A stretch of DNA of 64,000 nt from Planctomycetia bacterium. Lineage in GTDB: Bacteria > Planctomycetota > UBA8108 > UBA1146. How positions within the stretch are numbered: the stretch's first letter is position 1; each line of letters begins with the position of its first letter. The notes under the pieces were generated by a model that saw only the letters and a list, made by a program, of their open reading frames with translations, did not search any database and was not told the origin of the DNA. Location of the stretch: assembly GCA_012269595.1 (NCBI GenBank), contig JAAXJX010000005.1, positions 1 to 64,000 of the forward strand, given 5' to 3'. A program made the translations under genes and the position numbers. This document shows, one piece after another, positions 1-64,000 of this stretch.

Positions 1-1281
1 AGGTTCTCCGGCATCGGGAATCGGAGACAGGGAAGTGTTGCACGCTTCAGCAGAGATGGGGCCGAGCACTGCGGCTGTTCCACAATCGGTATGCCCGTTT
101 TGTCCCGACAGTATTGGGGTGACGCAGAAATCGATGAATCCCGGAGAAGCGGTGGTCGGTAGCATTGCTGTCACCACCTCGCCTGCTGTGAATGGACCGT
201 TGCCGAGAAGTTCCGAGTCTGCGGTTGAAAACAACAGTGCGTCACAAGCCCCGGAGAGTTCTGCCTCGACATTCAATTCCCAGGATCCGGGTTCTGAGGA
301 CCCAACGAGGGCTGAAATTACATCCACTTCAAGTTCGAGAAGCAGGTCGCCGGAACCGAAGTCGTTGGGTCCCCAGCCACCCACTCGAAAGTGGAGGACT
401 TCCCCAGCGAAGACGGAGAGGTTTTCAATGCGCGAGTTGTATGAAGGCATCCCTGTTCCCGAGATGGTGCAATTGGGTTCGTCTCCACTGCAGGCGCGCT
501 GACTCAGACCACCGCACTCACCGGTGTAGACGACGAGATCAGTGTCGAAGTCGACGATCTCACAGGTCCTCAGGTGGATCACTCCATCCTCTGGGCTGAC
601 CCAGCGAAACCAGACATCCGCATGCATCTGGCCAAGGGCATTGCAGCCGGTGATGGATGAGTAGGGCTCAGGGCTGGTGCTTCCGCCCGTTGTTTCCAGA
701 GGATTGAGTCCCACAGTTGCAGGCCGGGCATCGGAGCATTCGTCATGGGGAATTGCCGGTGGAGGTGGCGGAGGTGGTGGGGCAAGGTTGAGTTCAAAAG
801 TGCCATTTCCAAGATCCTGATTTCCGTAGCCGCCGATTCGGATCAAAAGTGTCTCTCCGGAGGTCACGGGAACATCGGCGAGAACAGTGTTCCAGGAGTT
901 GCCGGTTCCCTGAACCAGACAGGAAGGGGAATCTCCATGGCAAGCCAGCGGTGACAGATTGTCGCAGGTTCCACTGTAGACGATGACATCCGTATCAAAG
1001 TTGACGGTATCGCAGGTGGTGATCGTCATCAGTCCCGACTCGGGGACCTCAAATGAATACCAGACATCAAAAAGTACCTCACCGAGCGCGGTTCCCGGGC
1101 AAGTATCGACCGGTACGGGATCGGTGCCCGTGGTGGCCTGCGTGGTGTCGATGGAGTGGATGCCCTCACCAATAATTGTCGCCTGAAAGCACTCATCATT
1201 CACGGCTTGAGCAGAAAGGCAGCACTGGCCAGTATATGAAACTTGAAAAAAGATCGGCAGAATGAGAATCCAGCGAATCAC
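1..1281 (-). CDS. Secreted protein with repeated Cys-rich beta modules, 3' end outside window
   Basis: An uninterrupted minus-strand frame of 427 codons runs off the left edge, so the C-terminus is missing. The chosen GTG start (1279-1281) lies four bases after a strong GGAGGAGG ribosome site and gives a clean signal peptide (IRWILILPIFF core). An in-frame ATG at 1315-1317 lies upstream without a good ribosome site. Two copies of a module of roughly 135 residues follow, separated by a proline run. Each copy starts with DEC and contains DVW, a TC before FDTD, a Y(S/T)GxC segment, a paired Cys stretch and RxGG(Y/W)G. The same module occurs at the C-terminus of the surface protein at 59617-61440. 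It resembles bacterial pre-peptidase C-like beta-sandwiches, which is a family inference. An exported or cell-surface role is likely; no catalytic motif was seen. Confidence 0.8.
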   Translation of the reverse strand, partial: MIRWILILPIFFQVSYTGQCCLSAQAVNDECFQATIIGEGIHSIDTTQATTGTDPVPVDTCPGTALGEVLFDVWYSFEVPESGLMTITTCDTVNFDTDVIVYSGTCDNLSPLACHGDSPSCLVQGTGNSWNTVLADVPVTSGETLLIRIGGYGNQDLGNGTFELNLAPPPPPPPPAIPHDECSDARPATVGLNPLETTGGSTSPEPYSSITGCNALGQMHADVWFRWVSPEDGVIHLRTCEIVDFDTDLVVYTGECGGLSQRACSGDEPNCTISGTGMPSYNSRIENLSVFAGEVLHFRVGGWGPNDFGSGDLLLELEVDVISALVGSSEPGSWELNVEAELSGACDALLFSTADSELLGNGPFTAGEVVTAMLPTTASPGFIDFCVTPILSGQNGHTDCGTAAVLGPISAEACNTSLSPIPDAGEP

Positions 1282-1391
1282 ACGGCCTCCTCCGTCGTTC
1301 CTTGAGGTATCATTCATTTTTGAATGACTGATTACGATTCTACCCCCTTATCGATCGCGATTCGATGCGTGAGAAAATGCAAGGAACAGGG

Positions 1392-2558
1392 ATGAAACTG
1401 GAAAGCCTGACGATTCTTGGAGCCGGAATCATCGGCCTCTCTGTCGCCAGAGAAGCACGTTTGAGAGGTATTCCTGTTCGCGTTCTCGATTCCCGCAGTT
1501 TCGGTACAAGCTGTACCCATGCTGCCACAGGAGTGCTCAAGGCCCCGGAACACCGTCGTTCTCCCTATCTTGATTTGCGTCACCAGAGTTGGGAGGAGTG
1601 GCCCCAGTTGGCTGAACAGCTCATGGCTGAAAGCGGGGGGGTGGATTGTGGATTCAGAATTTGTGGGGGGTTGGATCTGCGGGATCGCACGGTTCAGGAT
1701 CCGCACAGAGCTTTGGAGAAACTTCATGGTTCCGGGGGAAATGTTCGGGTTCTCGATCAGCAGGAATTGAAGCGGCTTCTCCCTGAAATGCACAGGGAGC
1801 CTCAGGCAGGACTCTACATAGAGCATCAAGCGGTCGTTGACCCTGGTGGATTGATGGAAGCATTGAGACGCTCCTGTTTGGGATTGGGTGCAGAGATTGC
1901 CCATGATCTCGGCGAGATATCGCTGGGCTTTGAAGAGGGCCGCAGGATTGTGAGATCTTCTCTGGAGGCTTCGCTCCCTCCCATCGATGAAAAAAATCCT
2001 CTCATTTTGTCCGCCGGATGGGAAACTTCCGCCCTGATCAATCCGGCTCTTGAGAAACCCTTGCCGCTCAAACCCGTAAGGGGTGAAGCGATCGCCCTCG
2101 ACATTCCCGCTCCTCCTCACATCGTGACCTTTGATGCAAAACTGGCGGACGTGGATGACCCTTCAGGCAATCGCAGTCGATTCTCATGGATACCGGGGCC
2201 GGGAGGCACCTCGTGGTTCGGCAACAGCGTGGGGGATACCGGTGAAGGAAAAGAAACTCTGCCGGAACCGACGGCCACCGGGCGTGCGCGCCTGATCGAG
2301 GCGGCGATCTCCTTTTTCGGTTCAGGGGTGGAAAACCGGATTGTCCGTCATTGGGCAGGTCTTCGTCCCAAATCCCTGAGACATGGCGGCCCTCTGATGG
2401 GGCCCATCGACACGGGACGCACTCTGTGGATTGCATCGGGACATTACCGGACGGGCCTTCTGATTGGCCCCAAAACTGCTGAATGGCTGGTGGATTCCCT
2501 CACGGGGAAGAACGAAATCCATGAAAACTTTTCGGTTCCCGAAGAGTTCCGTATCTAG
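1392..2558 (+). CDS. FAD-dependent amino-acid oxidase-type protein (ThiO-like)
   Basis: This is a 388-residue protein of the D-amino-acid oxidase / glycine oxidase fold. The N-terminal dinucleotide motif GAGIIGLSVAREARLRG (about residues 9-25) binds the ADP part of FAD, and RVLDS is the end of the second beta strand. The C-terminal HWAGLRPKS and the ASGHYRTG stretch match the conserved DAO-family flavin contacts. Such enzymes oxidise amines; ThiO converts glycine to the imine used for thiazole synthesis. No thiamine genes are nearby, so the substrate is open. The ATG at 1392 is preferred over 1365 because a purine-rich AAGGAACAGGG precedes it and the dinucleotide fold then begins at the expected distance. 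It is convergent with the methyltransferase gene three bases downstream. Confidence 0.8.
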   Translation: MKLESLTILGAGIIGLSVAREARLRGIPVRVLDSRSFGTSCTHAATGVLKAPEHRRSPYLDLRHQSWEEWPQLAEQLMAESGGVDCGFRICGGLDLRDRTVQDPHRALEKLHGSGGNVRVLDQQELKRLLPEMHREPQAGLYIEHQAVVDPGGLMEALRRSCLGLGAEIAHDLGEISLGFEEGRRIVRSSLEASLPPIDEKNPLILSAGWETSALINPALEKPLPLKPVRGEAIALDIPAPPHIVTFDAKLADVDDPSGNRSRFSWIPGPGGTSWFGNSVGDTGEGKETLPEPTATGRARLIEAAISFFGSGVENRIVRHWAGLRPKSLRHGGPLMGPIDTGRTLWIASGHYRTGLLIGPKTAEWLVDSLTGKNEIHENFSVPEEFRI

Positions 2559-2561
2559 GAC

Positions 2562-3743
2562 TCACCCTTTCATGGGGGGCAGCTCCTTGAGGATGCAGGC
2601 CTCAATCTGACGCCCTCTTCTGAGCAGTGCGAGAATCCACGGCCCCGGGTCTCCCTTGAAGCGTTTGATCAACTGTGAGGGGTTTTCCTGCACCCCCCGG
2701 GTTTTGATGCTTGCAGGTGCACACCCCTGTTGGCGAAACCAGTCGACGACTTTCTTTTCGTGCCATCCCATCCGGGCGACCACTCCAAAACTGCGAAACC
2801 AGGGGCTGGTTCTTTCTTCTTCTCCGGCGAGCCAGCCGAGGCCGGGGTGCCATTCACCGGCAGCAACTTCTCCCTGAACCTTGCACACCAATCCGGAGCG
2901 CTCGATGACGGAACAGGGTTCATGCAGAAAGGCGGGATTTTTCAAGCTGCTCTGTTGAAGAAGTTCCTGTTCACCGCTGATTGTCAGGGATTGGCGCAGA
3001 AGCGTTGCACTGCGTCTGGCTGATTGCGCAAGGTCTCCACACCACAGTGTGGCTTCGACGAGGTCGTTGCCATCCTGAAGCCACTCGATCTCACCGGGAG
3101 GTAATTCCTCGACCGAAATACCGGGGCCGCACTTCAATGCTACGGAATGATGCCTCTCGATCAGACTTTTCAGTATTTCAGGTCCCGGCACCATTCCTTC
3201 AAAGTCGTGAACCCGGCGGCCATCGACGCGTCTTGCGGGATCGACATGCAATGGCAGGGGGGGGAGGGGCAGGCACTTTGCGTCCGCAACGAGAGGGTGT
3301 GAATCGATGGGCTCCTTCGACGACTGGCCCAGATTGAAGCGGGTCAATTCGACACGCACCGGATCATGGTCGACGTAGATCACAGGCCCGGATCGGGCGA
3401 GAGCTGCCGAGTCACTGCCGATTCCGCAACAGAGGTCGATGACTGTATCAGAGCCGATGGCGGATCGCATTCTCTGCGCCTTGTGCTCGGCGACGGTCGT
3501 TCGGGTGGCTTGCTCCATGCCTTCACGATCCATCAGCCATGTTTGGGAATCCCGAAGCCGGCCCCGGGAACGGCGGCGAGCCTCAAGGGCTTCGAGGACC
3601 ACGGAGACCTCTTCGAGAGAGCCATGTTTTCTCAACCGTGAGATGGCGGCAACGTCACCCTGGGGGGTGTCCCGCGCCATCTGGAGCAGGGAATCGAGTT
3701 GACCCGAGATCAGTTTTTGCCAGATATCCCTCATGGATTCCAT
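2562..3743 (-). CDS. SAM-dependent methyltransferase with THUMP-like C-terminal domain
   Basis: About 393 residues. A class I methyltransferase core is visible: VIDLCCGIGSDSAALA (SAM loop), VIYVDHDP (acidic ribose contact), then HVDPARRVDGRRV in place of a catalytic loop. This DPARR pattern is typical of the bacterial methyltransferase family with a THUMP-like C-terminal domain. The last 100 or so residues fit that domain. The substrate is not known; RNA is likely by family resemblance. The reading frame is open back to 3839, but that longer start would cross the operator and promoter at 3802-3836. The ATG pair at 3743/3734 is therefore preferred. It is divergent from the porin-like gene and could share the regulatory region. 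Confidence 0.72.
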   Translation of the reverse strand: MESMRDIWQKLISGQLDSLLQMARDTPQGDVAAISRLRKHGSLEEVSVVLEALEARRRSRGRLRDSQTWLMDREGMEQATRTTVAEHKAQRMRSAIGSDTVIDLCCGIGSDSAALARSGPVIYVDHDPVRVELTRFNLGQSSKEPIDSHPLVADAKCLPLPPLPLHVDPARRVDGRRVHDFEGMVPGPEILKSLIERHHSVALKCGPGISVEELPPGEIEWLQDGNDLVEATLWCGDLAQSARRSATLLRQSLTISGEQELLQQSSLKNPAFLHEPCSVIERSGLVCKVQGEVAAGEWHPGLGWLAGEEERTSPWFRSFGVVARMGWHEKKVVDWFRQQGCAPASIKTRGVQENPSQLIKRFKGDPGPWILALLRRGRQIEACILKELPPMKG

Positions 3744-3801
3744 CCTATGGAGGTTTGCGGGAAATTGACAAATTCCAAATATTTTGGCAACAATTTCAAT
3801 T

Positions 3802-3817
3802 GTTTGGCTTGCCAAAC
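3802..3817. promoter_or_regulatory. Palindromic operator 1 (probable DtxR-family site)
   Basis: GTTTGGCTTGCCAAAC is a near-perfect 16-bp inverted repeat between the methyltransferase and porin-like genes. Two closely related copies lie at 5188-5203 and 11577-11592; the third is directly upstream of a DtxR-family regulator gene. The right half of this copy overlaps a plausible -35 element (TTGCCA, 3809-3814). Binding would therefore block transcription of the porin-like gene. The assignment to the regulator is an inference from position and repetition. Confidence 0.75.
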
Positions 3818-3836
3818 ACAGGGGCGGTTTTATAAC
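3809..3836 (+). promoter_or_regulatory. Candidate sigma-70-type promoter of the porin-like gene
   Basis: TTGCCA (3809-3814) and TATAAC (3831-3836) are separated by 16 bp and lie about 75 bp before the start codon at 3910. The -35 box lies within the right half of operator 1, the classic arrangement for repression by a metal-responsive regulator. Confidence 0.5.
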
Positions 3837-3909
3837 CATCGCCAGAGTGCTGATTTTTAGACGAGGTGCGAAAGACCTGTATCGCGCCCCTCAGAGAGGA
3901 AACGAAAGA

Positions 3910-5064
3910 ATGCCTTCGAACGAAGTGATCTGCACCAGAATCACACTTTTGGTCTCTGTTCTGGCTTTGACTCTGTCCAGTTCTGGAGCTCTCGAAGCCC
4001 AGGTCGACCGTTACGACAATCGTCCCGCGGCAGAAGGAGATCGGGATATTCGCCTGGGGGGATATCTGGATCTTGAGTTGTTCATGAACAGCGATCGTCT
4101 CGATTTCAAACAGCATCGGCTGGTTCCGATGCTGGATGCGAACATCAGCGAAAATGTGAGTTTCTCCGCCGAAATCGAATTCGAATATGGAGGTGCCAGC
4201 GCCCCCAGAGGTGATGGTGAAACCAAAGTTGAATACGCCTACGCCGATGTGGATTTTGGTGGTTGGACTCTGCGAAGCGGAGCGATTCTGGTTCCTCTGG
4301 GATCGACCAATCTTTATCACGACTCGCCGATGCGTCAGTTGACGAATCGTCCCTTTGTCGCACGTTCGATTGTTCCTTCTACATTGACCAGTGCCGGTCT
4401 GGGCGGAGTCTGGGGGGCGGATGATGGAACTTGGGGAATGGAGTTCTATGCGGTCAACGGTTTTCAGGGTGAAGACGGTGCCGGTGGATACAACTTCAAT
4501 AATTCCAGTGGTATTCGGGGTGGGCGTCCCAGCCTGAAAACCAACATGGGGGATCGCCCCGCCAGTTTTGTGGGACGTTTCACCTACAGCCCGGTACTCG
4601 GAACCGAAATCGGATTCTCGAATTGGACTGGCCCCTGGGATGATGCCGGTGACCTCGATCTGAATATTACCGTCATCGATATCACGACAGATCTGGGCAG
4701 CTGGGTTGAGGCAGTGGGGGCGACGATCCTGAACTTTGAGATGGGTAATGTCTCCATCGACCGCGACGCAGCTGCGATCGCCGGCGGAGTTCCCGACGAT
4801 ATCAGCGCAACTTCCATCGAAGTCTCCAAAAAGTTCTTCCCGGATTTCGTCACCAACCTGTGGGGGGATGATTCCTCCTGTGCTGTGACGATCCGTTGGG
4901 AAGAGCAGGATCTCACCGGCCCGGTGACCAACCGCATGACTTACGGCTTCAACATGCGACCGACGGATGAGACGGTTCTCAAATTCGACTACGAGCAGGA
5001 GTCGATCGAGGGTTCAGAGGACCCCGACGGAACCTTCATCTTCTCCGCTGCGACCTACTTCTAG
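3910..5064 (+). CDS. Outer-membrane porin-like beta-barrel protein
   Basis: A 384-residue exported protein. A signal peptide (TRITLLVSVLALTLSSSGAL core, cleavage near ALEAQ) is followed by alternating polar/hydrophobic strands and a terminal phenylalanine (SAATYF), as expected for an outer-membrane barrel. Strand patterns such as RLGGYLDLELF and a conserved PLGSTNLYHDSP turn resemble the OprP/OprO-type porin superfamily. The ATG at 3910 follows GAGAGGAAACGAAAGA; longer in-frame starts would begin in the operator. Operator 1 lies 93 bp upstream, so the gene is probably iron-regulated together with the feoB operon. A role in passage of iron or a small chelate across the outer membrane is an inference. 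A strong hairpin follows at 5074-5105. Confidence 0.75.
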   Translation: MPSNEVICTRITLLVSVLALTLSSSGALEAQVDRYDNRPAAEGDRDIRLGGYLDLELFMNSDRLDFKQHRLVPMLDANISENVSFSAEIEFEYGGASAPRGDGETKVEYAYADVDFGGWTLRSGAILVPLGSTNLYHDSPMRQLTNRPFVARSIVPSTLTSAGLGGVWGADDGTWGMEFYAVNGFQGEDGAGGYNFNNSSGIRGGRPSLKTNMGDRPASFVGRFTYSPVLGTEIGFSNWTGPWDDAGDLDLNITVIDITTDLGSWVEAVGATILNFEMGNVSIDRDAAAIAGGVPDDISATSIEVSKKFFPDFVTNLWGDDSSCAVTIRWEEQDLTGPVTNRMTYGFNMRPTDETVLKFDYEQESIEGSEDPDGTFIFSAATYF

Positions 5065-5073
5065 GCCTTTTTC

Positions 5074-5105
5074 CCCGGCTCTGGCTCTCTTGAGCCAGAG
5101 CCGGG
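5074..5105 (+). terminator. Hairpin terminator after the porin-like gene
   Basis: A perfect 14-bp stem (CCCGGCTCTGGCTC / GAGCCAGAGCCGGG) closes on a TCTT loop, ten bases after the stop codon. There is no long T tract after it, so it may be a transcript-stabilising hairpin as well as a terminator. It separates the porin-like gene from the next regulated operon. Confidence 0.65.
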
Positions 5106-5187
5106 ATTCATTGGCCAAATATGGGCAATGAGAGTCTGAGGGCTGAATTTGGGTAAATCTGATCAAAAGCAGTGAAAGAAGTCATTT

Positions 5188-5203
5188 GTTTGGGTTGCCA
5201 AAC
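5188..5203. promoter_or_regulatory. Palindromic operator 2 (probable DtxR-family site)
   Basis: GTTTGGGTTGCCAAAC differs from operator 1 at one position and shares both arms with operator 3. It is 80 bp upstream of the start of the FMN-binding/ApbE fusion gene that heads the feoB operon. TTGCCA in its right half can serve as the -35 box, as in operator 1. Confidence 0.75.
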
Positions 5204-5222
5204 GGTACCAAATCAGTTCTAT
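5195..5222 (+). promoter_or_regulatory. Candidate promoter of the flavin/feoB operon
   Basis: TTGCCA (5195-5200) and a weak TTCTAT (5217-5222) are 16 bp apart, the same geometry and the same overlap with the operator as the porin promoter. The -10 match is only partial, so the call rests mainly on the parallel with operator 1. Confidence 0.35.
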
Positions 5223-5282
5223 TTTCGGCGGGTCCGCAAAAGGAACCCGAAACCGTCCCTTTCAATCAAGAGGAAGAAGTCG

Positions 5283-6899
5283 ATGAGCCGCGTTTCCTGC
5301 AGTGATTTCAGCACGCATTCCGAAGAGATCCGCGAGTCGCGGGTCTGCTTCCGGTACCGCGGGTTGGTTGCGGGTTTGCTCTTGGTTCTGACGGTTTCTT
5401 CCCAGGCACTGGCCCTTGGTCCGGTTGCTTCTGAGCCCGTCTCCTCTGAGACAGGTGTTTCGACTGAGACGACGCTCCCCGAAAAGACCTCCGGCTTCTT
5501 CAGCAGAGATCTGATCGCAGATCTTTGGAGTGCGGATGTCCACGTTGAGCGCTGTCATGTTCCGGTCGAAGGGGAAGTGAAGAAGAAGATCGTTGAGATC
5601 AGCAGGGTGAGAACCAGGGACCAACAGACCACCCTGTTCCGGGTCACCTCTCCCCAAGGTAACAGACTGGGATCAGTGGTGATCCTCGATGAGGTCGGGA
5701 AGTATCGTCCCATTACTTTCTTTGTTGCCCTCGACAATGATCGTCGCGTCCTTGATCTTCAGGTTCTCGTTTACCGGGAGCACATCGGTCAGGAGATTGA
5801 ATCACCGCGCTTCACACGACAGTTCAGAAATAAAAAACTGGGCAAGTCGCTGAAGCTCCACCGCGGAATCAGAAACCTTTCCGGAGCCACTCTTTCTGCC
5901 CGTGCAGCTGTTCGTGCAGTGCGAAGATCGATAGCGACCGTTGAGGTTTCGCAGGAACAGAATCTGGCTCTGGTTTGGCAAGCTCTTTCCGGCTCCTCTC
6001 TGGCTTACGGTGAACCTGCCTCGGCAGAACCGGTTACCGCTGCGGGCCCTGAGGAAGTTTCGATACTCCGATCAGGGATGGAAGAAAAAGATGCTTCTGT
6101 TGAGAGGGCTCGTCCCGCCATGGGGACCGTCCTCAAGATGGAGGTCTATGGAGAGCAGGCTCTCAAGGCTGTGGAAGCCGCTTATTCTGAGGTAGAGCGC
6201 CTGGAATCGTTGCACAGCCGCTGGAAAGCGGGGAGTGACGTCCTGAGGGTAGAAGCTGCACCTGTGGGAGAGCCGGTCAAAGTTGCCCGGGAAACTGTCG
6301 AGGTCGTCGAAAAAGCACTCGCCATGTCCAGAGAGAGTGGGGGAGCTTTTGATCTGACCCTGAAGAAGGACGGCTTCCGCAGCGTCAAGGTGGATCGGGA
6401 AAAGGGGACGATCACCCTGTTGCGTCCCGGTCTGATTCTCGATTTGGGTGGAATCGGCAAAGGCTATGCCCTCGATCGTGCGGCGGTCGTACTTGAGTCT
6501 CACGGCTGCTCCCGTGCTCTCCTCGATTTCGGAGGCCAACTGTTGGCACTCGATCCGCCTCCCGGTGAAAAATCCTGGGCAGTAGGGATCCATGACCCCA
6601 GGGATGGCAAGTCTGTCCTCCATGAGCTGTCACTGATTCGCTCCTCACTGGCGACCACTGCCTGCTATGAACGCGGGGATCACCTGGTGCAACTTCTCGA
6701 CAATCCTTCACAGGGACGTATCCTGACCACTTCGGTTCTTTCCAACAGTGCCACCGAGGCGGATGCCTTGAGCACCACTGTTGCTCTTCTCGGACAAGAG
6801 GGAGCACGAGCGATTCTGGATAACTGCCCAAATGCTTCTGCAGTGATTCTGGTTGAGGGTGAGAGCCAGCCACGTTTTGTCGGGCGCATTCAGCGCTGA
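5283..6899 (+). CDS. Exported FMN-binding domain fused to ApbE flavinyltransferase
   Basis: 538 residues. A hydrophobic segment (GLVAGLLLVLTVSSQALAL) near residues 25-45 directs export. Residues about 120-215 look like an FMN_bind domain as in RnfG/NqrC and end in SGATLS at 200-205; in that family the Thr of SGAT carries covalent FMN. Residues about 275-535 are an ApbE domain: RPAMGT, LDLGGIGKGYALD, ALLDFGGQLLAL and SATEADALST are all present. ApbE attaches FMN from FAD to such threonines, so this protein probably flavinylates itself or partners outside the cytoplasm. The ATG at 5283 follows AAGAGGAAGAAG; earlier in-frame codons overlap operator 2. It leads the operon with feoB 46 bp downstream, which suggests flavin-based electron transfer tied to iron uptake. 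Confidence 0.88.
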   Translation: MSRVSCSDFSTHSEEIRESRVCFRYRGLVAGLLLVLTVSSQALALGPVASEPVSSETGVSTETTLPEKTSGFFSRDLIADLWSADVHVERCHVPVEGEVKKKIVEISRVRTRDQQTTLFRVTSPQGNRLGSVVILDEVGKYRPITFFVALDNDRRVLDLQVLVYREHIGQEIESPRFTRQFRNKKLGKSLKLHRGIRNLSGATLSARAAVRAVRRSIATVEVSQEQNLALVWQALSGSSLAYGEPASAEPVTAAGPEEVSILRSGMEEKDASVERARPAMGTVLKMEVYGEQALKAVEAAYSEVERLESLHSRWKAGSDVLRVEAAPVGEPVKVARETVEVVEKALAMSRESGGAFDLTLKKDGFRSVKVDREKGTITLLRPGLILDLGGIGKGYALDRAAVVLESHGCSRALLDFGGQLLALDPPPGEKSWAVGIHDPRDGKSVLHELSLIRSSLATTACYERGDHLVQLLDNPSQGRILTTSVLSNSATEADALSTTVALLGQEGARAILDNCPNASAVILVEGESQPRFVGRIQR

Positions 6900-6945
6900 G
6901 ACTCTTCTGGCTGATTGGGCAGTGCTTTTTCAGGGGGCGTAAGTG

Positions 6946-8886
6946 ATGAACCAAGAACAATCCGGTAAAACACTCCGCATCTCTGTTACCGGAAATCCCA
7001 ACGTTGGAAAGTCCACCCTCTTCAATGCCCTTGTGACGGGGAATGCCAGAGTCTCGAACTTTCCCGGGATCACAGCGGAATCGCTGGTGGGTGAGGATCG
7101 CTGGGGGGACATCGATGTGGAGGTCACGGACCTCCCCGGGTGCTACGGCCTGCAACTGGACCTTCCCGAATCCCGTCACTGCCAACAACATTTGGGGGCC
7201 TCCCAAAAGCCCGACTTGCTCGTCAGTGTGATTGATGCGGTCAGCCTGCGCAGAAACATGAACCTGTTGGCGGAGTGTCTGCAAAAAGGAACGCACAATG
7301 CGGTCATTGTGACCCGAACCGATGAAGCACGACTCCGGGGTGTGGAGATCGACTTCCAGCGGTTGGAGGAGCTGCTTCAGGTTCCTGTATTGGAACTGGC
7401 GCATCGGCATGCACACCGAAATGCAGCCCTCAAGGAATTTATTCTGGCTGCGGCAGAGCGGCCCGTAAGTACTCAGGATACGGTTCTCGATTCGAAGTGG
7501 GTCGATGATACGGTCGCAGCGGTGACACGCCCCGTTCGACCGGAGGAAGCCAAAAAGCGAAGAGAGAAGGAGGATCGCCTCGATCGATTCCTGCTTCATC
7601 CCTTCTGGGGGCTTACGACCTTTTTCATCATCATGAGCCTGCTCTTTGGATGTGTGTTCTGGTTGGCCCAGATTCCCATGGAATGGCTCGACAATACCTT
7701 TGCTTTGATCGCGGATTGGGTTTCTGCAAGCATGCCGGAAGGCGAGGTCAGAAGTCTCGTCGTCGAGGGAATCATCGGTGGAGTATCGGGTACGCTGATT
7801 TTCCTGCCTCAGGTTTTGCTGCTGTTTTTCCTCATTAGTGTTTTGGAGGAAACCGGTTATCTGGCCCGTGCTGCATTGGTTGCGGATCGTTGGCTGAGAC
7901 CGTTCGGCCTGCCTGGGCATTCCTTTGTTCCCTTGTTGTCGAGTCACGCTTGCGCCATTCCAGGAATTCTGTGCACGCGTTTGATTCCGGATCGCAAGGA
8001 TCGTCTGGCAGCGATTCTGGTTGCTCCATTCCTCTCTTGTGCAGCAAGATTGCCGGTATACCAGCTGCTGGTAGGGTTGCTCTTTCCTGAAAAACCCTTC
8101 ATTGCCGGATTGGCTTTTGCCGGGTGTTACCTGCTGGGAGCATTGGCAGCGGTCTTCAGTGCCTGGATAGTTCGGCGTTTCCTGTTGCCCGGGCCCAGTC
8201 CCGATCTGGTTCTCGAGATGCCTCCCTTTCAGCGACCGTCATTGCTGGACTCCCTGAAAATCGCCTGCCAGCGAGGTTGGCTCTTCCTGAAAAATGCGGG
8301 AACCGTCATTTTGCTGATGTGCATCGTTCTCTGGTGGTTGGGAACCTATCCCAAGAGCACGGAGAGTTCTGCTGTCGCCGAGTTGCGAGCCAAAGCTGCA
8401 GCAGTGGAATCTGTGGAGGAAGCGGAAGCCCTCGTCGAGGAGGCGGACTCTCTCGCTTCCCGAGAGAGTACCGCCGCTTCCTATCTGGGTCGTATCGGCA
8501 AGAGTGTGGAGCCGGTGTTTGCACCTATCGGAGCCGACTGGCAATTGTCGATTTCGATCATGGCCAGTTTTGCCGCCAGGGAAGTTTTTGTGTCTTCAAC
8601 CAGTGTTCTATTGGGAACTGGTGAAGAGGCAGAGGCGGAACCTTTGATGGACAAGATCAGAAACTCCAGACGGGATGATGGTTCGCCTCTTTTGACGCCC
8701 TCGTCGGCTGCTGGATTGTTGGTCTTTTTCGTGCTGGCAATGCAATGTCTGCCGACGCTTGCGGTCACTCGCAAGGAGTCCGGGGCATGGAAGTGGGCGA
8801 TCCTTCAGTTGACATGGATGAGCCTTCTGGCATGGGGCATGGCTGCGGCCATGCGCATGTTGATTCTGCTTCTCGGGTGGGAGTGA
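6946..8886 (+). CDS. feoB: Ferrous iron transporter FeoB
   Basis: A 646-residue inner-membrane Fe(II) transporter. The N-terminal G domain shows GNPNVGKST (G1, residues 16-24), an SNFPGIT switch I and DLPGCYG (G3). The G4 position reads TRTD instead of the usual N-x-x-D, which could weaken guanine specificity. The membrane part has the FeoB gate-type segments, including LSSHACAIPGI and LSCAARLPVY. A charged soluble insert interrupts the membrane domain at about residues 480-530. ATG 6946 is favoured over the adjacent GTG 6943 because an AGGGGG ribosome site is then better spaced. It belongs to the operon starting at operator 2 and precedes its small Cys-rich partner. FeoA is encoded separately at 11117-11419. 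Confidence 0.96.
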   Translation: MNQEQSGKTLRISVTGNPNVGKSTLFNALVTGNARVSNFPGITAESLVGEDRWGDIDVEVTDLPGCYGLQLDLPESRHCQQHLGASQKPDLLVSVIDAVSLRRNMNLLAECLQKGTHNAVIVTRTDEARLRGVEIDFQRLEELLQVPVLELAHRHAHRNAALKEFILAAAERPVSTQDTVLDSKWVDDTVAAVTRPVRPEEAKKRREKEDRLDRFLLHPFWGLTTFFIIMSLLFGCVFWLAQIPMEWLDNTFALIADWVSASMPEGEVRSLVVEGIIGGVSGTLIFLPQVLLLFFLISVLEETGYLARAALVADRWLRPFGLPGHSFVPLLSSHACAIPGILCTRLIPDRKDRLAAILVAPFLSCAARLPVYQLLVGLLFPEKPFIAGLAFAGCYLLGALAAVFSAWIVRRFLLPGPSPDLVLEMPPFQRPSLLDSLKIACQRGWLFLKNAGTVILLMCIVLWWLGTYPKSTESSAVAELRAKAAAVESVEEAEALVEEADSLASRESTAASYLGRIGKSVEPVFAPIGADWQLSISIMASFAAREVFVSSTSVLLGTGEEAEAEPLMDKIRNSRRDDGSPLLTPSSAAGLLVFFVLAMQCLPTLAVTRKESGAWKWAILQLTWMSLLAWGMAAAMRMLILLLGWE

Positions 8887-8892
8887 GGATCC

Positions 8893-9012
8893 ATGTTTGA
8901 ATCCGATCCCCAATTCTGGATCGTGACTCTCGTCGCAGTTGTCTCTCTCCTGTTGCTGGTCCGGAAGCGGAGCCGCACGTCCGGCGGAGATTGTGGACCC
9001 TGCTCCAAATAG
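8893..9012 (+). CDS. FeoB-associated Cys-rich small membrane protein
   Basis: A 39-residue ORF begins six bases after feoB ends. It has one transmembrane helix (FWIVTLVAVVSLLLLV) followed by a basic stretch and a C-terminal DCGPCSK tail. A short single-helix protein ending in a Cys-x-x-Cys-type tail directly after feoB matches the FeoB-associated Cys-rich family found in many bacteria. It may bind iron or assist the transporter; its role is not established. No strong ribosome site was seen beyond GAGTGAGGAT at the feoB stop, which suggests coupled translation. Confidence 0.8.
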   Translation: MFESDPQFWIVTLVAVVSLLLLVRKRSRTSGGDCGPCSK

Positions 9013-9105
9013 GACCCTGCCAATTTATTTCACTGTGGTATCTTTGTTTTCAGTTTGATCCAAGGATGTGGATCGACCGGAAGGTCAAAATTGGAAGGGT
9101 ATCCC

Positions 9106-10275
9106 ATGATTCCTCGTCTTCGTCGATACGGGACCGTTTGTCTCGTAATCGCTTTTATGCTGTCGGGTCCGGCAGTGGCTTTCTCTTCTTCTCCCGATTC
9201 GGTGGGGGTCGCAGACGAAAAGATGGAAGCGGCCGCTGAAAAGGCATTTGAAGAGATCAACAAAAAAATGAGCGAGGCTCAGGAGGCTTATTACAAGCCG
9301 CTGACTGAGGCTCGGGAAAAAGGTCTCAGCGATAAAGAGATGGAGAAGATCGAACTCGATCCGGAACTCGATCCCGTAATGGTGGTGGGCCCGGAGATGC
9401 TCAAAACCATCGACAAGTATGCGGGAACAGATGCAGCCCTCGGTGCTTGCGACCAAATGCTGGCTTTGGCTGGCAGAAGTGAATCTGCCGGCTGGATGGC
9501 TGAAAAGGTCATGTCGGCGCTCAAGGCTCACTACCTAAAGAACGAGAAGCTGGTCGACGTCTTGCGCTACTCCCATTACTGCTCCGAAGCCATGGCGCCA
9601 GCCATGTGTGATTTTCTCAGTGTGGTCGTCAGTGAGTCTCCTCACAGGGAAGTTCAGGCCGCAGGCTGTTACTCTCTTGCCAAGATCAAGGGCAAGAAAG
9701 AAGAGACACGCAGTGAAGGCCTGGCTCTGCTCAAAAAGGTTCAGGATGAGTATGGAGATGTTTCTTACGGGAGATCCGTTTATGCCGACAAGGTCAAGGG
9801 CGACCTCTTCGAAATGAAGAATCTTCAGGTCGGTTGTGTCGCACCTGAAATCATTGGCAAGGAGATCTCCGGCAAGTTGATGCAGCTGTCCTCTTTCCGC
9901 GGAAAGGTGATCCTGCTTGATTTCTGGGGTGATTGGTGAGGTCCCTGCAGGGCCATGTACCCACACGAGCGGTCGCTCGTGGAGAAATACTCTGCAGATC
10001 CTTTTGCCATCGTCGGAATCAACTCGGATTCCTCCATCGAAAAAGCCCGTGAAGTGGTCGAGAAAAACAAGATCAACTGGCTCAGCTTTTATGATGGGAG
10101 TCCAGGTGGACCCATTTCAACACGCTGGAATGTGACCGGTTGGCCGACGATCTACCTGATCGATGCCAAGGGAATCATTCGTTACAAGGATGTCCGTGGC
10201 AAAGAAATGGATGACGCCATCGAGTTGCTGGTTCAGGAAGCGAAAGCCGAACAGGCCGCTGAAAAGAGCAAGTAA
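9106..10275 (+). CDS. Exported TlpA-like thioredoxin, probable selenoprotein (UGA = Sec278)
   Basis: Two frames separated only by an in-frame TGA (9937-9939) together form one 389-residue thioredoxin-family protein. A signal peptide (VCLVIAFMLSGPAVAF) is followed by a helical region and a C-terminal thioredoxin fold. The active site reads LLDFWGDW, then UGA, then GPCRAMYPHE. The stop codon thus sits exactly at the first Cys of the canonical W-C-G-P-C motif, while Cys281 remains. A hairpin with a GGUC loop lies 25 bases downstream, as expected for a bacterial SECIS. The fold continues past the stop without a frame change: GINSD, WNVTGWPTIYLID (cis-Pro) and a final helix. ATG 9106 follows GGAAGGG. 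It closes the feoB operon and is followed by a terminator. A redox role in iron or disulfide handling outside the cytoplasm is inferred. Confidence 0.88.
9964..9981 (+). promoter_or_regulatory. Candidate bacterial SECIS hairpin
   Basis: CACGAGC (9964-9970) pairs perfectly with GCTCGTG (9975-9981), leaving a GGTC tetraloop. The loop begins 32 bases after the UGA at 9937-9939, inside the spacing usual for SelB-dependent SECIS elements. From memory, the E. coli fdhF SECIS also presents a GGUC apical loop. The element lies inside the coding region, as is normal in bacteria. Confidence 0.7.
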
Positions 10276-10301
10276 AGCCACGCATTCTCATGCGACATGG
10301 A

Positions 10302-10979
10302 TTATCCCGGGGAATCTTCTGAGGAAGGTTTCCCGGGATTTTTTTGATCCGATCCAAAGCCCATGGGGCAGCTACTCGAGTCAGGCTTGCCCGAGTCTGT
10401 TTTGTCCGAGGATTTGGCAGGAAAGAGCGGGTTTGATGCCGGAGGGTCGGCCTTGCCCGCCCGGTTTCTTCGGCGAGGGGCCCACCACAGCTCGTCGAGG
10501 CACGCCAAAGATCCCAGTACCAGACTGAGCAAAAGAAGGCTTCCACCGATGATCTGGGTGAAGAGTGCCAGTGAACTTCCGGAAGCAATGGCGAGGGGTG
10601 AGAAGAGCAACCCGACAAGACTTCCAAATCCTGTGAAGGAGAGGGTGACCTTGACCCCAGTCGACCAGGGAGTCAGTTCAAACAGGTGCAGGACAACGAA
10701 GAGCAACATTCCCAGAGAGAAGATATGGTCATGAATAAAGGAAAGCAGTTCCCTGGGAGTTTTTTCGGACATCAACTCTTCAGCATCGAGGTCGTCCTCA
10801 TTGCCCAGAACCCATTCGCGGGCATTGTCGACAGAAAATCCTCCTGCACTGCTGGAGTACTGAACTGCAGCAACGACACAGCCAGCGAGGACGGTCAGAA
10901 AAAAGAGCGTCAGGAGCCAACGGGTGGAGGTGTTGGAGCGAGCGAGGGTAAATCCGGACTGCTTGTAAAATCGGGTCAT
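10302..10979 (-). CDS. Four-helix membrane protein, possible cytochrome b-like
   Basis: A 225-residue protein with about four membrane helices: WLLTLFFLTVLAGCVVAAV, SFIHDHIFSLGMLLFVVLHL, a Gly-rich third and a Leu-rich fourth helix. The C-terminus is a polar, low-complexity tail. Helix 2 carries two histidines at its start (FIHDH) and one near its end (LHLF), which could ligate heme; this is a structural guess, not a family assignment. ATG 10979 follows GTGAAGG; a GTG start at 10991 is the alternative. It lies inside the iron block, convergent with the selenoprotein gene, but no palindromic operator was found upstream. A membrane electron carrier serving iron reduction is one possibility. I do not recognise the family. 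Confidence 0.6.
   Translation of the reverse strand: MTRFYKQSGFTLARSNTSTRWLLTLFFLTVLAGCVVAAVQYSSSAGGFSVDNAREWVLGNEDDLDAEELMSEKTPRELLSFIHDHIFSLGMLLFVVLHLFELTPWSTGVKVTLSFTGFGSLVGLLFSPLAIASGSSLALFTQIIGGSLLLLSLVLGSLACLDELWWAPRRRNRAGKADPPASNPLFPAKSSDKTDSGKPDSSSCPMGFGSDQKNPGKPSSEDSPG
10304..10345 (+). terminator. Rho-independent terminator of the feoB/selenoprotein operon
   Basis: ATCCCGGG (10304-10311) pairs with CCCGGGAT (10332-10339) and is followed by a run of T to 10345. It lies about 30 bp after the selenoprotein stop codon. The left arm overlaps the stop codon and last codons of the convergent membrane-protein gene. Confidence 0.8.
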
Positions 10980-11116
10980 GTCAGCCTTCACCCACCCTGT
11001 TCAACCCTGAAAATCAACACTGGAATGCAGACTGCGAAATGCAGACTACTTTGCGGCTGTAAAAACAGTGAATCAGATTTGTGAAAGGAAAGCGTGTTCA
11101 AGGAAGGAAATCTGGA

Positions 11117-11419
11117 TCAACTGTCCAGAGGGAGAACCCGGAGAGAAGAGGCAATCTCTTCACTGAGTCCCACCCGTTGACCGTCGATCTCCAGAATACA
11201 GGAACCGGAATTGTGACAAACCCGGAGTTCACAATCCCCGCACATGCCCATCGCTTCCAAGAGGGGGCGCTGATTCTGGGGAATCGACTCTTCCACCAGG
11301 CGCCCCCGATCTCCCAGTTTCATGTCGAAGAGTGATCTGACCTGAACAGACGTGCTGAGAGCCGCCTGTTCCAGCGAGGGTCGCACACTCTTTTCAGGGC
11401 TGGGGTTGCCGGTTTGCAT
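11117..11419 (-). CDS. feoA: FeoA-domain protein
   Basis: About 100 residues. The FeoA SH3-like fold is visible in the C-terminal three quarters: MKLGDRGRLVEESI, then PLLEAMGMCGDCELRV, where Leu-x-x-MG-hydrophobic-x-x-G is the usual signature, then CILEIDGQRVGLSEEIASSL. FeoA is a small cytoplasmic protein that acts with FeoB in Fe(II) uptake. Two cysteines in MGMCGDC are notable. ATG 11419 is chosen for the TGGAGA ribosome site; the frame stays open to 11482. Unusually, feoA is not adjacent to feoB but is divergent from the dtxR-type gene. Operator 3 lies 158 bp upstream, so it is probably in the same regulon. Confidence 0.88.
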   Translation of the reverse strand: MQTGNPSPEKSVRPSLEQAALSTSVQVRSLFDMKLGDRGRLVEESIPQNQRPLLEAMGMCGDCELRVCHNSGSCILEIDGQRVGLSEEIASSLRVLPLDS

Positions 11420-11544
11420 GGATCTCCAGTTCGAAAGTCCTGAGATGAAGGCCCAAGTGAGCCTCGCAACTTTTACGAGCACTTGTCCTTACGTGAATCG
11501 GGCATTAATCTTCAGATTCAGGAACACAGTGCTCAATAGGCCTA

Positions 11545-11573
11545 TTTTTACATGCTGTTTGAGTGCTCATCAA
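11545..11573 (-). promoter_or_regulatory. Possible feoA promoter
   Basis: Read on the minus strand, TTGATG (11573-11568) and TAAAAA (11550-11545) are 17 bp apart. The -35 box begins three bases from operator 3. The match is moderate and other placements are possible. Confidence 0.3.
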
Positions 11574-11576
11574 CCC

Positions 11577-11592
11577 GTTTGGGTACCCAAAC
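11577..11592. promoter_or_regulatory. Palindromic operator 3 (probable autoregulatory site)
   Basis: GTTTGGGTACCCAAAC is a perfect 16-bp palindrome. It sits between feoA and the DtxR-family gene, ending 17 bp before that gene's start codon and just ahead of its GAGGAGGAGG ribosome site. Operators 1 and 2 share both arms. Position directly at the regulator gene suggests autoregulation plus control of feoA. Confidence 0.8.
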
Positions 11593-11609
11593 AAGAGGAG
11601 GAGGTGCGA

Positions 11610-12167
11610 ATGGATTGGCGAGAGTTCGATCAGAACCCCGTAAGTCATTCCGCTGCCCACCATTTGACGGCGATTCAGCAACTCCTGGAAGATCAGGGGT
11701 ATGCCCGAGTTTCGGATGTCGCCCGAAAACTGGGCATTACCCGCGGAAGTGTTTCCGTCTCCCTCAAGGGACTCCGGCAAAGAGGGCTGGTGGTGGAAGA
11801 CCAGCACAAGCATTTGGGGCTTTCTGATGAAGGCCAGCGGATTGCACGGGGGATTCATACCAAGCGGGTCCTGTTTAAGGCATTTTTGGAAAAATCCCTC
11901 GGCCTGCCTGCGGATCTGGCGGAAATGGACGCCTGCAAGATTGAGCACCTGATCAGTGATCTGACCGCTGAGGCGCTGGCGATCTACATCGATCGAAGAG
12001 AGGATGCTTCAGATTCTTCTTCGGATCGAGACCAGCAAGTGAACGCTCTCGAAGACAGTATCCGTGAAGGCCGGGTTGAGGCGTTCCCGGGAAAAGAGAT
12101 CGAGACCATCTCCGAGCGATTGCAGAGCAGCTCTGAAGAGCAAAGCAAGGATAAAGACGATGAGTGA
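11610..12167 (+). CDS. DtxR-family metal-dependent transcriptional regulator
   Basis: 185 residues. Residues about 12-70 form a winged helix (YARVSDVARKLGITRGSVSV is the recognition region). Residues about 75-140 form the metal-binding/dimerisation domain with DACKIEH at 107-113. In DtxR/IdeR the equivalent Cys, Glu and His are primary metal ligands, while Mn-sensing MntR proteins usually lack the Cys; this favours iron sensing. An acidic 45-residue tail replaces the SH3 domain of classical DtxR. The start ATG follows an exceptionally strong GAGGAGGAGG site. Operator 3 lies immediately upstream. The stop overlaps the ferritin-like gene start by 8 bp. It is the likely repressor of the three-site regulon. 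Confidence 0.92.
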   Translation: MDWREFDQNPVSHSAAHHLTAIQQLLEDQGYARVSDVARKLGITRGSVSVSLKGLRQRGLVVEDQHKHLGLSDEGQRIARGIHTKRVLFKAFLEKSLGLPADLAEMDACKIEHLISDLTAEALAIYIDRREDASDSSSDRDQQVNALEDSIREGRVEAFPGKEIETISERLQSSSEEQSKDKDDE

Positions 12168-12609
12168 ATATTCCCGCGAGGTTGCTCTGAGCCGCCTGAA
12201 TGAATTGTTGGCGGAAGAGTTGGAAGCTTCGATTCGATATTTGCATTTGGGCACACTGGTTCAGGGGATCGACCGATTGGTCATCCAAAAGGTGCTTCAG
12301 GAAAATCATGAAGAAACGGTCGAGCATGCCCAGCAGGTCTCCGAGAAGATTCTTCAGGTGGGGGGAACTCCAAAACCAAAAATCAATCTCGAATTGACGG
12401 GTGAAAAGTGCACGGGTGTCGAAGCTCTTCAGACGGCACTGCTCTTTGAGCAGGCAGCTCTGGATGCTTACAAGGAGTTTCTCGAGGTGGTAGAGGGCAG
12501 TGGAGACGTGGTTCTCGAGGAGTTCGCGCGTCAACAGGTAGCACTGGAGTCTGAGCACGTTTCTGAACTGCGGATGCTTCTCGGGGAAAACGTCGTTGGC
12601 AGCGAGTGA
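12160..12609 (+). CDS. Ferritin-like (bacterioferritin-type) protein
   Basis: A 149-residue four-helix-bundle protein. The N-terminal helix LNELLAEELEASIRYLHLG, then ENHEETVEHAQQVSEKILQ, then EQAALDAYKEFLE and ALESEHVSEL carry the spaced Glu and E-x-x-H residues of a ferritin-like diiron centre. KILQVGGTPKP resembles the bacterioferritin loop. It probably stores or buffers iron. Its start codon overlaps the end of the DtxR-type gene (ATGAGTGA), so the repressor and store are co-translated. Whether it forms a 24-mer or binds heme cannot be judged from sequence alone. Confidence 0.8.
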   Translation: MSEYSREVALSRLNELLAEELEASIRYLHLGTLVQGIDRLVIQKVLQENHEETVEHAQQVSEKILQVGGTPKPKINLELTGEKCTGVEALQTALLFEQAALDAYKEFLEVVEGSGDVVLEEFARQQVALESEHVSELRMLLGENVVGSE

Positions 12610-13084
12610 TCGTCCCGGTGGGCTGACCGCTCTCTCTGTTCTCAATGGGTTCTTCGCTCTTGCCGTCGGTGGAACGACGATTCAGCGGTTCATGACATCC
12701 TATGATCTCATGGAAGTGGCAGAGGGTGAGGTGCGGGGCCGGGGCTGGCGTCGCAGGTATTTGAAGTCACTCCTCGATGAGGGGCTCACTCCCATGGATT
12801 TGCAAATCCTCGCCCTGATCGGATTGGTGGCAACACTGCTACTTCTGGTTTCGATTTGGGGTTTGTTGAAGCGCAGCAATTTGATCGGGCGTTGGCTCGG
12901 CACCCTTGGCGGCGTCGCTCTGGCAGCCTTCTATATCTTGAACATCGACTGGTTGCCGGAAACGTATCTCAGGGGAAGTGGGCTCTCCATTGCACGACAA
13001 ATCTTCTACCCTCTCTTCCTGATTTTCATGCTCCACGTGATTTTTCGCCGTGACTTTCTTCAAGCTCAGGGGAAATCCGGATGA
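12596..13084 (+). CDS. Small integral membrane protein of unknown function
   Basis: 162 residues with about four hydrophobic segments: GLTALSVLNGFFALAVGG, LQILALIGLVATLLLLVSIW, TLGGVALAAFYILNI and a C-terminal one ending FLIFMLHVIF. A basic RGRGWRRRY loop follows the first helix. The TTG start overlaps the ferritin-like gene by 14 bp and the stop overlaps the permease start by 4 bp, so it belongs to the dtxR-ferritin-ABC operon. It may be an accessory subunit of the transporter that follows. I do not recognise a family. Confidence 0.6.
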   Translation: MAASDRPGGLTALSVLNGFFALAVGGTTIQRFMTSYDLMEVAEGEVRGRGWRRRYLKSLLDEGLTPMDLQILALIGLVATLLLLVSIWGLLKRSNLIGRWLGTLGGVALAAFYILNIDWLPETYLRGSGLSIARQIFYPLFLIFMLHVIFRRDFLQAQGKSG

Positions 13085-14007
13085 TTCAATTTCGTCATGT
13101 CCTTCTCCATGCACAAAAACTGATCATTCACTCCCTGCGGACCGGCTCGGGAGTCGCCTTCATCTTTCTGACGATCTTGATCGGTCTGTCACTGGCGAAT
13201 CTCTCGATCACTCCTGTGGAGTTGGGGTTTACGACAGCAGAAGAGTTCAGGGAATCCGCAAGCAAGGCCATCGGGTTCGCCCTTGCGACGGCAAGTTTGC
13301 GTATGGGCGGGGAAAATGAAAATGGTCCGCCGGACACGGATATTCTCTCTCGAATGGAATCCGGGGACTTGATCGATCTGGGTATGTGGGCACGGTACCT
13401 GATCCTGGATAACCCGATGTTGCTGTCGATCACGGTATTGCTGTTGGGAGTGGTCCTGCCTCTGATTTTGCCGCTGGGTTCATTCACGGCGATTTCCAGC
13501 GATGTCCAACACAGAACGGTTCGCTATCTCCTTCCCCGAACCAGCCGTCTGTCCCTGTTGGTTGGGCGCTGGCTGGGGACACTGTTCCTGTCATGGGTTT
13601 TGATACTTCTGCTCTTGTTCTCAGTCGTGGTCTATCTGTCGATCATGTTGCCTCCGGAGGCGACTGAATCGATGGTGCCATGGGCGGGGCGTTGTCTTTT
13701 TTCCTTGTGCTGTCTGGCGACCCCTTATGTTTCCCTTGGAATTCTGTGTTCTGCAGTCTTCAGGGTCCCGATGGTCGCTCTCCTTGCCGCGGTGGGAGCC
13801 ACGGTGGGGACACCGTTGCTGGCACTCAGCCTTCAGGAGGCATGGGACCCCCTTGGCAATCTTTTGTATCTGCTGCCCTGGGGATACTCGCACGAGCTGC
13901 TCTCTCCCAATGGAGACAAGGTTTTCACCGCCGTGGCCTATTCGCTGGGCCACAGTCTTCTGTTCATGACTCTGGCTGCATGGAGATTCCGGAGGGCTGA
14001 CCTTTGA
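13081..14007 (+). CDS. ABC-2-type transporter permease
   Basis: 308 residues with six or so membrane helices and an extracytoplasmic loop between the first two (residues about 55-110), the usual ABC-2 exporter layout. The segment PLGSFTAISSDVQHRTVRYLLP, split here by its Thr-Val-Arg coupling stretch, matches the conserved ABC-2 motif where new transmembrane domains meet the ATPase. It overlaps the downstream ATPase gene by 4 bp and pairs with it. The substrate is unknown; the operon position after an iron regulator and a ferritin hints at metal or stress-related export, but that is only context. Confidence 0.82.
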   Translation: MIQFRHVLLHAQKLIIHSLRTGSGVAFIFLTILIGLSLANLSITPVELGFTTAEEFRESASKAIGFALATASLRMGGENENGPPDTDILSRMESGDLIDLGMWARYLILDNPMLLSITVLLLGVVLPLILPLGSFTAISSDVQHRTVRYLLPRTSRLSLLVGRWLGTLFLSWVLILLLLFSVVVYLSIMLPPEATESMVPWAGRCLFSLCCLATPYVSLGILCSAVFRVPMVALLAAVGATVGTPLLALSLQEAWDPLGNLLYLLPWGYSHELLSPNGDKVFTAVAYSLGHSLLFMTLAAWRFRRADL

Positions 14008-14966
14008 GCAACTCTTCTGAAGTCACCACCGGTGAAGCCATTCGTATCAGCGGCTTGAGTCATCACTTTGGTGAAAAGCAGGCCCTGAAGGACATCGATT
14101 GGGTTCTGCCCCAAAAAGGAATCGTCGGACTGGTCGGGCCCAATGGTGCAGGCAAGACCACACTGTTTTCCCTGATCGCCGGGTTCCTGACTTTGCAGAA
14201 GGGGACGATTTCAGTATTGGGGGAGTCGAGCCCCGTGGCTTCTGCCCTCATGGGTCGAGTGGGCGTCATGCCTCAGGACGCCATCTTCGCCAGGGATATC
14301 TCCATCTTTGATCAACTTCTGTTTCTGTTGAAACTGGATGGTTATCAGGGGGAAGTGGCGGAGCAGCGTGTTCGCGAAGTGATGCAGCGGGTGGGCCTCG
14401 AGACAGAGCTTTTCAGGGGAGCCGCTGTTCTCTCTCATGGAATGGGCAAGAGACTCGGTGTGGCTCAGGCGATCCTCGCCAATCCTGAAATCGTCCTTCT
14501 CGATGAGCCGACAGCCGGCCTCGACCCCGCCAACGCACGTCAGATTCGTCATCTGATGCGGGAGTTGGCGGAAACTTCGCTGGTCATCGTCTCTTCGCAC
14601 AACCTGTTGGAGTTACAGGATCTCATCGATTCGGTCGGCGTGATCGTTGGTGGAGAGTTGATTTCCAGTGGCACCGTGGAAGAGGTCACGCGACGGGCGC
14701 GCCGCTTTGAGATTCACCTCGATGCAAAGGTGGAAGTGGAACTGGTCGTTGAGTTGAAGCAGTTGAGCCACATCAACGAAGTGGAGTTTTCCGACCAGCA
14801 ACTGACGGTCAGTCTGAATGCGGATCAGGAAGATGGCCTCAATGGCGCTCTATCTCAGCTATACCGTTTTCTGATAGAGAAGGGGCTGCCTCCACATGAA
14901 GTGCGTGAAGGTGCGAGCCTCGAGCAGGCCTATCTGAAACTGACGGGGGAAGATCAGTCTTCCTGA
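14004..14966 (+). CDS. ABC transporter ATP-binding protein
   Basis: 320 residues. Walker A GPNGAGKTT, Q-loop VGVMPQD, a modified signature LSHGMGKRLGVAQA (LSGGQ-type), Walker B IVLLDEPTAGLD and switch His in VSSHN are all visible in the first 215 residues. A C-terminal accessory domain of about 90 residues follows, as in ABC-2 drug or polysaccharide exporters. The substitution of the signature glycines by S-H-G-M-G is slightly unusual but tolerated in this class. It ends the dtxR operon and overlaps the convergent Fe-S membrane protein gene by 13 bp. Confidence 0.9.
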   Translation: MSNSSEVTTGEAIRISGLSHHFGEKQALKDIDWVLPQKGIVGLVGPNGAGKTTLFSLIAGFLTLQKGTISVLGESSPVASALMGRVGVMPQDAIFARDISIFDQLLFLLKLDGYQGEVAEQRVREVMQRVGLETELFRGAAVLSHGMGKRLGVAQAILANPEIVLLDEPTAGLDPANARQIRHLMRELAETSLVIVSSHNLLELQDLIDSVGVIVGGELISSGTVEEVTRRARRFEIHLDAKVEVELVVELKQLSHINEVEFSDQQLTVSLNADQEDGLNGALSQLYRFLIEKGLPPHEVREGASLEQAYLKLTGEDQSS

Positions 14967-16861
14967 ATCACTCCTGAAGAGGGTCCCGGGCTGACACTGT
15001 TGGATCGAAGTTGGTTGAGGCGCAGACGCATCTCGTCAACTTCCTGACTCGGGACTGCTGAGTCGAGCAGCCGACCCATGTCATCGATCAAGCCGGGGTT
15101 GGGTCCGATCCACGGAATCAGGGCTTCCAAGTGCAGGGCCGCAGCAAAGTAGCTTCCATTCTGGACAGATGCGGTGGCCTGTTTCTGGGCCAGAATTCCA
15201 CGAAGAGTGACAAGTGGAGGGAGTAACCCCCAGCGATCCCTGGAGGAGTTCAGCCAGTCTGCCAATGCCTTCGGACCATCCTGCTTTTCAATCAGTTGAC
15301 CAAAACGCAACACCAGATCGTGACTTGGTTCGAGGGGTTCATCGAGAGCGCTGCTCCACCATCTTTTGGCCGCAGCGAGATCACCGGATACGGCACTCAT
15401 GTAACCGAGTCGTTCTTCGAGACGGGTTCCCTCCGGTTCAAAGAGGGCGAATCCACCCCGGGTAACAGAGAGTTGTGAGTGTAAAAACCCGAGGGCACTT
15501 TCAGCGGCGGTGATGGCTTCGGCAGGGACCGGAGGTTTCCCTGGCAAAAAGACCTGATCCAGATTGACCGCCGCTTTCTCCATCCATTGGGAGGACTGCT
15601 GGAGGTCCCAACGGGATTTCCCTGCAGAGACCGTCATCGTCAGGCAGAGGAAAGCAGCGACCAGAACCCACTTGCCGGAGGAAGTCCACTTCCCGGATCG
15701 CCGAAGGGGCTGTTGCTGCAGTGAAACATCCTTCTCCTTCAACAACTGAGCTGCTTTCCAACCGAGAAACGTCACCATCAGTGCGATCCCCGTGGCCATC
15801 AGCAGGGGGACTTGCTCGTATACACCTCGCCAACTGAACCAGCTCAGGGCGAACACCAATGCGAGTGCCAGTTCACCACCCCAGGAGAGATGGGATTTGC
15901 GAGCGACCTTTTTTGCTTCAGGGCCATTGCTCGCCAACAGTCCCGGCTTTCCCAAACCAAATGAAAGCACGCTGTTGGGGCAGACATCCACGCAGTCGAG
16001 ACACTTCATACAGCCCGGATCGACGACCTGCTCATGAACACGGATCTCACGGGAGATCTGCACATTGGAGGTGCAATGTGCCGTGCACAATCCACACGAT
16101 TCGCACTTTGACATGTCTGCGACGATGCGCATCGGTGAGACGCGGTCAGCGATATTGAAGAAGGCTCCATAGGGGCAACCATATGTACAGAAACCCTTGG
16201 CCCCCAGCAGGTAGACCACGACGAATCCGCAGATCAGAAAGAATGGAATCGAGACGATGACCGAAGGGAATGTGGCCCAGAAGTCTTCCACGAAAAGGTG
16301 GTTGCTGAATCCTGGCCACGCTTTCACAGGGGCGAACCATGTGGTCACTCCAGGAAGGAAAGATTCAACGATGGGAAACACTTCCCGCTTGAAGGTGGGC
16401 CAGAGAAACATGTAGAAGGCGAGAATGAAGGGGATCAGGGAGAGCAGGCGGCTGCGGAAGGGGCGGGGCGTGATTCCGACCTTTTTCATCATCCAGCCAC
16501 ACAGGTCCTGGAGCGCCACCATGTGACATGCCCAGCCGCAGAACCAGCGGCCCAGTACTGCGGTCGACAAGATGGCGACCACAAAAAAGATGAAGCCCGC
16601 ATTCACCTGACCATTTTCGAGAGTGTACATACTCTCTGAAGGTTCGATGGGGGAGAGGGTGCGTCCCGTGACCCACCAATGAATCAGATGGCCTGCGATG
16701 AGGAGATGGACAAATCCGAGAACCCATGCCCGTCGCTTTCCCGAACGACCTGGGGTCCGGTTTCCGGATCGGCGAAATCCTTCACATCCTGGTTTGGGCT
16801 TGATGTCCCTGGCCAAAGTATTGCTCCCTCTTCTGCTCTCGATCATAACGACTGGGCTCAA
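14954..16861 (-). CDS. NapH/NosR/CcoG-like polyferredoxin membrane protein with long C-terminal extension
   Basis: 635 residues. The N-terminal half has about five membrane helices and the paired motifs GRWFCGWACH and FCTYGCPYGA typical of NapH, NosR and CcoG proteins. Two [4Fe-4S] motifs follow: CESCGLCTAHC and CMKCLDCVDVCP (about residues 260-310). Two or three more helices come next (near 340-380 and 400-420), then an alpha-helical, probably exported domain of about 200 residues with no known catalytic motif. It likely moves electrons between the membrane and an exported acceptor. The fused helical domain is not part of standard NapH or CcoG. It lies next to the iron/flavin block, so it might feed the flavinylated protein at 5283-6899; that is an inference. 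Confidence 0.78.
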   Translation of the reverse strand: MSPVVMIESRRGSNTLARDIKPKPGCEGFRRSGNRTPGRSGKRRAWVLGFVHLLIAGHLIHWWVTGRTLSPIEPSESMYTLENGQVNAGFIFFVVAILSTAVLGRWFCGWACHMVALQDLCGWMMKKVGITPRPFRSRLLSLIPFILAFYMFLWPTFKREVFPIVESFLPGVTTWFAPVKAWPGFSNHLFVEDFWATFPSVIVSIPFFLICGFVVVYLLGAKGFCTYGCPYGAFFNIADRVSPMRIVADMSKCESCGLCTAHCTSNVQISREIRVHEQVVDPGCMKCLDCVDVCPNSVLSFGLGKPGLLASNGPEAKKVARKSHLSWGGELALALVFALSWFSWRGVYEQVPLLMATGIALMVTFLGWKAAQLLKEKDVSLQQQPLRRSGKWTSSGKWVLVAAFLCLTMTVSAGKSRWDLQQSSQWMEKAAVNLDQVFLPGKPPVPAEAITAAESALGFLHSQLSVTRGGFALFEPEGTRLEERLGYMSAVSGDLAAAKRWWSSALDEPLEPSHDLVLRFGQLIEKQDGPKALADWLNSSRDRWGLLPPLVTLRGILAQKQATASVQNGSYFAAALHLEALIPWIGPNPGLIDDMGRLLDSAVPSQEVDEMRLRLNQLRSNSVSPGPSSGVIQED

Positions 16862-16922
16862 TTTCGAGAATGCTGATCAGTCGGTTTAAGGGCAGAAGTG
16901 ATCCAATTTGTGGATCAGGCAT

Positions 16923-16960
16923 AAAAAACGGAGGGTGGATCACCGGGGATCCACCCTCCG
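16923..16960 (-). terminator. Rho-independent terminator after the exported thioredoxin gene
   Basis: A perfect 12-bp stem (16929-16940 with 16949-16960; arm CGGAGGGTGGAT) closes on an 8-base loop. On the minus strand it is followed by six T residues (16928-16923). It lies about 25 bp after the stop of the thioredoxin gene. Confidence 0.85.
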
Positions 16961-16984
16961 TTTCAATAGATCAGGGAGACCGGC

Positions 16985-17941
16985 CTAGTGGTCGGGTACC
17001 CCGTCACCATCGTGGTCATGGTTTCCGTCAGGATGGTCCAGATTGTGGATGGCCTGTTCGATCATCTGCTTGCCCTGGGGATTGTCGGCGACCAGAGGAT
17101 CTTTGAGCATGCGATTCAGGAAGGCTTTGGCCTCGTCCCTGCGATCTTGCTCAGCCAACCACTGGTGGGCAAACCAGAGAGCATTGAGGGCATCCGGTCC
17201 GTTGACGTCCGGGTTTTCGGTCAGGAAAGCGACCAGTGTCGGGAAGTCCGGCTCGCGGGTGTTCATCAACTCCTTGAGACGCATGTTGGCCTTGTGGGCA
17301 GCGACCAATTTTTTCAGGTCGGCGTTGTCAGACTTTTCAGCCATCTCCAGATACTTGGAGTATCCGGGGTATCCGAGAAGCTCGTTTTTGGTCATCACGC
17401 CAAAAACGTCAGCGAGCATCTTGCCGGCTTCCGCATCTTCAGCTGCAAGCATTTTCTTCAGTTTGTCTCCTTCGGTGCGCAACTCCTCGAGATTCTTGAG
17501 GTAAGCTTCGGGTCCACCCGGAAGATATCCGGTACGACCGTAGGGGCGCATCATGGCATCGGCGAGCATGATAGTGGGGTAACCGTTGACTCCCATATCA
17601 TCGCGATGCTTGTCATTCATTTTGGGGTCGACCACTTTGGCTTTCAGTTCTTCAGCCTGGGGAAAATCCAGGTAAAGGTAGATGAATTGCTTGCCTGCCG
17701 TGGCATCGAAGTCCGGCTTGGAGAAAACCTCGCTGTCGAGTTTTTTGCACCAGCCGCACCAGTCACTTCCGGTGAAGTTGATCAGGATGTCCTTGCCCTC
17801 CTTTTTCGCCTTCTCCATGGCAACGGAGATATCCGTTTCCCAAGAAAGACCCTCAGCGGCCTTTTCGGTCGCAGAAAGGAAGGGGGTAGCAACGAACATC
17901 AAAAGACACAGAAACAGGATCCCGGTCAGAGATGACTTCAT
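16985..17941 (-). CDS. Exported thioredoxin-family protein (CGWC)
   Basis: 318 residues. A signal peptide (LTGILFLCLLMFVATPFL) is followed by a thioredoxin fold with GSDWCGWCKK; the redox cysteines are 62 and 65. The cis-Pro region is NGYPTIML. This active site and the KEGKDILINFTG lead-in resemble the DsbD-gamma / thioredoxin_7-type proteins common in exported pathways. A helical C-terminal half of about 170 residues follows, ending in an HD-rich tail (NHDHDGDGVPDH) that may bind metal. ATG 17941 follows AAGGAG. The 247-bp upstream region has a short CCTCC/GGAGG hairpin but no recognised riboswitch. Unlike the thioredoxin at 9106, both active-site cysteines are encoded by Cys codons. Confidence 0.85.
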   Translation of the reverse strand: MKSSLTGILFLCLLMFVATPFLSATEKAAEGLSWETDISVAMEKAKKEGKDILINFTGSDWCGWCKKLDSEVFSKPDFDATAGKQFIYLYLDFPQAEELKAKVVDPKMNDKHRDDMGVNGYPTIMLADAMMRPYGRTGYLPGGPEAYLKNLEELRTEGDKLKKMLAAEDAEAGKMLADVFGVMTKNELLGYPGYSKYLEMAEKSDNADLKKLVAAHKANMRLKELMNTREPDFPTLVAFLTENPDVNGPDALNALWFAHQWLAEQDRRDEAKAFLNRMLKDPLVADNPQGKQMIEQAIHNLDHPDGNHDHDGDGVPDH

Positions 17942-18188
17942 GGGTTCTCCTTGCTGGGGTTTGATCCGTGAGGATTGAACAGCCCTCCTTTGGGAGGACG
18001 AAAATCACCGGAGCCGCCTTTGGGACAAGTACGGATCCTGAATGAAAGAGCCAGATTAGCCGATCGGTGGACCCTCCGGAAGCGGCTTTGAATCGCATCT
18101 GAAGCGAACCGTTGGCAATATCAGCATTTATTGACGGTTTTGAAGAGAAATGTACGGATCTTTGCGCTTCCCGGGCGCGCTCTGCGGG

Positions 18189-19784
18189 TCAGTCGAAGGG
18201 ACGACAGATCACACACGCATTGATGCCACCGACACCCATGGAGAGTTTTCCGGAGAGTCCTTCTGGAAGAGGGACGGCTTCTTTTCCGGTAAAGTTCCGA
18301 TGGACTTCGGAGATCTGTGAATTCAGCTCTGACTCGGTGAGAGATGTGGGAGCGATTTGTCCCGATTCTCCGGCAAGCATTTGTGCCGTCAATTCCCAGC
18401 CTCCGCAGACACCCATACCGTGACCGAAGGTACCTTTGCGGGCTGTCATCAGAATGTGTTCGGGAAAAAGTTTGCGTGCATTTTCAACTTCAAGGTAGTC
18501 GCCGGGAGTGGCAGTGCAGTGAAGGTCCCAGGTCGAGACCGATTCTGCACTCGTGGAGGCGGATTCAAGGGCGGAATGAATCGAAGCGGTCGGCCCTTCT
18601 TCACTCGGGGTGATGATGTGGTCGGCATCCGACGTCAGACCGACTCCCACCGGTTCCATTCCGAGGGGCTTGAATCCCCGGGCCTGCATCTTTTCGAGAT
18701 CACCGATGATCCAGATACAGGAGCCTCCACTGATGTGGGTTCCTCTTAATCCGGTCAGGGGTTTGGAGACTTCACCATCATTGGAAAGCACACGGGCGGC
18801 ATTGAACGCTCCCACGACCATGGAGTGTGGCGGGGGGTCTGCAGCACCGACGACGACCGCTTCCGCTTCACCGCGGGCAATGGCGTCCATTCCCAATTTG
18901 AGGGCGACTCCAAAGGTGGAACACGCCGCCACCGGCGAGAAGCTGGGCCCTGTGATCTTGCCCATCATGGTGATCTGCGTGGCCACGGAACTGTGAATAT
19001 TCCACAGCAGGTTCGGTGAAACCGCATTCCAGGGTTCGAGGGGGACTCCCCAGTCTTTTCGTAACTGGGCAGCCTTCTTCATCTTGCCACGGATCACCGC
19101 GGCCTTGTTACTTTCGACCTCACCCTCAATGCTTTCGCCTTCAATCTCCCGGCTTTTTTCCAGGTACTCTTCCAGCCGGGTCGATTTTTCAGCCCAATAC
19201 CGGTTCCAGGCTCTGCGAGCATCTTCCCTGGCTTCGGGGGCGACGGTTTCCGGATCATCGGGCAGGCCATTCAGTGTTTCAGGATCCGCATCCCCGGCGG
19301 TGAAAGCGGCTCTGGCAGGACAGTTTTCGGGGCTTGCCCAGAACTCATCCCAACGGGCCTGTGCGCGATCTGCGGTGAGGGCTACTTCGGAGATGGTCGG
19401 CAAATCACCGAGACCTGTACCCACGTAAACATGGGCTGCATTGCCCAGGTCCTGAAGTGTCTTTTCGATTCCGGGGTTCTGCTCGAGGGACTGAATGAAA
19501 CTGCCCACCGCCATCAGGGTCGGGTCACCCATCTTGCTTTGAAGTTGACCGAAACGATTGGGGGGGAAACGGTCATCGATCCAGGAGTGATACTTCTCGA
19601 AGTCAAAGTCCGGATCTCCGACGAGAAAATTGCTGGGACCAAAGTCCTCAAACTTTTCGAGCCATGAACCTCCGGCATAAAGTTTTTCACGGAAGGTGTC
19701 GACACTGTCACAGCCGGGAGCGATCACTCCCCAACCAAAGATGCCGATTCGCGGATTTGAATCCGTCTTGACCGGGTCATTCAT
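18189..19784 (-). CDS. Atypical stand-alone beta-ketoacyl synthase
   Basis: 531 residues, about 110 longer than FabF. The nucleophile lies in AACSTFGVALKLGMDA (Cys288). The two histidines are in DLHCTATPGD and KGTFGHGMGVCGG, matching the Cys-His-His triad of condensing enzymes with altered flanks. SMGVGGINACVI fits the C-terminal NFGFGG-type loop. An extra segment at about residues 130-235, rich in charged residues (coiled-coil-like), interrupts the N-terminal half. No acyl carrier protein or other fatty acid genes are adjacent. It may condense unusual acyl chains in lipid or polyketide synthesis. ATG 19784 follows GAGGAGATTTCG; the open frame upstream to 20012 is not credible because it would overlap pdxT. 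Confidence 0.78.
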   Translation of the reverse strand: MNDPVKTDSNPRIGIFGWGVIAPGCDSVDTFREKLYAGGSWLEKFEDFGPSNFLVGDPDFDFEKYHSWIDDRFPPNRFGQLQSKMGDPTLMAVGSFIQSLEQNPGIEKTLQDLGNAAHVYVGTGLGDLPTISEVALTADRAQARWDEFWASPENCPARAAFTAGDADPETLNGLPDDPETVAPEAREDARRAWNRYWAEKSTRLEEYLEKSREIEGESIEGEVESNKAAVIRGKMKKAAQLRKDWGVPLEPWNAVSPNLLWNIHSSVATQITMMGKITGPSFSPVAACSTFGVALKLGMDAIARGEAEAVVVGAADPPPHSMVVGAFNAARVLSNDGEVSKPLTGLRGTHISGGSCIWIIGDLEKMQARGFKPLGMEPVGVGLTSDADHIITPSEEGPTASIHSALESASTSAESVSTWDLHCTATPGDYLEVENARKLFPEHILMTARKGTFGHGMGVCGGWELTAQMLAGESGQIAPTSLTESELNSQISEVHRNFTGKEAVPLPEGLSGKLSMGVGGINACVICRPFD

Positions 19785-19939
19785 CGAAATCTCCTCGCCC
19801 ACATCCCTGAATCTGAAGGATTTCCCGTGAACGCATAGTCCGGTGTCAGCGGTTCCTGATCCAGTGAATATCGGGTGTGTCCGGGCAGAATCACAGTCCG
19901 GGAGGAAAAAGGCTCTCTCAAGCAAAGAGAGGAAGGGGG

Positions 19940-20512
19940 TCAGATCCCCAGGAACCAGCGGTGGAGGCGGGGATCGGTGGTGAGCTCCGGGTGGAAGCAG
20001 CAGGCGACGCAACGTCCCTGTTGGACTGCGACCACCTCATCCTCCCTGCGGGCGATGACGTTGACCTCTTCGCCAATGCGGACAAACTTCGGAGCGCGGA
20101 TGAAGACCCCTTCACCCGTGCCGGGCCCGGGTCCCGATTGCCACTCGACTTCCCCGACGAAGGAGTGGATCTGGCGACCATAGGCATTGCGGTCGACATC
20201 CACATCGATCAGTTCAAAACGGGGTGGAGCCTGCTCCGGATTCTTGCCCATCAGGATGGCTCCTGCGCAGGTGCCCAAAAGGGCCAGGGAACCTGCACGA
20301 ACCCGCTCGGGAATCTGCTGATCAAGACCGTGAATCTTGAGCAGATGATGCAAAGTGGTGCTTTCGCCACCGGGGATCACCAGATGGGTAATCCCCTCCA
20401 ACTCTGCGGGCTTTTTGACTTCGATGGGTTCCGCACCCGCAGCATGCAGGGATCTGAGGTGGGGTTCCACAGATCCCTGCAGGGCGAGAACAGCGGCCTG
20501 AACAGTGGCCAA
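19940..20512 (-). CDS. pdxT: Pyridoxal 5'-phosphate synthase glutaminase subunit PdxT
   Basis: 190 residues, the usual PdxT length. It supplies ammonia from glutamine to PdxS for PLP synthesis. The nucleophile is Cys82 in GTCAGAILMG, the oxyanion/ligand segment is VIPGGEST, and the His-Glu pair is in CCFHPEL. It starts three bases after pdxS ends, so the two are one transcription unit. The DXP-independent PLP route is therefore present in this organism. Confidence 0.96.
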   Translation of the reverse strand: MATVQAAVLALQGSVEPHLRSLHAAGAEPIEVKKPAELEGITHLVIPGGESTTLHHLLKIHGLDQQIPERVRAGSLALLGTCAGAILMGKNPEQAPPRFELIDVDVDRNAYGRQIHSFVGEVEWQSGPGPGTGEGVFIRAPKFVRIGEEVNVIARREDEVVAVQQGRCVACCFHPELTTDPRLHRWFLGI

Positions 20513-20515
20513 GGT

Positions 20516-21433
20516 TTACCAGCCGCGATCCTGAAGGCGCTCCGCTTCCGAAAGCTTGCTGGCATCGATTCCCGGCATCGCTTCTCCCAGGTTTCTGGAG
20601 GCGTTGGCGAGTTCGGCCGCATCTTCAAAGTGGGCGGTGGCATGAACGATGGCCTTGGCGGTACGCAGGGGATCTTTCGATTTGAAGATTCCTGAACCGA
20701 CGAAGACCGCTTCAGCGCCGAGACGCATTGCCAGTGCTGCATCAGCAGGAGTGGCAATACCACCGGCCGCAAAGTTGGGAACCGGGAGTCGGCCTTCCTT
20801 TGCCACCTGACATACGAGGGAATAGGGAGCACCGTGATCCTTGGCCAAAGTCATCCACTCCTCTTCAGGGGCAGTGGTGAGGCGGCGGATTTCGGAGTGA
20901 ATCGCCCGCAGGTGACGCACGGCCTCGGTGATATCACCAGTACCTGCTTCGCCCTTGGTGCGCAACATGGCCGCACCTTCGCCGATTCGACGCAGGGCTT
21001 CACCCAGATTGGTGGCTCCACAGACGAAGGGAACGTTGAAGCGGTTCTTGTCGATGTGGTAGGCGTGATCTGCGGGAGTCAGCACTTCCGACTCGTCGAT
21101 GAAGTCCACTTCGAGGGATTCCAGAATCTCGGCTTCAACAAAATGTCCAATGCGTGCTTTCGCCATCACCGGAATCGAGCAGACCTTTTGGATCTCTTCC
21201 ACTTTTTCGACCGGGGACATGCGGGCAACGCCACCATCCCTGCGGATGTCGGAAGGCACTCTTTCGAGGGCCATCACCGCTACTGCTCCTGCCTCCTGGG
21301 CTACGTGGGCCTCTTCGGCTGTGGTCACGTCCATGATGACGCCTCCGCGAAGCATTTCAGCGAGGCCAATACGGGTTCTGTGAGCCTCAGAGAGCCCGGT
21401 TCCCCGGAGCGGGGAGGAATATCCGTCATTCAT
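20516..21433 (-). CDS. pdxS: Pyridoxal 5'-phosphate synthase lyase subunit PdxS
   Basis: About 305 residues. The (beta/alpha)8 PdxS signature is clear: GGVIMDV near the start, [27 protein letters not shown], the conserved [11 protein letters not shown], and a C-terminal [11 protein letters not shown]. The enzyme makes PLP from ribose 5-phosphate, glyceraldehyde 3-phosphate and ammonia from PdxT. ATG 21433 is preferred to 21442 because AGAAAGG is then nine bases upstream. It is divergent from the amidohydrolase array across a 559-bp gap. Confidence 0.96.
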
Positions 21434-21992
21434 CGGTTGCATCCTTTCTGGCTGACAGACTGGAAAACGGCTTCAGGGGTCTTCACAGCTCTGTCACATC
21501 AGTCCGAGTTTGCACCCGGAAATGCCCCGATGCGAGCAGATCGGCGGACGATACAGGTTTCATGGGTGGATTCTGGTGGTTATTCTGTACCTCGACCTGC
21601 GGGAAATTCGGGGACATGAATCGCGGGGATACCTTTGGAGCTCTCCAATTCCTTTGGAGCTCCCCAGAGGTGGGGGAATAGAGATAGACGATTTCAGCAG
21701 GGGTATTCAGCGAACTGGGGAGAATCCCCGCGCGATCAGCCCTGATTGTTTGACGAGAGGAATACCGGTCTGTGTACCGGCTTCCACAGGTGGAGGATCT
21801 GCCCCCTGCTAACGGGGGAGTTTCGCCATCTGACAGGAGTGCAGTCTGCCCGTAGTAATAACGAGTCTGCTGATCGGCTGTGTTCGGGGGCAGACTTGTG
21901 AAGCGCAGGCATCGAGTGACTTTGATCGAATCAGTGTGAAAGAGCGCCGAGTCGTTGCGAGGGCAACGGCTTATGAGGAAAGAGCCAAGCAT
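21434..21992. other. 559-bp divergent intergenic region with no convincing gene
   Basis: This gap separates pdxS from the eight-gene amidohydrolase array. A 169-codon minus-strand frame crosses most of it, but its composition is unlike a real protein and it lacks any recognisable domain. The right third is rich in inverted repeats (see 21802-21896). No tRNA, DtxR-type palindrome or known riboswitch was recognised. Confidence 0.5.
21802..21896 (+). promoter_or_regulatory. Possible structured leader of the amidohydrolase array
   Basis: CCCCC (21802-21806) can pair with GGGGG (21814-21818). AGTCTGCCC (21843-21851) pairs perfectly with GGGCAGACT (21888-21896). A second AGTCTGC copy inside that loop could compete for the same GCAGACT arm, giving two alternative folds. 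It lies 97 bp before the first gene of the array. It matches no RNA family I know, and no experiment supports it. Confidence 0.3.
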
Positions 21993-23306
21993 ATGTCTTC
22001 ACCCAGAGTGTGGCTGATGCTGATCCTCCTGTTCTACCCGGGTTGGGTAGAGGGTCAGTTGTTTCAACGTCCGGTTGTTCTGGAGGGTGTCAGCGCCCCG
22101 ACGCGTGGCGGGACTCTCGATGATCTGACGATCATGATCCGTGGCGGCAGGATCGCCGAGATCTCCCAGACTGCAGACGTGCCACTCATGTCAAAAAAAA
22201 TCCCGGCCCAGGGGCTTTTCGCCACAGCAGGTCTAGTGGATCACGCTTCCGTTCTCACCCTTCCCGTGGGCGGATCGGGAGAGGCCAAGCAATGGAGTTG
22301 GGACGGCTTTGATCGCTTCTCCAGGGATGATATCGAAATGGTTCTCTCTTCGGGCGTGACCCGGGTCCATCTGGTTCCGGTTCGCGGCAGCGGTATCTCT
22401 GGCAGATCCTGCTGGGTTTCACTGGAAGAGGCGGAAGGCGGCGGGCATGGCGTCCTGATCGAGGAAGAGGCTGCCCTTTGCATCAACCTTTCATCGGGAG
22501 CCCCTTCCGCGCGCATTCGTGCTTTCGACAAAATCGTCGAGCAGTTCAACAATGCCCGTGATCGTCGCGACAGCCTCGACAGTTATGAATCAGACCTGGA
22601 GGAGTACCTCGAGGAGCTGAAGAAGTGGGTCGAGGAGCAGGCCAAGGACGGTGAAGGGGAGGGCGAAAAGTCCTCCGAAGAGGGCAAAAAGGACGACGAG
22701 GAGAAGAAGGCACCCGAAAAGCCCCGTCGTCCCGATCTCAATGAGGACAGCGATATCCTCCTGCGTGCACTGGACCACAAGATTCCGGTGTTGATCACCG
22801 CCCGTCGATCTGCAGATCTTCTGAATGCCTGCGAGTTGATTCACATGTTCCAGTTGGACGCGATCATTCATGGGGCGGATGAAGCGGCTCTGGTGATCGA
22901 CGAGTTGAAAAAGTTGGAGGACCTTTCCTTCATTATCGACCAGCCGGCGACGTCGATGGCGGTTACCGGTCCCGGAGTTCTGAGCACGACTCCCAGAAGG
23001 CCTTCCAATCTTGCTGCACTCCTGGAAGAGCATGAAATGGATTGGGTGATCGGCAGCGGAGGCTCAGGAGAAGGTCTTTGGCGAATGACCCGCAAGATGA
23101 CGGGGGAGGCTGCGCTCACGAGTGCACAGTCAACGAACCTCAGAGGTCTTCGCAGTCGTCGGGATTCCCTTCGACCCGGTCAGAATCACATCGTTCTGTG
23201 GAGTGCCAACCCTGCGACCCAGCCAGCAGCTCGCCCCGTAAAGGTGATCATCGACGGTGAAGTGGTCTGGCAGGAAGCCTCTGCGGCGAGAGGAGGGCGC
23301 TTCTAA
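21993..23306 (+). CDS. Array gene 1: exported amidohydrolase-like protein, metal motif lost
   Basis: 437 residues. A signal peptide (VWLMLILLFYPGWVEG) is followed by the small beta domain seen in composite-domain amidohydrolases (TIMIRGGRIAEIS). The place of the PG-hydrophobic-x-D-x-H-x-H motif reads TAGLVDHASVL, so HxH is absent. A lysine/glutamate-rich, coiled-coil-like insert covers residues about 202-250 and ends in a proline-rich stretch. The C-terminus returns to the beta domain with PVKVIIDGEVVWQ. ATG 21993 follows GAGGAAAG. It heads the array, and its last base overlaps the next gene. Catalysis by this chain alone is unlikely; a structural or regulatory subunit is possible. Confidence 0.75.
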   Translation: MSSPRVWLMLILLFYPGWVEGQLFQRPVVLEGVSAPTRGGTLDDLTIMIRGGRIAEISQTADVPLMSKKIPAQGLFATAGLVDHASVLTLPVGGSGEAKQWSWDGFDRFSRDDIEMVLSSGVTRVHLVPVRGSGISGRSCWVSLEEAEGGGHGVLIEEEAALCINLSSGAPSARIRAFDKIVEQFNNARDRRDSLDSYESDLEEYLEELKKWVEEQAKDGEGEGEKSSEEGKKDDEEKKAPEKPRRPDLNEDSDILLRALDHKIPVLITARRSADLLNACELIHMFQLDAIIHGADEAALVIDELKKLEDLSFIIDQPATSMAVTGPGVLSTTPRRPSNLAALLEEHEMDWVIGSGGSGEGLWRMTRKMTGEAALTSAQSTNLRGLRSRRDSLRPGQNHIVLWSANPATQPAARPVKVIIDGEVVWQEASAARGGRF

Positions 23307-24499
23307 TGTTGAATCGCTCCAATCATCAAAAACCGAACTCGGGAAACAGGTTGTTCCTGTTCGGTCTTGCACTGCTCTTCGCTCTGACTCTTTCCTTCCC
23401 GGCAGAAGCCGGTGGCAACGGAGTGGCGATTACCGGTGCACAGGTTCTTCTCCCCGATGGAAATCTGGAGGGGGACTGGGCGGTTATCGTCGGAAATGAC
23501 GGCAAGATTCAGGCATTGGTGCCCGGTTCCACCGTCGATGAGAAGGCGTTTGACCAGGTTTACCGCGCCCCGGAAGGATCCGTCCTGACCCCGGGATTGC
23601 ACGATCTCATGGGTGCGCTGGGTACGCGTGGAAAATCCGGCTCCTTGCGTTCCGGAACCGTTCTGGTCGACGATCAGCTCGACGCCGGGAGCAGTTTCGA
23701 CTCTTCGGACCCGTGGCTGGATGTCGCCGCTCACCACGGGGTGCTCTACACCACTCTGGTGGCGCAGCCTCTCGGAGTCGTCAATGGAAAGAGTGCGACC
23801 TTCCTTTGCCACAGTGATTCTTCCGCCACCCGATTGGGATCCGGAAAAATGATGCTGGCACTGGGTGACTCTGTTCTCTCTGCGAACCGGGTTCCGACCA
23901 GTCGAACCGCATTGCTCTCCATCTGGAGAGAGTGGATGCAGACAGGCCCTGAGGCTCTGAAAAATCCGGGCCTTCTTTACGTGGCGGAGGGAATCGATTT
24001 GCGCCAGGCACTCGCATTGCCCTGGTCAGCCGATGCGATTCCGGTCTTCATTCACACTGGTGGTGATGGCCGTTCCCCGTTGAATCTCGTGAAAGATCTT
24101 CCCAAGCCGGTGCATATGGTCGTCGGACCTCTGTTGGATGGTGGAAGCCGTGCCCATCTCATGATGGCGGTAAAGGCTTCGAAGCAGGGGGTGGAATTAA
24201 GTTTTGCCGGTGGACTTCCGGCAGGTCCCGCCGATCACCTCCGTGGAAGTGCAGCCATGGCTGTTTCCGCGGGGATGGATGCGGCCGCTGCCCGCAGAGC
24301 ACTTTTCAGTAATCCGGCGAAAGTTTCCGGAGCGCTGGAGACGGGAGAGGTTGCCGCAGGCAAGAGAGCGGATCTGGTTCTTTTCTCGGGAGATCCCCTC
24401 GACACCGCTTCCAGCGTGATTCACGTCTGGCGTGGCGGGCAGGGAACGCGGGTTGCCGAACCCGGTAAAGTGAATGAATTGGAGAGCGTCAGAAAATGA
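23306..24499 (+). CDS. Array gene 2: short exported amidohydrolase-like protein, metal motif lost
   Basis: 397 residues, the smallest of the array. A signal peptide (LFLFGLALLFALTLSFPAEA) precedes the beta domain ITGAQVLLPDGNLEG. The metal motif position reads LTPGLHDLMGALG and lacks HxH. Near the end, RAALFSNPAKVSGALETG-like sequence followed by GKRADLVLFSGDP matches the C-terminal signature of imidazolonepropionase-type amidohydrolases, confirming the fold. No charged insert is present. It overlaps gene 1 by 1 bp and gene 3 by 4 bp. The lost ligands suggest a non-catalytic partner. Confidence 0.75.
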   Translation: MLNRSNHQKPNSGNRLFLFGLALLFALTLSFPAEAGGNGVAITGAQVLLPDGNLEGDWAVIVGNDGKIQALVPGSTVDEKAFDQVYRAPEGSVLTPGLHDLMGALGTRGKSGSLRSGTVLVDDQLDAGSSFDSSDPWLDVAAHHGVLYTTLVAQPLGVVNGKSATFLCHSDSSATRLGSGKMMLALGDSVLSANRVPTSRTALLSIWREWMQTGPEALKNPGLLYVAEGIDLRQALALPWSADAIPVFIHTGGDGRSPLNLVKDLPKPVHMVVGPLLDGGSRAHLMMAVKASKQGVELSFAGGLPAGPADHLRGSAAMAVSAGMDAAAARRALFSNPAKVSGALETGEVAAGKRADLVLFSGDPLDTASSVIHVWRGGQGTRVAEPGKVNELESVRK

Positions 24500-26025
24500 A
24501 CAACACATCCAAGAACCCCCTGATGCTGTGGGTCTTTGCTCTGATCACCGGATTCTGTTTCTCGCCACTTCTTGCCGAAGAAGAGGCCGTGAAAACGATC
24601 AACTCCTATGTGGTGAAAGCGGGCAAGGCTCACCTCGGCAATGGCCAGACGGTCGACAATGCGGTCATCGTTGTCCGTGAAGGACGAATCGAAAGTGTCA
24701 CCTCCGGTGGCGCTGTTCCGGAAGGACTGGAGGTCATGGAGGTTGCTGAAGTGACCCCTGGCCTGATCGATGCCAACGCCAAGATCGACGTCATGGACGC
24801 AATGCTCTATCCCACCGAGGATCCACGATTGACGATCCTTCGAGCATTGGGGATGGAAGACCAGTACCACGGCGGCGATGTCTGTCCCTGCGGAACGGTC
24901 TGTCCTGCCCAGACGCTTCACCGTCATGACGAGAGCTGTCTCTTCTGTGGATACCCGGAGCATGATCCCCATGCTCACGCTCATGATGAGGAAGAGGAAG
25001 AAGAGGAACTTGCTGAGCTGAAGCGTGAAGCGATGGCTGCCGGAGTTCCCAGTGAGAGCGGGCTGATCACGGACCAGTCGAGCGAGGTGGTTCCCCAATT
25101 CGAGATCATGGACGGTATCGATCACGGATCAAAAGATTTTGATCGTCTGCTCCAGGAGGGGGTAACCACGGTTTACATCAGTCCCGATGGATCTGCCGTG
25201 ATCGGATCCCGCGGAGCCACGATGCGCACCGGCGGTCCCATCACCGATCGCTTCATGGGAACCGGTTCTGTCAAAACGGTGGTCGGTAGTGACGCCTACC
25301 GCTACGGCACCCGAAATCGCAGCCCTTTCCGCGGCTTTGTTTCCATCTACACCCGTCGTCCCGATTCCCGTATGGGCGTGGGCTGGGTTTTCCGCAGGGC
25401 ATTCTACGATGCCCTTCTTCGTGCCCGGGGCCTTGAGCCGACCGGTGCCGACAAAACCTCTGCGGAGGCTTCCCGGGTTTTGCAGGGAGTCCTCGCCGGA
25501 GATGTACCGATGAGGATTCAGGCCAGAACCGGCAGCGACATCGAAACTGCCTTCCGCTTTGCCAATGAGTTTGGCATTTCCTTCACACTGGAAGATCCGG
25601 TGGAAGCGTGGAAAAGGGTCGATCTCCTCAAGCAAACAGAAACACCCGTGGTCTTCGGCCCCATCTTCGATCAGCCCAGCGGAATCACTGCGGGCTCGCG
25701 TGAAATGCGTAATCGAAGACTTCACACGGTTCGCGATCTTTCTGACGCCGGTATCCCGATGGCTCTCAGTGCGCAGGATCTGCGCGGTGAAGAGGGCCTT
25801 GCCCGTCAGGCGATGCTGGCGATTCGATTCGGTGTCGACCCTGCGGAGGCGTTGCGAATGGTGACTCAGTACCCGGCCCAGTTGCTGGGAATCGAAAAAG
25901 AGGTGGGAACCCTTGAGCCGGGACGCAGAGCTGACCTGGTTTGCTGGAACGGTTCCCCATTCTCAGCCTTGACCCGCATCGAAAAGGTCATGCTGGACGG
26001 CGTACTTTCATACGAGAGAAATTGA
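24496..26025 (+). CDS. Array gene 3: exported amidohydrolase-like protein with Cys/His-rich insert
   Basis: 509 residues with a signal peptide (LWVFALITGFCFSPLLA). The beta domain (NAVIVVREGRIESV) and the C-terminal GTLEPGRRADLVCWNGSPF mark the amidohydrolase fold. The metal motif is lost (TPGLIDANAKID). Residues about 128-165 form a unique insert with CPCGTVC, HRHDESCLFC, HDPHAHAHD and then a run of Glu; four to five cysteines and seven histidines make metal binding likely. The insert is followed by an acidic helix. It overlaps gene 2 by 4 bp. The insert may bring metal to the array complex, which is only an inference. Confidence 0.76.
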   Translation: MNNTSKNPLMLWVFALITGFCFSPLLAEEEAVKTINSYVVKAGKAHLGNGQTVDNAVIVVREGRIESVTSGGAVPEGLEVMEVAEVTPGLIDANAKIDVMDAMLYPTEDPRLTILRALGMEDQYHGGDVCPCGTVCPAQTLHRHDESCLFCGYPEHDPHAHAHDEEEEEEELAELKREAMAAGVPSESGLITDQSSEVVPQFEIMDGIDHGSKDFDRLLQEGVTTVYISPDGSAVIGSRGATMRTGGPITDRFMGTGSVKTVVGSDAYRYGTRNRSPFRGFVSIYTRRPDSRMGVGWVFRRAFYDALLRARGLEPTGADKTSAEASRVLQGVLAGDVPMRIQARTGSDIETAFRFANEFGISFTLEDPVEAWKRVDLLKQTETPVVFGPIFDQPSGITAGSREMRNRRLHTVRDLSDAGIPMALSAQDLRGEEGLARQAMLAIRFGVDPAEALRMVTQYPAQLLGIEKEVGTLEPGRRADLVCWNGSPFSALTRIEKVMLDGVLSYERN

Positions 26026-26076
26026 GCTAAACCTTCCACCCGCACTGCGGAGGAAGCATTGAAACCGAGGTAATCG

Positions 26077-27618
26077 ATGTCGACCCTGACTCATAAATTC
26101 CTGACTCTGGGAATCGCCCTCCTGCTGCTCTTTCAGCAGGGAGTCGCCGAAGCCCAGTCATCTCCCAAGGTGGCCCTGACAGGCGGCAAGATCCTGACTG
26201 TCTCCGGTGCACCCGTCGTCGATGGAACCATTCTGATCGAGAATGGAATCATTCAGGCGGTGGGCGGAGCAGACATGGAAGTTCCTTACGACGCCATGGA
26301 AGTGGATTGCAGCGGAATGATCCTGGCACCCGGATTGGTGGATGCCCACAATCCCGCAGGATTGGACATTCCCAACGAGAATCTGTCGGTGGCCCCCTTC
26401 GTCGATGTCTACGACGCCATCGACCCTTCCCGTTTCTTCTTTGAAAACTCCCTGAGAAATGGCATCTCCACGGTTCACGTCATGCAGGGCAACAACTGCG
26501 TGGTGGGCGGAGTGAGCCGGATCGTGCATCCGATCGGTCTCTCTCCCGATGAGATGACCCGTTTGCCGGGAATCGCTCTCAAGATGTCCGTGACTCCCAA
26601 AGGTGGGTACGACCGCCTTCGCCAGCGTGCAGAACTTCGAGGTGTCTTCAGCGAGTTTGATCGCTGGCATGAAAACCTCGCCGAGACACGCTACGAACAG
26701 GAAGCGGAAAACAGTGATGAATTGAATCCCTTGCCTCCCGCCGAAGCGCGTGAGAAGGGGAAGTCGATGATCCGTGAAGAGGACCTCGACGACCGCCATC
26801 GTCATCTGGCTTATCTCGATGGAGGAAAGCTGGGGGCCTGGATCCATTGCGGTGCTGCGACCGATGTGGCTCCTGCCATCGCGATGATTGCAGACAGGGG
26901 CTGGACCGGAAGGGCGGTTCTCGTGCTGTCCGGGGACGCTCACCTTGCAGCGGCTGAGATTGCTGCGGCCAAGGTACCTGTGGTTCTTGACAGTGATCTG
27001 ATCCACCGCGAAAGAGATGCCATCACCGGAGAGGTGGAGGAGACCTTCATTCCCGAGGTGATGCGTCAGAACAGGATTCGTTTCGCCCTTCAGGCGGGTC
27101 GCAGCAATGTCATGCCGGAAAATCTTTTGACCTATCAGGCTGCGCGCCTGGTTCGTAACGGCATGTCGCAGGAGCAGGCACTGCGCACGATCACTCTGGG
27201 GGCTGCCGAGATCTGTGGGGTCGCAGATCAATACGGATCCATCGACAAGGGCAAGGTCGCCAATATCGTCATGTGGACCGGGAATCCCCTGGAGATGACC
27301 TCATGGGTTCAGAAGGTCTGGATCGAAGGAATCCTCGCATACGACCGTGAGATGGATGCCCGTCTGCAGCGCCTCTTCCCAGAAATGGAGGAAGAGGAGA
27401 GTTCTGACGAATCCAAGAAGATGGAAGAAACTTCCGAGGGAGCATCCGGCGAGGAAGCCAAGGGAGAAGAGGGTTCGACTGAAGAGGGAGCTGGAGCCAA
27501 AGGGTCAGAAGAGACCCAGGAAGATGCCGAGCCCCTGAAAAAGGATGGCAAGAGCGAAGAGAAACCCGCACCCAGCCCCGCTCCCGATACTGATTCGGCA
27601 AGCAAGGGAGGACTCTAG
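26077..27618 (+). CDS. Array gene 4: exported amidohydrolase-like protein with acidic tail
   Basis: 513 residues. A signal peptide (FLTLGIALLLLFQQGVAEA) leads into ILIENGIIQAVGGA. The metal motif reads LAPGLVDAHNPAG, keeping one His of HxH. The C-terminal signature YGSIDKGKVANIVMWTGNP is well preserved. The last 75 or so residues (from about 437) are a disordered Glu/Ser/Lys tail ending PAPSPAPDTD, rare in this family. The gene is separated from gene 3 by 51 bp, the only sizeable gap within the array. One remaining His means catalysis is doubtful. Confidence 0.76.
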   Translation: MSTLTHKFLTLGIALLLLFQQGVAEAQSSPKVALTGGKILTVSGAPVVDGTILIENGIIQAVGGADMEVPYDAMEVDCSGMILAPGLVDAHNPAGLDIPNENLSVAPFVDVYDAIDPSRFFFENSLRNGISTVHVMQGNNCVVGGVSRIVHPIGLSPDEMTRLPGIALKMSVTPKGGYDRLRQRAELRGVFSEFDRWHENLAETRYEQEAENSDELNPLPPAEAREKGKSMIREEDLDDRHRHLAYLDGGKLGAWIHCGAATDVAPAIAMIADRGWTGRAVLVLSGDAHLAAAEIAAAKVPVVLDSDLIHRERDAITGEVEETFIPEVMRQNRIRFALQAGRSNVMPENLLTYQAARLVRNGMSQEQALRTITLGAAEICGVADQYGSIDKGKVANIVMWTGNPLEMTSWVQKVWIEGILAYDREMDARLQRLFPEMEEEESSDESKKMEETSEGASGEEAKGEEGSTEEGAGAKGSEETQEDAEPLKKDGKSEEKPAPSPAPDTDSASKGGL

Positions 27619-27619
27619 G

Positions 27620-30343
27620 ATGCAGACAGGCAAGTGGACCCGGTTGACCGGGTTACTGCTCCTGATACTGGTGTTGCTCCCATCGGCAGAGGTCCGGGCA
27701 GGCGGAGATTTTGTTCTTCGCGCCGGGCATTTGCATACCGGGCAGCAATCGCTTGTGGATGGAGCCATCGTTGTTCGAGATGGCCGTGTCGTGGATTGCG
27801 GTCCATGGGCCCAGATCTCCGCCGGTTTGGTGGGTGATCTTCCGCTGTTGCATTGGCCTGACGCCTATGTGACACCCGGGCTCGTTGCGGCCTCCAGTGC
27901 GGTTGTCGGTCCCCACCGTGGTGACGAATCGATTTCCGCCGCATTCCGGGCCGTCGATGGATACAACACCTACGGCGATCATCGCCCACTCCTGGAAACA
28001 GGCGTGACCACGATTCATGTCAATCCCGGTGAACACCGACTGATGTCGGGTCAGGGGGCGGTGGTGAAGCTGGAGGGTGCTCCTGCCGGCAGGGTTCTGG
28101 TCGATTCATCCGACCTGGCGATCTCCCTCAGGGATCGGGTCGACAATCCCGATCCCCTTCTGGAGATTCCCTTCCCCGCTTCCAGTGATGTTCAGATTGA
28201 ACCGCCCGCGCCGCAAAGACCCGCAAGCCGAATCGATCGGCTTCTGGCCTTGCGTGAGGCCATCGATATGGCGGGAAAAGATTCTCTCGCCCACGGTGAG
28301 CTCGCCAAGGTCTGGGGCACCGGTGTTCCCATGCGTATCTCCGTGGATGCCGCTCCCGATCTTCAGGGCATGCTTCAGATGATGCAGTCGGAAGGTCGTC
28401 AGGGATATCTTGTAGCGGATGCCATGGTGGGCGGCATGGAAGCCGATCTGGCTGCTGCCGGAGTTCCGGTGGTCCTGCGAATGAGAGGGCCTCAGGGGGA
28501 TATTCCCAACGGAGGCGTCCTTCGCTCCCACGGTTTTCCGCATCTGAAGGACAGTCCCGCATGGGCGCTGGCCCCTCCCGGTGATGACCTTTCCCAGTTG
28601 GGTTGGGCGATGAGTGAAGCAGCCGCTGCGATGGATTCCCCGGAATCGGTGATTCCATGGGTGACTCACAATGCAGCCCGCATCCTCGGAGTTGCAGACC
28701 GGGTGGGACACCTCCATCCCGGAGCCGACGCCGATATCGTGGTCTGGAATGATGCACCCTGGAAGATTCACGCCCGTCCCCTCGAGGTTTTTGTCGAGGG
28801 TTTGAGAGCGTGGCAGCCGGAAGAGCAGCACACCAAAGTGATCAGCGCGGAGACGATCTGGATCTCTCCAGGGGAACAGTTGACTGATGCCCAGGTCCTG
28901 ATCGAGAACGGTGTCATTACCGCGGTCGGTCACCGTGTTCCTCACCCGCCGCATTGCCAGGTGATCGACGCCGGACCCGGCAGTTTTCTTGCCCCGGGAT
29001 TTATCGATTGTTACGGCCATCTGGGATTGGAGGGTGACTCCGCCTCGATGGGAACGGGAGATCGATTGCACCGGACGCTTGGGGTGACCGGCGACCGTGA
29101 GCACAGCGTGGCTCTGGCTGGAGTGACCAGTCAGTTGCTGGCACCGAAGCGACTGCAGCGTGGTGCAGGGATAGGGGTTCTCGCCAAAACTTCCGGAGAC
29201 AGTCGTGAAGCGCGGATCGACGAGCACTACTCGATGCTTCTCCTGGAAATCTCCGATAGCGGATTCGGGGCGATTCGTCGTCTCTTTGATCAAGGGCAGA
29301 AATACCTCGAGTCATGGGAAAAATACGAAAAAGATCTCGCCGAGTGGAAGAAGAAAATAGAAGCCGGGGAGAAGATAGAGAAGAGCAAGCAGGAGGAAGT
29401 CGAGGAGATTCCGGAAGAAAAGCTGGATGACCCCCTGACCGGAATCTGGGAGATGACCATCAGTGGTGGTCCGATTCCCGAGCCTGAAAGCGCCACTCTT
29501 TCGATCACCCTGACCGGATCAGAGTGGGAGGGTCGACTGGTCGAGCCTGCACCGCCCGTTCCGGTGCGGATGGTCGGCACTCTGGAGGGGACGACTCTCA
29601 AGGGGACCATCGAAGTTCCCGACGGAGATCTTCCGGATACCCCGCGGATCGAGGCGGAACTCACCGGTGAAGATTCGATGGAGGGCAAGATTTCGATCCT
29701 GGCCTTCTCTGCGGATCTTTCCGGGACCCGGACCAGCAAGGAGGCGAAAACCTTCAAGGTCACCCGTCGGAAGAAGCAGGACGATGATGGCCGACCGAGG
29801 CCGCCCAGAGTCCGGGCGACTCTGGAACCGATCCGCTCGGTGCTGGAAAAGAAGATTCCGGTTCTCGTATCGGTGAGAGGCTTCAACACCCTGCCGTCCG
29901 TGGTCGATTACTTCACCGGCAAAGAGATTCCTTTTGCCGTTCAACTCGATCAGTTCATGCGCTTCCATAAGGATCTTCTTCTGGAGAAGAAAATCCCCGT
30001 GTTGCTGCCGGATCAGATGAGTTTCGAAGCTGCCGACACCACCTACATGCCCTCCACCTGGTTGGGACGCTCAGGAGTGACTGTTGGCTTCAGAAGTTCC
30101 GCTGCTGATGGCGCCCGCAGATTGCCCTTCAGGGTCCGTGGAGAAGTGGCCAATGGAATGGCGGCGGATGCGGCGCTGGATGCGCTGACCCGGGGAGCGG
30201 CCAAGGTGGTCGGTGCCCATGACCGAATTGGTCAGATCGGCGTCGGCATGGAAGCAGACCTGCTCATTTGGAAGGGACATCCTTTCGAAGGGGGTAGCCG
30301 CCTCGAGAGGGTATTTGTCAATGGAGAGGAGGTCCAACGATGA
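27620..30343 (+). CDS. Array gene 5: tandem double amidohydrolase-like protein
   Basis: 907 residues, roughly two array modules in one chain. The signal peptide is LTGLLLLILVLLPSAEVRA. Module 1 has TPGLVAASSAVV at the metal site (no HxH) and ends with HLHPGADADIVVWNDAPW. Module 2 restarts with VLIENGVITAVGHRV and APGFIDCYGHLGLEG, retaining only one His. A Lys/Glu-rich coiled-coil stretch (about 560-605) leads to a beta-rich domain (about 610-710, GIWEMTISGG onward) that looks like an inserted sandwich. Module 2 closes with IGQIGVGMEADLLIWKGHP. ATG 27620 follows GGAGGACTCTAGG. It overlaps gene 6 by 4 bp. This is a gene fusion or duplication within the array. Confidence 0.78.
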   Translation: MQTGKWTRLTGLLLLILVLLPSAEVRAGGDFVLRAGHLHTGQQSLVDGAIVVRDGRVVDCGPWAQISAGLVGDLPLLHWPDAYVTPGLVAASSAVVGPHRGDESISAAFRAVDGYNTYGDHRPLLETGVTTIHVNPGEHRLMSGQGAVVKLEGAPAGRVLVDSSDLAISLRDRVDNPDPLLEIPFPASSDVQIEPPAPQRPASRIDRLLALREAIDMAGKDSLAHGELAKVWGTGVPMRISVDAAPDLQGMLQMMQSEGRQGYLVADAMVGGMEADLAAAGVPVVLRMRGPQGDIPNGGVLRSHGFPHLKDSPAWALAPPGDDLSQLGWAMSEAAAAMDSPESVIPWVTHNAARILGVADRVGHLHPGADADIVVWNDAPWKIHARPLEVFVEGLRAWQPEEQHTKVISAETIWISPGEQLTDAQVLIENGVITAVGHRVPHPPHCQVIDAGPGSFLAPGFIDCYGHLGLEGDSASMGTGDRLHRTLGVTGDREHSVALAGVTSQLLAPKRLQRGAGIGVLAKTSGDSREARIDEHYSMLLLEISDSGFGAIRRLFDQGQKYLESWEKYEKDLAEWKKKIEAGEKIEKSKQEEVEEIPEEKLDDPLTGIWEMTISGGPIPEPESATLSITLTGSEWEGRLVEPAPPVPVRMVGTLEGTTLKGTIEVPDGDLPDTPRIEAELTGEDSMEGKISILAFSADLSGTRTSKEAKTFKVTRRKKQDDDGRPRPPRVRATLEPIRSVLEKKIPVLVSVRGFNTLPSVVDYFTGKEIPFAVQLDQFMRFHKDLLLEKKIPVLLPDQMSFEAADTTYMPSTWLGRSGVTVGFRSSAADGARRLPFRVRGEVANGMAADAALDALTRGAAKVVGAHDRIGQIGVGMEADLLIWKGHPFEGGSRLERVFVNGEEVQR

Positions 30344-31581
30344 GGATCTCTGCCAATCAATGGATTTTGAGTCTGGCCTTCCTGTTCCTCGTTTGTCTTT
30401 CGGCGGATGCAACCGCCGAGACTCTGGCATTCAAGGTCGGCAAGGTGGTGACCTTTGATACCGAAGAGCGGGTGATCAACAACGCGACCGTGATCGTCGA
30501 AAATGGAAAGATCACGGCGGTGGGGAAATCGAAAGAGATCATGATCCCTGCCGGAGCAAAGGTCTTTGAGCACAAGGATCTGTGGCTGGTTCCCGGCTTT
30601 GTCGAGTGCCACAACCACACCGGAGGCGGATCGCCGGACCTCCATGACTACGTCTACCTGACAAACCCCGGATTGCGCACGCTGGAATCCATCGTCCCCG
30701 ACAACCCGGAGATGATTCGCGCTCGCGCCGGTGGTGTGACGACGGTACTGACGATTCCGGGTAGCGGAAACAATATGTCCGGCTTCGGCACGATCATGAA
30801 GACCTCCGAGGGCACGGTTGCGGAATCCGTCATCAAGGCTCCCGGATCCCTGAAGATCGCCCAGGCAGGAAACCCGGAGCGTTACTTCTACGGTGTGGGA
30901 CGTTCCTTCATGAACTTCAACACCCGTCAGACCCTGCGCAAGGCACGGGATTACCACTTGGCAAGAACCGAGTGGGAGGAGGGTCGCCTCGAGGTCGAGC
31001 CCGCCTTCAACCTGAACTGGGAAGAGTTCCGACCGCTGTTCCGTCGTGAAACCGTGGCTTCGGTTCACACCCAGATTTACCAGGTCCTGATGACCACCGT
31101 CAAAATGGTTGCAGGAGAATTCAACATCCGCACGGTGCTGGATCACTCCACCTTCGACGCCTGGAAAGTCGCTCCGCTCGTCAACGCGGACGAATCGATT
31201 TACACCATCAATGGACCGAGACAGCTTCACTACGATCGCACCCAGAGACGACTGATGGGCAATGCTGCCCGCTGGTGGCAGGGGGGTGTCCGCAAGTTGG
31301 GTATCAATACCGACTCTCCGGTGGTACCGCAGGAAGAGTTGGCCTACCAGGCGAGCATGGCCTGCTACTACGGCTGGAAGCCCTACGAGGCGCTGAAGGG
31401 GATTACCAAGATTCCCGCAGAAGCGCTGATGATGGACCACCGTCTCGGCAGCATCACTGTGGGCCTCGACGCCGATTTTTGCCTTTGGACCGGTGATCCG
31501 ATCGACCCCCGTTCATCCTGCGAGATGACGGTGATCGATGGTGAAGTCACCTACGAAGCCAGTGAGAAGAGGGTTTTCTAA
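30340..31581 (+). CDS. Array gene 6: exported amidohydrolase with intact metal motif
   Basis: 413 residues. Signal peptide LSLAFLFLVCLSADATA, beta domain TVIVENGKITAVGKS, then VPGFVECHNHTGGG, in which His91 and His93 form the HxH motif. Further candidate ligands are LDHSTFDAWK and QLHYD; GINTDSP supplies the late catalytic Asp at 325. The ending RLGSITVGLDADFCLWTGDP is canonical. It is the only array member with a complete-looking active site, so it is the likely enzyme. Imidazolonepropionase-like enzymes hydrolyse cyclic amides or peptides; the substrate here is unknown. It overlaps gene 5 by 4 bp and gene 7 by 1 bp. Confidence 0.85.
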   Translation: MRISANQWILSLAFLFLVCLSADATAETLAFKVGKVVTFDTEERVINNATVIVENGKITAVGKSKEIMIPAGAKVFEHKDLWLVPGFVECHNHTGGGSPDLHDYVYLTNPGLRTLESIVPDNPEMIRARAGGVTTVLTIPGSGNNMSGFGTIMKTSEGTVAESVIKAPGSLKIAQAGNPERYFYGVGRSFMNFNTRQTLRKARDYHLARTEWEEGRLEVEPAFNLNWEEFRPLFRRETVASVHTQIYQVLMTTVKMVAGEFNIRTVLDHSTFDAWKVAPLVNADESIYTINGPRQLHYDRTQRRLMGNAARWWQGGVRKLGINTDSPVVPQEELAYQASMACYYGWKPYEALKGITKIPAEALMMDHRLGSITVGLDADFCLWTGDPIDPRSSCEMTVIDGEVTYEASEKRVF

Positions 31582-32900
31582 TGAGAATCATTCAATGGAC
31601 CTGGATCCTTGCCCTGCTGGCGGGGGTCTCCTCGGATCTGCTGGCGGGTGACCGGGTCACGGTTATTCGTGCAGGCTCCGTGATCACGGGTACCGGTGAG
31701 ACGATCAGTCCCGGTGAAGTGGTCATCGAAGATGGCAAGATCACCCTGATTGGCAATCAGCTCGAGATTCCTGACAACGCCAAAATTATCGAGGCCCGAA
31801 ATCAGACTCTGATGGCGGGACTGGTTCTCTCCCGAACGAGCCAGGGGCTGATCGGCGGAAGAGTCAGCGGTGTAGGCTGTGACCAGACGGTTCTCAGTCG
31901 TTGGGTCGATGGGGAAATGGACTGGGAATCTTTCCTTGAGGCTGGATTTGTTGCTGCCGCCTTTGTTCCTGCCGGCACCGGATTTCATGGACAGGCAGTC
32001 ATCGTGCACACCGCACCTGAAGCAGAAAACCGGATCCTCAAGGAGTCGGTCTATCTGCCACTGACGGTGACGGGCTCTACTTCACTCTACCGAACTGTGT
32101 CCCAGGCCTTTGACGGTGCCCGCAAGGAAATCGAAAAGGTGAAGAAGGCTCGCGAAGAGTGGGACAAAAAGCAGGAAGAGGCCAAGAAGGCCGCCGAAGA
32201 GGCGAAGAAGAAGGAAGCGGAAAAAGGAGACAAGGACAAGGCTGCAGCCGAGAAGGGGGACAAGTCCAAAAAAGACGAAGGTCCCAAGGAGTTCAAGGCG
32301 CCGCCGATGAATCCGGCTCTGGTTCCGCTGGTGGATATTCTCGAAGAGAAAGCCTCCGCCATGCCGCTGGTGATCTCGATCTCTTCTCCCGGTTCGATGC
32401 TGCATGTCGATGCGGCCATGTCGAGCGTCAAGGAGCTGGAGGATCGGGATCCACCTTCGATTTTCGTCTTGCCGGGAGCCCGCAACGGCGCATTCCATGA
32501 AGTGGTCGATGAACTGATCGAACGCAAGGCGACGGTCATGATTCCTCCCGGAATGAGCGTTCTGCCCGATACCTACTATCGCTACCACGTCCCTGCTGCA
32601 CTCTCACGGGGAGGGTGTTCTGTGATCAGCCTGCCGCGTGCGGACAGTGCCAGTGGCATGAGAGATCTTCCGGGATATCTGGCGGAGCAGGTTCGATACG
32701 GCATGTCTGAAAAGGATGCGATCGCCTCACTGACTTCTGCCCCGGCAAAGTTTTTGGGACTGGGCGATCAAATGGGGACGATCGAGGAGGGCAAAGCGGC
32801 CCACCTGATTCTTCTCAATGGATCGTTACTCGACCCGGGAGTGAAAGTCATGAAGACCATGATCTCCGGTGAAGTGGTCTGGGATCGGGAGGATCGCTGA
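31581..32900 (+). CDS. Array gene 7: exported amidohydrolase-like protein with Lys/Glu-rich insert
   Basis: 439 residues. Signal peptide TWILALLAGVSSDLLAG, then EVVIEDGKITLIGN. The metal site reads LMAGLVLSRTSQG and has no HxH. A long charged stretch at about residues 183-243 (KAREEWDKKQEEAKKAAEE is part of it) is probably a coiled coil and is in the same relative place as the insert of gene 1. The end DQMGTIEEGKAAHLILLNG keeps the family signature. It overlaps genes 6 and 8 by one base each. Probably non-catalytic. Confidence 0.75.
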   Translation: MRIIQWTWILALLAGVSSDLLAGDRVTVIRAGSVITGTGETISPGEVVIEDGKITLIGNQLEIPDNAKIIEARNQTLMAGLVLSRTSQGLIGGRVSGVGCDQTVLSRWVDGEMDWESFLEAGFVAAAFVPAGTGFHGQAVIVHTAPEAENRILKESVYLPLTVTGSTSLYRTVSQAFDGARKEIEKVKKAREEWDKKQEEAKKAAEEAKKKEAEKGDKDKAAAEKGDKSKKDEGPKEFKAPPMNPALVPLVDILEEKASAMPLVISISSPGSMLHVDAAMSSVKELEDRDPPSIFVLPGARNGAFHEVVDELIERKATVMIPPGMSVLPDTYYRYHVPAALSRGGCSVISLPRADSASGMRDLPGYLAEQVRYGMSEKDAIASLTSAPAKFLGLGDQMGTIEEGKAAHLILLNGSLLDPGVKVMKTMISGEVVWDREDR

Positions 32901-34306
32901 TGTTGAAGAAGATTCGAACCATCACCGCTCTGTTGGCTTTTGTCATCGTCTTCACGGACATGCCGGTGATTCCGGGTGGCTACAGTTTGTGCGAGAGCAT
33001 CTCTGAAGCACAGGATCCACCGCGACGCCGTCGTGGACGTCGCCGTCAGGCTCCTCCTCCCGCACCGGAACCGGAGCCGGAGAAGAAGGAGATTGTCGCT
33101 GCAGACTCGGACGATGAATACCTCGTCATCCGCGGGGCCACCCTTCACACCGTGACAGGTGGAACTCACCGAAACGGAACCCTGATCTGCAAGAACGGCA
33201 AGATCTACCAGATCGTTGCCGGTCCTGTGGATGGCCCGGAGGGGGCAGAGGTGGTCGACGCGACGGGGCACCATGTCTATCCGGGTCTGGTCGCATTTCG
33301 TTCTTCTGGCCTGGTCGGTTCCGGCGAAGCTGAGAAGAGCCAGGACCCCTTCGATCTCGACACGACGATGGGTCTGGCCGCCGGAATCACTGCTACCTGG
33401 AATGGCTCGAGAGTCACCAAGCTGGTTCATGGGAGCCTTGAGGATCTGACGATCCGCCCCAAATCATTCAGCAGTATCAATTACAGCTACAGGAATCCCA
33501 GAGGACGCAGTGAATTGCGTCGTGCGATGGATCGGGTTCAAGAACACCTGAGAGCGTTGGAGCGCCACGCTGAGGAGAAAAAGAAAGATCCGGAAGCCAA
33601 AGCCCCCGATGACAAATGGATCAAGGGGATCTACGCCACGGTTCGCAGTCTTCTCACCGGACAAAGCCAGGCTCTGGTTCGTGCCCGTTCGATGGCGGAG
33701 ATTCGCGAGTATTCAGCCTTGGCCCGCAAATACGGTTTTGAGATCGTCTTTGAGGGGGCCGAGGAGGGGTGGATCGATCCCGGGGTTCTTTCGAGAACCG
33801 GAGCCAGTGCCGTCATTTCACCTCGCGCCCGCGTGGATGCCAATGAGGACCTCAATCGTGAAAGTGGATCGAGCATTGAGAATGCCAGAATGCTCCACGA
33901 TGCCGGTGTGCCGTTGGTCATCATTCCGCAAAGCACAGGTATTGCTCTCTGGGGACTCGCCGGGCGGGATTTGTCTCACCTTCCCCTGGAGGCGGCCTTT
34001 GCGGTAAGAGGCGGTTTGCCAGAACAGGTCGCCATCGAAGCGATCACCATCGAACCTGCGAGATTGCTGGGTGTGGCTGATCGTGTGGGCTCACTTGAGG
34101 TGGGAAAAGATGCCGACTTCATCATTACCGACGGAGACCTGCTCAGTTACATGACTCTGGTTCGTTGGGCTTTCGTCAACGGCAAGATTCAGTACGACAA
34201 GGAGGAAGAGGGCATTTTGGATCACATCAGACCCGATGGTGATCTCGACGCTCCTCCGCCGGACGATCACTGGCCACGCCGATTGGGAGATCCCCTCAAA
34301 GGCTAG
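32900..34306 (+). CDS. Array gene 8: exported amidohydrolase-like protein, metal motif lost
   Basis: 468 residues. A hydrophobic N-terminus (ITALLAFVIVFTDMPVIPGG) is followed by an Arg/Pro-rich linker (PPRRRRGRRRQAPPPAPEPE) that is unique in the array and could bind a polyanion. The beta domain is NGTLICKNGKIYQIV; the metal site reads VYPGLVAFRSSG with no HxH. A charged helical insert (RALERHAEEKKKDPEAKAP) occupies the middle. DRVGSLEVGKDADFIITDG closes the fold. A strong hairpin at 34336-34372 ends the array. Probably non-catalytic. Confidence 0.75.
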   Translation: MLKKIRTITALLAFVIVFTDMPVIPGGYSLCESISEAQDPPRRRRGRRRQAPPPAPEPEPEKKEIVAADSDDEYLVIRGATLHTVTGGTHRNGTLICKNGKIYQIVAGPVDGPEGAEVVDATGHHVYPGLVAFRSSGLVGSGEAEKSQDPFDLDTTMGLAAGITATWNGSRVTKLVHGSLEDLTIRPKSFSSINYSYRNPRGRSELRRAMDRVQEHLRALERHAEEKKKDPEAKAPDDKWIKGIYATVRSLLTGQSQALVRARSMAEIREYSALARKYGFEIVFEGAEEGWIDPGVLSRTGASAVISPRARVDANEDLNRESGSSIENARMLHDAGVPLVIIPQSTGIALWGLAGRDLSHLPLEAAFAVRGGLPEQVAIEAITIEPARLLGVADRVGSLEVGKDADFIITDGDLLSYMTLVRWAFVNGKIQYDKEEEGILDHIRPDGDLDAPPPDDHWPRRLGDPLKG

Positions 34307-34335
34307 TCTCTGCCTTTCATGACTCACGTTATTGG

Positions 34336-34372
34336 GCCGTCCTTCCGGGATTGACACTTCCGGAAGGACGGC
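34336..34372 (+). terminator. Hairpin after the amidohydrolase array
   Basis: GCCGTCCTTCCGG (34336-34348) pairs perfectly with CCGGAAGGACGGC (34360-34372) around an 11-base loop, 30 bp after the last stop codon of the array. Only two T residues follow, so termination efficiency is uncertain. Confidence 0.65.
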
Positions 34373-34444
34373 TTGAATTGATCTCACAGTGTTCCTGCAG
34401 TACGCCCTCTCAGCGCGTTCATCCCCTGTGAGAATGGTCCCAAA

Positions 34445-36490
34445 ATGCCACCCCAATTTTCCCGGATTTTCCGGTTGTCCATTCAGATCCTCTGCCTGAT
34501 TGCCATGCTTCAGGGGCCTCAGCTCTGGTCGCAGTGTGTGGAAGATGATTTGCAGGTCTTTGGTATCAACCCCGGGGATCGGGTGGGCCGTTCTGTTGCC
34601 GTCAGTGGAGGCCGGGTTTTTGTCGGTGCTATCGGTGACGATGGCGGAGGCTTTCTCAGTGGCAGTGTCCGTTCATTCAGAAGAGGGGTTTCCGGGTACC
34701 AGTTGGAGCATGTCTTCAGTGGATTGTCCGGGGCAGAGTACGGATCCTCTTTGGCAGCGGATGAAAACTGGCTCGCCATCGGTGCCGTCGGGCTCGGATA
34801 CATCGAGATGTGGAAGAGGGACCGTTTTGGGTGGGTTTACGACTCGATCATCGTCGACAGTCAGGGTGCAGATGGGGACGGCTTCGGTAGTAGTCTCGAT
34901 CTTAAAGACGGCGTACTGGTCGTCGGAAGTCCCACATATACGACCGATGTCGGAGAAGCAGGTTGTGTCACAGTCTGGCGACTCAACTCCATGGGCCAAT
35001 GGCAATTCGAAGAGAGACTGTTGGCTGAAGACAGAGTTGAAGGTGATAACTTCGGAACCTCCATATCGGTAGACAGCCTTGGGCAACTGTTGGTCGGATC
35101 ACCTGGCAGAGATGCTTCAGGGGTCGATAGCGGAATTGCCATTCTGTATTCAGGCGGTCCTGATGGTTGGTTTGAATCGGCCAGATTTGGTAACAATGTG
35201 GCACAGCCGGGGGACAGATTTGGAACCTCTGTCAGTCTCCTGGATGATTACGCTTTCATAGGCAGTCCCTATTCCAGTTTTTCCGGGCCCTTTGCCGGAC
35301 AGGTGGTTTCCTATCGCCGGTCGAACTCGATCTGGATTCTTCAGCCCTTCCTGACACCGGACAGCGGTTCTTCTGGAACCGGTTTTGGAGCGACCCTTGC
35401 CATCGACGGAAATCTATTGGCAGTGGGATCGCCTATGGACATGGGTAACGAGGCAATGCCAACCGGAAGAGTGCGAATCTATCGCTACATTCAAGAGTGG
35501 ATCCACGAGAGTGATCTGACTGGATACGCTGGTTCATTTCTCGGAACGGCTCTCGCCATGGACAAGGGAATGATCTTCGCAGGAGCTCCTCTCGATTCGA
35601 CTTCCGCTGTTCTTGGAGGGGGTGTGAAGTTCTCAGTCAGTGGAGACAGTGATTGCGACGGAGATGGTGAACTCGATGCCTGTGAGATTGTCTCAGGGGC
35701 TGAAAACGACTGCGATCTCGACGGAATCCCCGATTCCTGTGCAATTGCTGAGGGTCTGGTAGCGGATTGTGATGGGGATCTCATTCCTGACAGTTGTTCG
35801 ACCCTTTCAGGAGGAGTTGCGGATTGCGACGCGGACGGTGTCCCGGACGAATGCTCCACAACTCTGGGTCTGGTGTCGGACTGCAACGAGGATCTGATTC
35901 CCGACGTTTGTCAGCAAGACTGCAACCAAAATGGGGAACCGGACGTCTGTGAAGTTCTCATTCCCTCAAATGACTGTGATCAAAATGGTCAGCTGGATGA
36001 GTGTGAGGTCAGCAATGGCCAGTTGTCCGATTGTGACGGAGATGGTCTCCCTGATATCTGTGAAGATGACTGCGATCAGGATGGTCTGCCTGACGTTTGT
36101 GCAGTCCTTTCCGGAGTAGTCGAGGATTGTAACGGTAACCTGCATCCGGATGTTTGCGATTTGAGTGATCCACTGTTAAACACGAATGCCAACGGTTACG
36201 TAGATGATTGCGAACCGACTTTTATCCGCGGGGATGCAGATGGTACCCCTGGAGTCCGGCTGGCAGATGCGGTGCTGCTGATCTCAAGGGTTTTTGGTGA
36301 TCTGGTGATCGTCAACTGTGAGGAAGCCGCCGATGCCAATGGCGATGGATTCCTGGATATTTCTGACGGCCTCTACCTGCTCTTCTATGAGTTTTCTGGT
36401 GGAGCCAGTCCACCTTCACCATTCCCTGAGTGTGGAATCGCCCCTGTTGAGGCCCATTTCTCATGCACTGAACATCCATCCTGTCCCTGA
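34445..36490 (+). CDS. Secreted FG-GAP repeat protein with Asp/Cys-rich repeats and dockerin-like end
   Basis: 681 residues. After a signal peptide (LSIQILCLIAMLQGPQLW), about seven FG-GAP-type repeats (pattern GD-x-FG-x-S-x-S then VG(S/A)P) suggest a beta-propeller at residues about 30-390. Residues about 400-575 are a chain of Cys-Asp repeats such as DCDGDGELDACE and DCNEDLIPDVC, like calcium-binding thrombospondin type 3 repeats. The C-terminus starts at FIRGDADGTPGVRLADAV and has two EF-like loops (DANGDGFLDISDG) of the dockerin-like type also found at 56182 and 59617. An extracellular or surface-attached adhesion role is inferred. It ends one base before the convergent addA. Confidence 0.8.
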   Translation: MPPQFSRIFRLSIQILCLIAMLQGPQLWSQCVEDDLQVFGINPGDRVGRSVAVSGGRVFVGAIGDDGGGFLSGSVRSFRRGVSGYQLEHVFSGLSGAEYGSSLAADENWLAIGAVGLGYIEMWKRDRFGWVYDSIIVDSQGADGDGFGSSLDLKDGVLVVGSPTYTTDVGEAGCVTVWRLNSMGQWQFEERLLAEDRVEGDNFGTSISVDSLGQLLVGSPGRDASGVDSGIAILYSGGPDGWFESARFGNNVAQPGDRFGTSVSLLDDYAFIGSPYSSFSGPFAGQVVSYRRSNSIWILQPFLTPDSGSSGTGFGATLAIDGNLLAVGSPMDMGNEAMPTGRVRIYRYIQEWIHESDLTGYAGSFLGTALAMDKGMIFAGAPLDSTSAVLGGGVKFSVSGDSDCDGDGELDACEIVSGAENDCDLDGIPDSCAIAEGLVADCDGDLIPDSCSTLSGGVADCDADGVPDECSTTLGLVSDCNEDLIPDVCQQDCNQNGEPDVCEVLIPSNDCDQNGQLDECEVSNGQLSDCDGDGLPDICEDDCDQDGLPDVCAVLSGVVEDCNGNLHPDVCDLSDPLLNTNANGYVDDCEPTFIRGDADGTPGVRLADAVLLISRVFGDLVIVNCEEAADANGDGFLDISDGLYLLFYEFSGGASPPSPFPECGIAPVEAHFSCTEHPSCP

Positions 36491-36491
36491 T

Positions 36492-39400
36492 TCAGGGAAG
36501 GCTGGAAAGGTCCAGTGAAGTGAACGTGCCGGAATTGATATGGGCGATTTTCAAATCGATGTAATCGATGGGGATCCCCCAGCCACTATGCACTGCCTGA
36601 CGATACTTTTGCATCTGCTCCTGATACTTTTCGATCAGTTCCACTGAGTCCTTGGCCAGAGTATCCGTTTTGAAGTCGATCAACTCAGCGCTCACCACTT
36701 GATTCCCAATCTTTCGCATGACCATGCGGTCAATGACTCCATGGAAATCACGGTCACCGATTCGGGTCAGGATCGGGATTTCCATTTCCACAACGATTTG
36801 ATCATCGCCTTCGCAGTTCAATCGCTGTCGGGTCAGATTCTCGTCGAAGATTTCTGCGAAAGACCCCTTGGTGAATGCTTCGCAGACGAGAGTCACCGCC
36901 TCTTGGTGGAGAGACTCTTCACGCGGAAATCGTGACTTGAGACTTTCCATGGCTACAGTCGGAGACAGATCGTTCCACAGGCACTGCTCCAGCAAGTAGT
37001 GAGAGAGGTTTCCGAGTTGCAATGCCTTGCGACGCGGGGCAGTCAAATGCCCCGCTCTTCCGGAAGCCCTGCTCGCCCTTTCCTTTAGGGAATTCGGTTC
37101 CGGGCGACGACTGCCGACCGGAATTCGGGCACGCTCACTACTTTCCTCATCGGAAGAATGACTTTCGGGTTTGCCGATTTCGTACAAAACATTGCCGGCA
37201 GAGAGTTCTGCACCCGGTGCCAGTTTTTGGACGAGAAGGGAGGCGTAGGAGTCCGCAGAGTATTCTCCCTTTTTGGGTGGTTTCGGCAGCAGCATGATCA
37301 GTGTGTGCTTTGCCCTGGTCATGGCGACATACAACAGACAGAGAGCTTCGGTAAGTCGTTGATCCCGACTCTGCTGATACATTTGGGGGTAGGGTTCACC
37401 GACCAGAGAGAGGTGTTTCTTGCCAACGTATCGGGACAGGTGGACCGGCTGAAAATCGTTCTCGAGTGTGAGAAGGCCAGGAATCACCTGGAACCAGCGG
37501 AAATCCAGTTCGGGAAGGATGACGGAATCGAACTCAAGACCTTTGGCCTGGTGAATCGTCATCACCTGTACAGGAGATCCCCCCGGTCGTGGAACGGACC
37601 GGTTACGCAATCCCTCAATCAGGTCTGCCAGTCGCAGACCATGAAATCCGATCGATCTCAATTGCTCCATGAACTGCTGGATACGTAAATGATCTTCCTC
37701 GGTACAGACCTTTGCCAATTCATCACAGATGGGGCTGAAGACTTCTGGTAATCCCTCTGAATAGATTCGCTCCCGGAGTTCATCGAGAACGGTTCTCCAC
37801 GGGCTGTCAGGATCTTTTTTCAGAATCCCCGGGAGTGGCGAGCGTTCCACTGCCACTCCGAGAGTACTGTCACCGGGATGTTCGATCCATTCGAGCAGGG
37901 CGATCAGTCTACCGACGGCAGGCGAATCGGTCAGGGGGTTTCCGCGTTCTTCACTGGCTTCGATGCCCTTTGCTTTCAGTGCGTTGACCAAATGGGAAAT
38001 CTGCTGATTTTTACGGACGAGGATGGCAATGGTGCCGTCGGGTGAGAGGCGCTGCAGTCTCTCCACTTCGGCAAGGGTATCCAGATAGGGGCAGATTTTA
38101 CTCGACTTGCCTTCATGCTCATTGGCAATTCGCAATGTCACATGACCCGCTTCCCGGGGACCACGCGGAGCTGCCACCCGATGTTCATCGAAGAGGGTGC
38201 TCCACTTGTCGACAGCCGCCTGATCCTCAATTTCCGGCGCTGCAGAGCCGAGATCCCCAAAGGTCTGGTTCACACACTCCAGAATCGGGGCTGATGATCT
38301 CCAGGATTCGTCAAATCGTTCTTCGGATCCGGGCAATAGTTTTTGTTCAAACAGGTCCATCACTTCAGCCCGGCCACCGCGCCAGCCATAGATGGCCTGT
38401 TTGCTGTCCCCGACGCAAAAAATCGATCTCCCACCGGCACTGTCCGCTGCCAACTCATCGATCAGGGGGTCAAGAACCGCAAACTGGATCAGGGAGGTAT
38501 CCTGAAACTCATCGAGAAGGAGGTGCCGAACTGAAGCATCCATGCGGTCATCGACGAGGCCCATCTGGCCAAGAACACGGGCCTGCAGAAGAGCCACAGG
38601 GACATCACTGTAGTTGAGGCCACCTTGTTCCTTGAGTCCGCGGCTTCTTTCGGTGTCGTACTTCTGTAAAAACTCACCGGTGGACTGATTCTGCACTCGA
38701 ATCAATGCCGAGTATTCACTGCCCAACTGTTGGAGGAAGGTCTGAATCGCTTCGAAAAGGTCGTCGTCTATTTCGACCCGGTCAAAGATACGTTCACCCT
38801 GGATTACCTTGGACAGAAGACCTTTTTCGCAGGCAGCGAGCCTCGTCAAGAGGTCTTCTCCCCAGACTTCCTGAATGGTTCGCAGACCATTCTCCCAGTG
38901 TTTGCGTTTCTTTTTGCCTGCTTTGTCTTTGGGGCACTCGAATCGGAGAACAGTTTCCCATGCACGTTCGAGGTCTGCAGGTTTGGGGCCTCCACAGTCA
39001 GCGGGCAACTCCCAGGCATGTGGGGGAAACTCGCGCCACTTTTCGTGGAAGTCAGAGACGAGCCTGTCCAGATCCGCAGCAACCTGACTGCTGAGCTTTC
39101 CCTTATTGAGGCGGTGCATCAATTGCCGGGCTTCCCGGGTTCCCTCTTCTTCCAGAATCTTCTGGATTGCTCCGGTGCGAATCTTGTTCAGGGATTCTTC
39201 ATCAAGAATTTGCCAGCCTGGAGAGAGATCGCATTCGTAGGTAAATCCTGTGGCGATCCGCGAGAAGAAGGCATCCAGAGTAGAGACCTGGCATTTGTGG
39301 AGTACAGAGAGCATCTGAGTCAGAGCGGGTTCAATCCGGTTCCTGATGGCCTCTTCCTGAGAGGTGGCTTCCAGTTCCGAAACGAGTTGAGTAAACCCTT

Positions 39401-39632
39401 CCAGTTTCAGGGCATCGGTCAACTCTGACAGTCCCTTGGGCTCGAGTGCCTTCAGCAACCTGTCGAGGATTCTTTCCATGATTTCCCCGGCAGCAGTGCG
39501 GGTGAAGGTCACTGCCAGAATGGAGTCGGCGGACTCTCCACAGAGAATCAATCCCAGATAACGGGTCGTCAGAGCGTAGGTTTTTCCGGAGCCGGCGCTG
39601 GCTCGAATCATACGGTGATAGGGAAAACTCAT
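36492..39632 (-). CDS. addA: AddA-type helicase-nuclease (UvrD/RecB family)
   Basis: 1046 residues. It unwinds and resects double-strand ends with AddB to prepare recombination. Walker A is ASAGSGKT (residues about 11-18), motif Ia AVTFTRTAAGEI, motif II LLLDEFQDTS, motif III FCVGDSKQAIYGWRGG, motif V MTIHQAKGLEFDSVILPEL and motif VI LYVAMTRAKHTLI. The C-terminal nuclease motif is LIDFKTDTL with a preceding HGVIDRM (about 960-990), the PD-(D/E)xK type. The gene overlaps addB by 4 bp, the usual addBA order. Confidence 0.93.
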   Translation of the reverse strand: MSFPYHRMIRASAGSGKTYALTTRYLGLILCGESADSILAVTFTRTAAGEIMERILDRLLKALEPKGLSELTDALKLEGFTQLVSELEATSQEEAIRNRIEPALTQMLSVLHKCQVSTLDAFFSRIATGFTYECDLSPGWQILDEESLNKIRTGAIQKILEEEGTREARQLMHRLNKGKLSSQVAADLDRLVSDFHEKWREFPPHAWELPADCGGPKPADLERAWETVLRFECPKDKAGKKKRKHWENGLRTIQEVWGEDLLTRLAACEKGLLSKVIQGERIFDRVEIDDDLFEAIQTFLQQLGSEYSALIRVQNQSTGEFLQKYDTERSRGLKEQGGLNYSDVPVALLQARVLGQMGLVDDRMDASVRHLLLDEFQDTSLIQFAVLDPLIDELAADSAGGRSIFCVGDSKQAIYGWRGGRAEVMDLFEQKLLPGSEERFDESWRSSAPILECVNQTFGDLGSAAPEIEDQAAVDKWSTLFDEHRVAAPRGPREAGHVTLRIANEHEGKSSKICPYLDTLAEVERLQRLSPDGTIAILVRKNQQISHLVNALKAKGIEASEERGNPLTDSPAVGRLIALLEWIEHPGDSTLGVAVERSPLPGILKKDPDSPWRTVLDELRERIYSEGLPEVFSPICDELAKVCTEEDHLRIQQFMEQLRSIGFHGLRLADLIEGLRNRSVPRPGGSPVQVMTIHQAKGLEFDSVILPELDFRWFQVIPGLLTLENDFQPVHLSRYVGKKHLSLVGEPYPQMYQQSRDQRLTEALCLLYVAMTRAKHTLIMLLPKPPKKGEYSADSYASLLVQKLAPGAELSAGNVLYEIGKPESHSSDEESSERARIPVGSRRPEPNSLKERASRASGRAGHLTAPRRKALQLGNLSHYLLEQCLWNDLSPTVAMESLKSRFPREESLHQEAVTLVCEAFTKGSFAEIFDENLTRQRLNCEGDDQIVVEMEIPILTRIGDRDFHGVIDRMVMRKIGNQVVSAELIDFKTDTLAKDSVELIEKYQEQMQKYRQAVHSGWGIPIDYIDLKIAHINSGTFTSLDLSSLP

Positions 39633-42412
39633 GCCTCCACCTCGTCTTCCGTGGAAGCTTCCAGCATTGCCGAAAGGCTTTTCTCAGCATCGATGACCAC
39701 GCCTGCAAGGGCACGGTCCCATGGGGGAGTCAACACTTCGAGGATTCGTTCTTGCGGAGAGAGAATCTCCGAAGCGATTTCATGGGCACGCGAGATGGCA
39801 TCATCGAAGTCGTCGTCGGTCCATGCTGCGATTTGAACTGAGCGTGCCGAAGTGGTTCCAGGAAGATTGAAAAATCCGACCTCCGGATCTGCTGGCAGCT
39901 GAACGCCCTCAAGAACCAGAGTGGACGCGAAGTGACGATACAGGGGGAGTTGCAGTTTTTTCCACTCCGTATCCCTCCCAGGGCGCCTTCCATGGTCCTT
40001 TTCTGGAGAAGGTCCCTGTTCACTGGTTTTGTAGTCGAGGATGCGCCACTCACCGGTTTTTTCATTGCGATCAATTCGATCGATTCTGCCCGAGACTCCG
40101 ATACTTCCTTCCGGAACAGTCAATCTGCAGTGTTCCGGATCGAGTGCAATCTCCGTGGCCATGATTTTCCAACCCTGAAAACGCAGTGTGGTTTGTTGGG
40201 TCGCCCAGATCTCGAGTCGCGCCCGGGCCTGCTCAACCTGGACCAGAACCGCTGCACGGGGATGCTGTGCCAGTTTTATTCGGCAGTATTGGTCGAGAAG
40301 GGACTCGACCGCTTCGAGAATGGCATCCCTGTCCTTGAGATCCCGCAGCGCTTCGGTTTTTCCGTACGTCTCCAGAACCCAATGAACCATGTTTCCGAAG
40401 GCCATTGGCGACAGTTGCAAATCACGATCGTGACACTCGGAGCAGTTGAGGGTGCGTTCCAGTTGAAAGAGGACTGGGTCCGCAATCCAGCGGGCGAATC
40501 CGGTTACCGAGATTTTTTCAGGAGTGGGAGTGTCGATCGATCGTGGTGGGCCAAGATCCGCAAACTCCTCAGCGGGTTCTGTGATTTGCTCTTTCAAAAA
40601 CACCCGCTTGCCGGGATGGAGGAAATCCCTCAGTCGTTGAACTCCCGCTTCACCGCGGAGCAGGAGACGTGAGGGGAGTTGCGGATTACCCTGCGAATCT
40701 CTGGCTGAAAGAGCAACGACAGTGTGACGTCGTCCATCGACCAGACTGCGAAGCAGGTGAGTGTCGCGGGCGACCCTTTCCTCATAGCCGGGGATCCCCA
40801 GTTCCCTTCTCAATGATTCAGGAATCAGGGGATCGGAGGTCAGAGATCCTGACAGTTTTCCTTCGCTGATACCGGTCAGTATCAAGTGGGGCGCCTCATC
40901 CATCGCCAGTTCAAGCCAGCCGAGTCCCTGAATTGAGGAGGGGTCATTTTCTTCCGGAATCAGGGAGTCCATCGTCAAGGCGCAAACGAGACTGACAAAG
41001 TTGTCTGCGGCCAGACGCAGTTCTGTTTGAGGACCACACTCACGCAACTTTTCGAGGGTTTCGATGAGCAGATCTCCCTCACCCTCGGGAATCAGTGGGA
41101 ATCCATCGGCATCTGTTCCGACGAGATTTCCGAGAACTTGCAGGTATTGGTCGATTCGAAGATGCAGAAGATCCTCGTCGCTCATGAGAGGAGACAGTTG
41201 TTCCTGCAAGTGAAGGAGTGCCGGAGGAGCGTTCGGGTCTTCTGCCTTATCCGGTTGGCGCTCCGTGCTCCAGCGATCGAGATCTTTCAGGACTTCGACC
41301 TCGGCACCTTTACGGTCTGTTCTCATGGGTAGTCGTTTCAGCACGAGTGGGTGGCGTGCGAGACCGGAAAAAGCGGAAAAGGAGCCTCCAGTAACGACCC
41401 TTCGAATCCCTTCAACCAGTCGACCCGTAGAGGTCAGTGAGTGGGGTTTTCCTGCAGCAGGATGGATTCCCATGCCATGTCTACGAAGACCCTCGGTTAA
41501 CCATGGGGTCAAATCCTCATCCAACAGACCGAGGGAGACGTCCTCCATCTTTTCGATCGAAGTCTGGTCGGAGATATGTTGAACGACGGCGAGGGTCAGG
41601 TCCGCAGGTTGGTCGGCAACGATCATGGGAATCGAATCGGGGAGTTCCAGCTGCGACCACATTTCTGGGATCGGTCGCCCCCAGTCGTCGTAGAGATTCT
41701 GGTCTTCACTTTTGGCGTCGATCCAGATCTGGCAGAGGCAATTTTTCTCGAGCCATGCTCGCGTCGTTGACGGCAACTCGAGAATTCCGATCAGGATCAC
41801 TTTTCTGTGGGCTTCACGAGGGGAAGCCTGGTTGAACCCTCCGGGGTGGACTCCCCAAGTGCGCAGCAACTCCAGGCGGGAATTTTCCAATTCCTCGACC
41901 ACGAGTAATCGTTTGGCCGCTTCGGTATCGCGGGGGGCCATGCAGTGGGCGGCAGCCCCGGGATTGGACCCCTCCTGTTTGAGTTGACGAACGGTATTTG
42001 AGAGTAGTTGACCGACTTTCAACAATCCGGTGGCATTCCCGCTGGTGGTTTCCTCAATCCCCAGTAACTCCTTCTGTGGGAGGGAGGCGGCCTGAAGGGT
42101 CATTAACCAGGAGAGTCTCTCTTCTTCGGGAGTGATCCGCGGAAGGTCCCGATCGATGAGTTGGGTCTCCAACTGACCCGGAGTCTCAATTTCAGGGGGG
42201 AGAAGACCGACTCCACGGTCATGGCTGATTTTCGTCAGTTGTCGAAGGAGGAGGCGGGCGGCCCTGCTACCCGGAAGAACCACCAGGTGGCCCCTGAGAT
42301 CGATGGGTCCGGAATCGCCAGACTCACCAGAGACCTCTGCGACCAGACGCTCGGCAGCGGCCCGCAGAAATCCCTGGGATTTTCCCAGAAAGTGACGTTC
42401 GACCCTCGACAT
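39629..42412 (-). CDS. addB: AddB-type PD-(D/E)xK nuclease subunit
   Basis: 927 residues, paired with AddA downstream. The N-terminal region is an inactivated helicase fold with a modified Walker A (VVLPGSRAARLLLRQL). The C-terminal RecB-like nuclease has FGNMVHWVLE, VSGRIDRIDR and WRILDYKTSEQ (Lys near residue 790), followed by QLPLYRHFA. Many AddB proteins carry four Cys for an Fe-S cluster around the nuclease domain; the equivalent FARWIADPVLFQLE here lacks Cys, so the cluster is probably missing. ATG 42412 follows GGAGGGAG. Diverges from the ferredoxin-NrfD gene. Confidence 0.88.
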   Translation of the reverse strand: MSRVERHFLGKSQGFLRAAAERLVAEVSGESGDSGPIDLRGHLVVLPGSRAARLLLRQLTKISHDRGVGLLPPEIETPGQLETQLIDRDLPRITPEEERLSWLMTLQAASLPQKELLGIEETTSGNATGLLKVGQLLSNTVRQLKQEGSNPGAAAHCMAPRDTEAAKRLLVVEELENSRLELLRTWGVHPGGFNQASPREAHRKVILIGILELPSTTRAWLEKNCLCQIWIDAKSEDQNLYDDWGRPIPEMWSQLELPDSIPMIVADQPADLTLAVVQHISDQTSIEKMEDVSLGLLDEDLTPWLTEGLRRHGMGIHPAAGKPHSLTSTGRLVEGIRRVVTGGSFSAFSGLARHPLVLKRLPMRTDRKGAEVEVLKDLDRWSTERQPDKAEDPNAPPALLHLQEQLSPLMSDEDLLHLRIDQYLQVLGNLVGTDADGFPLIPEGEGDLLIETLEKLRECGPQTELRLAADNFVSLVCALTMDSLIPEENDPSSIQGLGWLELAMDEAPHLILTGISEGKLSGSLTSDPLIPESLRRELGIPGYEERVARDTHLLRSLVDGRRHTVVALSARDSQGNPQLPSRLLLRGEAGVQRLRDFLHPGKRVFLKEQITEPAEEFADLGPPRSIDTPTPEKISVTGFARWIADPVLFQLERTLNCSECHDRDLQLSPMAFGNMVHWVLETYGKTEALRDLKDRDAILEAVESLLDQYCRIKLAQHPRAAVLVQVEQARARLEIWATQQTTLRFQGWKIMATEIALDPEHCRLTVPEGSIGVSGRIDRIDRNEKTGEWRILDYKTSEQGPSPEKDHGRRPGRDTEWKKLQLPLYRHFASTLVLEGVQLPADPEVGFFNLPGTTSARSVQIAAWTDDDFDDAISRAHEIASEILSPQERILEVLTPPWDRALAGVVIDAEKSLSAMLEASTEDEVEA

Positions 42413-42549
42413 GGGGCTTTCTCCCTCCTTCAGATTTACGCCTGAAGTGTCAGAAACTGACAAGGTCTGAACTTGCAGGTTGAAAAGTTCCCCGTCAAGA
42501 CGGTCCGTACTGATGGCCTCTGGGCCTTCCCAAGGGTAAATTCAACCCC

Positions 42550-44073
42550 ATGGCTTCCCACACTGACCCCTCCTATGGATTTGTGATCGACAACCGAAGT
42601 TGCATCGGTTGCCACGCCTGCACAGTGGCTTGCAAGACCGAGCACTCTGATCCGGTCGGGATCAACAAGACCTGGGTCCAATATCTGGAAAAAGGGGTCC
42701 ATCCCCGAGCAGAGCGTGCCTTCCATGTTTTGCGATGCAATCACTGTGCAGATGCTCCCTGTGTGGAAATTTGCCCCACAGCCAGCCTCTCCGTTCGCAA
42801 GGATGCCATCGTCGATTTTGATCCCGGGAGGTGCATTGGCTGCAAAGCGTGCATGCAGGCCTGTCCTTACGACGCCATCGATATCCACCCGGAGACGGGG
42901 ACCGCGACAAAATGTAATTATTGCAGTCACCGTGTCGACGCCGGTCGAGAACCGGCATGTGCTGTCGTGTGTCCCACGGGAGCGATCGTGACGGGAGATC
43001 TGGCTGATCCAGAGAGCCGTATTGCACGATTGGTGGCGGGTGAACCGACGATGGTTCGCAAGCCGGAAAAAGGAACCCGGCCCAAGATTCACTACATCGA
43101 AGGCCATGTGGAGGCACTCGATCCTCTCGCCAGTCAAAGACCACAGAGAACGCTCTGGGGTCAAAGGCAGGAGGATGGAACCGACGATGCCGAGAACCCG
43201 GTGACATACCAGCGGGGAGCTCCAACGCGGACCTACGATATCCAACAGCGTCACGCTCTCAGCTGGGGCTGGAAGGTCAGTGCGTACCTGTGGACAAAGT
43301 CGATTGCTGCGGGAGCACTGATGGTTCCCGCACTGCTTTGGCCCTTTGAAAGACGAAGCCTGATCGATGGGGCCCTCGACATCGCCTGGCCTCTGGCGTT
43401 GATTTTCATGGCTGTGACCGGAGTCTTGCTGGTCGCCGACCTGAAGAGACCGGAGAGATTCCTCTGGGTTCTTCTGCGGCCTCAATGGTCCTCCTGGCTG
43501 GTTCGTGGAGCCTATGGAATCACTCTCTACAACGGAGTCCTGGTTGCAGGGTGGTGGTTGGGTGAGAGCAGTTCGAGTGGTCTCGGCGCACTGTTGTTAC
43601 TGGCAGGGGGAGTCCTCGGTACTTTTGTCGCAGCCTACTCCGGCTGGCTCTTTGGCCAGGCGAAGGGAAGAGACATGTGGCAATCGGCCCTGTCGCCACT
43701 CCATCTGGGTCTGCAAGCTGTCGTAGCCGGAGCAGCTGCACTCTGGTTGTTGAACCCCGGTGAACTGGGAGAACTCAAGGGCCTGTTACTCTTCTCCCTG
43801 ATCCTGGAAACCCCTTTCGTTCTTCTCGATGTCCATGGACGCCATTCCACCGAAGCTGCCCGTCGTGCTGCCCACTCGATTCTGGAAGGGCGACGTGCAC
43901 CGATTTACTGGGTGGGGGTTCTGGGCCTTGGAAAATTGGTTCCATTGCTGTGGATCTCATTCCTCGATACCGGATCGGGATTGGCCGTCATCCCCGCGCT
44001 TTTGGCGTTGCTGGGAATAGCCCTTTGGGAACACCTGTGGGTGGAGGCTCCGCAACGCCTCCCCCTGGCATGA
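42550..44073 (+). CDS. Four-cluster ferredoxin fused to NrfD-like quinone-linked membrane protein
   Basis: 507 residues. Residues 1-200 hold four [4Fe-4S] motifs: CIGCHACTVAC, CNHCADAPCVEIC, CIGCKACMQAC and a final CNYC with a distant CAVVC, as in PsrB/NrfC/HybA subunits. Residues about 235-500 have eight or so membrane helices of the NrfD/PsrC type that exchange electrons with quinone. These two subunits are normally separate proteins; here they are fused. The catalytic subunit gene starts 12 bp later. Together they form a Psr-type complex iron-sulfur molybdoenzyme. The N-terminus has no signal peptide, so the ferredoxin domain faces the cytoplasm if it is not moved by another route. Confidence 0.88.
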   Translation: MASHTDPSYGFVIDNRSCIGCHACTVACKTEHSDPVGINKTWVQYLEKGVHPRAERAFHVLRCNHCADAPCVEICPTASLSVRKDAIVDFDPGRCIGCKACMQACPYDAIDIHPETGTATKCNYCSHRVDAGREPACAVVCPTGAIVTGDLADPESRIARLVAGEPTMVRKPEKGTRPKIHYIEGHVEALDPLASQRPQRTLWGQRQEDGTDDAENPVTYQRGAPTRTYDIQQRHALSWGWKVSAYLWTKSIAAGALMVPALLWPFERRSLIDGALDIAWPLALIFMAVTGVLLVADLKRPERFLWVLLRPQWSSWLVRGAYGITLYNGVLVAGWWLGESSSSGLGALLLLAGGVLGTFVAAYSGWLFGQAKGRDMWQSALSPLHLGLQAVVAGAAALWLLNPGELGELKGLLLFSLILETPFVLLDVHGRHSTEAARRAAHSILEGRRAPIYWVGVLGLGKLVPLLWISFLDTGSGLAVIPALLALLGIALWEHLWVEAPQRLPLA

Positions 44074-44085
44074 GGAGAGATCAGC

Positions 44086-46920
44086 ATGAGTAAGATCAGC
44101 TGGATCGAAAAGCTTGCCGGACTTGTCGGGTTGGTTCCCCGAGAAAGAAAGTGGCCCGATCCCGACCCCTATGGAGAAGGATTGTTGCGCTATCCTCCCT
44201 TCGAGAAATGGCTTGAAGTGGAAGAGCTGGACAGCAAGCGCAAGCCACGACGACTGGCGATGGTCCCGACGACCTGTTTCAACTGCGAGGCTGCCTGTGG
44301 GCTGTTGGCTGCTGTGGACAAGGACTCCCGGGAGATCCTTCGTCTCGAGGGAAATCCTCTGCACCCCGGAAGCCGCGGAAAAAACTGTGCCAAGGGACCT
44401 GCGACGCTGAATCAGGTACAGGATCCGGAGCGAATTTTGCAGCCGATGCGCAGGGTCGGTCCCCGCGGTGAGGGCAAGTTTGAACCGGTCAGTTGGGAAA
44501 CCGCTCTCAATCAGATCGCAAAGTCGATCCAGGATTGCTTCAAGGAAGATCGTCACGATGAGGTGATGTATCACGTGGGCAGGCCGGGACATGAGGGCTC
44601 AGTAGAGCGTGTCTTGCAGGCGTGGGGGATTGATGGCCATAACAGTCACACCACGGTTTGTTCTGCCAGTGCCCGCGCCGGTTACCAATTCACCTGGGGA
44701 TATGACCGTCCCGCACCGGATCACGCCAATGCCCAGCTGATTCTGCTCCTCAGTGCCCATCTCGAGTCAGGGCACTATTTCAATCCCCATGCCCAGAGAA
44801 TCATTGAGGCCAAACACAGTGGGGCTCGCATCGTGGTCCTCGATCCACGATTGTCGAACACCGCCTCGAGGGCGGACCTGTGGCTACCGACGAAACCGGG
44901 AACCGAGGGCGCAGTCATCCTTGCGGCATTGAAGATTCTCATTGAGGAGGATCGGATTGATCGCAAGTTTATCTCGGAGTGGGTCGATTGGCGCGGTTAC
45001 CTGAAAGAGCTTCATCCGGAAGACGTACCGACGGTGGATCGCTTCCTGAAGCGCTTCTCTGAACACCTTTCCGAGTGGACACCTGCAGAGGCCGAAAGTT
45101 ACGCAGGACTGGAGAGTGGCAGCATTGAAAAATTGGCTGCCGAGATTGCCCGGGCCGGATCGCGTATTGCCGCCCATTGCTGGCGCAGTGCCGCCAGCGG
45201 CAATCTGGGGGGGTGGCAGATCGCCCGTTCGCTGGCGATCCTCAATGCCTTCACAGGTTCACTGGGGGTGGAGGGGGGCACCTCTCCCGCCGGTTGGAAC
45301 AAGTTCAAGCCTGACTTCTTTTCGATGCCAGATCCCGGCAAGCGCTGGAATGAATTAATCTGGCCACGACAATTCCCGACCTCATTTTATGAAATGAGTC
45401 ATCTGCTGCCGCATCTGGTGGAAGACGGTATCGGCAAGATCGGTGTCTATTTCACTCGCGTCTTCAATCCGGTTTGGACCTATCCGGATGGCATGTCGTG
45501 GATGAGGATGCTTGAAGACGAGGAGAAAGTGGGCCTTCATGTCGCCCTGACTCCGACCTGGAATGAAACCGCTTACTACGCCGATCTGGTTCTGCCGATG
45601 GGACATTCCACCGAGAGGCACGACGTTCAGAGTCTGGAGACGCATTCTGCGCGGTGGCTCTCTTTCCGGCAGCCGATCTTCAGGGCATTGGCCCGACTGG
45701 AAGGAAAGCCCAGCGACGATACCCGTGGATTCAATCCCGGTGAGGTATGGGAGGAAGACGAATTCTGGATCGAGTTGTCGTGGCGTATCGACCCGGATGG
45801 CAGTCTCGGAATTCGCAAGCATTTTGAGTCCCCCTACAGACCGGGAGAAAAGGTCACCGTTGAAGAGCAGTATCAGCACATGTTCGAAAACAGTGTTCCC
45901 GGCCTCCCTGAAAAAGCGGCAGAGAATCAAATGACTCCCATGGAGTACATGACTCGAGTGGGGGCTCACGAGTTGCCTGGAGAAGCTTATGAGCTTCATC
46001 GGCAGGAGGTGGATCTGGCAGAAAATCAGATCCCGGAAATTGATCCCCAAACCGGGCTCGCCAGTGTGGATGGCAAAGTGATCGGTGTGGCGGTGGATGG
46101 TGCAATTCGCAAGGGCTTTCCGACACCGAGCCGCCGAATAGAGATCTACTCGGGTCTTCTTGAAGAGTGGGGTTTCTCGGAGGAGGCACTTCCCGGTGTA
46201 TCACGATCTCATGTAGGCCCGGAAAACCTGGATCCGGAAAATGGCATCTACGTTCTCGTACCCACGTTCCGCTTGCCGACGATGATTCACTCCCGCTCTG
46301 CCAACTCCAAGCATCTGATGGAGATCTCCCATGCCAATCCGGTGTGGATTCACCCGGAAGATGCAGAGCGTCACGACATCCTCGATGGTGCACTGGTGCG
46401 GGTTGAGACAGAAATTGGGCATTTCGTCAATCGTGCGCGGATTACGGATGGCATTCGCAGTGGGGTGATCGCCTGTTCCCACCATATGGGCCGCTGGCGC
46501 AAAGAGGATGGACCCGGATCACGCTGGAGCAGTGCCACGGTCAATTTTGAGGAACTGTCGGATGGCAGTACCCGAATGCGTCGACTTCAGGGTTCTGAGC
46601 CTTTCAAGAGTGAAGATCCTGACAGTGAGAGGACCTGGTGGGATGAAAGTGGCGTCCATCAAAACCTCGCCTTCCCTGTTCAGACAGACCCGGTCAGCGG
46701 CATGCATTGCTGGCATCAGAAGGTCCGATTGGTGAAGGCTGCGGACGATGACCAGTATGGTGACGTGGTCGTTCATCCGGAGAAAGCCAGGGCTGCACAC
46801 CAGAACTGGTTGAAACTGGCCCGACCTGCAGGACCCGATCGCAACGGTGGATTGAGAAGACCCCGGGAACTGCCGCGTCCATTGGGAAGAGATCCCGAGG
46901 CATACCACTTCAAGGATTGA
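44086..46920 (+). CDS. Molybdopterin oxidoreductase catalytic subunit
   Basis: 944 residues of the DMSO reductase / Psr superfamily. The N-terminal [4Fe-4S] site is TCFNCEAACG with the fourth Cys in KNCAKG. HTTVCSASAR probably supplies Cys as the Mo ligand. Other family segments include VVLDPRLSNTASRADLWLPT and a C-terminal molybdopterin-guanine-dinucleotide domain (GVIACSHHMGRW). No twin-arginine signal is visible (start MSKISWIEKLAGLVGLV), so it is likely cytoplasmic, unlike most Psr/Phs enzymes. The partner is the ferredoxin-NrfD fusion upstream. The substrate cannot be deduced; polysulfide, thiosulfate or formate chemistry are all possible. Confidence 0.88.
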   Translation: MSKISWIEKLAGLVGLVPRERKWPDPDPYGEGLLRYPPFEKWLEVEELDSKRKPRRLAMVPTTCFNCEAACGLLAAVDKDSREILRLEGNPLHPGSRGKNCAKGPATLNQVQDPERILQPMRRVGPRGEGKFEPVSWETALNQIAKSIQDCFKEDRHDEVMYHVGRPGHEGSVERVLQAWGIDGHNSHTTVCSASARAGYQFTWGYDRPAPDHANAQLILLLSAHLESGHYFNPHAQRIIEAKHSGARIVVLDPRLSNTASRADLWLPTKPGTEGAVILAALKILIEEDRIDRKFISEWVDWRGYLKELHPEDVPTVDRFLKRFSEHLSEWTPAEAESYAGLESGSIEKLAAEIARAGSRIAAHCWRSAASGNLGGWQIARSLAILNAFTGSLGVEGGTSPAGWNKFKPDFFSMPDPGKRWNELIWPRQFPTSFYEMSHLLPHLVEDGIGKIGVYFTRVFNPVWTYPDGMSWMRMLEDEEKVGLHVALTPTWNETAYYADLVLPMGHSTERHDVQSLETHSARWLSFRQPIFRALARLEGKPSDDTRGFNPGEVWEEDEFWIELSWRIDPDGSLGIRKHFESPYRPGEKVTVEEQYQHMFENSVPGLPEKAAENQMTPMEYMTRVGAHELPGEAYELHRQEVDLAENQIPEIDPQTGLASVDGKVIGVAVDGAIRKGFPTPSRRIEIYSGLLEEWGFSEEALPGVSRSHVGPENLDPENGIYVLVPTFRLPTMIHSRSANSKHLMEISHANPVWIHPEDAERHDILDGALVRVETEIGHFVNRARITDGIRSGVIACSHHMGRWRKEDGPGSRWSSATVNFEELSDGSTRMRRLQGSEPFKSEDPDSERTWWDESGVHQNLAFPVQTDPVSGMHCWHQKVRLVKAADDDQYGDVVVHPEKARAAHQNWLKLARPAGPDRNGGLRRPRELPRPLGRDPEAYHFKD

Positions 46921-46934
46921 AGAGGAGTAGGACC

Positions 46935-47549
46935 GTGAACTCAGCAGTGTTGGAGGGTTTGCCCCTCACCTGTGAAACTTCCGAAGAATGGGCTCCTCTG
47001 GCCCTTGCAAATCTGGATCAGGTTCTTCGTGATCATGCGTGGTGTGAATACAAGGCTGCCAGTGCCGGTCTCGGATTGATGGCCCGATTTCCTGAACATG
47101 AGTTTTTACACCGGCCGATGGTTGCGCTGGTTCAGGAAGAGATGCTGCATTTCAGACAGGTGACGGACTTGCTGAAGGAGCGGGGGGTCTCATTGGGGCC
47201 TCCACCTGTCGATCCCTATGTCAAAAAACTGCGTGGTCTCCTGTGTGCGAAAGGATCCGGGATCGGTGGTCTTGGCGATCACCTGATCGTCAACGCGTTC
47301 GTTGAGGCACGATCTTGTGAACGCTTTCGAGTCCTCGCCCGGGCCCTTGAATCGGGGCCAGAAGCGGATCCCGATCTGTCCAATTTTTATCAGCGCCTGG
47401 CAGATGCGGAGGGGCGACATTGGGAGTCCTTTCGTGATTTGGCCATGCAGGTGTGTGATCCGGCGGTGGTCACCAGGAGGATCTCTGAAGCGGCAGATAT
47501 CGAGGCCGATTTGCTGCGATCACTTCCTGTCGAAGCAAGGATGCACTAG
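46935..47549 (+). CDS. miaE: tRNA-(ms2io6A)-hydroxylase MiaE
   Basis: About 204 residues. A ferritin-like diiron monooxygenase that hydroxylates the isopentenyl chain of ms2i6A37 in tRNA. Diagnostic segments are NLDQVLRDHAWCEYKAAS, QEEMLHFRQVTDLLKERG, AFVEARSCERFRVLA and DAEGRHWESF; they supply the Glu and E-x-x-H iron ligands. GTG 46935 is preferred because AGGAGTAGG precedes it; an earlier TTG at 46917 would overlap the molybdoenzyme stop. It lies in the molybdoenzyme operon, with the next gene overlapping by one base. A link between an O2-dependent tRNA enzyme and the molybdoenzyme is only positional. Confidence 0.93.
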   Translation: MNSAVLEGLPLTCETSEEWAPLALANLDQVLRDHAWCEYKAASAGLGLMARFPEHEFLHRPMVALVQEEMLHFRQVTDLLKERGVSLGPPPVDPYVKKLRGLLCAKGSGIGGLGDHLIVNAFVEARSCERFRVLARALESGPEADPDLSNFYQRLADAEGRHWESFRDLAMQVCDPAVVTRRISEAADIEADLLRSLPVEARMH

Positions 47550-48223
47550 TGCCAAGGCAGGTTGTCGTCACCGGCTGCAGCAGGGGAATCGGCAGAGCTC
47601 TGGTGGCGGAGTTCCAAAAGCGTGATGTGGAAGTGGCCGGTTGTGCAAGACAGGGTTCTTTGCTTGCGGAAATGGGTGGAGATCCCCATTTCAGAGCGGT
47701 AGACGTCTGCGATGAGGAGGGGATGAAGCAGTGGGCCGGCGATTTGCGGAGATCAGGGTTCACTCCGGATCTGGTCATCGCCAATGCCGGATTACTGAAT
47801 GTTCGTGCACCTCTCTGGGAAGTATCCGCCGCTGAGTTCTCTTCAGTGATCGACGTTAATGTCAAAGGGGTTCATCTCACCATCTGTGCGTTTGTTCCCG
47901 GGATGCTGGAATCGGGGCGAGGGGTTCTCGTGGCATTATCCTCCGGATGGGGGCGCAGTACTTCACCCGAGGTGGCCCCGTATTGTGCTTCCAAATATGC
48001 AGTGGAAGGCCTGATCGGCTCACTTGCCCAAGAGTTGCCTGCGGAATTGGCGGCAGTGGCTCTTTCTCCTGGAGTGGTTCACACAGAGATGCTCAGCCGT
48101 GCATTTGGAAGTGCGGATGCTGCACTCGCGGTCGAACCGGAAGAGTGGGCTCAGTCTGCTGTGGATTTTCTTCTCGATCTCGGTCCCGCCGATTCGGGGA
48201 AATCCCTGTCTTTTCAACGCTGA
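47549..48223 (+). CDS. Short-chain dehydrogenase/reductase
   Basis: 224 residues with the classical SDR pattern: TGCSRGIGRAL (cofactor loop), IANAG, a catalytic Ser in ALSSGWG, and YCASKYAVEG (Tyr-x3-Lys). SPGVVHTEM follows. The substrate is unknown. The GTG start shares its first base with the miaE stop (TAGTG), so translation is coupled. It is the last gene of the operon begun at 42550. Confidence 0.85.
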   Translation: MPRQVVVTGCSRGIGRALVAEFQKRDVEVAGCARQGSLLAEMGGDPHFRAVDVCDEEGMKQWAGDLRRSGFTPDLVIANAGLLNVRAPLWEVSAAEFSSVIDVNVKGVHLTICAFVPGMLESGRGVLVALSSGWGRSTSPEVAPYCASKYAVEGLIGSLAQELPAELAAVALSPGVVHTEMLSRAFGSADAALAVEPEEWAQSAVDFLLDLGPADSGKSLSFQR

Positions 48224-48228
48224 CCCGA

Positions 48229-50133
48229 CTAATCCTCCTCAGAGTTTTCCTGCGGACCGTTCTCCACTGTCTGAGCAGCCTTCTGTTCTTGTACCCACGT
48301 TTCCATCCTTGAGCGCAGAATCTCCAGCGGCATCGAACCTTCGGCGAGCAGGTGGTCGTGGAATCCGCGAATGTCAAAGTCGTCGCCCAACTCTTCACGG
48401 GCATTTTTGACCAATGACTGGATTTCCAGCTCTCCCACCTTGTAGGCCAGTGCCTGTCCAGGCCATGCGATGTAACGGTCCACTTCTGCCTCGACATTCT
48501 TCCGAGTGAGGGCAGAGTTTTCCATCATCACCTGAATCGCCTGGTCTCTGGTCCAGCCCAGTTGATGAATTCCGGTATCGACCACGAGTCTCAGAGCGCG
48601 CCACATTTCATAAGAGAGCTTTCCAAATCGGGAGTAGGGATCCTGGTAGAAGCCCATTTCGTCTCCGAGAGATTCTGCGTACAGCCCCCAGCCTTCGATA
48701 TACGCAGTGAAATGGGTAATCTTTCTCCAGTTTGGAAGCCCTTCCATTTCCCCCTGAAGTGCCAATTGGTGATGGTGCCCGGGGACTGCTTCATGGAGAG
48801 CCAATGCTTCCATTTCGTAGATAGGACGGCTCCTCAGATCAAAGGTGTTGGCATAGAACCAGCCGGGTTGGGATCCATCCGCAGGTGGGGACATGTAGTA
48901 GGCGGTCGTCGATCGGGGGGCTTCGTGGGGAGGGATTTCCCGGACTCCGTAAGGAGACCGCGGCAATTTTCCAAACAGGGTTGGCATCATGGCATCGGCA
49001 CGTTTGCAAATATCACGATAGCCCTTCAGGAGATCTTCTGCTGATTCGTGATAGAAGCGGGGGTCCTCACGAAGAAACTGGACAAATGCCGAAAAATCAC
49101 CATCAAAATCAACTTCCTCGATGATTTTCTGCATCTCCGATTTGATTCTTGCCACTTCCCTGAGACCCAACTGATGAATATCGGCGGCTGAAAGTTGTGT
49201 AGAAGTGTGTTTACGGATGCAAAAACTGTAGTACTCATTCCCATTGGGAAATTCATAGGCCCCAAAGGAGTCCCTCGCCAGGGGGATGTATGTCGACTCC
49301 AGGTATGCTGCGAGTTCGGAAAGCGCGGGCTGAACCTTGTCACCGATCACACTTTGAGCTTTCTCCTGAATCTTGCTCCATTTCTCGGGGCTGGTACCTG
49401 CAGGCCTCTTGTTGAAGGGAGCATAAAAGAGGGACTCTGCCGGTGCTGGAGAGGTACAGGCCAGAAATTGTTCAGGAACCCCGACCAGAGTCGCTTTTGG
49501 GGGCAGAAAGCCCTCATTGACTGCTCTCTCCAGAACTTCCTTTACTCCGCTGATATAAGCAGGAATCGCCTCAAGCCGTGAAAGGTAGTTTTCGTAATCT
49601 TCTGTTTTGACAAAACGAAGTTGGCTGTGAAGTCTGGGGAGCCATACCTGTGGCCCCCTGCGTTGATTGATGGGGGCCAAATGCTCACCCACACGAATGC
49701 CATCCAGTTTGTTCTCAATGATGTTGATCAGGATTTGCGCCTGTTGACGATCCTGTTCGGGAATCTGTGAGAGATCCAGGGCATACATTGCATTGAAAAG
49801 ACTGAAATACTTTTTCAGATCGCGGTCGATGGTTTTCAGTCCGGATTGTGGAAGTTTGCCCTGAGCGGCCTTGTTCCCATACTCAGCTGCAAGCATGGGA
49901 CTTACTGATAGTTGGTACTCCCAGAAATCGTCATAGATCTTCTCAAGGGAATTCAGTACCTGGTCTGCGGCGGTGATCGGAGGTGGGATGAAATCCTGTG
50001 AAAAGAGCGTTCGGTTTCCTGAAATGGGGAACAGCGTCACCCATAGAAGAACTGTCAGTGAAAGCGTTAGCCCGGGTCGAACTGTATTAAGTGAAGAAGT
50101 CTCTTCGACAGATGCACACGAATTCGGAATCAT
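48229..50133 (-). CDS. Exported DUF885 metalloprotease-like protein
   Basis: 634 residues with a signal peptide (LTLSLTVLLWVTLFPISG). The hallmark of the family, LHEAVPGHHHQLAL, lies at about residues 446-459, with the downstream Glu in AYIEGWGLYAE completing a gluzincin-type zinc site. PYEMWRALRLVVDTG-like sequence and RDQAIQVMMENS are also typical. DUF885 proteins are predicted exopeptidases; the substrate is not known. It is monocistronic, convergent with the SDR gene five bases away. Confidence 0.85.
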   Translation of the reverse strand: MIPNSCASVEETSSLNTVRPGLTLSLTVLLWVTLFPISGNRTLFSQDFIPPPITAADQVLNSLEKIYDDFWEYQLSVSPMLAAEYGNKAAQGKLPQSGLKTIDRDLKKYFSLFNAMYALDLSQIPEQDRQQAQILINIIENKLDGIRVGEHLAPINQRRGPQVWLPRLHSQLRFVKTEDYENYLSRLEAIPAYISGVKEVLERAVNEGFLPPKATLVGVPEQFLACTSPAPAESLFYAPFNKRPAGTSPEKWSKIQEKAQSVIGDKVQPALSELAAYLESTYIPLARDSFGAYEFPNGNEYYSFCIRKHTSTQLSAADIHQLGLREVARIKSEMQKIIEEVDFDGDFSAFVQFLREDPRFYHESAEDLLKGYRDICKRADAMMPTLFGKLPRSPYGVREIPPHEAPRSTTAYYMSPPADGSQPGWFYANTFDLRSRPIYEMEALALHEAVPGHHHQLALQGEMEGLPNWRKITHFTAYIEGWGLYAESLGDEMGFYQDPYSRFGKLSYEMWRALRLVVDTGIHQLGWTRDQAIQVMMENSALTRKNVEAEVDRYIAWPGQALAYKVGELEIQSLVKNAREELGDDFDIRGFHDHLLAEGSMPLEILRSRMETWVQEQKAAQTVENGPQENSEED

Positions 50134-50203
50134 GGGAATACCCTTGCCAGGTTTTTGACCATGATCAGTGTATACGACCCTGAGAATGACAGGAATACGA
50201 GCG

Positions 50204-50893
50204 TCAGCGAGGGCTGGTCTCTTGAAGATCCACGGTTGCTGGCACGATCCGGGCCTTGGCTTCCAGGGATTCTGACAGGGTCACTTGAAATCGATCCCGG
50301 AAATCGGTGGGAAAGAAGTGGTCAAGAGTCCCGGTTGCCTCAGCAAGGGGGACACCGATGACCGAGTCCCGAATCGGTTGATGAATTTGCCCATCGGGCC
50401 ACTGAAAGACTCCAAGCAGGATCAAGCCAAAGACGAGGCCCGCGATTCCTCCACCCATCAGCGCACCGAGAACTCCGTCACAAGTTTTGAGGGTTCTGTC
50501 AAAGTGGCTGCGAAAGAAGTAGGTAATCAGCATTGTCGAAAAGATGGATCCTGCGAAGATGGCGAGACCCGCAAGGATCTGAGCTCCCAGTGGTCCCAAT
50601 TCGACTCCGACCGATTGAAAGAGTTGAGTTTGGGAAAAGGGCTTCGAAAATTGAAAAGCCATGAAGGCACCCGTGGTTGAACCGAAGAGCAGGGCCGTCG
50701 AGCGATAGAAGCCCAGGCCTGCCCCCGTGAACAAGCCTGCAAGCATGCCCAACAGGATGACGATGTCGATCCAGTTGCATTGCTGCCAGAACACATTGAG
50801 GTTATTGAGTGCTCTGGTGCCGTCCAGCCACTCAGGTAGGATGGAAGCTCCTGAGATGATGGTCATCATCAAATCAGGAACATGGGTGCTCAT
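50204..50893 (-). CDS. CvpA-like membrane protein
   Basis: 229 residues with four membrane helices. The first, NWIDIVILLGMLAGLFTGAG, followed by GFYRSTALLFG matches the CvpA family start (D-hydrophobic-hydrophobic with a G-x3-G-x2-RG-like helix 1). The third and fourth helices are LAIFAGSIFSTMLITYF and GALMGGGIAGLVFGLILLG. The N-terminal 40 residues before helix 1 are an addition. CvpA proteins influence colicin V production and envelope homeostasis; a precise role is unknown. AAGGAG lies ten bases before ATG 50893. Confidence 0.68.
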   Translation of the reverse strand: MSTHVPDLMMTIISGASILPEWLDGTRALNNLNVFWQQCNWIDIVILLGMLAGLFTGAGLGFYRSTALLFGSTTGAFMAFQFSKPFSQTQLFQSVGVELGPLGAQILAGLAIFAGSIFSTMLITYFFRSHFDRTLKTCDGVLGALMGGGIAGLVFGLILLGVFQWPDGQIHQPIRDSVIGVPLAEATGTLDHFFPTDFRDRFQVTLSESLEAKARIVPATVDLQETSPR

Positions 50894-51017
50894 GTGGAAT
50901 CAACTCCTTAATGCCGGCGGACCAATTTCCGCAAATTAAGGATTTTTTGTCAAGAGAGCCTGACAAGTCGTCATTTTGCCGTGATTCGCAGCCCTGATCC
51001 AAATCTGGAGGGATCGG

Positions 51018-51827
51018 ATGTCTTCATATCTGACTGGAATGAATGTGCTCGTCACCGGAGCGAGTGACGGGATCGGAGCCGAGTTGGCGGTCAAGTTGGC
51101 CCAAAATGGCGCAGAATCCCTGATTCTCGCCGGGCGTAACAGAAGTCGTCTGGAGGAGACGGCACTACGCTGCAAGATTCCATGCCGATTGGTCATCGCT
51201 GATCTCGCAACCTCAGAGGGAGTCGATCAGCTGCTGTCAGAGGTCTCTGGAGAAGATATTGACGGTCTCGTCAACAATGCCGGAGTCGGTCTGGGGGGGA
51301 GATTCGAGGATCTGCCACTGGTGGATCAGGATCAAATGATCTTTCTCAACTGCCAGGCCCTGGTCAGGTTGAGTCATTCTCTGCTCCAGCCCATGAAAGT
51401 CAGACAAAAAGGTTTCATTCTCTTTGTCGGATCATTGATTGGGTATGCAGGGGGGCCTGGGATGGCTGCATACAGTGGTACCAAGGGTTTCGTAAACCGT
51501 TTTGCGGAAAGCCTCGGCTGGGAAATGCATGATCAACCGATCAGGATTTTGCTTTTAGCACCCGGGGTAACGCAAACTTCCTTTTTCAAGGCTGCAGGAA
51601 TATCTGAAGACCATATCAGGGCGGGGCAGATGAGTCCCGAGGAAGTTGCGGGAGAAGCCATTCGGGGACTGTTGAGTGACCGTGGAGTCGTGGTCGCGGG
51701 CTGGAGGAACCGAATGTTGCTTTTTCTGGTGAGATTCGCCCCACGCTGGATGGTCGGGTTGGTTTCCAGAAAAATCTTCTCACAAATACTGACCCCGGGG
51801 ACTGATACCGAGGGGAAAAAAGCCTGA
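51018..51827 (+). CDS. Short-chain dehydrogenase/reductase
   Basis: 269 residues. TGASDGIGAELA binds NAD(P), LVNNAGVG follows, Ser is in VGSLIGY, and YSGTKGFVNRF gives Tyr-x3-Lys. LAPGVTQTSFF is the PG loop. The C-terminus (MLLFLVRFAPRWMVGLVSRKI) has the hydrophobic/basic helix seen in membrane-associated SDRs acting on lipid substrates. GGAGG precedes the start. Substrate unknown; monocistronic. Confidence 0.85.
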   Translation: MSSYLTGMNVLVTGASDGIGAELAVKLAQNGAESLILAGRNRSRLEETALRCKIPCRLVIADLATSEGVDQLLSEVSGEDIDGLVNNAGVGLGGRFEDLPLVDQDQMIFLNCQALVRLSHSLLQPMKVRQKGFILFVGSLIGYAGGPGMAAYSGTKGFVNRFAESLGWEMHDQPIRILLLAPGVTQTSFFKAAGISEDHIRAGQMSPEEVAGEAIRGLLSDRGVVVAGWRNRMLLFLVRFAPRWMVGLVSRKIFSQILTPGTDTEGKKA

Positions 51828-51854
51828 GATTCGTCGAGAACTCTCAGTGAAGGA

Positions 51855-52253
51855 TCATTTCCGAGTGGTGGGCAGTCCTCGGGAATTCCAGCCAGGGAAG
51901 GTGATGTTGCCGAGCACGTCGGTCTCACCTACATATCCTCCGCGCATGTCATGCAAATTGCTGAATCCCTTTTCGGAGAGAAGGTCCGCTGCTTTTTGTG
52001 AGCGACCACCCTTTTGACATCCGAGAATGATTTTGGTGTCTGCAGGGAATTCAGCTTCGACACAATCGACGAAATCAGGGTTCATTCGCAGGCCGACGCC
52101 CCCGTCTCCCCGAATCATGATGGGGATGTTGGTCGATTCAGGAACATGACCTTCGGCAAATTCCTCTGGCATGCGAACATCGAGATAATGGTATTCCTGA
52201 TCAGACTGCAACAGGTCGTGAGCCTTGTCAGGGTCGATGCGCTTGATGACCAT
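51855..52253 (-). CDS. Rhodanese-like domain protein
   Basis: 132 residues, a single rhodanese domain. YLDVRMPEEFAEGHVPESTNIP is the typical CH2-type start, split here as YLDVRMPEEFAEGHV then PESTNIP; the catalytic loop is LGCQKGGRSQKAADLL with Cys at about residue 78. The GGYVGE and NITFPGW tail differs from simple GlpE. It transfers sulfane sulfur in the cytoplasm or acts as a sensor. Short gene convergent with the SDR. Confidence 0.88.
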   Translation of the reverse strand: MVIKRIDPDKAHDLLQSDQEYHYLDVRMPEEFAEGHVPESTNIPIMIRGDGGVGLRMNPDFVDCVEAEFPADTKIILGCQKGGRSQKAADLLSEKGFSNLHDMRGGYVGETDVLGNITFPGWNSRGLPTTRK

Positions 52254-52445
52254 AAATCCTCCCCCATTCCCTCCTCAAGAAAAGCCCGGCGCAACTTTGT
52301 TCCGAAAGGACCATGTTGGCCAACCAGCATCATCCATTCAAAAATGAGAGGAGTCAACCAACCGAATAACGCATGAAATCCACGATATCAGGGCATTTTG
52401 GATAAATGCAGGGCTATCAGTGCTGATGAAGAATTGTAGGCGATT

Positions 52446-53015
52446 TCAGGAGGTTTCCGGACTTCCGCGTTTGTGTGTAAGGATCCAGAGACTGGTCAAG
52501 TTGATGGTGAAGTGGGCAGCAACGCTGCCCGGAATCCCGAAGAGGGGGGACTCTGCAAGTGCACCGAGGAACAGTCCACCCAGAAATGCGAGGGGGACCC
52601 ATATTCTTAATTCCCTGACTCCGGTCCAGTGTGCCAGCCCGAAAATGAGACTGGTCAGCCACAAGCCGAGGTATGGCTGTATCAGCGCCCTGAAGAGCAA
52701 CTCTTCAGAGATGGAGGAGATCAATGCGACAAAAAAGATCTCCTTCACTGTCCAGCCCTCAAATTGTGTCTCCAGCAAGGCACTCATGTTGCGAATGATG
52801 GGGACTGTCTTTTGGGCCAACCATTGCAAAACCTGAAGTGCACCTCCTGCGAGTGTTCCCAGGAGCAACGCCTGAAAGAGATCGGAAAATGAATCGATCA
52901 GAAAGAATTGAGACCCATTCAGCACAAGGAGGAAAGAGACTGCCACCAGTGCAATCAGACCATGGGTGGTCATCGTGGTATTGAAGAGTTGACTGGGCGA
53001 ACTCAGGGATCTCAA
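52446..53015 (-). CDS. CPBP-family intramembrane metalloprotease
   Basis: 189 residues with five or so hydrophobic segments. The CPBP/Abi signature is SEELLFRALIQPYLG (EE-x3-R) followed by FGLAHW and a final AAHFTINLTSLWI (H-x3-N-type). Such proteins include CaaX-type proteases and self-immunity proteins. The gene overlaps queG by 4 bp, so the two are co-transcribed although no functional link is known. Confidence 0.85.
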   Translation of the reverse strand: MRSLSSPSQLFNTTMTTHGLIALVAVSFLLVLNGSQFFLIDSFSDLFQALLLGTLAGGALQVLQWLAQKTVPIIRNMSALLETQFEGWTVKEIFFVALISSISEELLFRALIQPYLGLWLTSLIFGLAHWTGVRELRIWVPLAFLGGLFLGALAESPLFGIPGSVAAHFTINLTSLWILTHKRGSPETS

Positions 53016-53980
53016 GAGGGGTCCTCTTCCCGGTTTTCCTCTTGAAGAATCTTCTGGGCGTTTCGCTTCAGGCCCTCCAGTCTTGTACGTGTGACAGGAG
53101 TTCCCGCATAGATATCCAGAAACCCCTCCCTGTTGAGGTCGAGAACTTCCTTGCAGGTGTCAGCGGATTTTCCGGGTTTCAATTCTGGGTGGATGACGGG
53201 TTTGAGACGGGCAGGCCGTTGGTTCCAGGGGCAGACTTCCTGACAGATGTCGCAACCGAAGAGCCAGCCATGCAACTTCGTATTCTCCGGAAACTCTCCG
53301 CGGTGTTCGATGGTCCAGTACGAGATACATTTTCCCGCATCGATACTGCGGGGTTCGATGATCGCAGACGTGGGGCAAGCATCGAGGCAGCGAGTACATG
53401 TTCCGCAACGATCCATCACCGCTGGAGTGGTCGGCAATGGACGGTTAGTGACAATTCCACCCAAAAAGAACCAGCTGCCGATTTCCTCATCGATGATGAG
53501 GCCATTTTTGCCGATCCAGCCCAGGCCCGACAGTTCAGCCCAATCTCGCTCCAGAATGGGGGAGGAGTCGACGCAGTACCATGTTTCCCATTTTCCATTC
53601 TGCGAAACGGATTCGCAAAGTTGTTTGAGCATCGGTTTCATCACCTTGTGATAGTCCCGGCCACGGGCATATCGGGCCACTTTGGGAGCACTCTCCGGAA
53701 GTTCCGGATCATCAGGGTAGGGCAAGGTGACCATGATCACACTCTGAGCACCGTCGACAGTGAGGGTGGGGTCGCAGCGTCTTTCCTTGTTGGATTCCAT
53801 CCATTTCATGCCTGCGTGCATGCCCTGATCAATCCACTCACGAAATCGGTGGGCATGGGGTGATTCGCCGGCTCTGGCAACTCCCAGTGAGTGAAAGCCG
53901 ATTCTGAGTGCAGCGGCTTTGAGGTCTCCGAGCTCGGAATTTTCCCCGTTATCAGTTGCGGGTATCATGGGTTCTTCCAT
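53012..53980 (-). CDS. queG: Epoxyqueuosine reductase QueG
   Basis: 322 residues. QueG completes queuosine in tRNA by reducing epoxyqueuosine with a cobalamin and two [4Fe-4S] clusters. Cluster motifs are CGTCTRCLDACP and GCDICQEVCPWN. The N-terminal cobalamin-binding part includes ARYARGRDYHKVMK and WIGKNGLIIDEEIGSWFFLG (conserved G-x3-L). It is shorter than E. coli QueG because the C-terminal HEAT-like extension is missing, as in many bacteria. It is divergent from the prenyltransferase gene with only six bases between starts. Confidence 0.95.
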   Translation of the reverse strand: MEEPMIPATDNGENSELGDLKAAALRIGFHSLGVARAGESPHAHRFREWIDQGMHAGMKWMESNKERRCDPTLTVDGAQSVIMVTLPYPDDPELPESAPKVARYARGRDYHKVMKPMLKQLCESVSQNGKWETWYCVDSSPILERDWAELSGLGWIGKNGLIIDEEIGSWFFLGGIVTNRPLPTTPAVMDRCGTCTRCLDACPTSAIIEPRSIDAGKCISYWTIEHRGEFPENTKLHGWLFGCDICQEVCPWNQRPARLKPVIHPELKPGKSADTCKEVLDLNREGFLDIYAGTPVTRTRLEGLKRNAQKILQEENREEDPS

Positions 53981-53986
53981 TCTGGA

Positions 53987-54952
53987 ATGTTAACCGAGAG
54001 AGAGCAGTTTTGGAGAAGGGAGAGCCTGATTTTGACAGGTGTTTCTGAGCCACGACCAGACTCCGACTCTCGGCCTTTCAAAGTGGGACCTTATGTCGGG
54101 TTGCTGAGAATCCCTCACTGGATCAAGAGTCTGTTTATTCTCTTGCCCTTGCCTTTTGCGGTCGCTTCCGGGGGGGACCCGGACCCGCTGAATCTGGCTC
54201 TTGGAATCCTTGGATTTTCCCTTTTGAGTTCAGGCGTGTATATCTTCAATGACATCCATGATCGCCACAGTGATCAAAAGCATCCTGTCAAGAAGCAGCG
54301 CGCCGTGGCTGCTGGAATCGTGTCACCAGTCAGTGCATGTCTTTGGGGAATTCTTGTCTCTCTGGCAGGTTTTGCACTTCTCTCATTTCCCGGACTGCTG
54401 TTGCCTTTCTCACCAGAGCCATGGTTACTGGGGGGCTGCTATCTTGCAGGAAATGTTCTTTATACTTTTTGGGCTCGTTCTCTGCCGTGGTTAGACGTCT
54501 TGTTTTTGGCAAGCTTCTTTCTGGCTCGACTCACATTGGGTTGCTCGCTGATGCTGGTCAATGCCAGTGGAATGTTAATCGTCACAGGATTTCTGCTGGC
54601 ACTGAACCTGGCTTTGGGGAAACGATATTCCGAGTTGACCAGAGGATATGGACCTGAATACCGCTCGAGCTTGTCAGGGTACAGGCTACCTGTACTTTCT
54701 CGTGCCCTTGCCCTGACGATGGTCGCCTGCGGGTTGACTTATCTGTGGTATTGCCTCAACTCAGATCTATTCAAACCCGGGAACTGGTGGTGGAGTGTTG
54801 TTGTTGTCGTATTGGGGTTGTTCCTTTATTTCAGGGAACTGGTTTTCCATGAAAAGGGGAGAGATCCTGTAGAGGTCATACTCAAATCGGTATGGCCTCG
54901 TTGGATTATCCCACTTTGGATCTTGATGGTGATTCTGGGCATCAAATGGTGA
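53987..54952 (+). CDS. UbiA-family prenyltransferase (decaprenyl-phosphate phosphoribosyltransferase-like)
   Basis: About 321 residues with eight or nine membrane helices. LLRIPHWIKSLFILLPLPF and the Mg-binding NDIHDRHSDQKHPVKK (N-D-x2-D-x3-D) closely resemble the UbiA subgroup that attaches phosphoribose to decaprenyl phosphate. The second Asp-rich site is weaker. Alternative quinone or tocopherol prenyltransferase roles cannot be excluded. The start is uncertain: ATG 53987 has a poor ribosome site, and a start further in is possible. Monocistronic. Confidence 0.78.
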   Translation: MLTEREQFWRRESLILTGVSEPRPDSDSRPFKVGPYVGLLRIPHWIKSLFILLPLPFAVASGGDPDPLNLALGILGFSLLSSGVYIFNDIHDRHSDQKHPVKKQRAVAAGIVSPVSACLWGILVSLAGFALLSFPGLLLPFSPEPWLLGGCYLAGNVLYTFWARSLPWLDVLFLASFFLARLTLGCSLMLVNASGMLIVTGFLLALNLALGKRYSELTRGYGPEYRSSLSGYRLPVLSRALALTMVACGLTYLWYCLNSDLFKPGNWWWSVVVVVLGLFLYFRELVFHEKGRDPVEVILKSVWPRWIIPLWILMVILGIKW

Positions 54953-55135
54953 GGTAGTTCAGGGCCTCCCATACCTGTCACACCTGTCAATGCTGATCTA
55001 GCCGATTTATGGATCATCGAACTGGGCGGTTGATTGATATGTGGATTCAAAGGGTTAATATCTAATTTAACGAAGGGGAAATGACCCTATTCGTCCAATA
55101 TATGTTTATAAAAAGTAACGGCCTATAGGTTACTC

Positions 55136-56101
55136 ATGAGTGATTTTTCCTTTGGAGCTCCCTCCAAATCAAAGAGCGCACCAATTCTTGTTGTGGGATG
55201 GCCTGGTCTGGGAGGAGTCGCTTCCTCCTGTGTCAGAACTCTCTCGCAAGGGTTGCAGTCCGAAAGTGTTTCCGCACTCAATCCGGATCCACACTTTGAG
55301 TTGGAAGATATCCAGATCAAAAATGGGCTTATCTTTCAGGGAAACCTCCCAAAAATGATCTTTCAGAGAGTGCGCTCTGCAGCGAATCAGGAGTTGATTC
55401 TTTTCATTCCAGATACCCAAACGATGGAAAAACCACTGGATTTGGCGAGGGCCGTCATCAGAACCGCCATGTCTACCTTTGGGATTCAATCGGTGATTAC
55501 TTTCGCAGCGATCTCGGGTGTTTTGGAACCGGAAGAAGAGCCTGTTGTTCGATTCGGAACGACCGATTTTCATAGCGGCGAAGAATTGGCAAAAGCAGGA
55601 ATTCCGCCCATCAGATCCGAACGGATTGTGGGGTTGAATGGACTCATTCTTCTGGCGGCACAGGAGCTGGGTTTGAAAGGGATTTGTCTCGTTTCGGAGA
55701 TTCCTGTTTGGGGCCTTCATTCACCCAATCCGAAAGCGACGAGATCCCTGCTGAAAACATTTTGTTCGCTGATGTCGATTCGTCTGAATTTTGATCATTT
55801 GAATGGTCAAATTCTGGCATTGGAAGAGAAGATGGCTGCTCTTAGAGATGCATTCTCAAATGAGTCAGGAGAATCCTGGGATTCTGATAATGGATTCCAT
55901 CTTGACCAAGAGGGTAAAGAGTTTGAATCAGCAACTGAACGCAATCTCAGTAAAGCGGAACTCGATGAACTAGAAAACTTCTTTTCCAGAGCCAAATTTG
56001 ATCGAAGTCAGACTCCGCTATTGAAAGCGGAATTGGATCGCCTGGGAGTCTTTAAACTCTACGAAGACCGATTTTTGGATCTTTTCAGGGATTTGAGCTG
56101 A
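55136..56101 (+). CDS. PAC2-family protein
   Basis: 321 residues. PILVVGWPGLGGVASSCVRTL (split after the GxGG-type turn), ELILFIPDTQ, VITFAAISG and GLNGLILLAAQELGLKGICLV match the PAC2 family of proteasome assembly chaperone-like proteins. A C-terminal helical tail of about 90 residues is acidic. Bacterial PAC2 proteins are common in actinobacteria and scattered elsewhere; their role is unclear. No proteasome gene is in the window. An inverted repeat GTAAC/GTTAC just before the start takes the place of a clear ribosome site. A strong terminator follows. Confidence 0.82.
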   Translation: MSDFSFGAPSKSKSAPILVVGWPGLGGVASSCVRTLSQGLQSESVSALNPDPHFELEDIQIKNGLIFQGNLPKMIFQRVRSAANQELILFIPDTQTMEKPLDLARAVIRTAMSTFGIQSVITFAAISGVLEPEEEPVVRFGTTDFHSGEELAKAGIPPIRSERIVGLNGLILLAAQELGLKGICLVSEIPVWGLHSPNPKATRSLLKTFCSLMSIRLNFDHLNGQILALEEKMAALRDAFSNESGESWDSDNGFHLDQEGKEFESATERNLSKAELDELENFFSRAKFDRSQTPLLKAELDRLGVFKLYEDRFLDLFRDLS

Positions 56102-56123
56102 CATTCCACTTCATGATTGATGA

Positions 56124-56161
56124 AAAAGCCCCGGCATGGATTCCATGCCGGGGCTTTTTTT
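56124..56161. terminator. Bidirectional rho-independent terminator
   Basis: A long stem (AAAGCCCCGGCATGGA with its complement, 56125-56140 and 56142-56158) flanked by A and T tracts lies between the PAC2 gene and the convergent dockerin-like gene. The T run to 56161 serves the plus strand; the A run at 56123-56127 gives T's on the minus strand. Confidence 0.88.
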
Positions 56162-56181
56162 ATGGCGATTAAAAAGTCGGA

Positions 56182-57051
56182 TTAGAGCCCTTGAGCGCAA
56201 TCCAGGCTGTCATTTGTGAAATCTTCACCGGGATTCGGAAAGGGAACCCAGGGGCCGGGTCCATCCAGGAAAAACCAGTAGAGCAGGAAGATGGCATCGG
56301 AAACATCCGAAACACCATCGTCATTGGCATCACCCGCGTCCATGCAGCTCGGGAGTGGTCCGGAAAGGAAAGTGTAATCAAGGTGGAATATCACGTCTGC
56401 AAGATCAACAACGGAATCCATATTGACATCACCGCGGATGAAAAGTTGAGGGACCGGAGGAAGTTCGATCAACAAAGATCCCGGATAAAGAGTGTCTACA
56501 GCTACTGAAGTTGTCCCAAAAACGAGCATATTGTTGATGGGAGGAGAGCCGAACCCGTCTTGAGGATTGAATTGCACCGTGGATTCCACAGCTGTTGGAA
56601 GAACGGTTCCGTGAATAAATGCCACTTCCTGGGGGTATCCAAGGGAAGGCAATGTCTGGCCGTTGAATGGGGGAAGGGCATCAAAAAGAACGCCACAAAT
56701 GATGGTGCTTGTAGAAAGATCAATCTGCGCCTGAACATATTCAGCCTCGATGGCGCCTGCGAGTGTGCCTTCAACGTCAATCGTCATGGCGGACAGTGGA
56801 AAGGGTGTGGGCCCTGAGAATTCGAGAGAGAAACTGAATCCTGCAATCTGGCCATTCCAGTCAGCCAGCACGGGAATCGAAACTGGGTCTCCGGGTTGTG
56901 CCGTGACATCACCGATGCCCAGAGTGGTTGATTGGCCCATTAGGGAAGAACCGCTCAGCAGGATCACTGCCAAAAGAGATATAAATCGAAAAAAGTATGG
57001 GGACTTGTCCGATTCGGTGCGGGGAGTTCCCGATCCAATTTGACTCGTCAT
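56182..57051 (-). CDS. Secreted cohesin-like protein with dockerin-like C-terminus
   Basis: About 289 residues. The signal peptide is FISLLAVILLSGSSLMG. Residues about 40-190 form a cohesin-like beta domain (IGDVTAQPGDPVSIPV start, GFSFSLEFS). From residue about 205, LFIRGDVNMDSVVDLADV and DANDDGVSDVSDAIFLL are paired Ca-binding loops with a conserved Cys between (SCMDAGDAN) and an ending PFPNPGEDFTNDSLDC. The same ending appears at 36240-36440 and 60700-60970. ATG 57051 is preferred to the TTG at 57057. It probably sits on the surface or is exported by a pathway recognising this ending. Confidence 0.8.
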   Translation of the reverse strand: MTSQIGSGTPRTESDKSPYFFRFISLLAVILLSGSSLMGQSTTLGIGDVTAQPGDPVSIPVLADWNGQIAGFSFSLEFSGPTPFPLSAMTIDVEGTLAGAIEAEYVQAQIDLSTSTIICGVLFDALPPFNGQTLPSLGYPQEVAFIHGTVLPTAVESTVQFNPQDGFGSPPINNMLVFGTTSVAVDTLYPGSLLIELPPVPQLFIRGDVNMDSVVDLADVIFHLDYTFLSGPLPSCMDAGDANDDGVSDVSDAIFLLYWFFLDGPGPWVPFPNPGEDFTNDSLDCAQGL

Positions 57052-57270
57052 GATCAAGAGTCCTCTTTCCCTGACAGCAGCACACCTGATCGCCAGGCGA
57101 CGCAGTGCATTGAGGCGGGCACTTTGTCAACAAATCGACGTTCGGAATCACTCCCTTGAAAACACATCTTGGGATACGATCACTGGCGTTTGAATAGATC
57201 AATAAACATCGACCAGAGTAGATGATACTCCCTCAGGGAGACGTCTCAAGTGGGATGCAGGAGTGCTGAA

Positions 57271-59526
57271 ATGACGGATATTCACGCAATTCGCGGGCTT
57301 TACGAAAATGCACGTCAACGCCACGATCAGGCTCGACAGGTTTTGGGCAGAGGACTGACTCTTGCCGAAAAAATCCTGTTTTCGCACCTTGAGGTCGATC
57401 AGGAGACTCTGACTTCCGTTCCGGAGCGTCGTCAAGATTACTGCGATTTGCGTCCTGACAGGGTGGCGATGCAGGATGCGACAGCGCAGATGGCGATTCT
57501 TCAGTTCATGCAGGCTGGACTTGACCAGGTCCAGGTTCCTTCTACCGTCCACTGCGATCATCTGATCCAGGCGCGTCATGAGGCGCAAACTGACCTTGCT
57601 GCAGCGGAAGAGGTCAATGCTGAAGTTTACCGATTCCTTCGCTCGTCTTCAGAGAAGTACGGTATCGGTTTCTGGAAGCCGGGTTCCGGAATTATCCATC
57701 AGGTCGTTCTTGAGAATTATGCGTTCCCCGGTGGATTGATGATTGGTACGGACAGTCATACTCCGAACGCGGGTGGACTGGGAATGCTGGCCGTCGGTGT
57801 TGGTGGAGCCGACGCCGTTGACGTGATGGCAGGATTGCCCTGGAACGTCAAGTGGCCCGGAGCCATTGCTGTGCATCTCAAGGGAAATCTGGGCGGTTGG
57901 ACTTCCGCCAAAGACGTGATCCTCAAGGTTGCAGGAGAGCTGACAGTCAAGGGGGGGACAGGCGCCATCGTTGAATACATTGGCGACGGGGCCCGTTCGA
58001 TTTCCTGTACTGGTAAAGCGACAATAACCAATATGGGTGCAGAAATCGGGGCGACGTGCTCAGTGTTCCCGTTTGACGAGGCGATGGCACTTTACCTCGA
58101 GTCGACAGGCAGGGGAGACCTTGCCGCTTTGGCAAGAGACCATGCTGATCTTCTTGCCCCCGACGCCGAAGTCGAAGAAAACCCGTCGGAATTTTATGAC
58201 CAGATTCTTGAGATTGATCTCGATTCTCTCGAGCCCCATGTTGTCGGCCCCCATTCACCTGACCGGGCAAGGCCCGTGTCTGCGTTGGGCGCAGAGGCAA
58301 AAGAAAATGGCTGGCCATTGGAAATCAGTGCAGCGCTCATCGGTTCCTGCACGAACTCCTCGTATGAAGACATGGACAGAGCATCCTCCATCGCAGATGA
58401 AGCCGTCAAGGCCGGTCTCAAGGCAAAAAGCCAGTTTCTTGTTTCTCCCGGTTCAACTCAGGTCTTCAAGACTGTCGAGCGTGATGGTCAAGCCGGAATC
58501 TTTGAGAATCTGGGGGGGACAGTGCTCGCCAACGCTTGCGGTCCGTGCATTGGTCAGTGGCAAAGGGACGATATGGAAAAGGGGACTTCCAATAGCATCG
58601 TCAGCTCTTTCAACAGGAATTTTCCAGGGCGTAATGACGGAAATGCACAAACCCTTTCCTTTATTGCCAGCCCAGATCTGGTGACAGCATTTGCGATCGC
58701 AGGCACACTCGATTTCAATCCGCTCACCGATACCGTTACGACCGAGAGTGGTGAGGAAATCAAACTTCCGGTACCGGAAGGGGACAGTCTTCCTGACCAG
58801 GGATTCGTCACGGATTCCGAGGGATTTGTCGCTCCACCAGAGTCAGGGAACTCAGTGGTGGTGGACGTTGCTGAAAACAGTGAGCGGCTTCAATTGTTGA
58901 AGCCATTCAAACCGCGTGAAGCTGAGCAGCTGGCGGGGATGCCACTTTTGTTCAAGGCAAATGGCAAATGTACCACTGACCACATCTCACCCGCTGGCCC
59001 ATGGCTGAAATTCCGGGGCCATCTGGAAAACATATCGCGCAACATGTTCCTGGGTGCGGTCAATGCATTCCACGACAGTCCGGGGCTCGGGAACGATCCT
59101 GAAACAGGCAGCAGCAAGCCTCTGCATGAGATTGCAGCCTCCCTCAGGGATTCCGGTCATTTTTGGGCGGTTGTCGGCGACGAAAATTATGGTGAGGGGT
59201 CGAGCCGTGAGCATGCGGCCATGTGTCCCCGATTCATGGGTTGTGGAGCTGTCATCGTTCGTTCCTTTGCCCGGATTCATGAAACGAATCTGAAAAAGCA
59301 GGGAATTTTGCCGCTTAAATTCCAGGATCCTGACGATTATGACAAGGTTCTCCAAGGTGACGTGGTCACCATTGAGGGACTGGAAGAGTTGGCTCCTGGC
59401 AGCACTTTGACCGCTGTTTTCCGTCATCAGGATGGTTCAGAGGATCGTGCTGTTTGCAGTCACACTTGTAGCGAAAGTCAGGTGAAGTGGTTTTGGGCGG
59501 GTGCAGCACTCAATACTCTTACCTGA
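57271..59526 (+). CDS. acn: Aconitate hydratase
   Basis: 751 residues of the mitochondrial-type aconitase. It isomerises citrate and isocitrate in the TCA cycle. STVHCDHLIQA, IGTDSHTPNAGGLGMLAVGVGGADAVD (shown in part as DSHTPNAGGLG) and GSCTNSSYEDM, NACGPCIGQW provide the three Fe-S cysteines. The swivel domain contains YGEGSSREHAAM. ATG 57271 follows CAGGAGTGCTGAA; upstream in-frame codons lack a ribosome site. It stands alone between two dockerin-like genes. Confidence 0.96.
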   Translation: MTDIHAIRGLYENARQRHDQARQVLGRGLTLAEKILFSHLEVDQETLTSVPERRQDYCDLRPDRVAMQDATAQMAILQFMQAGLDQVQVPSTVHCDHLIQARHEAQTDLAAAEEVNAEVYRFLRSSSEKYGIGFWKPGSGIIHQVVLENYAFPGGLMIGTDSHTPNAGGLGMLAVGVGGADAVDVMAGLPWNVKWPGAIAVHLKGNLGGWTSAKDVILKVAGELTVKGGTGAIVEYIGDGARSISCTGKATITNMGAEIGATCSVFPFDEAMALYLESTGRGDLAALARDHADLLAPDAEVEENPSEFYDQILEIDLDSLEPHVVGPHSPDRARPVSALGAEAKENGWPLEISAALIGSCTNSSYEDMDRASSIADEAVKAGLKAKSQFLVSPGSTQVFKTVERDGQAGIFENLGGTVLANACGPCIGQWQRDDMEKGTSNSIVSSFNRNFPGRNDGNAQTLSFIASPDLVTAFAIAGTLDFNPLTDTVTTESGEEIKLPVPEGDSLPDQGFVTDSEGFVAPPESGNSVVVDVAENSERLQLLKPFKPREAEQLAGMPLLFKANGKCTTDHISPAGPWLKFRGHLENISRNMFLGAVNAFHDSPGLGNDPETGSSKPLHEIAASLRDSGHFWAVVGDENYGEGSSREHAAMCPRFMGCGAVIVRSFARIHETNLKKQGILPLKFQDPDDYDKVLQGDVVTIEGLEELAPGSTLTAVFRHQDGSEDRAVCSHTCSESQVKWFWAGAALNTLT

Positions 59527-59616
59527 ATTTGAGAATCGCGATTTCCTGAAGCGGAAATTTTAGCCCCGGTGATATCCTTGAACCTGACGGTTATTGGGAT
59601 CTCGGAGGGGTTCAGC

Positions 59617-61440
59617 ATGTCATTTCAGAAATGTTTCGCAGGGGTTAGCCAAAGCTCTGTTTTCGTTATGCTCTGCATTTGCCTATTGTCTTCTTCAGCA
59701 CTGGGTCAGCAAATCGAGTTGAATCTGAGCAGTCAGGCAAGTGTATATGCTCCGGGTGAGTCCTTCCTCGTAGATCTTTCACTGGAGAATCCAGCTGGAG
59801 AGACCGTTCGTGGTTTACAGCATGCGGTTGCATGGGACTCAGGCTCTCTCCAACTGTTATCCGTCGATTTACCGGGGTCGCTGAACGGATCACCTGATCC
59901 AGAAATTCTTGTTTGGAATGCACCTGAGCCTGCTGGAAGTGGTGGAGATCAGGGTTGTGCAAGTTGGTGGGATGGTTCCGGTCAGGAAGCATTCAGTCTG
60001 GGTTTGATTCTCAGTGAGAGTTTGTCGGCGACATCGACTCCCATCGCCCAACTGGAGTTCAGGGTCGTCGGGAATGCACCGAACGGTCTGATTCAACTTT
60101 CCACACCGGATCCAGATCTGACATGTGGTTGGATCGGCTCCATCGTCACAGATCAGAATGGGGTCATTCTGCCGACACTTCCGGGAACTCTTGATTTGGA
60201 AATCAGTGATGTTTTACGTCCCACAGAATTGGTTTGTGGGGAAGTTGCTGAAACTGTATTCCTGACCTGGCAGGAACCGGTGGATTATTCACAGGTTCAA
60301 ATCCGCAGAGACGGATTGCTCATTGCTGAAATTTCCGGTGGTCTTGGTTTCTTTGAAGATTCTGACGCATTGATTGGAACCGAGAGATCCTACTCTTTGA
60401 GAGGAATTCTGGCGGGTGTCACTTCGCCTGATGTTTCTTGTGAAGTTTCGATAGATGGAGATCTTGAGACTCCCACAGGTTTGAGTTGTACACAAAATGC
60501 AAACACCGTTCTTTTGACATGGGAAAACCCACTGCCTTATGAACAGGTGGATGTGTTGAGGCAGGGAAATCTGATTGCGACTCTGAGTTCACTCGAGAAC
60601 AGCTTTGTCGATTCCGGACCCATTCCCGGGATCACTCTGGATTATGTTCTTCGCTGTTCTTTGGCGGGTACCACTGCCGATTCCGAGCCCTGCGAGATCT
60701 TTCTGCCGATTCCTGATGTTCTTTTCATACGAGGTGACATCGATAGTGATGGAGAGCTCAACCTCGTCGATCCAGTGACGCTTCTACAATACTTGTTTGT
60801 TTTTGGTGATATGCCCTGCGCTTCTGCTGCTGACTTCAATGACGACGCTTCACTCGACCTTTCTGACGCAGTCAACCTTCTGGCATTCCTCTTTACGGGG
60901 GGAGCAGAACCCGCTGCACCATTCCCATTGGCGGGGCTGGACCCCACACCCGACTCATTGGGTTGTGACACAGGCTGTCCTGACGTCACCTGTGGTGCAG
61001 GATTCCCCGGGGATGAATGCGCCAGTGCTGTCACAGTGACACTCGGAGATAACAACTTTGACACCTCGTTGATGACAGATTCGGCGGATCCTTATGATGA
61101 TTCCGGTTGCGAGTCCACCTTCCTGGGCCAGATGTACGCTGATATCTGGTTCGACTTTACGGTACCGGAAACAGGAAACGCGACCTTCTCGCTCTGCTCT
61201 GATGAAGTGGTCTTTGACTCAGATATGGTGATCTATAGCGGGTCATGTGGACAGTTGGTCCAGCAGGCCTGCAATGGAGACGGCGTGGATGCACAAGGCG
61301 ATCCGTGCCCGCTTTTGACCTCCAGGATCAACGATTTTGCTGTCTCAGAAGGTGATCACTTTTTCATTCGGGTGGGGGGATTTGATTCGCTCAGTCAATC
61401 GGAGTTGGGGCCGGGTGTCCTGACGATCACCATCGACTGA
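59617..61440 (+). CDS. Large secreted multidomain protein: cohesin-like, two Ig-like, dockerin-like and Cys-rich module
   Basis: 607 residues. The signal peptide ends SSSALGQ. Residues about 25-200 resemble a cohesin-like beta domain. Two 90-residue repeats follow, each with a conserved Cys start (LVCGEVAETVFLTWQEP and LSCTQNANTVLLTWENP), like fibronectin/Ig-type modules. FIRGDIDSDGELNLVDPV and FNDDASLDLSDAVNLL form the dockerin-like pair. The last 150 residues repeat the module found twice in the protein at 1-1281 (GDECASAV, ADIWFDF, IYSGSCG, RVGGFDS). ATG 59617 follows GGAGGGG. A surface adhesin or polymer-binding function is inferred. It overlaps the next gene by 14 bp. Confidence 0.8.
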   Translation: MSFQKCFAGVSQSSVFVMLCICLLSSSALGQQIELNLSSQASVYAPGESFLVDLSLENPAGETVRGLQHAVAWDSGSLQLLSVDLPGSLNGSPDPEILVWNAPEPAGSGGDQGCASWWDGSGQEAFSLGLILSESLSATSTPIAQLEFRVVGNAPNGLIQLSTPDPDLTCGWIGSIVTDQNGVILPTLPGTLDLEISDVLRPTELVCGEVAETVFLTWQEPVDYSQVQIRRDGLLIAEISGGLGFFEDSDALIGTERSYSLRGILAGVTSPDVSCEVSIDGDLETPTGLSCTQNANTVLLTWENPLPYEQVDVLRQGNLIATLSSLENSFVDSGPIPGITLDYVLRCSLAGTTADSEPCEIFLPIPDVLFIRGDIDSDGELNLVDPVTLLQYLFVFGDMPCASAADFNDDASLDLSDAVNLLAFLFTGGAEPAAPFPLAGLDPTPDSLGCDTGCPDVTCGAGFPGDECASAVTVTLGDNNFDTSLMTDSADPYDDSGCESTFLGQMYADIWFDFTVPETGNATFSLCSDEVVFDSDMVIYSGSCGQLVQQACNGDGVDAQGDPCPLLTSRINDFAVSEGDHFFIRVGGFDSLSQSELGPGVLTITID

Positions 61441-62185
61441 GACCGACCCTGGCAGGGTCACAATCAGATATCTTTGCTTCTTTACCCCTGAAGACGATCG
61501 CTGACCGAAGATCTTCGGAGCAAACTTCGGCATGATAACGCCAGAGGTCTACTCCAATTTCTGGCAACTCTGAAGTGATCGTTCCTTCCAGAGCCTGCGA
61601 ATCCGGGTTTCCAGAAAAGAGCCTCAGTGGAAGGGTCATGCCATCCCCATGGGCCTTGACCATCGCTTCCTTTTGAACCCAGAGATGAAAAAACGCCACT
61701 CGTCGCAGATCTGCAGGTGACTCCAGCCATGCATTTTGTTCTATCTCGGAGAAACAACGCTGAGCGAGGTCCTCTATGGGGGATTCTTGCCTGATTCGTT
61801 CGAGGTCGACTCCCAAAGCTGAATCCGAACTGACCGCCATCAGAGCACGATCTCCACAATGACTCAGATTGAAATGAAGGTTTTGAAAGTGGGGGGATTC
61901 TGAATCGAGTTCCGGCTTTCCGTGCTCCCCGATAATCAAGGGAACATCACGAGGACTACACTGTAGATAATCAGCAAGAATCCATCGTAATCCGAGGCGT
62001 GAACGAGTCGCCCGTTCCCCTAACTCCGGAAAAATACCCTGGTCGATTCTCTGTCTTTCTTCTCCCACGAGGTCTTCGAGATGATTTTGAATCGAGTCCG
62101 GTTTGCCGCTGAGGCTGAACTTCCAGGTGTCGATTTCGACGAGTGGTTGCTCCTCTTCTCGGTGATCTTCAGCGATTGAATTCAT
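61427..62185 (-). CDS. Sfp-type 4'-phosphopantetheinyl transferase
   Basis: 252 residues. FNLSHCGDRALMAVS, LGVDLERIR and WVQKEAMVKAHGDGM are the three canonical motifs; the Asp and Glu of VDLE and the Glu of KEA bind Mg. The enzyme moves phosphopantetheine from CoA to carrier proteins. Its gene overlaps oleD by 4 bp, placing it in the Ole operon, although OleA-D chemistry is CoA-based. It may serve the ketosynthase at 18189-19784 or other carrier proteins elsewhere. Confidence 0.9.
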   Translation of the reverse strand: MNSIAEDHREEEQPLVEIDTWKFSLSGKPDSIQNHLEDLVGEERQRIDQGIFPELGERATRSRLGLRWILADYLQCSPRDVPLIIGEHGKPELDSESPHFQNLHFNLSHCGDRALMAVSSDSALGVDLERIRQESPIEDLAQRCFSEIEQNAWLESPADLRRVAFFHLWVQKEAMVKAHGDGMTLPLRLFSGNPDSQALEGTITSELPEIGVDLWRYHAEVCSEDLRSAIVFRGKEAKISDCDPARVGLSRW

Positions 62186-63186
62186 GTCGAGACGGGCTCT
62201 TCCGCAGAATGATGCTGTCTGAGACGTTCAATACCAACTGCGGTAGAAATGGTGGGTTTCCAATCGAGATCCCGCATGGCTGCTGAAAGGTCAAACCAGT
62301 GACTGGTGGACTGTTGGTGGGCAACGAATCGAGTGAGAGGGGGCTCGCCACTGAAGAAGGGTGTTTTGTAGATATTTTCAATTAGCCAGCCAGCAGCCTT
62401 TGCAAGTAATGGAGAGACCGATGGGCGAATCGGATTCATTTCTGCACATGAGAGGAAGCTGTTGATCAGGTCTTCTGGTGAAGTGGGTTCTCCATTGGAG
62501 ACAAAGTATGCTTTTCCCCTGCAATCAGGATTGGTGGCGATCTGGTTCAGGGCACAGATATGGGCGTCTACTGCATTGTCGATGTAGCAGGCGTCGATTT
62601 TCATGCCATGACGACGTACCAGTTTCAACTTGCCCTGGCGTGCACGTTCGATGATTCGTGGAAACAGGTGTCGGTCTCCAGGGCCCCAAACCAAATGGGG
62701 GCGAAGTGAAATGGTCCAAAACTGATCGCTGTTGGCCGCAATGACCTCGGTCTCGGCGATGGCTTTGGTTCTTGGATAATCTGCCAGATAAAAGCTGGGG
62801 TAGGGCTCTGATTCATCGATTCCAATTTGATCTTTGCCATCGAAGACCACGCTTGGGGAAGAGGTGAAAATCAGTCGTTTGACGCCGTTCGCCTTGCAAG
62901 CTTCGATCACATTTCTGGTACCCAGAACGTTGGCTTGCTCAAAATCTTCACGGGGGCCGGAGATAGCGGCCAGTGCAGCTACATGGAAAACAGCATCGAC
63001 TTCTTTCATGGCGTCCATGAGCAGTTCTTTTTGAGTAATACTGCCCTGAAGGTGAGTTCCACCCGATTGATTCAGCTCGGGATAGTTCCCTCGCTGAAAG
63101 GTGACAACCTCATGCCCCAACTTCAGTAGTCGGCGGGTGATGTTGCCACCGATAAAACCACCGGCACCCGTCACGAGGCATTTCAT
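62182..63186 (-). CDS. oleD: NAD(P)-dependent epimerase/reductase, probable OleD
   Basis: 334 residues of the extended SDR / 3-beta-HSD type. VTGAGGFIGGNITRRLL binds cofactor; AVFHVAALAA, TSSPSVVFDG and YPRTKAIAE (Tyr-x3-Lys) follow. Similarity in pattern to OleD and its overlap with an OleC-like gene support reduction of 2-alkyl-3-ketoalkanoic acid to the beta-hydroxy acid. The gene overlaps both neighbours by 4 bp. Confirming OleA and OleB would be outside the window to the right. Confidence 0.82.
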   Translation of the reverse strand: MKCLVTGAGGFIGGNITRRLLKLGHEVVTFQRGNYPELNQSGGTHLQGSITQKELLMDAMKEVDAVFHVAALAAISGPREDFEQANVLGTRNVIEACKANGVKRLIFTSSPSVVFDGKDQIGIDESEPYPSFYLADYPRTKAIAETEVIAANSDQFWTISLRPHLVWGPGDRHLFPRIIERARQGKLKLVRRHGMKIDACYIDNAVDAHICALNQIATNPDCRGKAYFVSNGEPTSPEDLINSFLSCAEMNPIRPSVSPLLAKAAGWLIENIYKTPFFSGEPPLTRFVAHQQSTSHWFDLSAAMRDLDWKPTISTAVGIERLRQHHSAEEPVST

Positions 63187-64000
63187 GAAATCATCCTGCC
63201 TGCCATGAGAGCGAGCTGCTCTCGCTGGATTTTTGCATTGTGCCGAATGTCGACAGGAAACGGTCCTGTAATAACGATTCTGTCAATTGTGCGGGTCAGT
63301 GGATTTTCATTTGCTTGCTTCAGCAGATCCTGTTGGATTTGAGCATGGCTTAAATTGGAATCCGGAGCAGGCTCGACGCAGAGAACAGGTTGTTGATCGT
63401 CAATGGGGCCCACTCCGACGAGAGCGGTACGAAATACACCGGGATGGGTTTCAAAGATCCGCTCCGTGGCCACGGTATCAAGAGGTCCCTGAGAGGTCAG
63501 CACTCTCTGACTTGTTCGCCCTCTGAACCAGATCTGATTGTCAGTATCTTTCATTCCCATATCACCGGTGCGATGCCAGATCCGGTTTTTCTGATCTGTA
63601 AATTTATGGATGGCATCCGCTTCTTCGTCGAACAGGTAGCCTCTGCTGACGGTGGGGCCGGAAACCCAGATTTCACCGGTGTGACCATTGGGCAGGCCAA
63701 CTTCGTCAGGCTTGCCACCGGGTTCGACGATTTGGAGATCGATCCCGTCAACGGCAGATCCAATGCAGACCCCATTTCCTGCTGAAGTAGCCTCATGAGT
63801 GGCGAGGATCTGGTCGTGATGAACATGGCAGAGAGGCAAACCTTCAGTTGCTCCATAAGGCGTTTCGATGGATGTCTCTGGTGAAAGGTGTTGGCTCAGT
63901 GTTTCGATCGCTCCATGTCTTGCCGGAGCTCCTGCGCTGATGACCCGCTTCAATCCCCGGAGTTGGGTCCCGGTTTTTTGAAGATGCCGGGAAAGTGAAC
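63183..64000 (-). CDS. oleC: AMP-binding enzyme, probable OleC beta-lactone synthetase, 5' end outside window
   Basis: The C-terminal 270 or so residues; the frame stays open to the right edge. RVISAGAPA, YGATEGLPL (adenylate-binding loop), GEIWVSGP, RTGDMGMKD and WFRGRTSQRV match the ANL superfamily and in particular OleC, which turns beta-hydroxy acids into beta-lactones for long-chain olefin synthesis. The final DIRHNAKIQRE replaces the usual Lys-Val-Gly hinge; Lys is retained. The overlap with the OleD-like gene supports the assignment. Only the C-terminal half can be judged. Confidence 0.82.
   Translation of the reverse strand, partial: SLSRHLQKTGTQLRGLKRVISAGAPARHGAIETLSQHLSPETSIETPYGATEGLPLCHVHHDQILATHEATSAGNGVCIGSAVDGIDLQIVEPGGKPDEVGLPNGHTGEIWVSGPTVSRGYLFDEEADAIHKFTDQKNRIWHRTGDMGMKDTDNQIWFRGRTSQRVLTSQGPLDTVATERIFETHPGVFRTALVGVGPIDDQQPVLCVEPAPDSNLSHAQIQQDLLKQANENPLTRTIDRIVITGPFPVDIRHNAKIQREQLALMAGRMIS

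Follow-up and report, generated by a model that had tools for sequence, protein, structure and literature searches.

A gene that joins an FMN_bind acceptor domain and an ApbE flavin transferase in one chain was found directly in front of feoB in a planctomycete genome. The surrounding locus is probably a metal-regulated module for ferric reduction and ferrous uptake, in which the flavin carrier would flavinylate itself and transcription would be under DtxR-type repression. The analyzed DNA is a stretch of 64,000 nucleotides from Planctomycetia bacterium (contig JAAXJX010000005.1), referred to as the window. The part of this reading that was taken from the sequence comprises the two-domain chain, its conserved active residues, a three-gene unit together with its joint loss, and three operators.

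Organization of the locus

The following features were annotated (window positions, strand, description):

3802–3817, no strand, operator GTTTGGCTTGCCAAAC, roughly 90 bases upstream of the start of the porin, with the same placement in relatives
3910–5064, plus strand, outer-membrane porin with signal peptide and a weak Porin_O_P match (PF07396, 18.1 bits, below cut-off)
5188–5203, no strand, operator GTTTGGGTTGCCAAAC, upstream of the transcription unit of fusion and feoB
5283–6899, plus strand, FMN_bind-ApbE fusion, predicted to be exported, 538 aa
5700–5933, plus strand, FMN_bind domain of the fusion, residues 140–217 (PF04205, 24.4 bits; RnfG chain 7zc6_G, E 2e-6)
5889–5891, plus strand, codon of Thr203, predicted FMN attachment site (threonine in 61 of 61 fusions)
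6096–6854, plus strand, ApbE flavin-transferase domain of the fusion, residues 272–524 approximately (PF02424, 150.6 bits)
6946–8886, plus strand, feoB, ferrous iron transporter (TIGR00437, 381.2 bits, above the cut-off of 315.65)
9106–10275, plus strand, ResA/TlpA-like thioredoxin, probable selenoprotein, read through the TGA at 9937–9939 (Trp-Sec-Gly-Pro-Cys)
10302–10991, minus strand, 4-helix membrane protein in which an HxH motif is invariant; it may supply the fusion with electrons
11117–11482, minus strand, FeoA (PF04023, 24.3 bits, cut-off 23)
11577–11592, no strand, operator GTTTGGGTACCCAAAC, just before dtxR-ferritin
11611–12167, plus strand, DtxR/MntR-family metal-dependent repressor (metal-binding/dimerisation domain PF02742, 41.2 bits, cut-off 27; HTH domain PF01325, 30.8 bits, cut-off 26)
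12160–12609, plus strand, ferritin-like protein (PF00210, 66.4 bits)

The frame at 5283–6899 is free of stop codons and translates into a single chain of 538 residues. Both domains of the product score above the Pfam cut-offs, FMN_bind narrowly (cut-off 22 bits) and ApbE against a cut-off of 25.6 bits. With a family profile, the C-terminal half matched solved ApbE structures (best E-value 2e-57), and RnfG was matched by the N-terminal half with an E-value of 2e-6. The acceptor motif reads S200-G-A-T203-L-S205 and agrees with the [ST]-G-A-T acceptor pattern of FMN_bind. A preliminary description of the locus had reported an SGATLS motif at residues 200–205 and a full ApbE domain in one chain, encoded directly before feoB. 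Both statements were confirmed, the latter by a gap of 46 bases between the stop codon of the fusion and the ATG of feoB at 6946 and by the TIGR00437 match of the feoB product.

The N-terminus of the fusion carries a single hydrophobic segment (residues 27–45, ending in ALA), which is consistent with a signal peptide, and the chain is predicted to be exported from the cytosol. The linker between the two domains has about 45 residues on average in the family and would be long enough for FMN to be transferred inside one chain or from one chain to another. An AlphaFold prediction for the fusion reached a pLDDT of 73 and a pTM of 0.53. In the lineage of the window, the ApbE half lacks about 26 residues that are typically present after GAFDLTL. 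Since intact, full-length copies are present in several dozen of the 392 sampled genomes of the phylum Planctomycetota, covering about 17 families including the anammox Brocadiaceae, the fusion is not a chance product.

Genes associated with the fusion

For the identification of constant partners, the neighbours within 6 kb were compared between 59 fusion loci and 40 loci with a stand-alone ApbE gene from the same phylum. The survey loci were chosen by the fusion alone. Because the neighbour profiles were trained on relatives of the window, the counts of porins and 4-helix proteins in distant lineages are probably too low. A porin belonging to the family of the window's porin was found at 36 of the 59 fusion loci, usually directly upstream, and at one of the 40 controls. 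The 4-helix protein, which is encoded directly downstream in distant lineages, was present at 40 fusion loci and at none of the controls. For feoB, the numbers were 13 of 59 and 0 of 40 (Fisher p 0.0013).

As eight of the 13 feoB-bearing loci belong to the family of the window itself, in which a position next to feoB is typical, the independent evidence for this partner is reduced to five of the 47 loci outside of it, distributed over the families f46, f47, f75 and f79. Some of these five also contain Fur or ferritin, and one further locus, in f93, has Fur alone, so that feoB or fur occurs at six of 47 outside loci compared to none of the 40 controls (p 0.029). By chance, about 0.18 feoB loci would be expected, a rough rate that assumes one to two feoB genes per genome, and the five observed are very unlikely on this basis (around 1e-6). 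In the family tree of the fusion, feoB adjacency is scattered across the branches, the tree being one in which long branches meet. The association with iron genes that had been anticipated for relatives of the locus thus holds, as feoB or fur recurs in five other families. At 41 of the 47 outside loci, no feoB or fur is located within 6 kb; for this reason the general role of the fusion may be something other than iron uptake.

Treating feoB as the core partner was given up once the survey had revealed the porin and the 4-helix protein as more constant. The same result speaks against the earlier proposal of an electron carrier contained in one gene: these two proteins are steadier partners of the fusion than FeoB and were lost together with it. 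A feoB match of 30 bits at locus L178 was discarded, as it belongs to a TrmE-like GTPase.

Several further observations were made at individual fusion loci. Four loci of anammox-type genomes (L171, L180, L182 and L193) contain a second, divergent fusion beside genes for a thioredoxin and an 8-haem cytochrome; L171 also holds a fused FeoA-FeoB, a FeoA-domain protein and a cation-efflux protein, and in L193 a P-type ATPase is encoded near the divergent fusion. Between feoB and the fusion of locus L062 (positions 2768–3565), a FeoA domain is fused to a GGDEF diguanylate cyclase, for which a link of iron to c-di-GMP is possible. In Brocadiae-type lineages, in which the porin often lies apart from the fusion, the gene immediately preceding the fusion is a small lipoprotein-like one without Pfam match (6729–7238 of L189, with relatives in 30 loci).

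Joint loss of porin, fusion and 4-helix gene

The FMN_bind domain is absent from two genomes of the window's family, G009 and G013, which are drafts with many contigs and contain no Ns in either of the stretches concerned. In G013, the porin, the fusion and the 4-helix gene are all missing from a contig of 186 kb, on which the order of feoB, thioredoxin, feoA, dtxR, ferritin and the genes beyond is kept. In G009, one deletion has left an in-frame join between the porin, reduced to its first third, and roughly the final 30 residues of the fusion; the 4-helix gene carries a frameshift. The lost genes are not all adjacent and the Feo genes between them were retained. This joint loss is the best evidence that the porin, the fusion and the 4-helix protein would act as one functional unit. 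It also follows from the retained Feo genes that FeoB can persist without this unit.

Operators and proposed metal control

The comparison of upstream regions across the window's family revealed a 16-base palindrome, GTTTGG-N4-CCAAAC. In the genome of 2.82 Mb exactly three perfect copies were detected, one each in front of the porin, fusion-feoB and dtxR-ferritin, compared to about 0.16 copies expected from the base composition; the reversed pattern has no copy in these 2.82 Mb. Each of the 16 genomes of the family contains 1 to 5 copies and, where the neighbours could be checked, most of them precede a porin, fusion, feoB or dtxR gene, whereas a small number in other places (GTTTGGTGAACCAAAC in G002 and G005) seem to be unrelated. 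In G013, feoB now follows the copy that would otherwise belong to the porin. In G007, a genome without the fusion, the single copy is found before a Porin_O_P gene.

The likely reader of the palindrome is the DtxR-family protein encoded beside it, and repression of the three units by this protein is suggested. The closest NCBIfam models of the regulator are those of MntR, with scores below the cut-off, and manganese is a possible co-repressor in place of iron. Iron is favoured because the units bearing the operator include FeoB and ferritin. Of the iron control that had been proposed for the fusion, DtxR-type metal control is strongly indicated by the three unique operators, whereas we only infer the specificity for iron.

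Proposed mechanism

In the reading preferred here, Fe(III) would enter the periplasm, probably via the upstream porin. The ApbE half of the fusion would take FMN from FAD and attach it to Thr203, either in the same chain or in another copy of the fusion. The 4-helix HxH protein would then feed electrons, probably from the quinol pool, to this FMN, and the flavin of the exported fusion would reduce the periplasmic Fe(III), the resulting Fe(II) being imported by FeoB with FeoA. When metal is plentiful, the DtxR-family protein would repress the porin, fusion-feoB and its own dtxR-ferritin unit via the three operators.

As the main alternative, the unit could conduct electrons outward: from the inner membrane they would pass over the flavinylated fusion and either reach the porin or cross it, and Fe(III) or another acceptor would be reduced extracellularly, in respiration or to dispose of electrons; the feoB link would be a later add-on in some lineages. 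This would account for a porin that is a nearly constant partner while feoB is not, for the 5- and 8-haem cytochrome genes near the fusions of some anammox-type relatives, which mostly have no feoB there, and for a Feo system left intact after loss of the unit. However, the unit of the window shares its operators with a metal regulator and a ferritin, genes for FeoB, Fur and ferritin turn up again beside fusions of unrelated families, and no multihaem cytochrome is encoded in the window locus, so that an outward conduit is considered unlikely here. Both directions could be accommodated by a more general scheme, in which the porin, the self-flavinylating carrier and the HxH protein form a haem-poor flavin pathway across the envelope, widely distributed among Planctomycetota, the anammox bacteria among them, and used for iron uptake in some lineages and for external electron transfer in others; this scheme is put forward as a tentative and rather doubtful generalization.

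Predicted flavinylation of the fusion

Residue conservation was counted over 61 fusions. The attachment of FMN to Thr203 had been predicted from the SGATLS motif, and the prediction passes the comparison, since Thr203 as well as Ser205 is invariant (61/61). Glu166, Gly169, Gln180, Gly354 and Asp357 are invariant too. In the ApbE half, 58 of the 61 sequences retain His467 and 55 retain Asp494; according to a motif alignment with ApbE structures from the PDB these two residues are the equivalents of the catalytic His257 and Asp285 of Vibrio ApbE in PMC12052999. The third catalytic residue, a serine, seems to be a threonine in the genus of the window.

The target motif of ApbE has been described as D-x-x-[ST]-G-A-[ST] (PMC12052999). 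Its aspartate at position -3 never occurs in the 61 members of the fusion family, which have arginine at this position in the window and isoleucine, arginine, valine or leucine, mostly isoleucine, in the relatives. At position -5 an acidic residue is found in 59 of the 61 fusions, and a glycine in the window. As the exchange of Asp for Ala in the target motif of a model protein had only minor effects (PMC12052999), the missing aspartate is a weak argument against flavinylation; it marks a distinct acceptor subclass. The separate acceptor ORF of an acidobacterial locus has the same motif spacing as the fusions, and the shifted acidic position is therefore not restricted to them.

The genome search identified the fusion as the only FMN_bind protein, and DUF2271 and DUF3570 acceptors could not be found in the genome by profile search. 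In the simplest reading, the fusion would be its own flavinylation target. Flavinylation in trans, with the FMN_bind half modified by another ApbE, or with the ApbE half serving other proteins and the fusion being mainly a matter of co-expression, draws on the two further stand-alone ApbE genes of the genome and on Acidobacteria and Omnitrophota, in which acceptor and transferase are encoded by separate adjoining ORFs. It is rather improbable in view of the missing alternative acceptors and of the key residues of both halves, which are conserved together over the 61 fusions.

The 4-helix membrane protein

Four membrane helices and an acidic outer loop are predicted for the protein encoded at 10302–10991. 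His87, His89, Phe91, Phe98 and Lys114 are invariant in 41 of 41 sequences, and a third histidine (position 102) is kept in the window's lineage and replaced by serine in anammox-type members. No Pfam family scored above its cut-off; cytochrome b561 and DUF2871 matched weakly, and DUF4405 (PF14358) matched one of 13 members with an E-value of 2.8. The profile search against the PDB gave no match. The structure model has a mean pLDDT of 71.8, its best Foldseek E-value was 1.1, and VIA-align returned generic helical bundles only.

A paralogue in the same genome, encoded beside another ApbE, combines the same HxH with a CxxCH haem-c motif in the loop, and for this reason the 4-helix protein is taken as a redox protein. 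Its association with the fusion and its histidine pattern suggest that it would pass electrons to the flavin. The paralogue has 257 aa with CxxCH and HxH and belongs to locus L051 (positions 8717–11694, contig C60 of G000), where a stand-alone ApbE is located among Gfo/Idh-type and xylose-isomerase-like genes. At locus L050 (4499–8605, contig C39 of G000), the other ApbE of the genome is encoded near a multihaem cytochrome and a protein similar to sulfatase-modifying factors.

The thioredoxin and further neighbours

The TGA at 9937–9939 is in frame, lies exactly at the first active-site cysteine of the thioredoxin and is retained in 13 of 13 sequences compared. The genome carries a tRNA-Sec (67 bits) and SelB (365 bits), and the ResA/TlpA-like protein is probably a selenoprotein. 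Although it is encoded just after feoB and thioredoxin-like genes are located near some other fusions, it is very unlikely that the flavin electrons go to this selenocysteine thioredoxin or another thiol relay instead of iron, as the thioredoxin gene was kept where the porin, the fusion and the 4-helix gene were lost and is not adjacent in most other lineages.

At 14954–16861 of the window, a NapH-like 4Fe-4S membrane protein with a long C-terminal extension is encoded. Its gene is syntenic beside the locus, also where the flavin unit was lost.

Comparison with known systems

The locus is a compact ferric-reductase candidate for marine and anammox-type planctomycetes and offers a flavin carrier with its own maturation enzyme, an unnamed family of membrane electron donors and a regulator with only three operators in the genome. 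Links between flavinylation and iron transporters as well as eukaryotic fusions of ApbE with its acceptor have already been published. In the open-access literature searched, an FMN_bind-ApbE fusion next to feoB is not described. As far as this literature shows, a bacterial fusion that is predicted to be exported and is encoded beside feoB, its association with the porin and the 4-helix protein, the joint loss of these genes and the set of three operator sites are new.

Flavinylation genes have been described beside VIT1, FTR1/P19 and TonB genes, and iron reduction was proposed for them (Meheust et al., 2021; PMC8238504). The main text of that study contains no feoB, porin, planctomycete or fusion. 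The iron-assimilation clusters reported there, with MsrQ-like, PepSY-like and P19/FTR1 proteins, resemble the locus in their content, which comprises an FMN_bind protein outside the cytosol, ApbE, an iron transporter and an electron-transfer protein of the membrane. In contrast to them, acceptor and transferase form one chain here, and the membrane partner is the unnamed 4-helix HxH protein.

Fusions of ApbE with fumarate reductase are known from the eukaryotes Trypanosoma and Leptomonas (PMC12052999), in which the flavin transferase is likewise joined to the protein that is modified. These fusions are intracellular and have ApbE at the N-terminus of the fumarate reductase, whereas the planctomycete fusion is predicted to be exported, has ApbE at the C-terminus and uses a bare FMN_bind carrier as acceptor.

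With RnfG and NqrC, in which FMN is bound to the threonine of an SGAT motif, the fusion shares the FMN_bind domain. It differs from them by its scores, which stay far below the NCBIfam cut-offs (33.4 of 102 bits for rnfG and 18 of 336 bits for NqrC), by neighbours that include no Rnf or Nqr partner and by the absence of the aspartate at -3. The 4-helix protein finally resembles the flavinylation- and ferrosome-linked cytochromes of the DUF4405/FezC type (PMC10979944) as a small membrane protein with conserved histidines that occurs together with apbE and iron genes, and it is distinguished from these cytochromes by its four helices and one invariant HxH.
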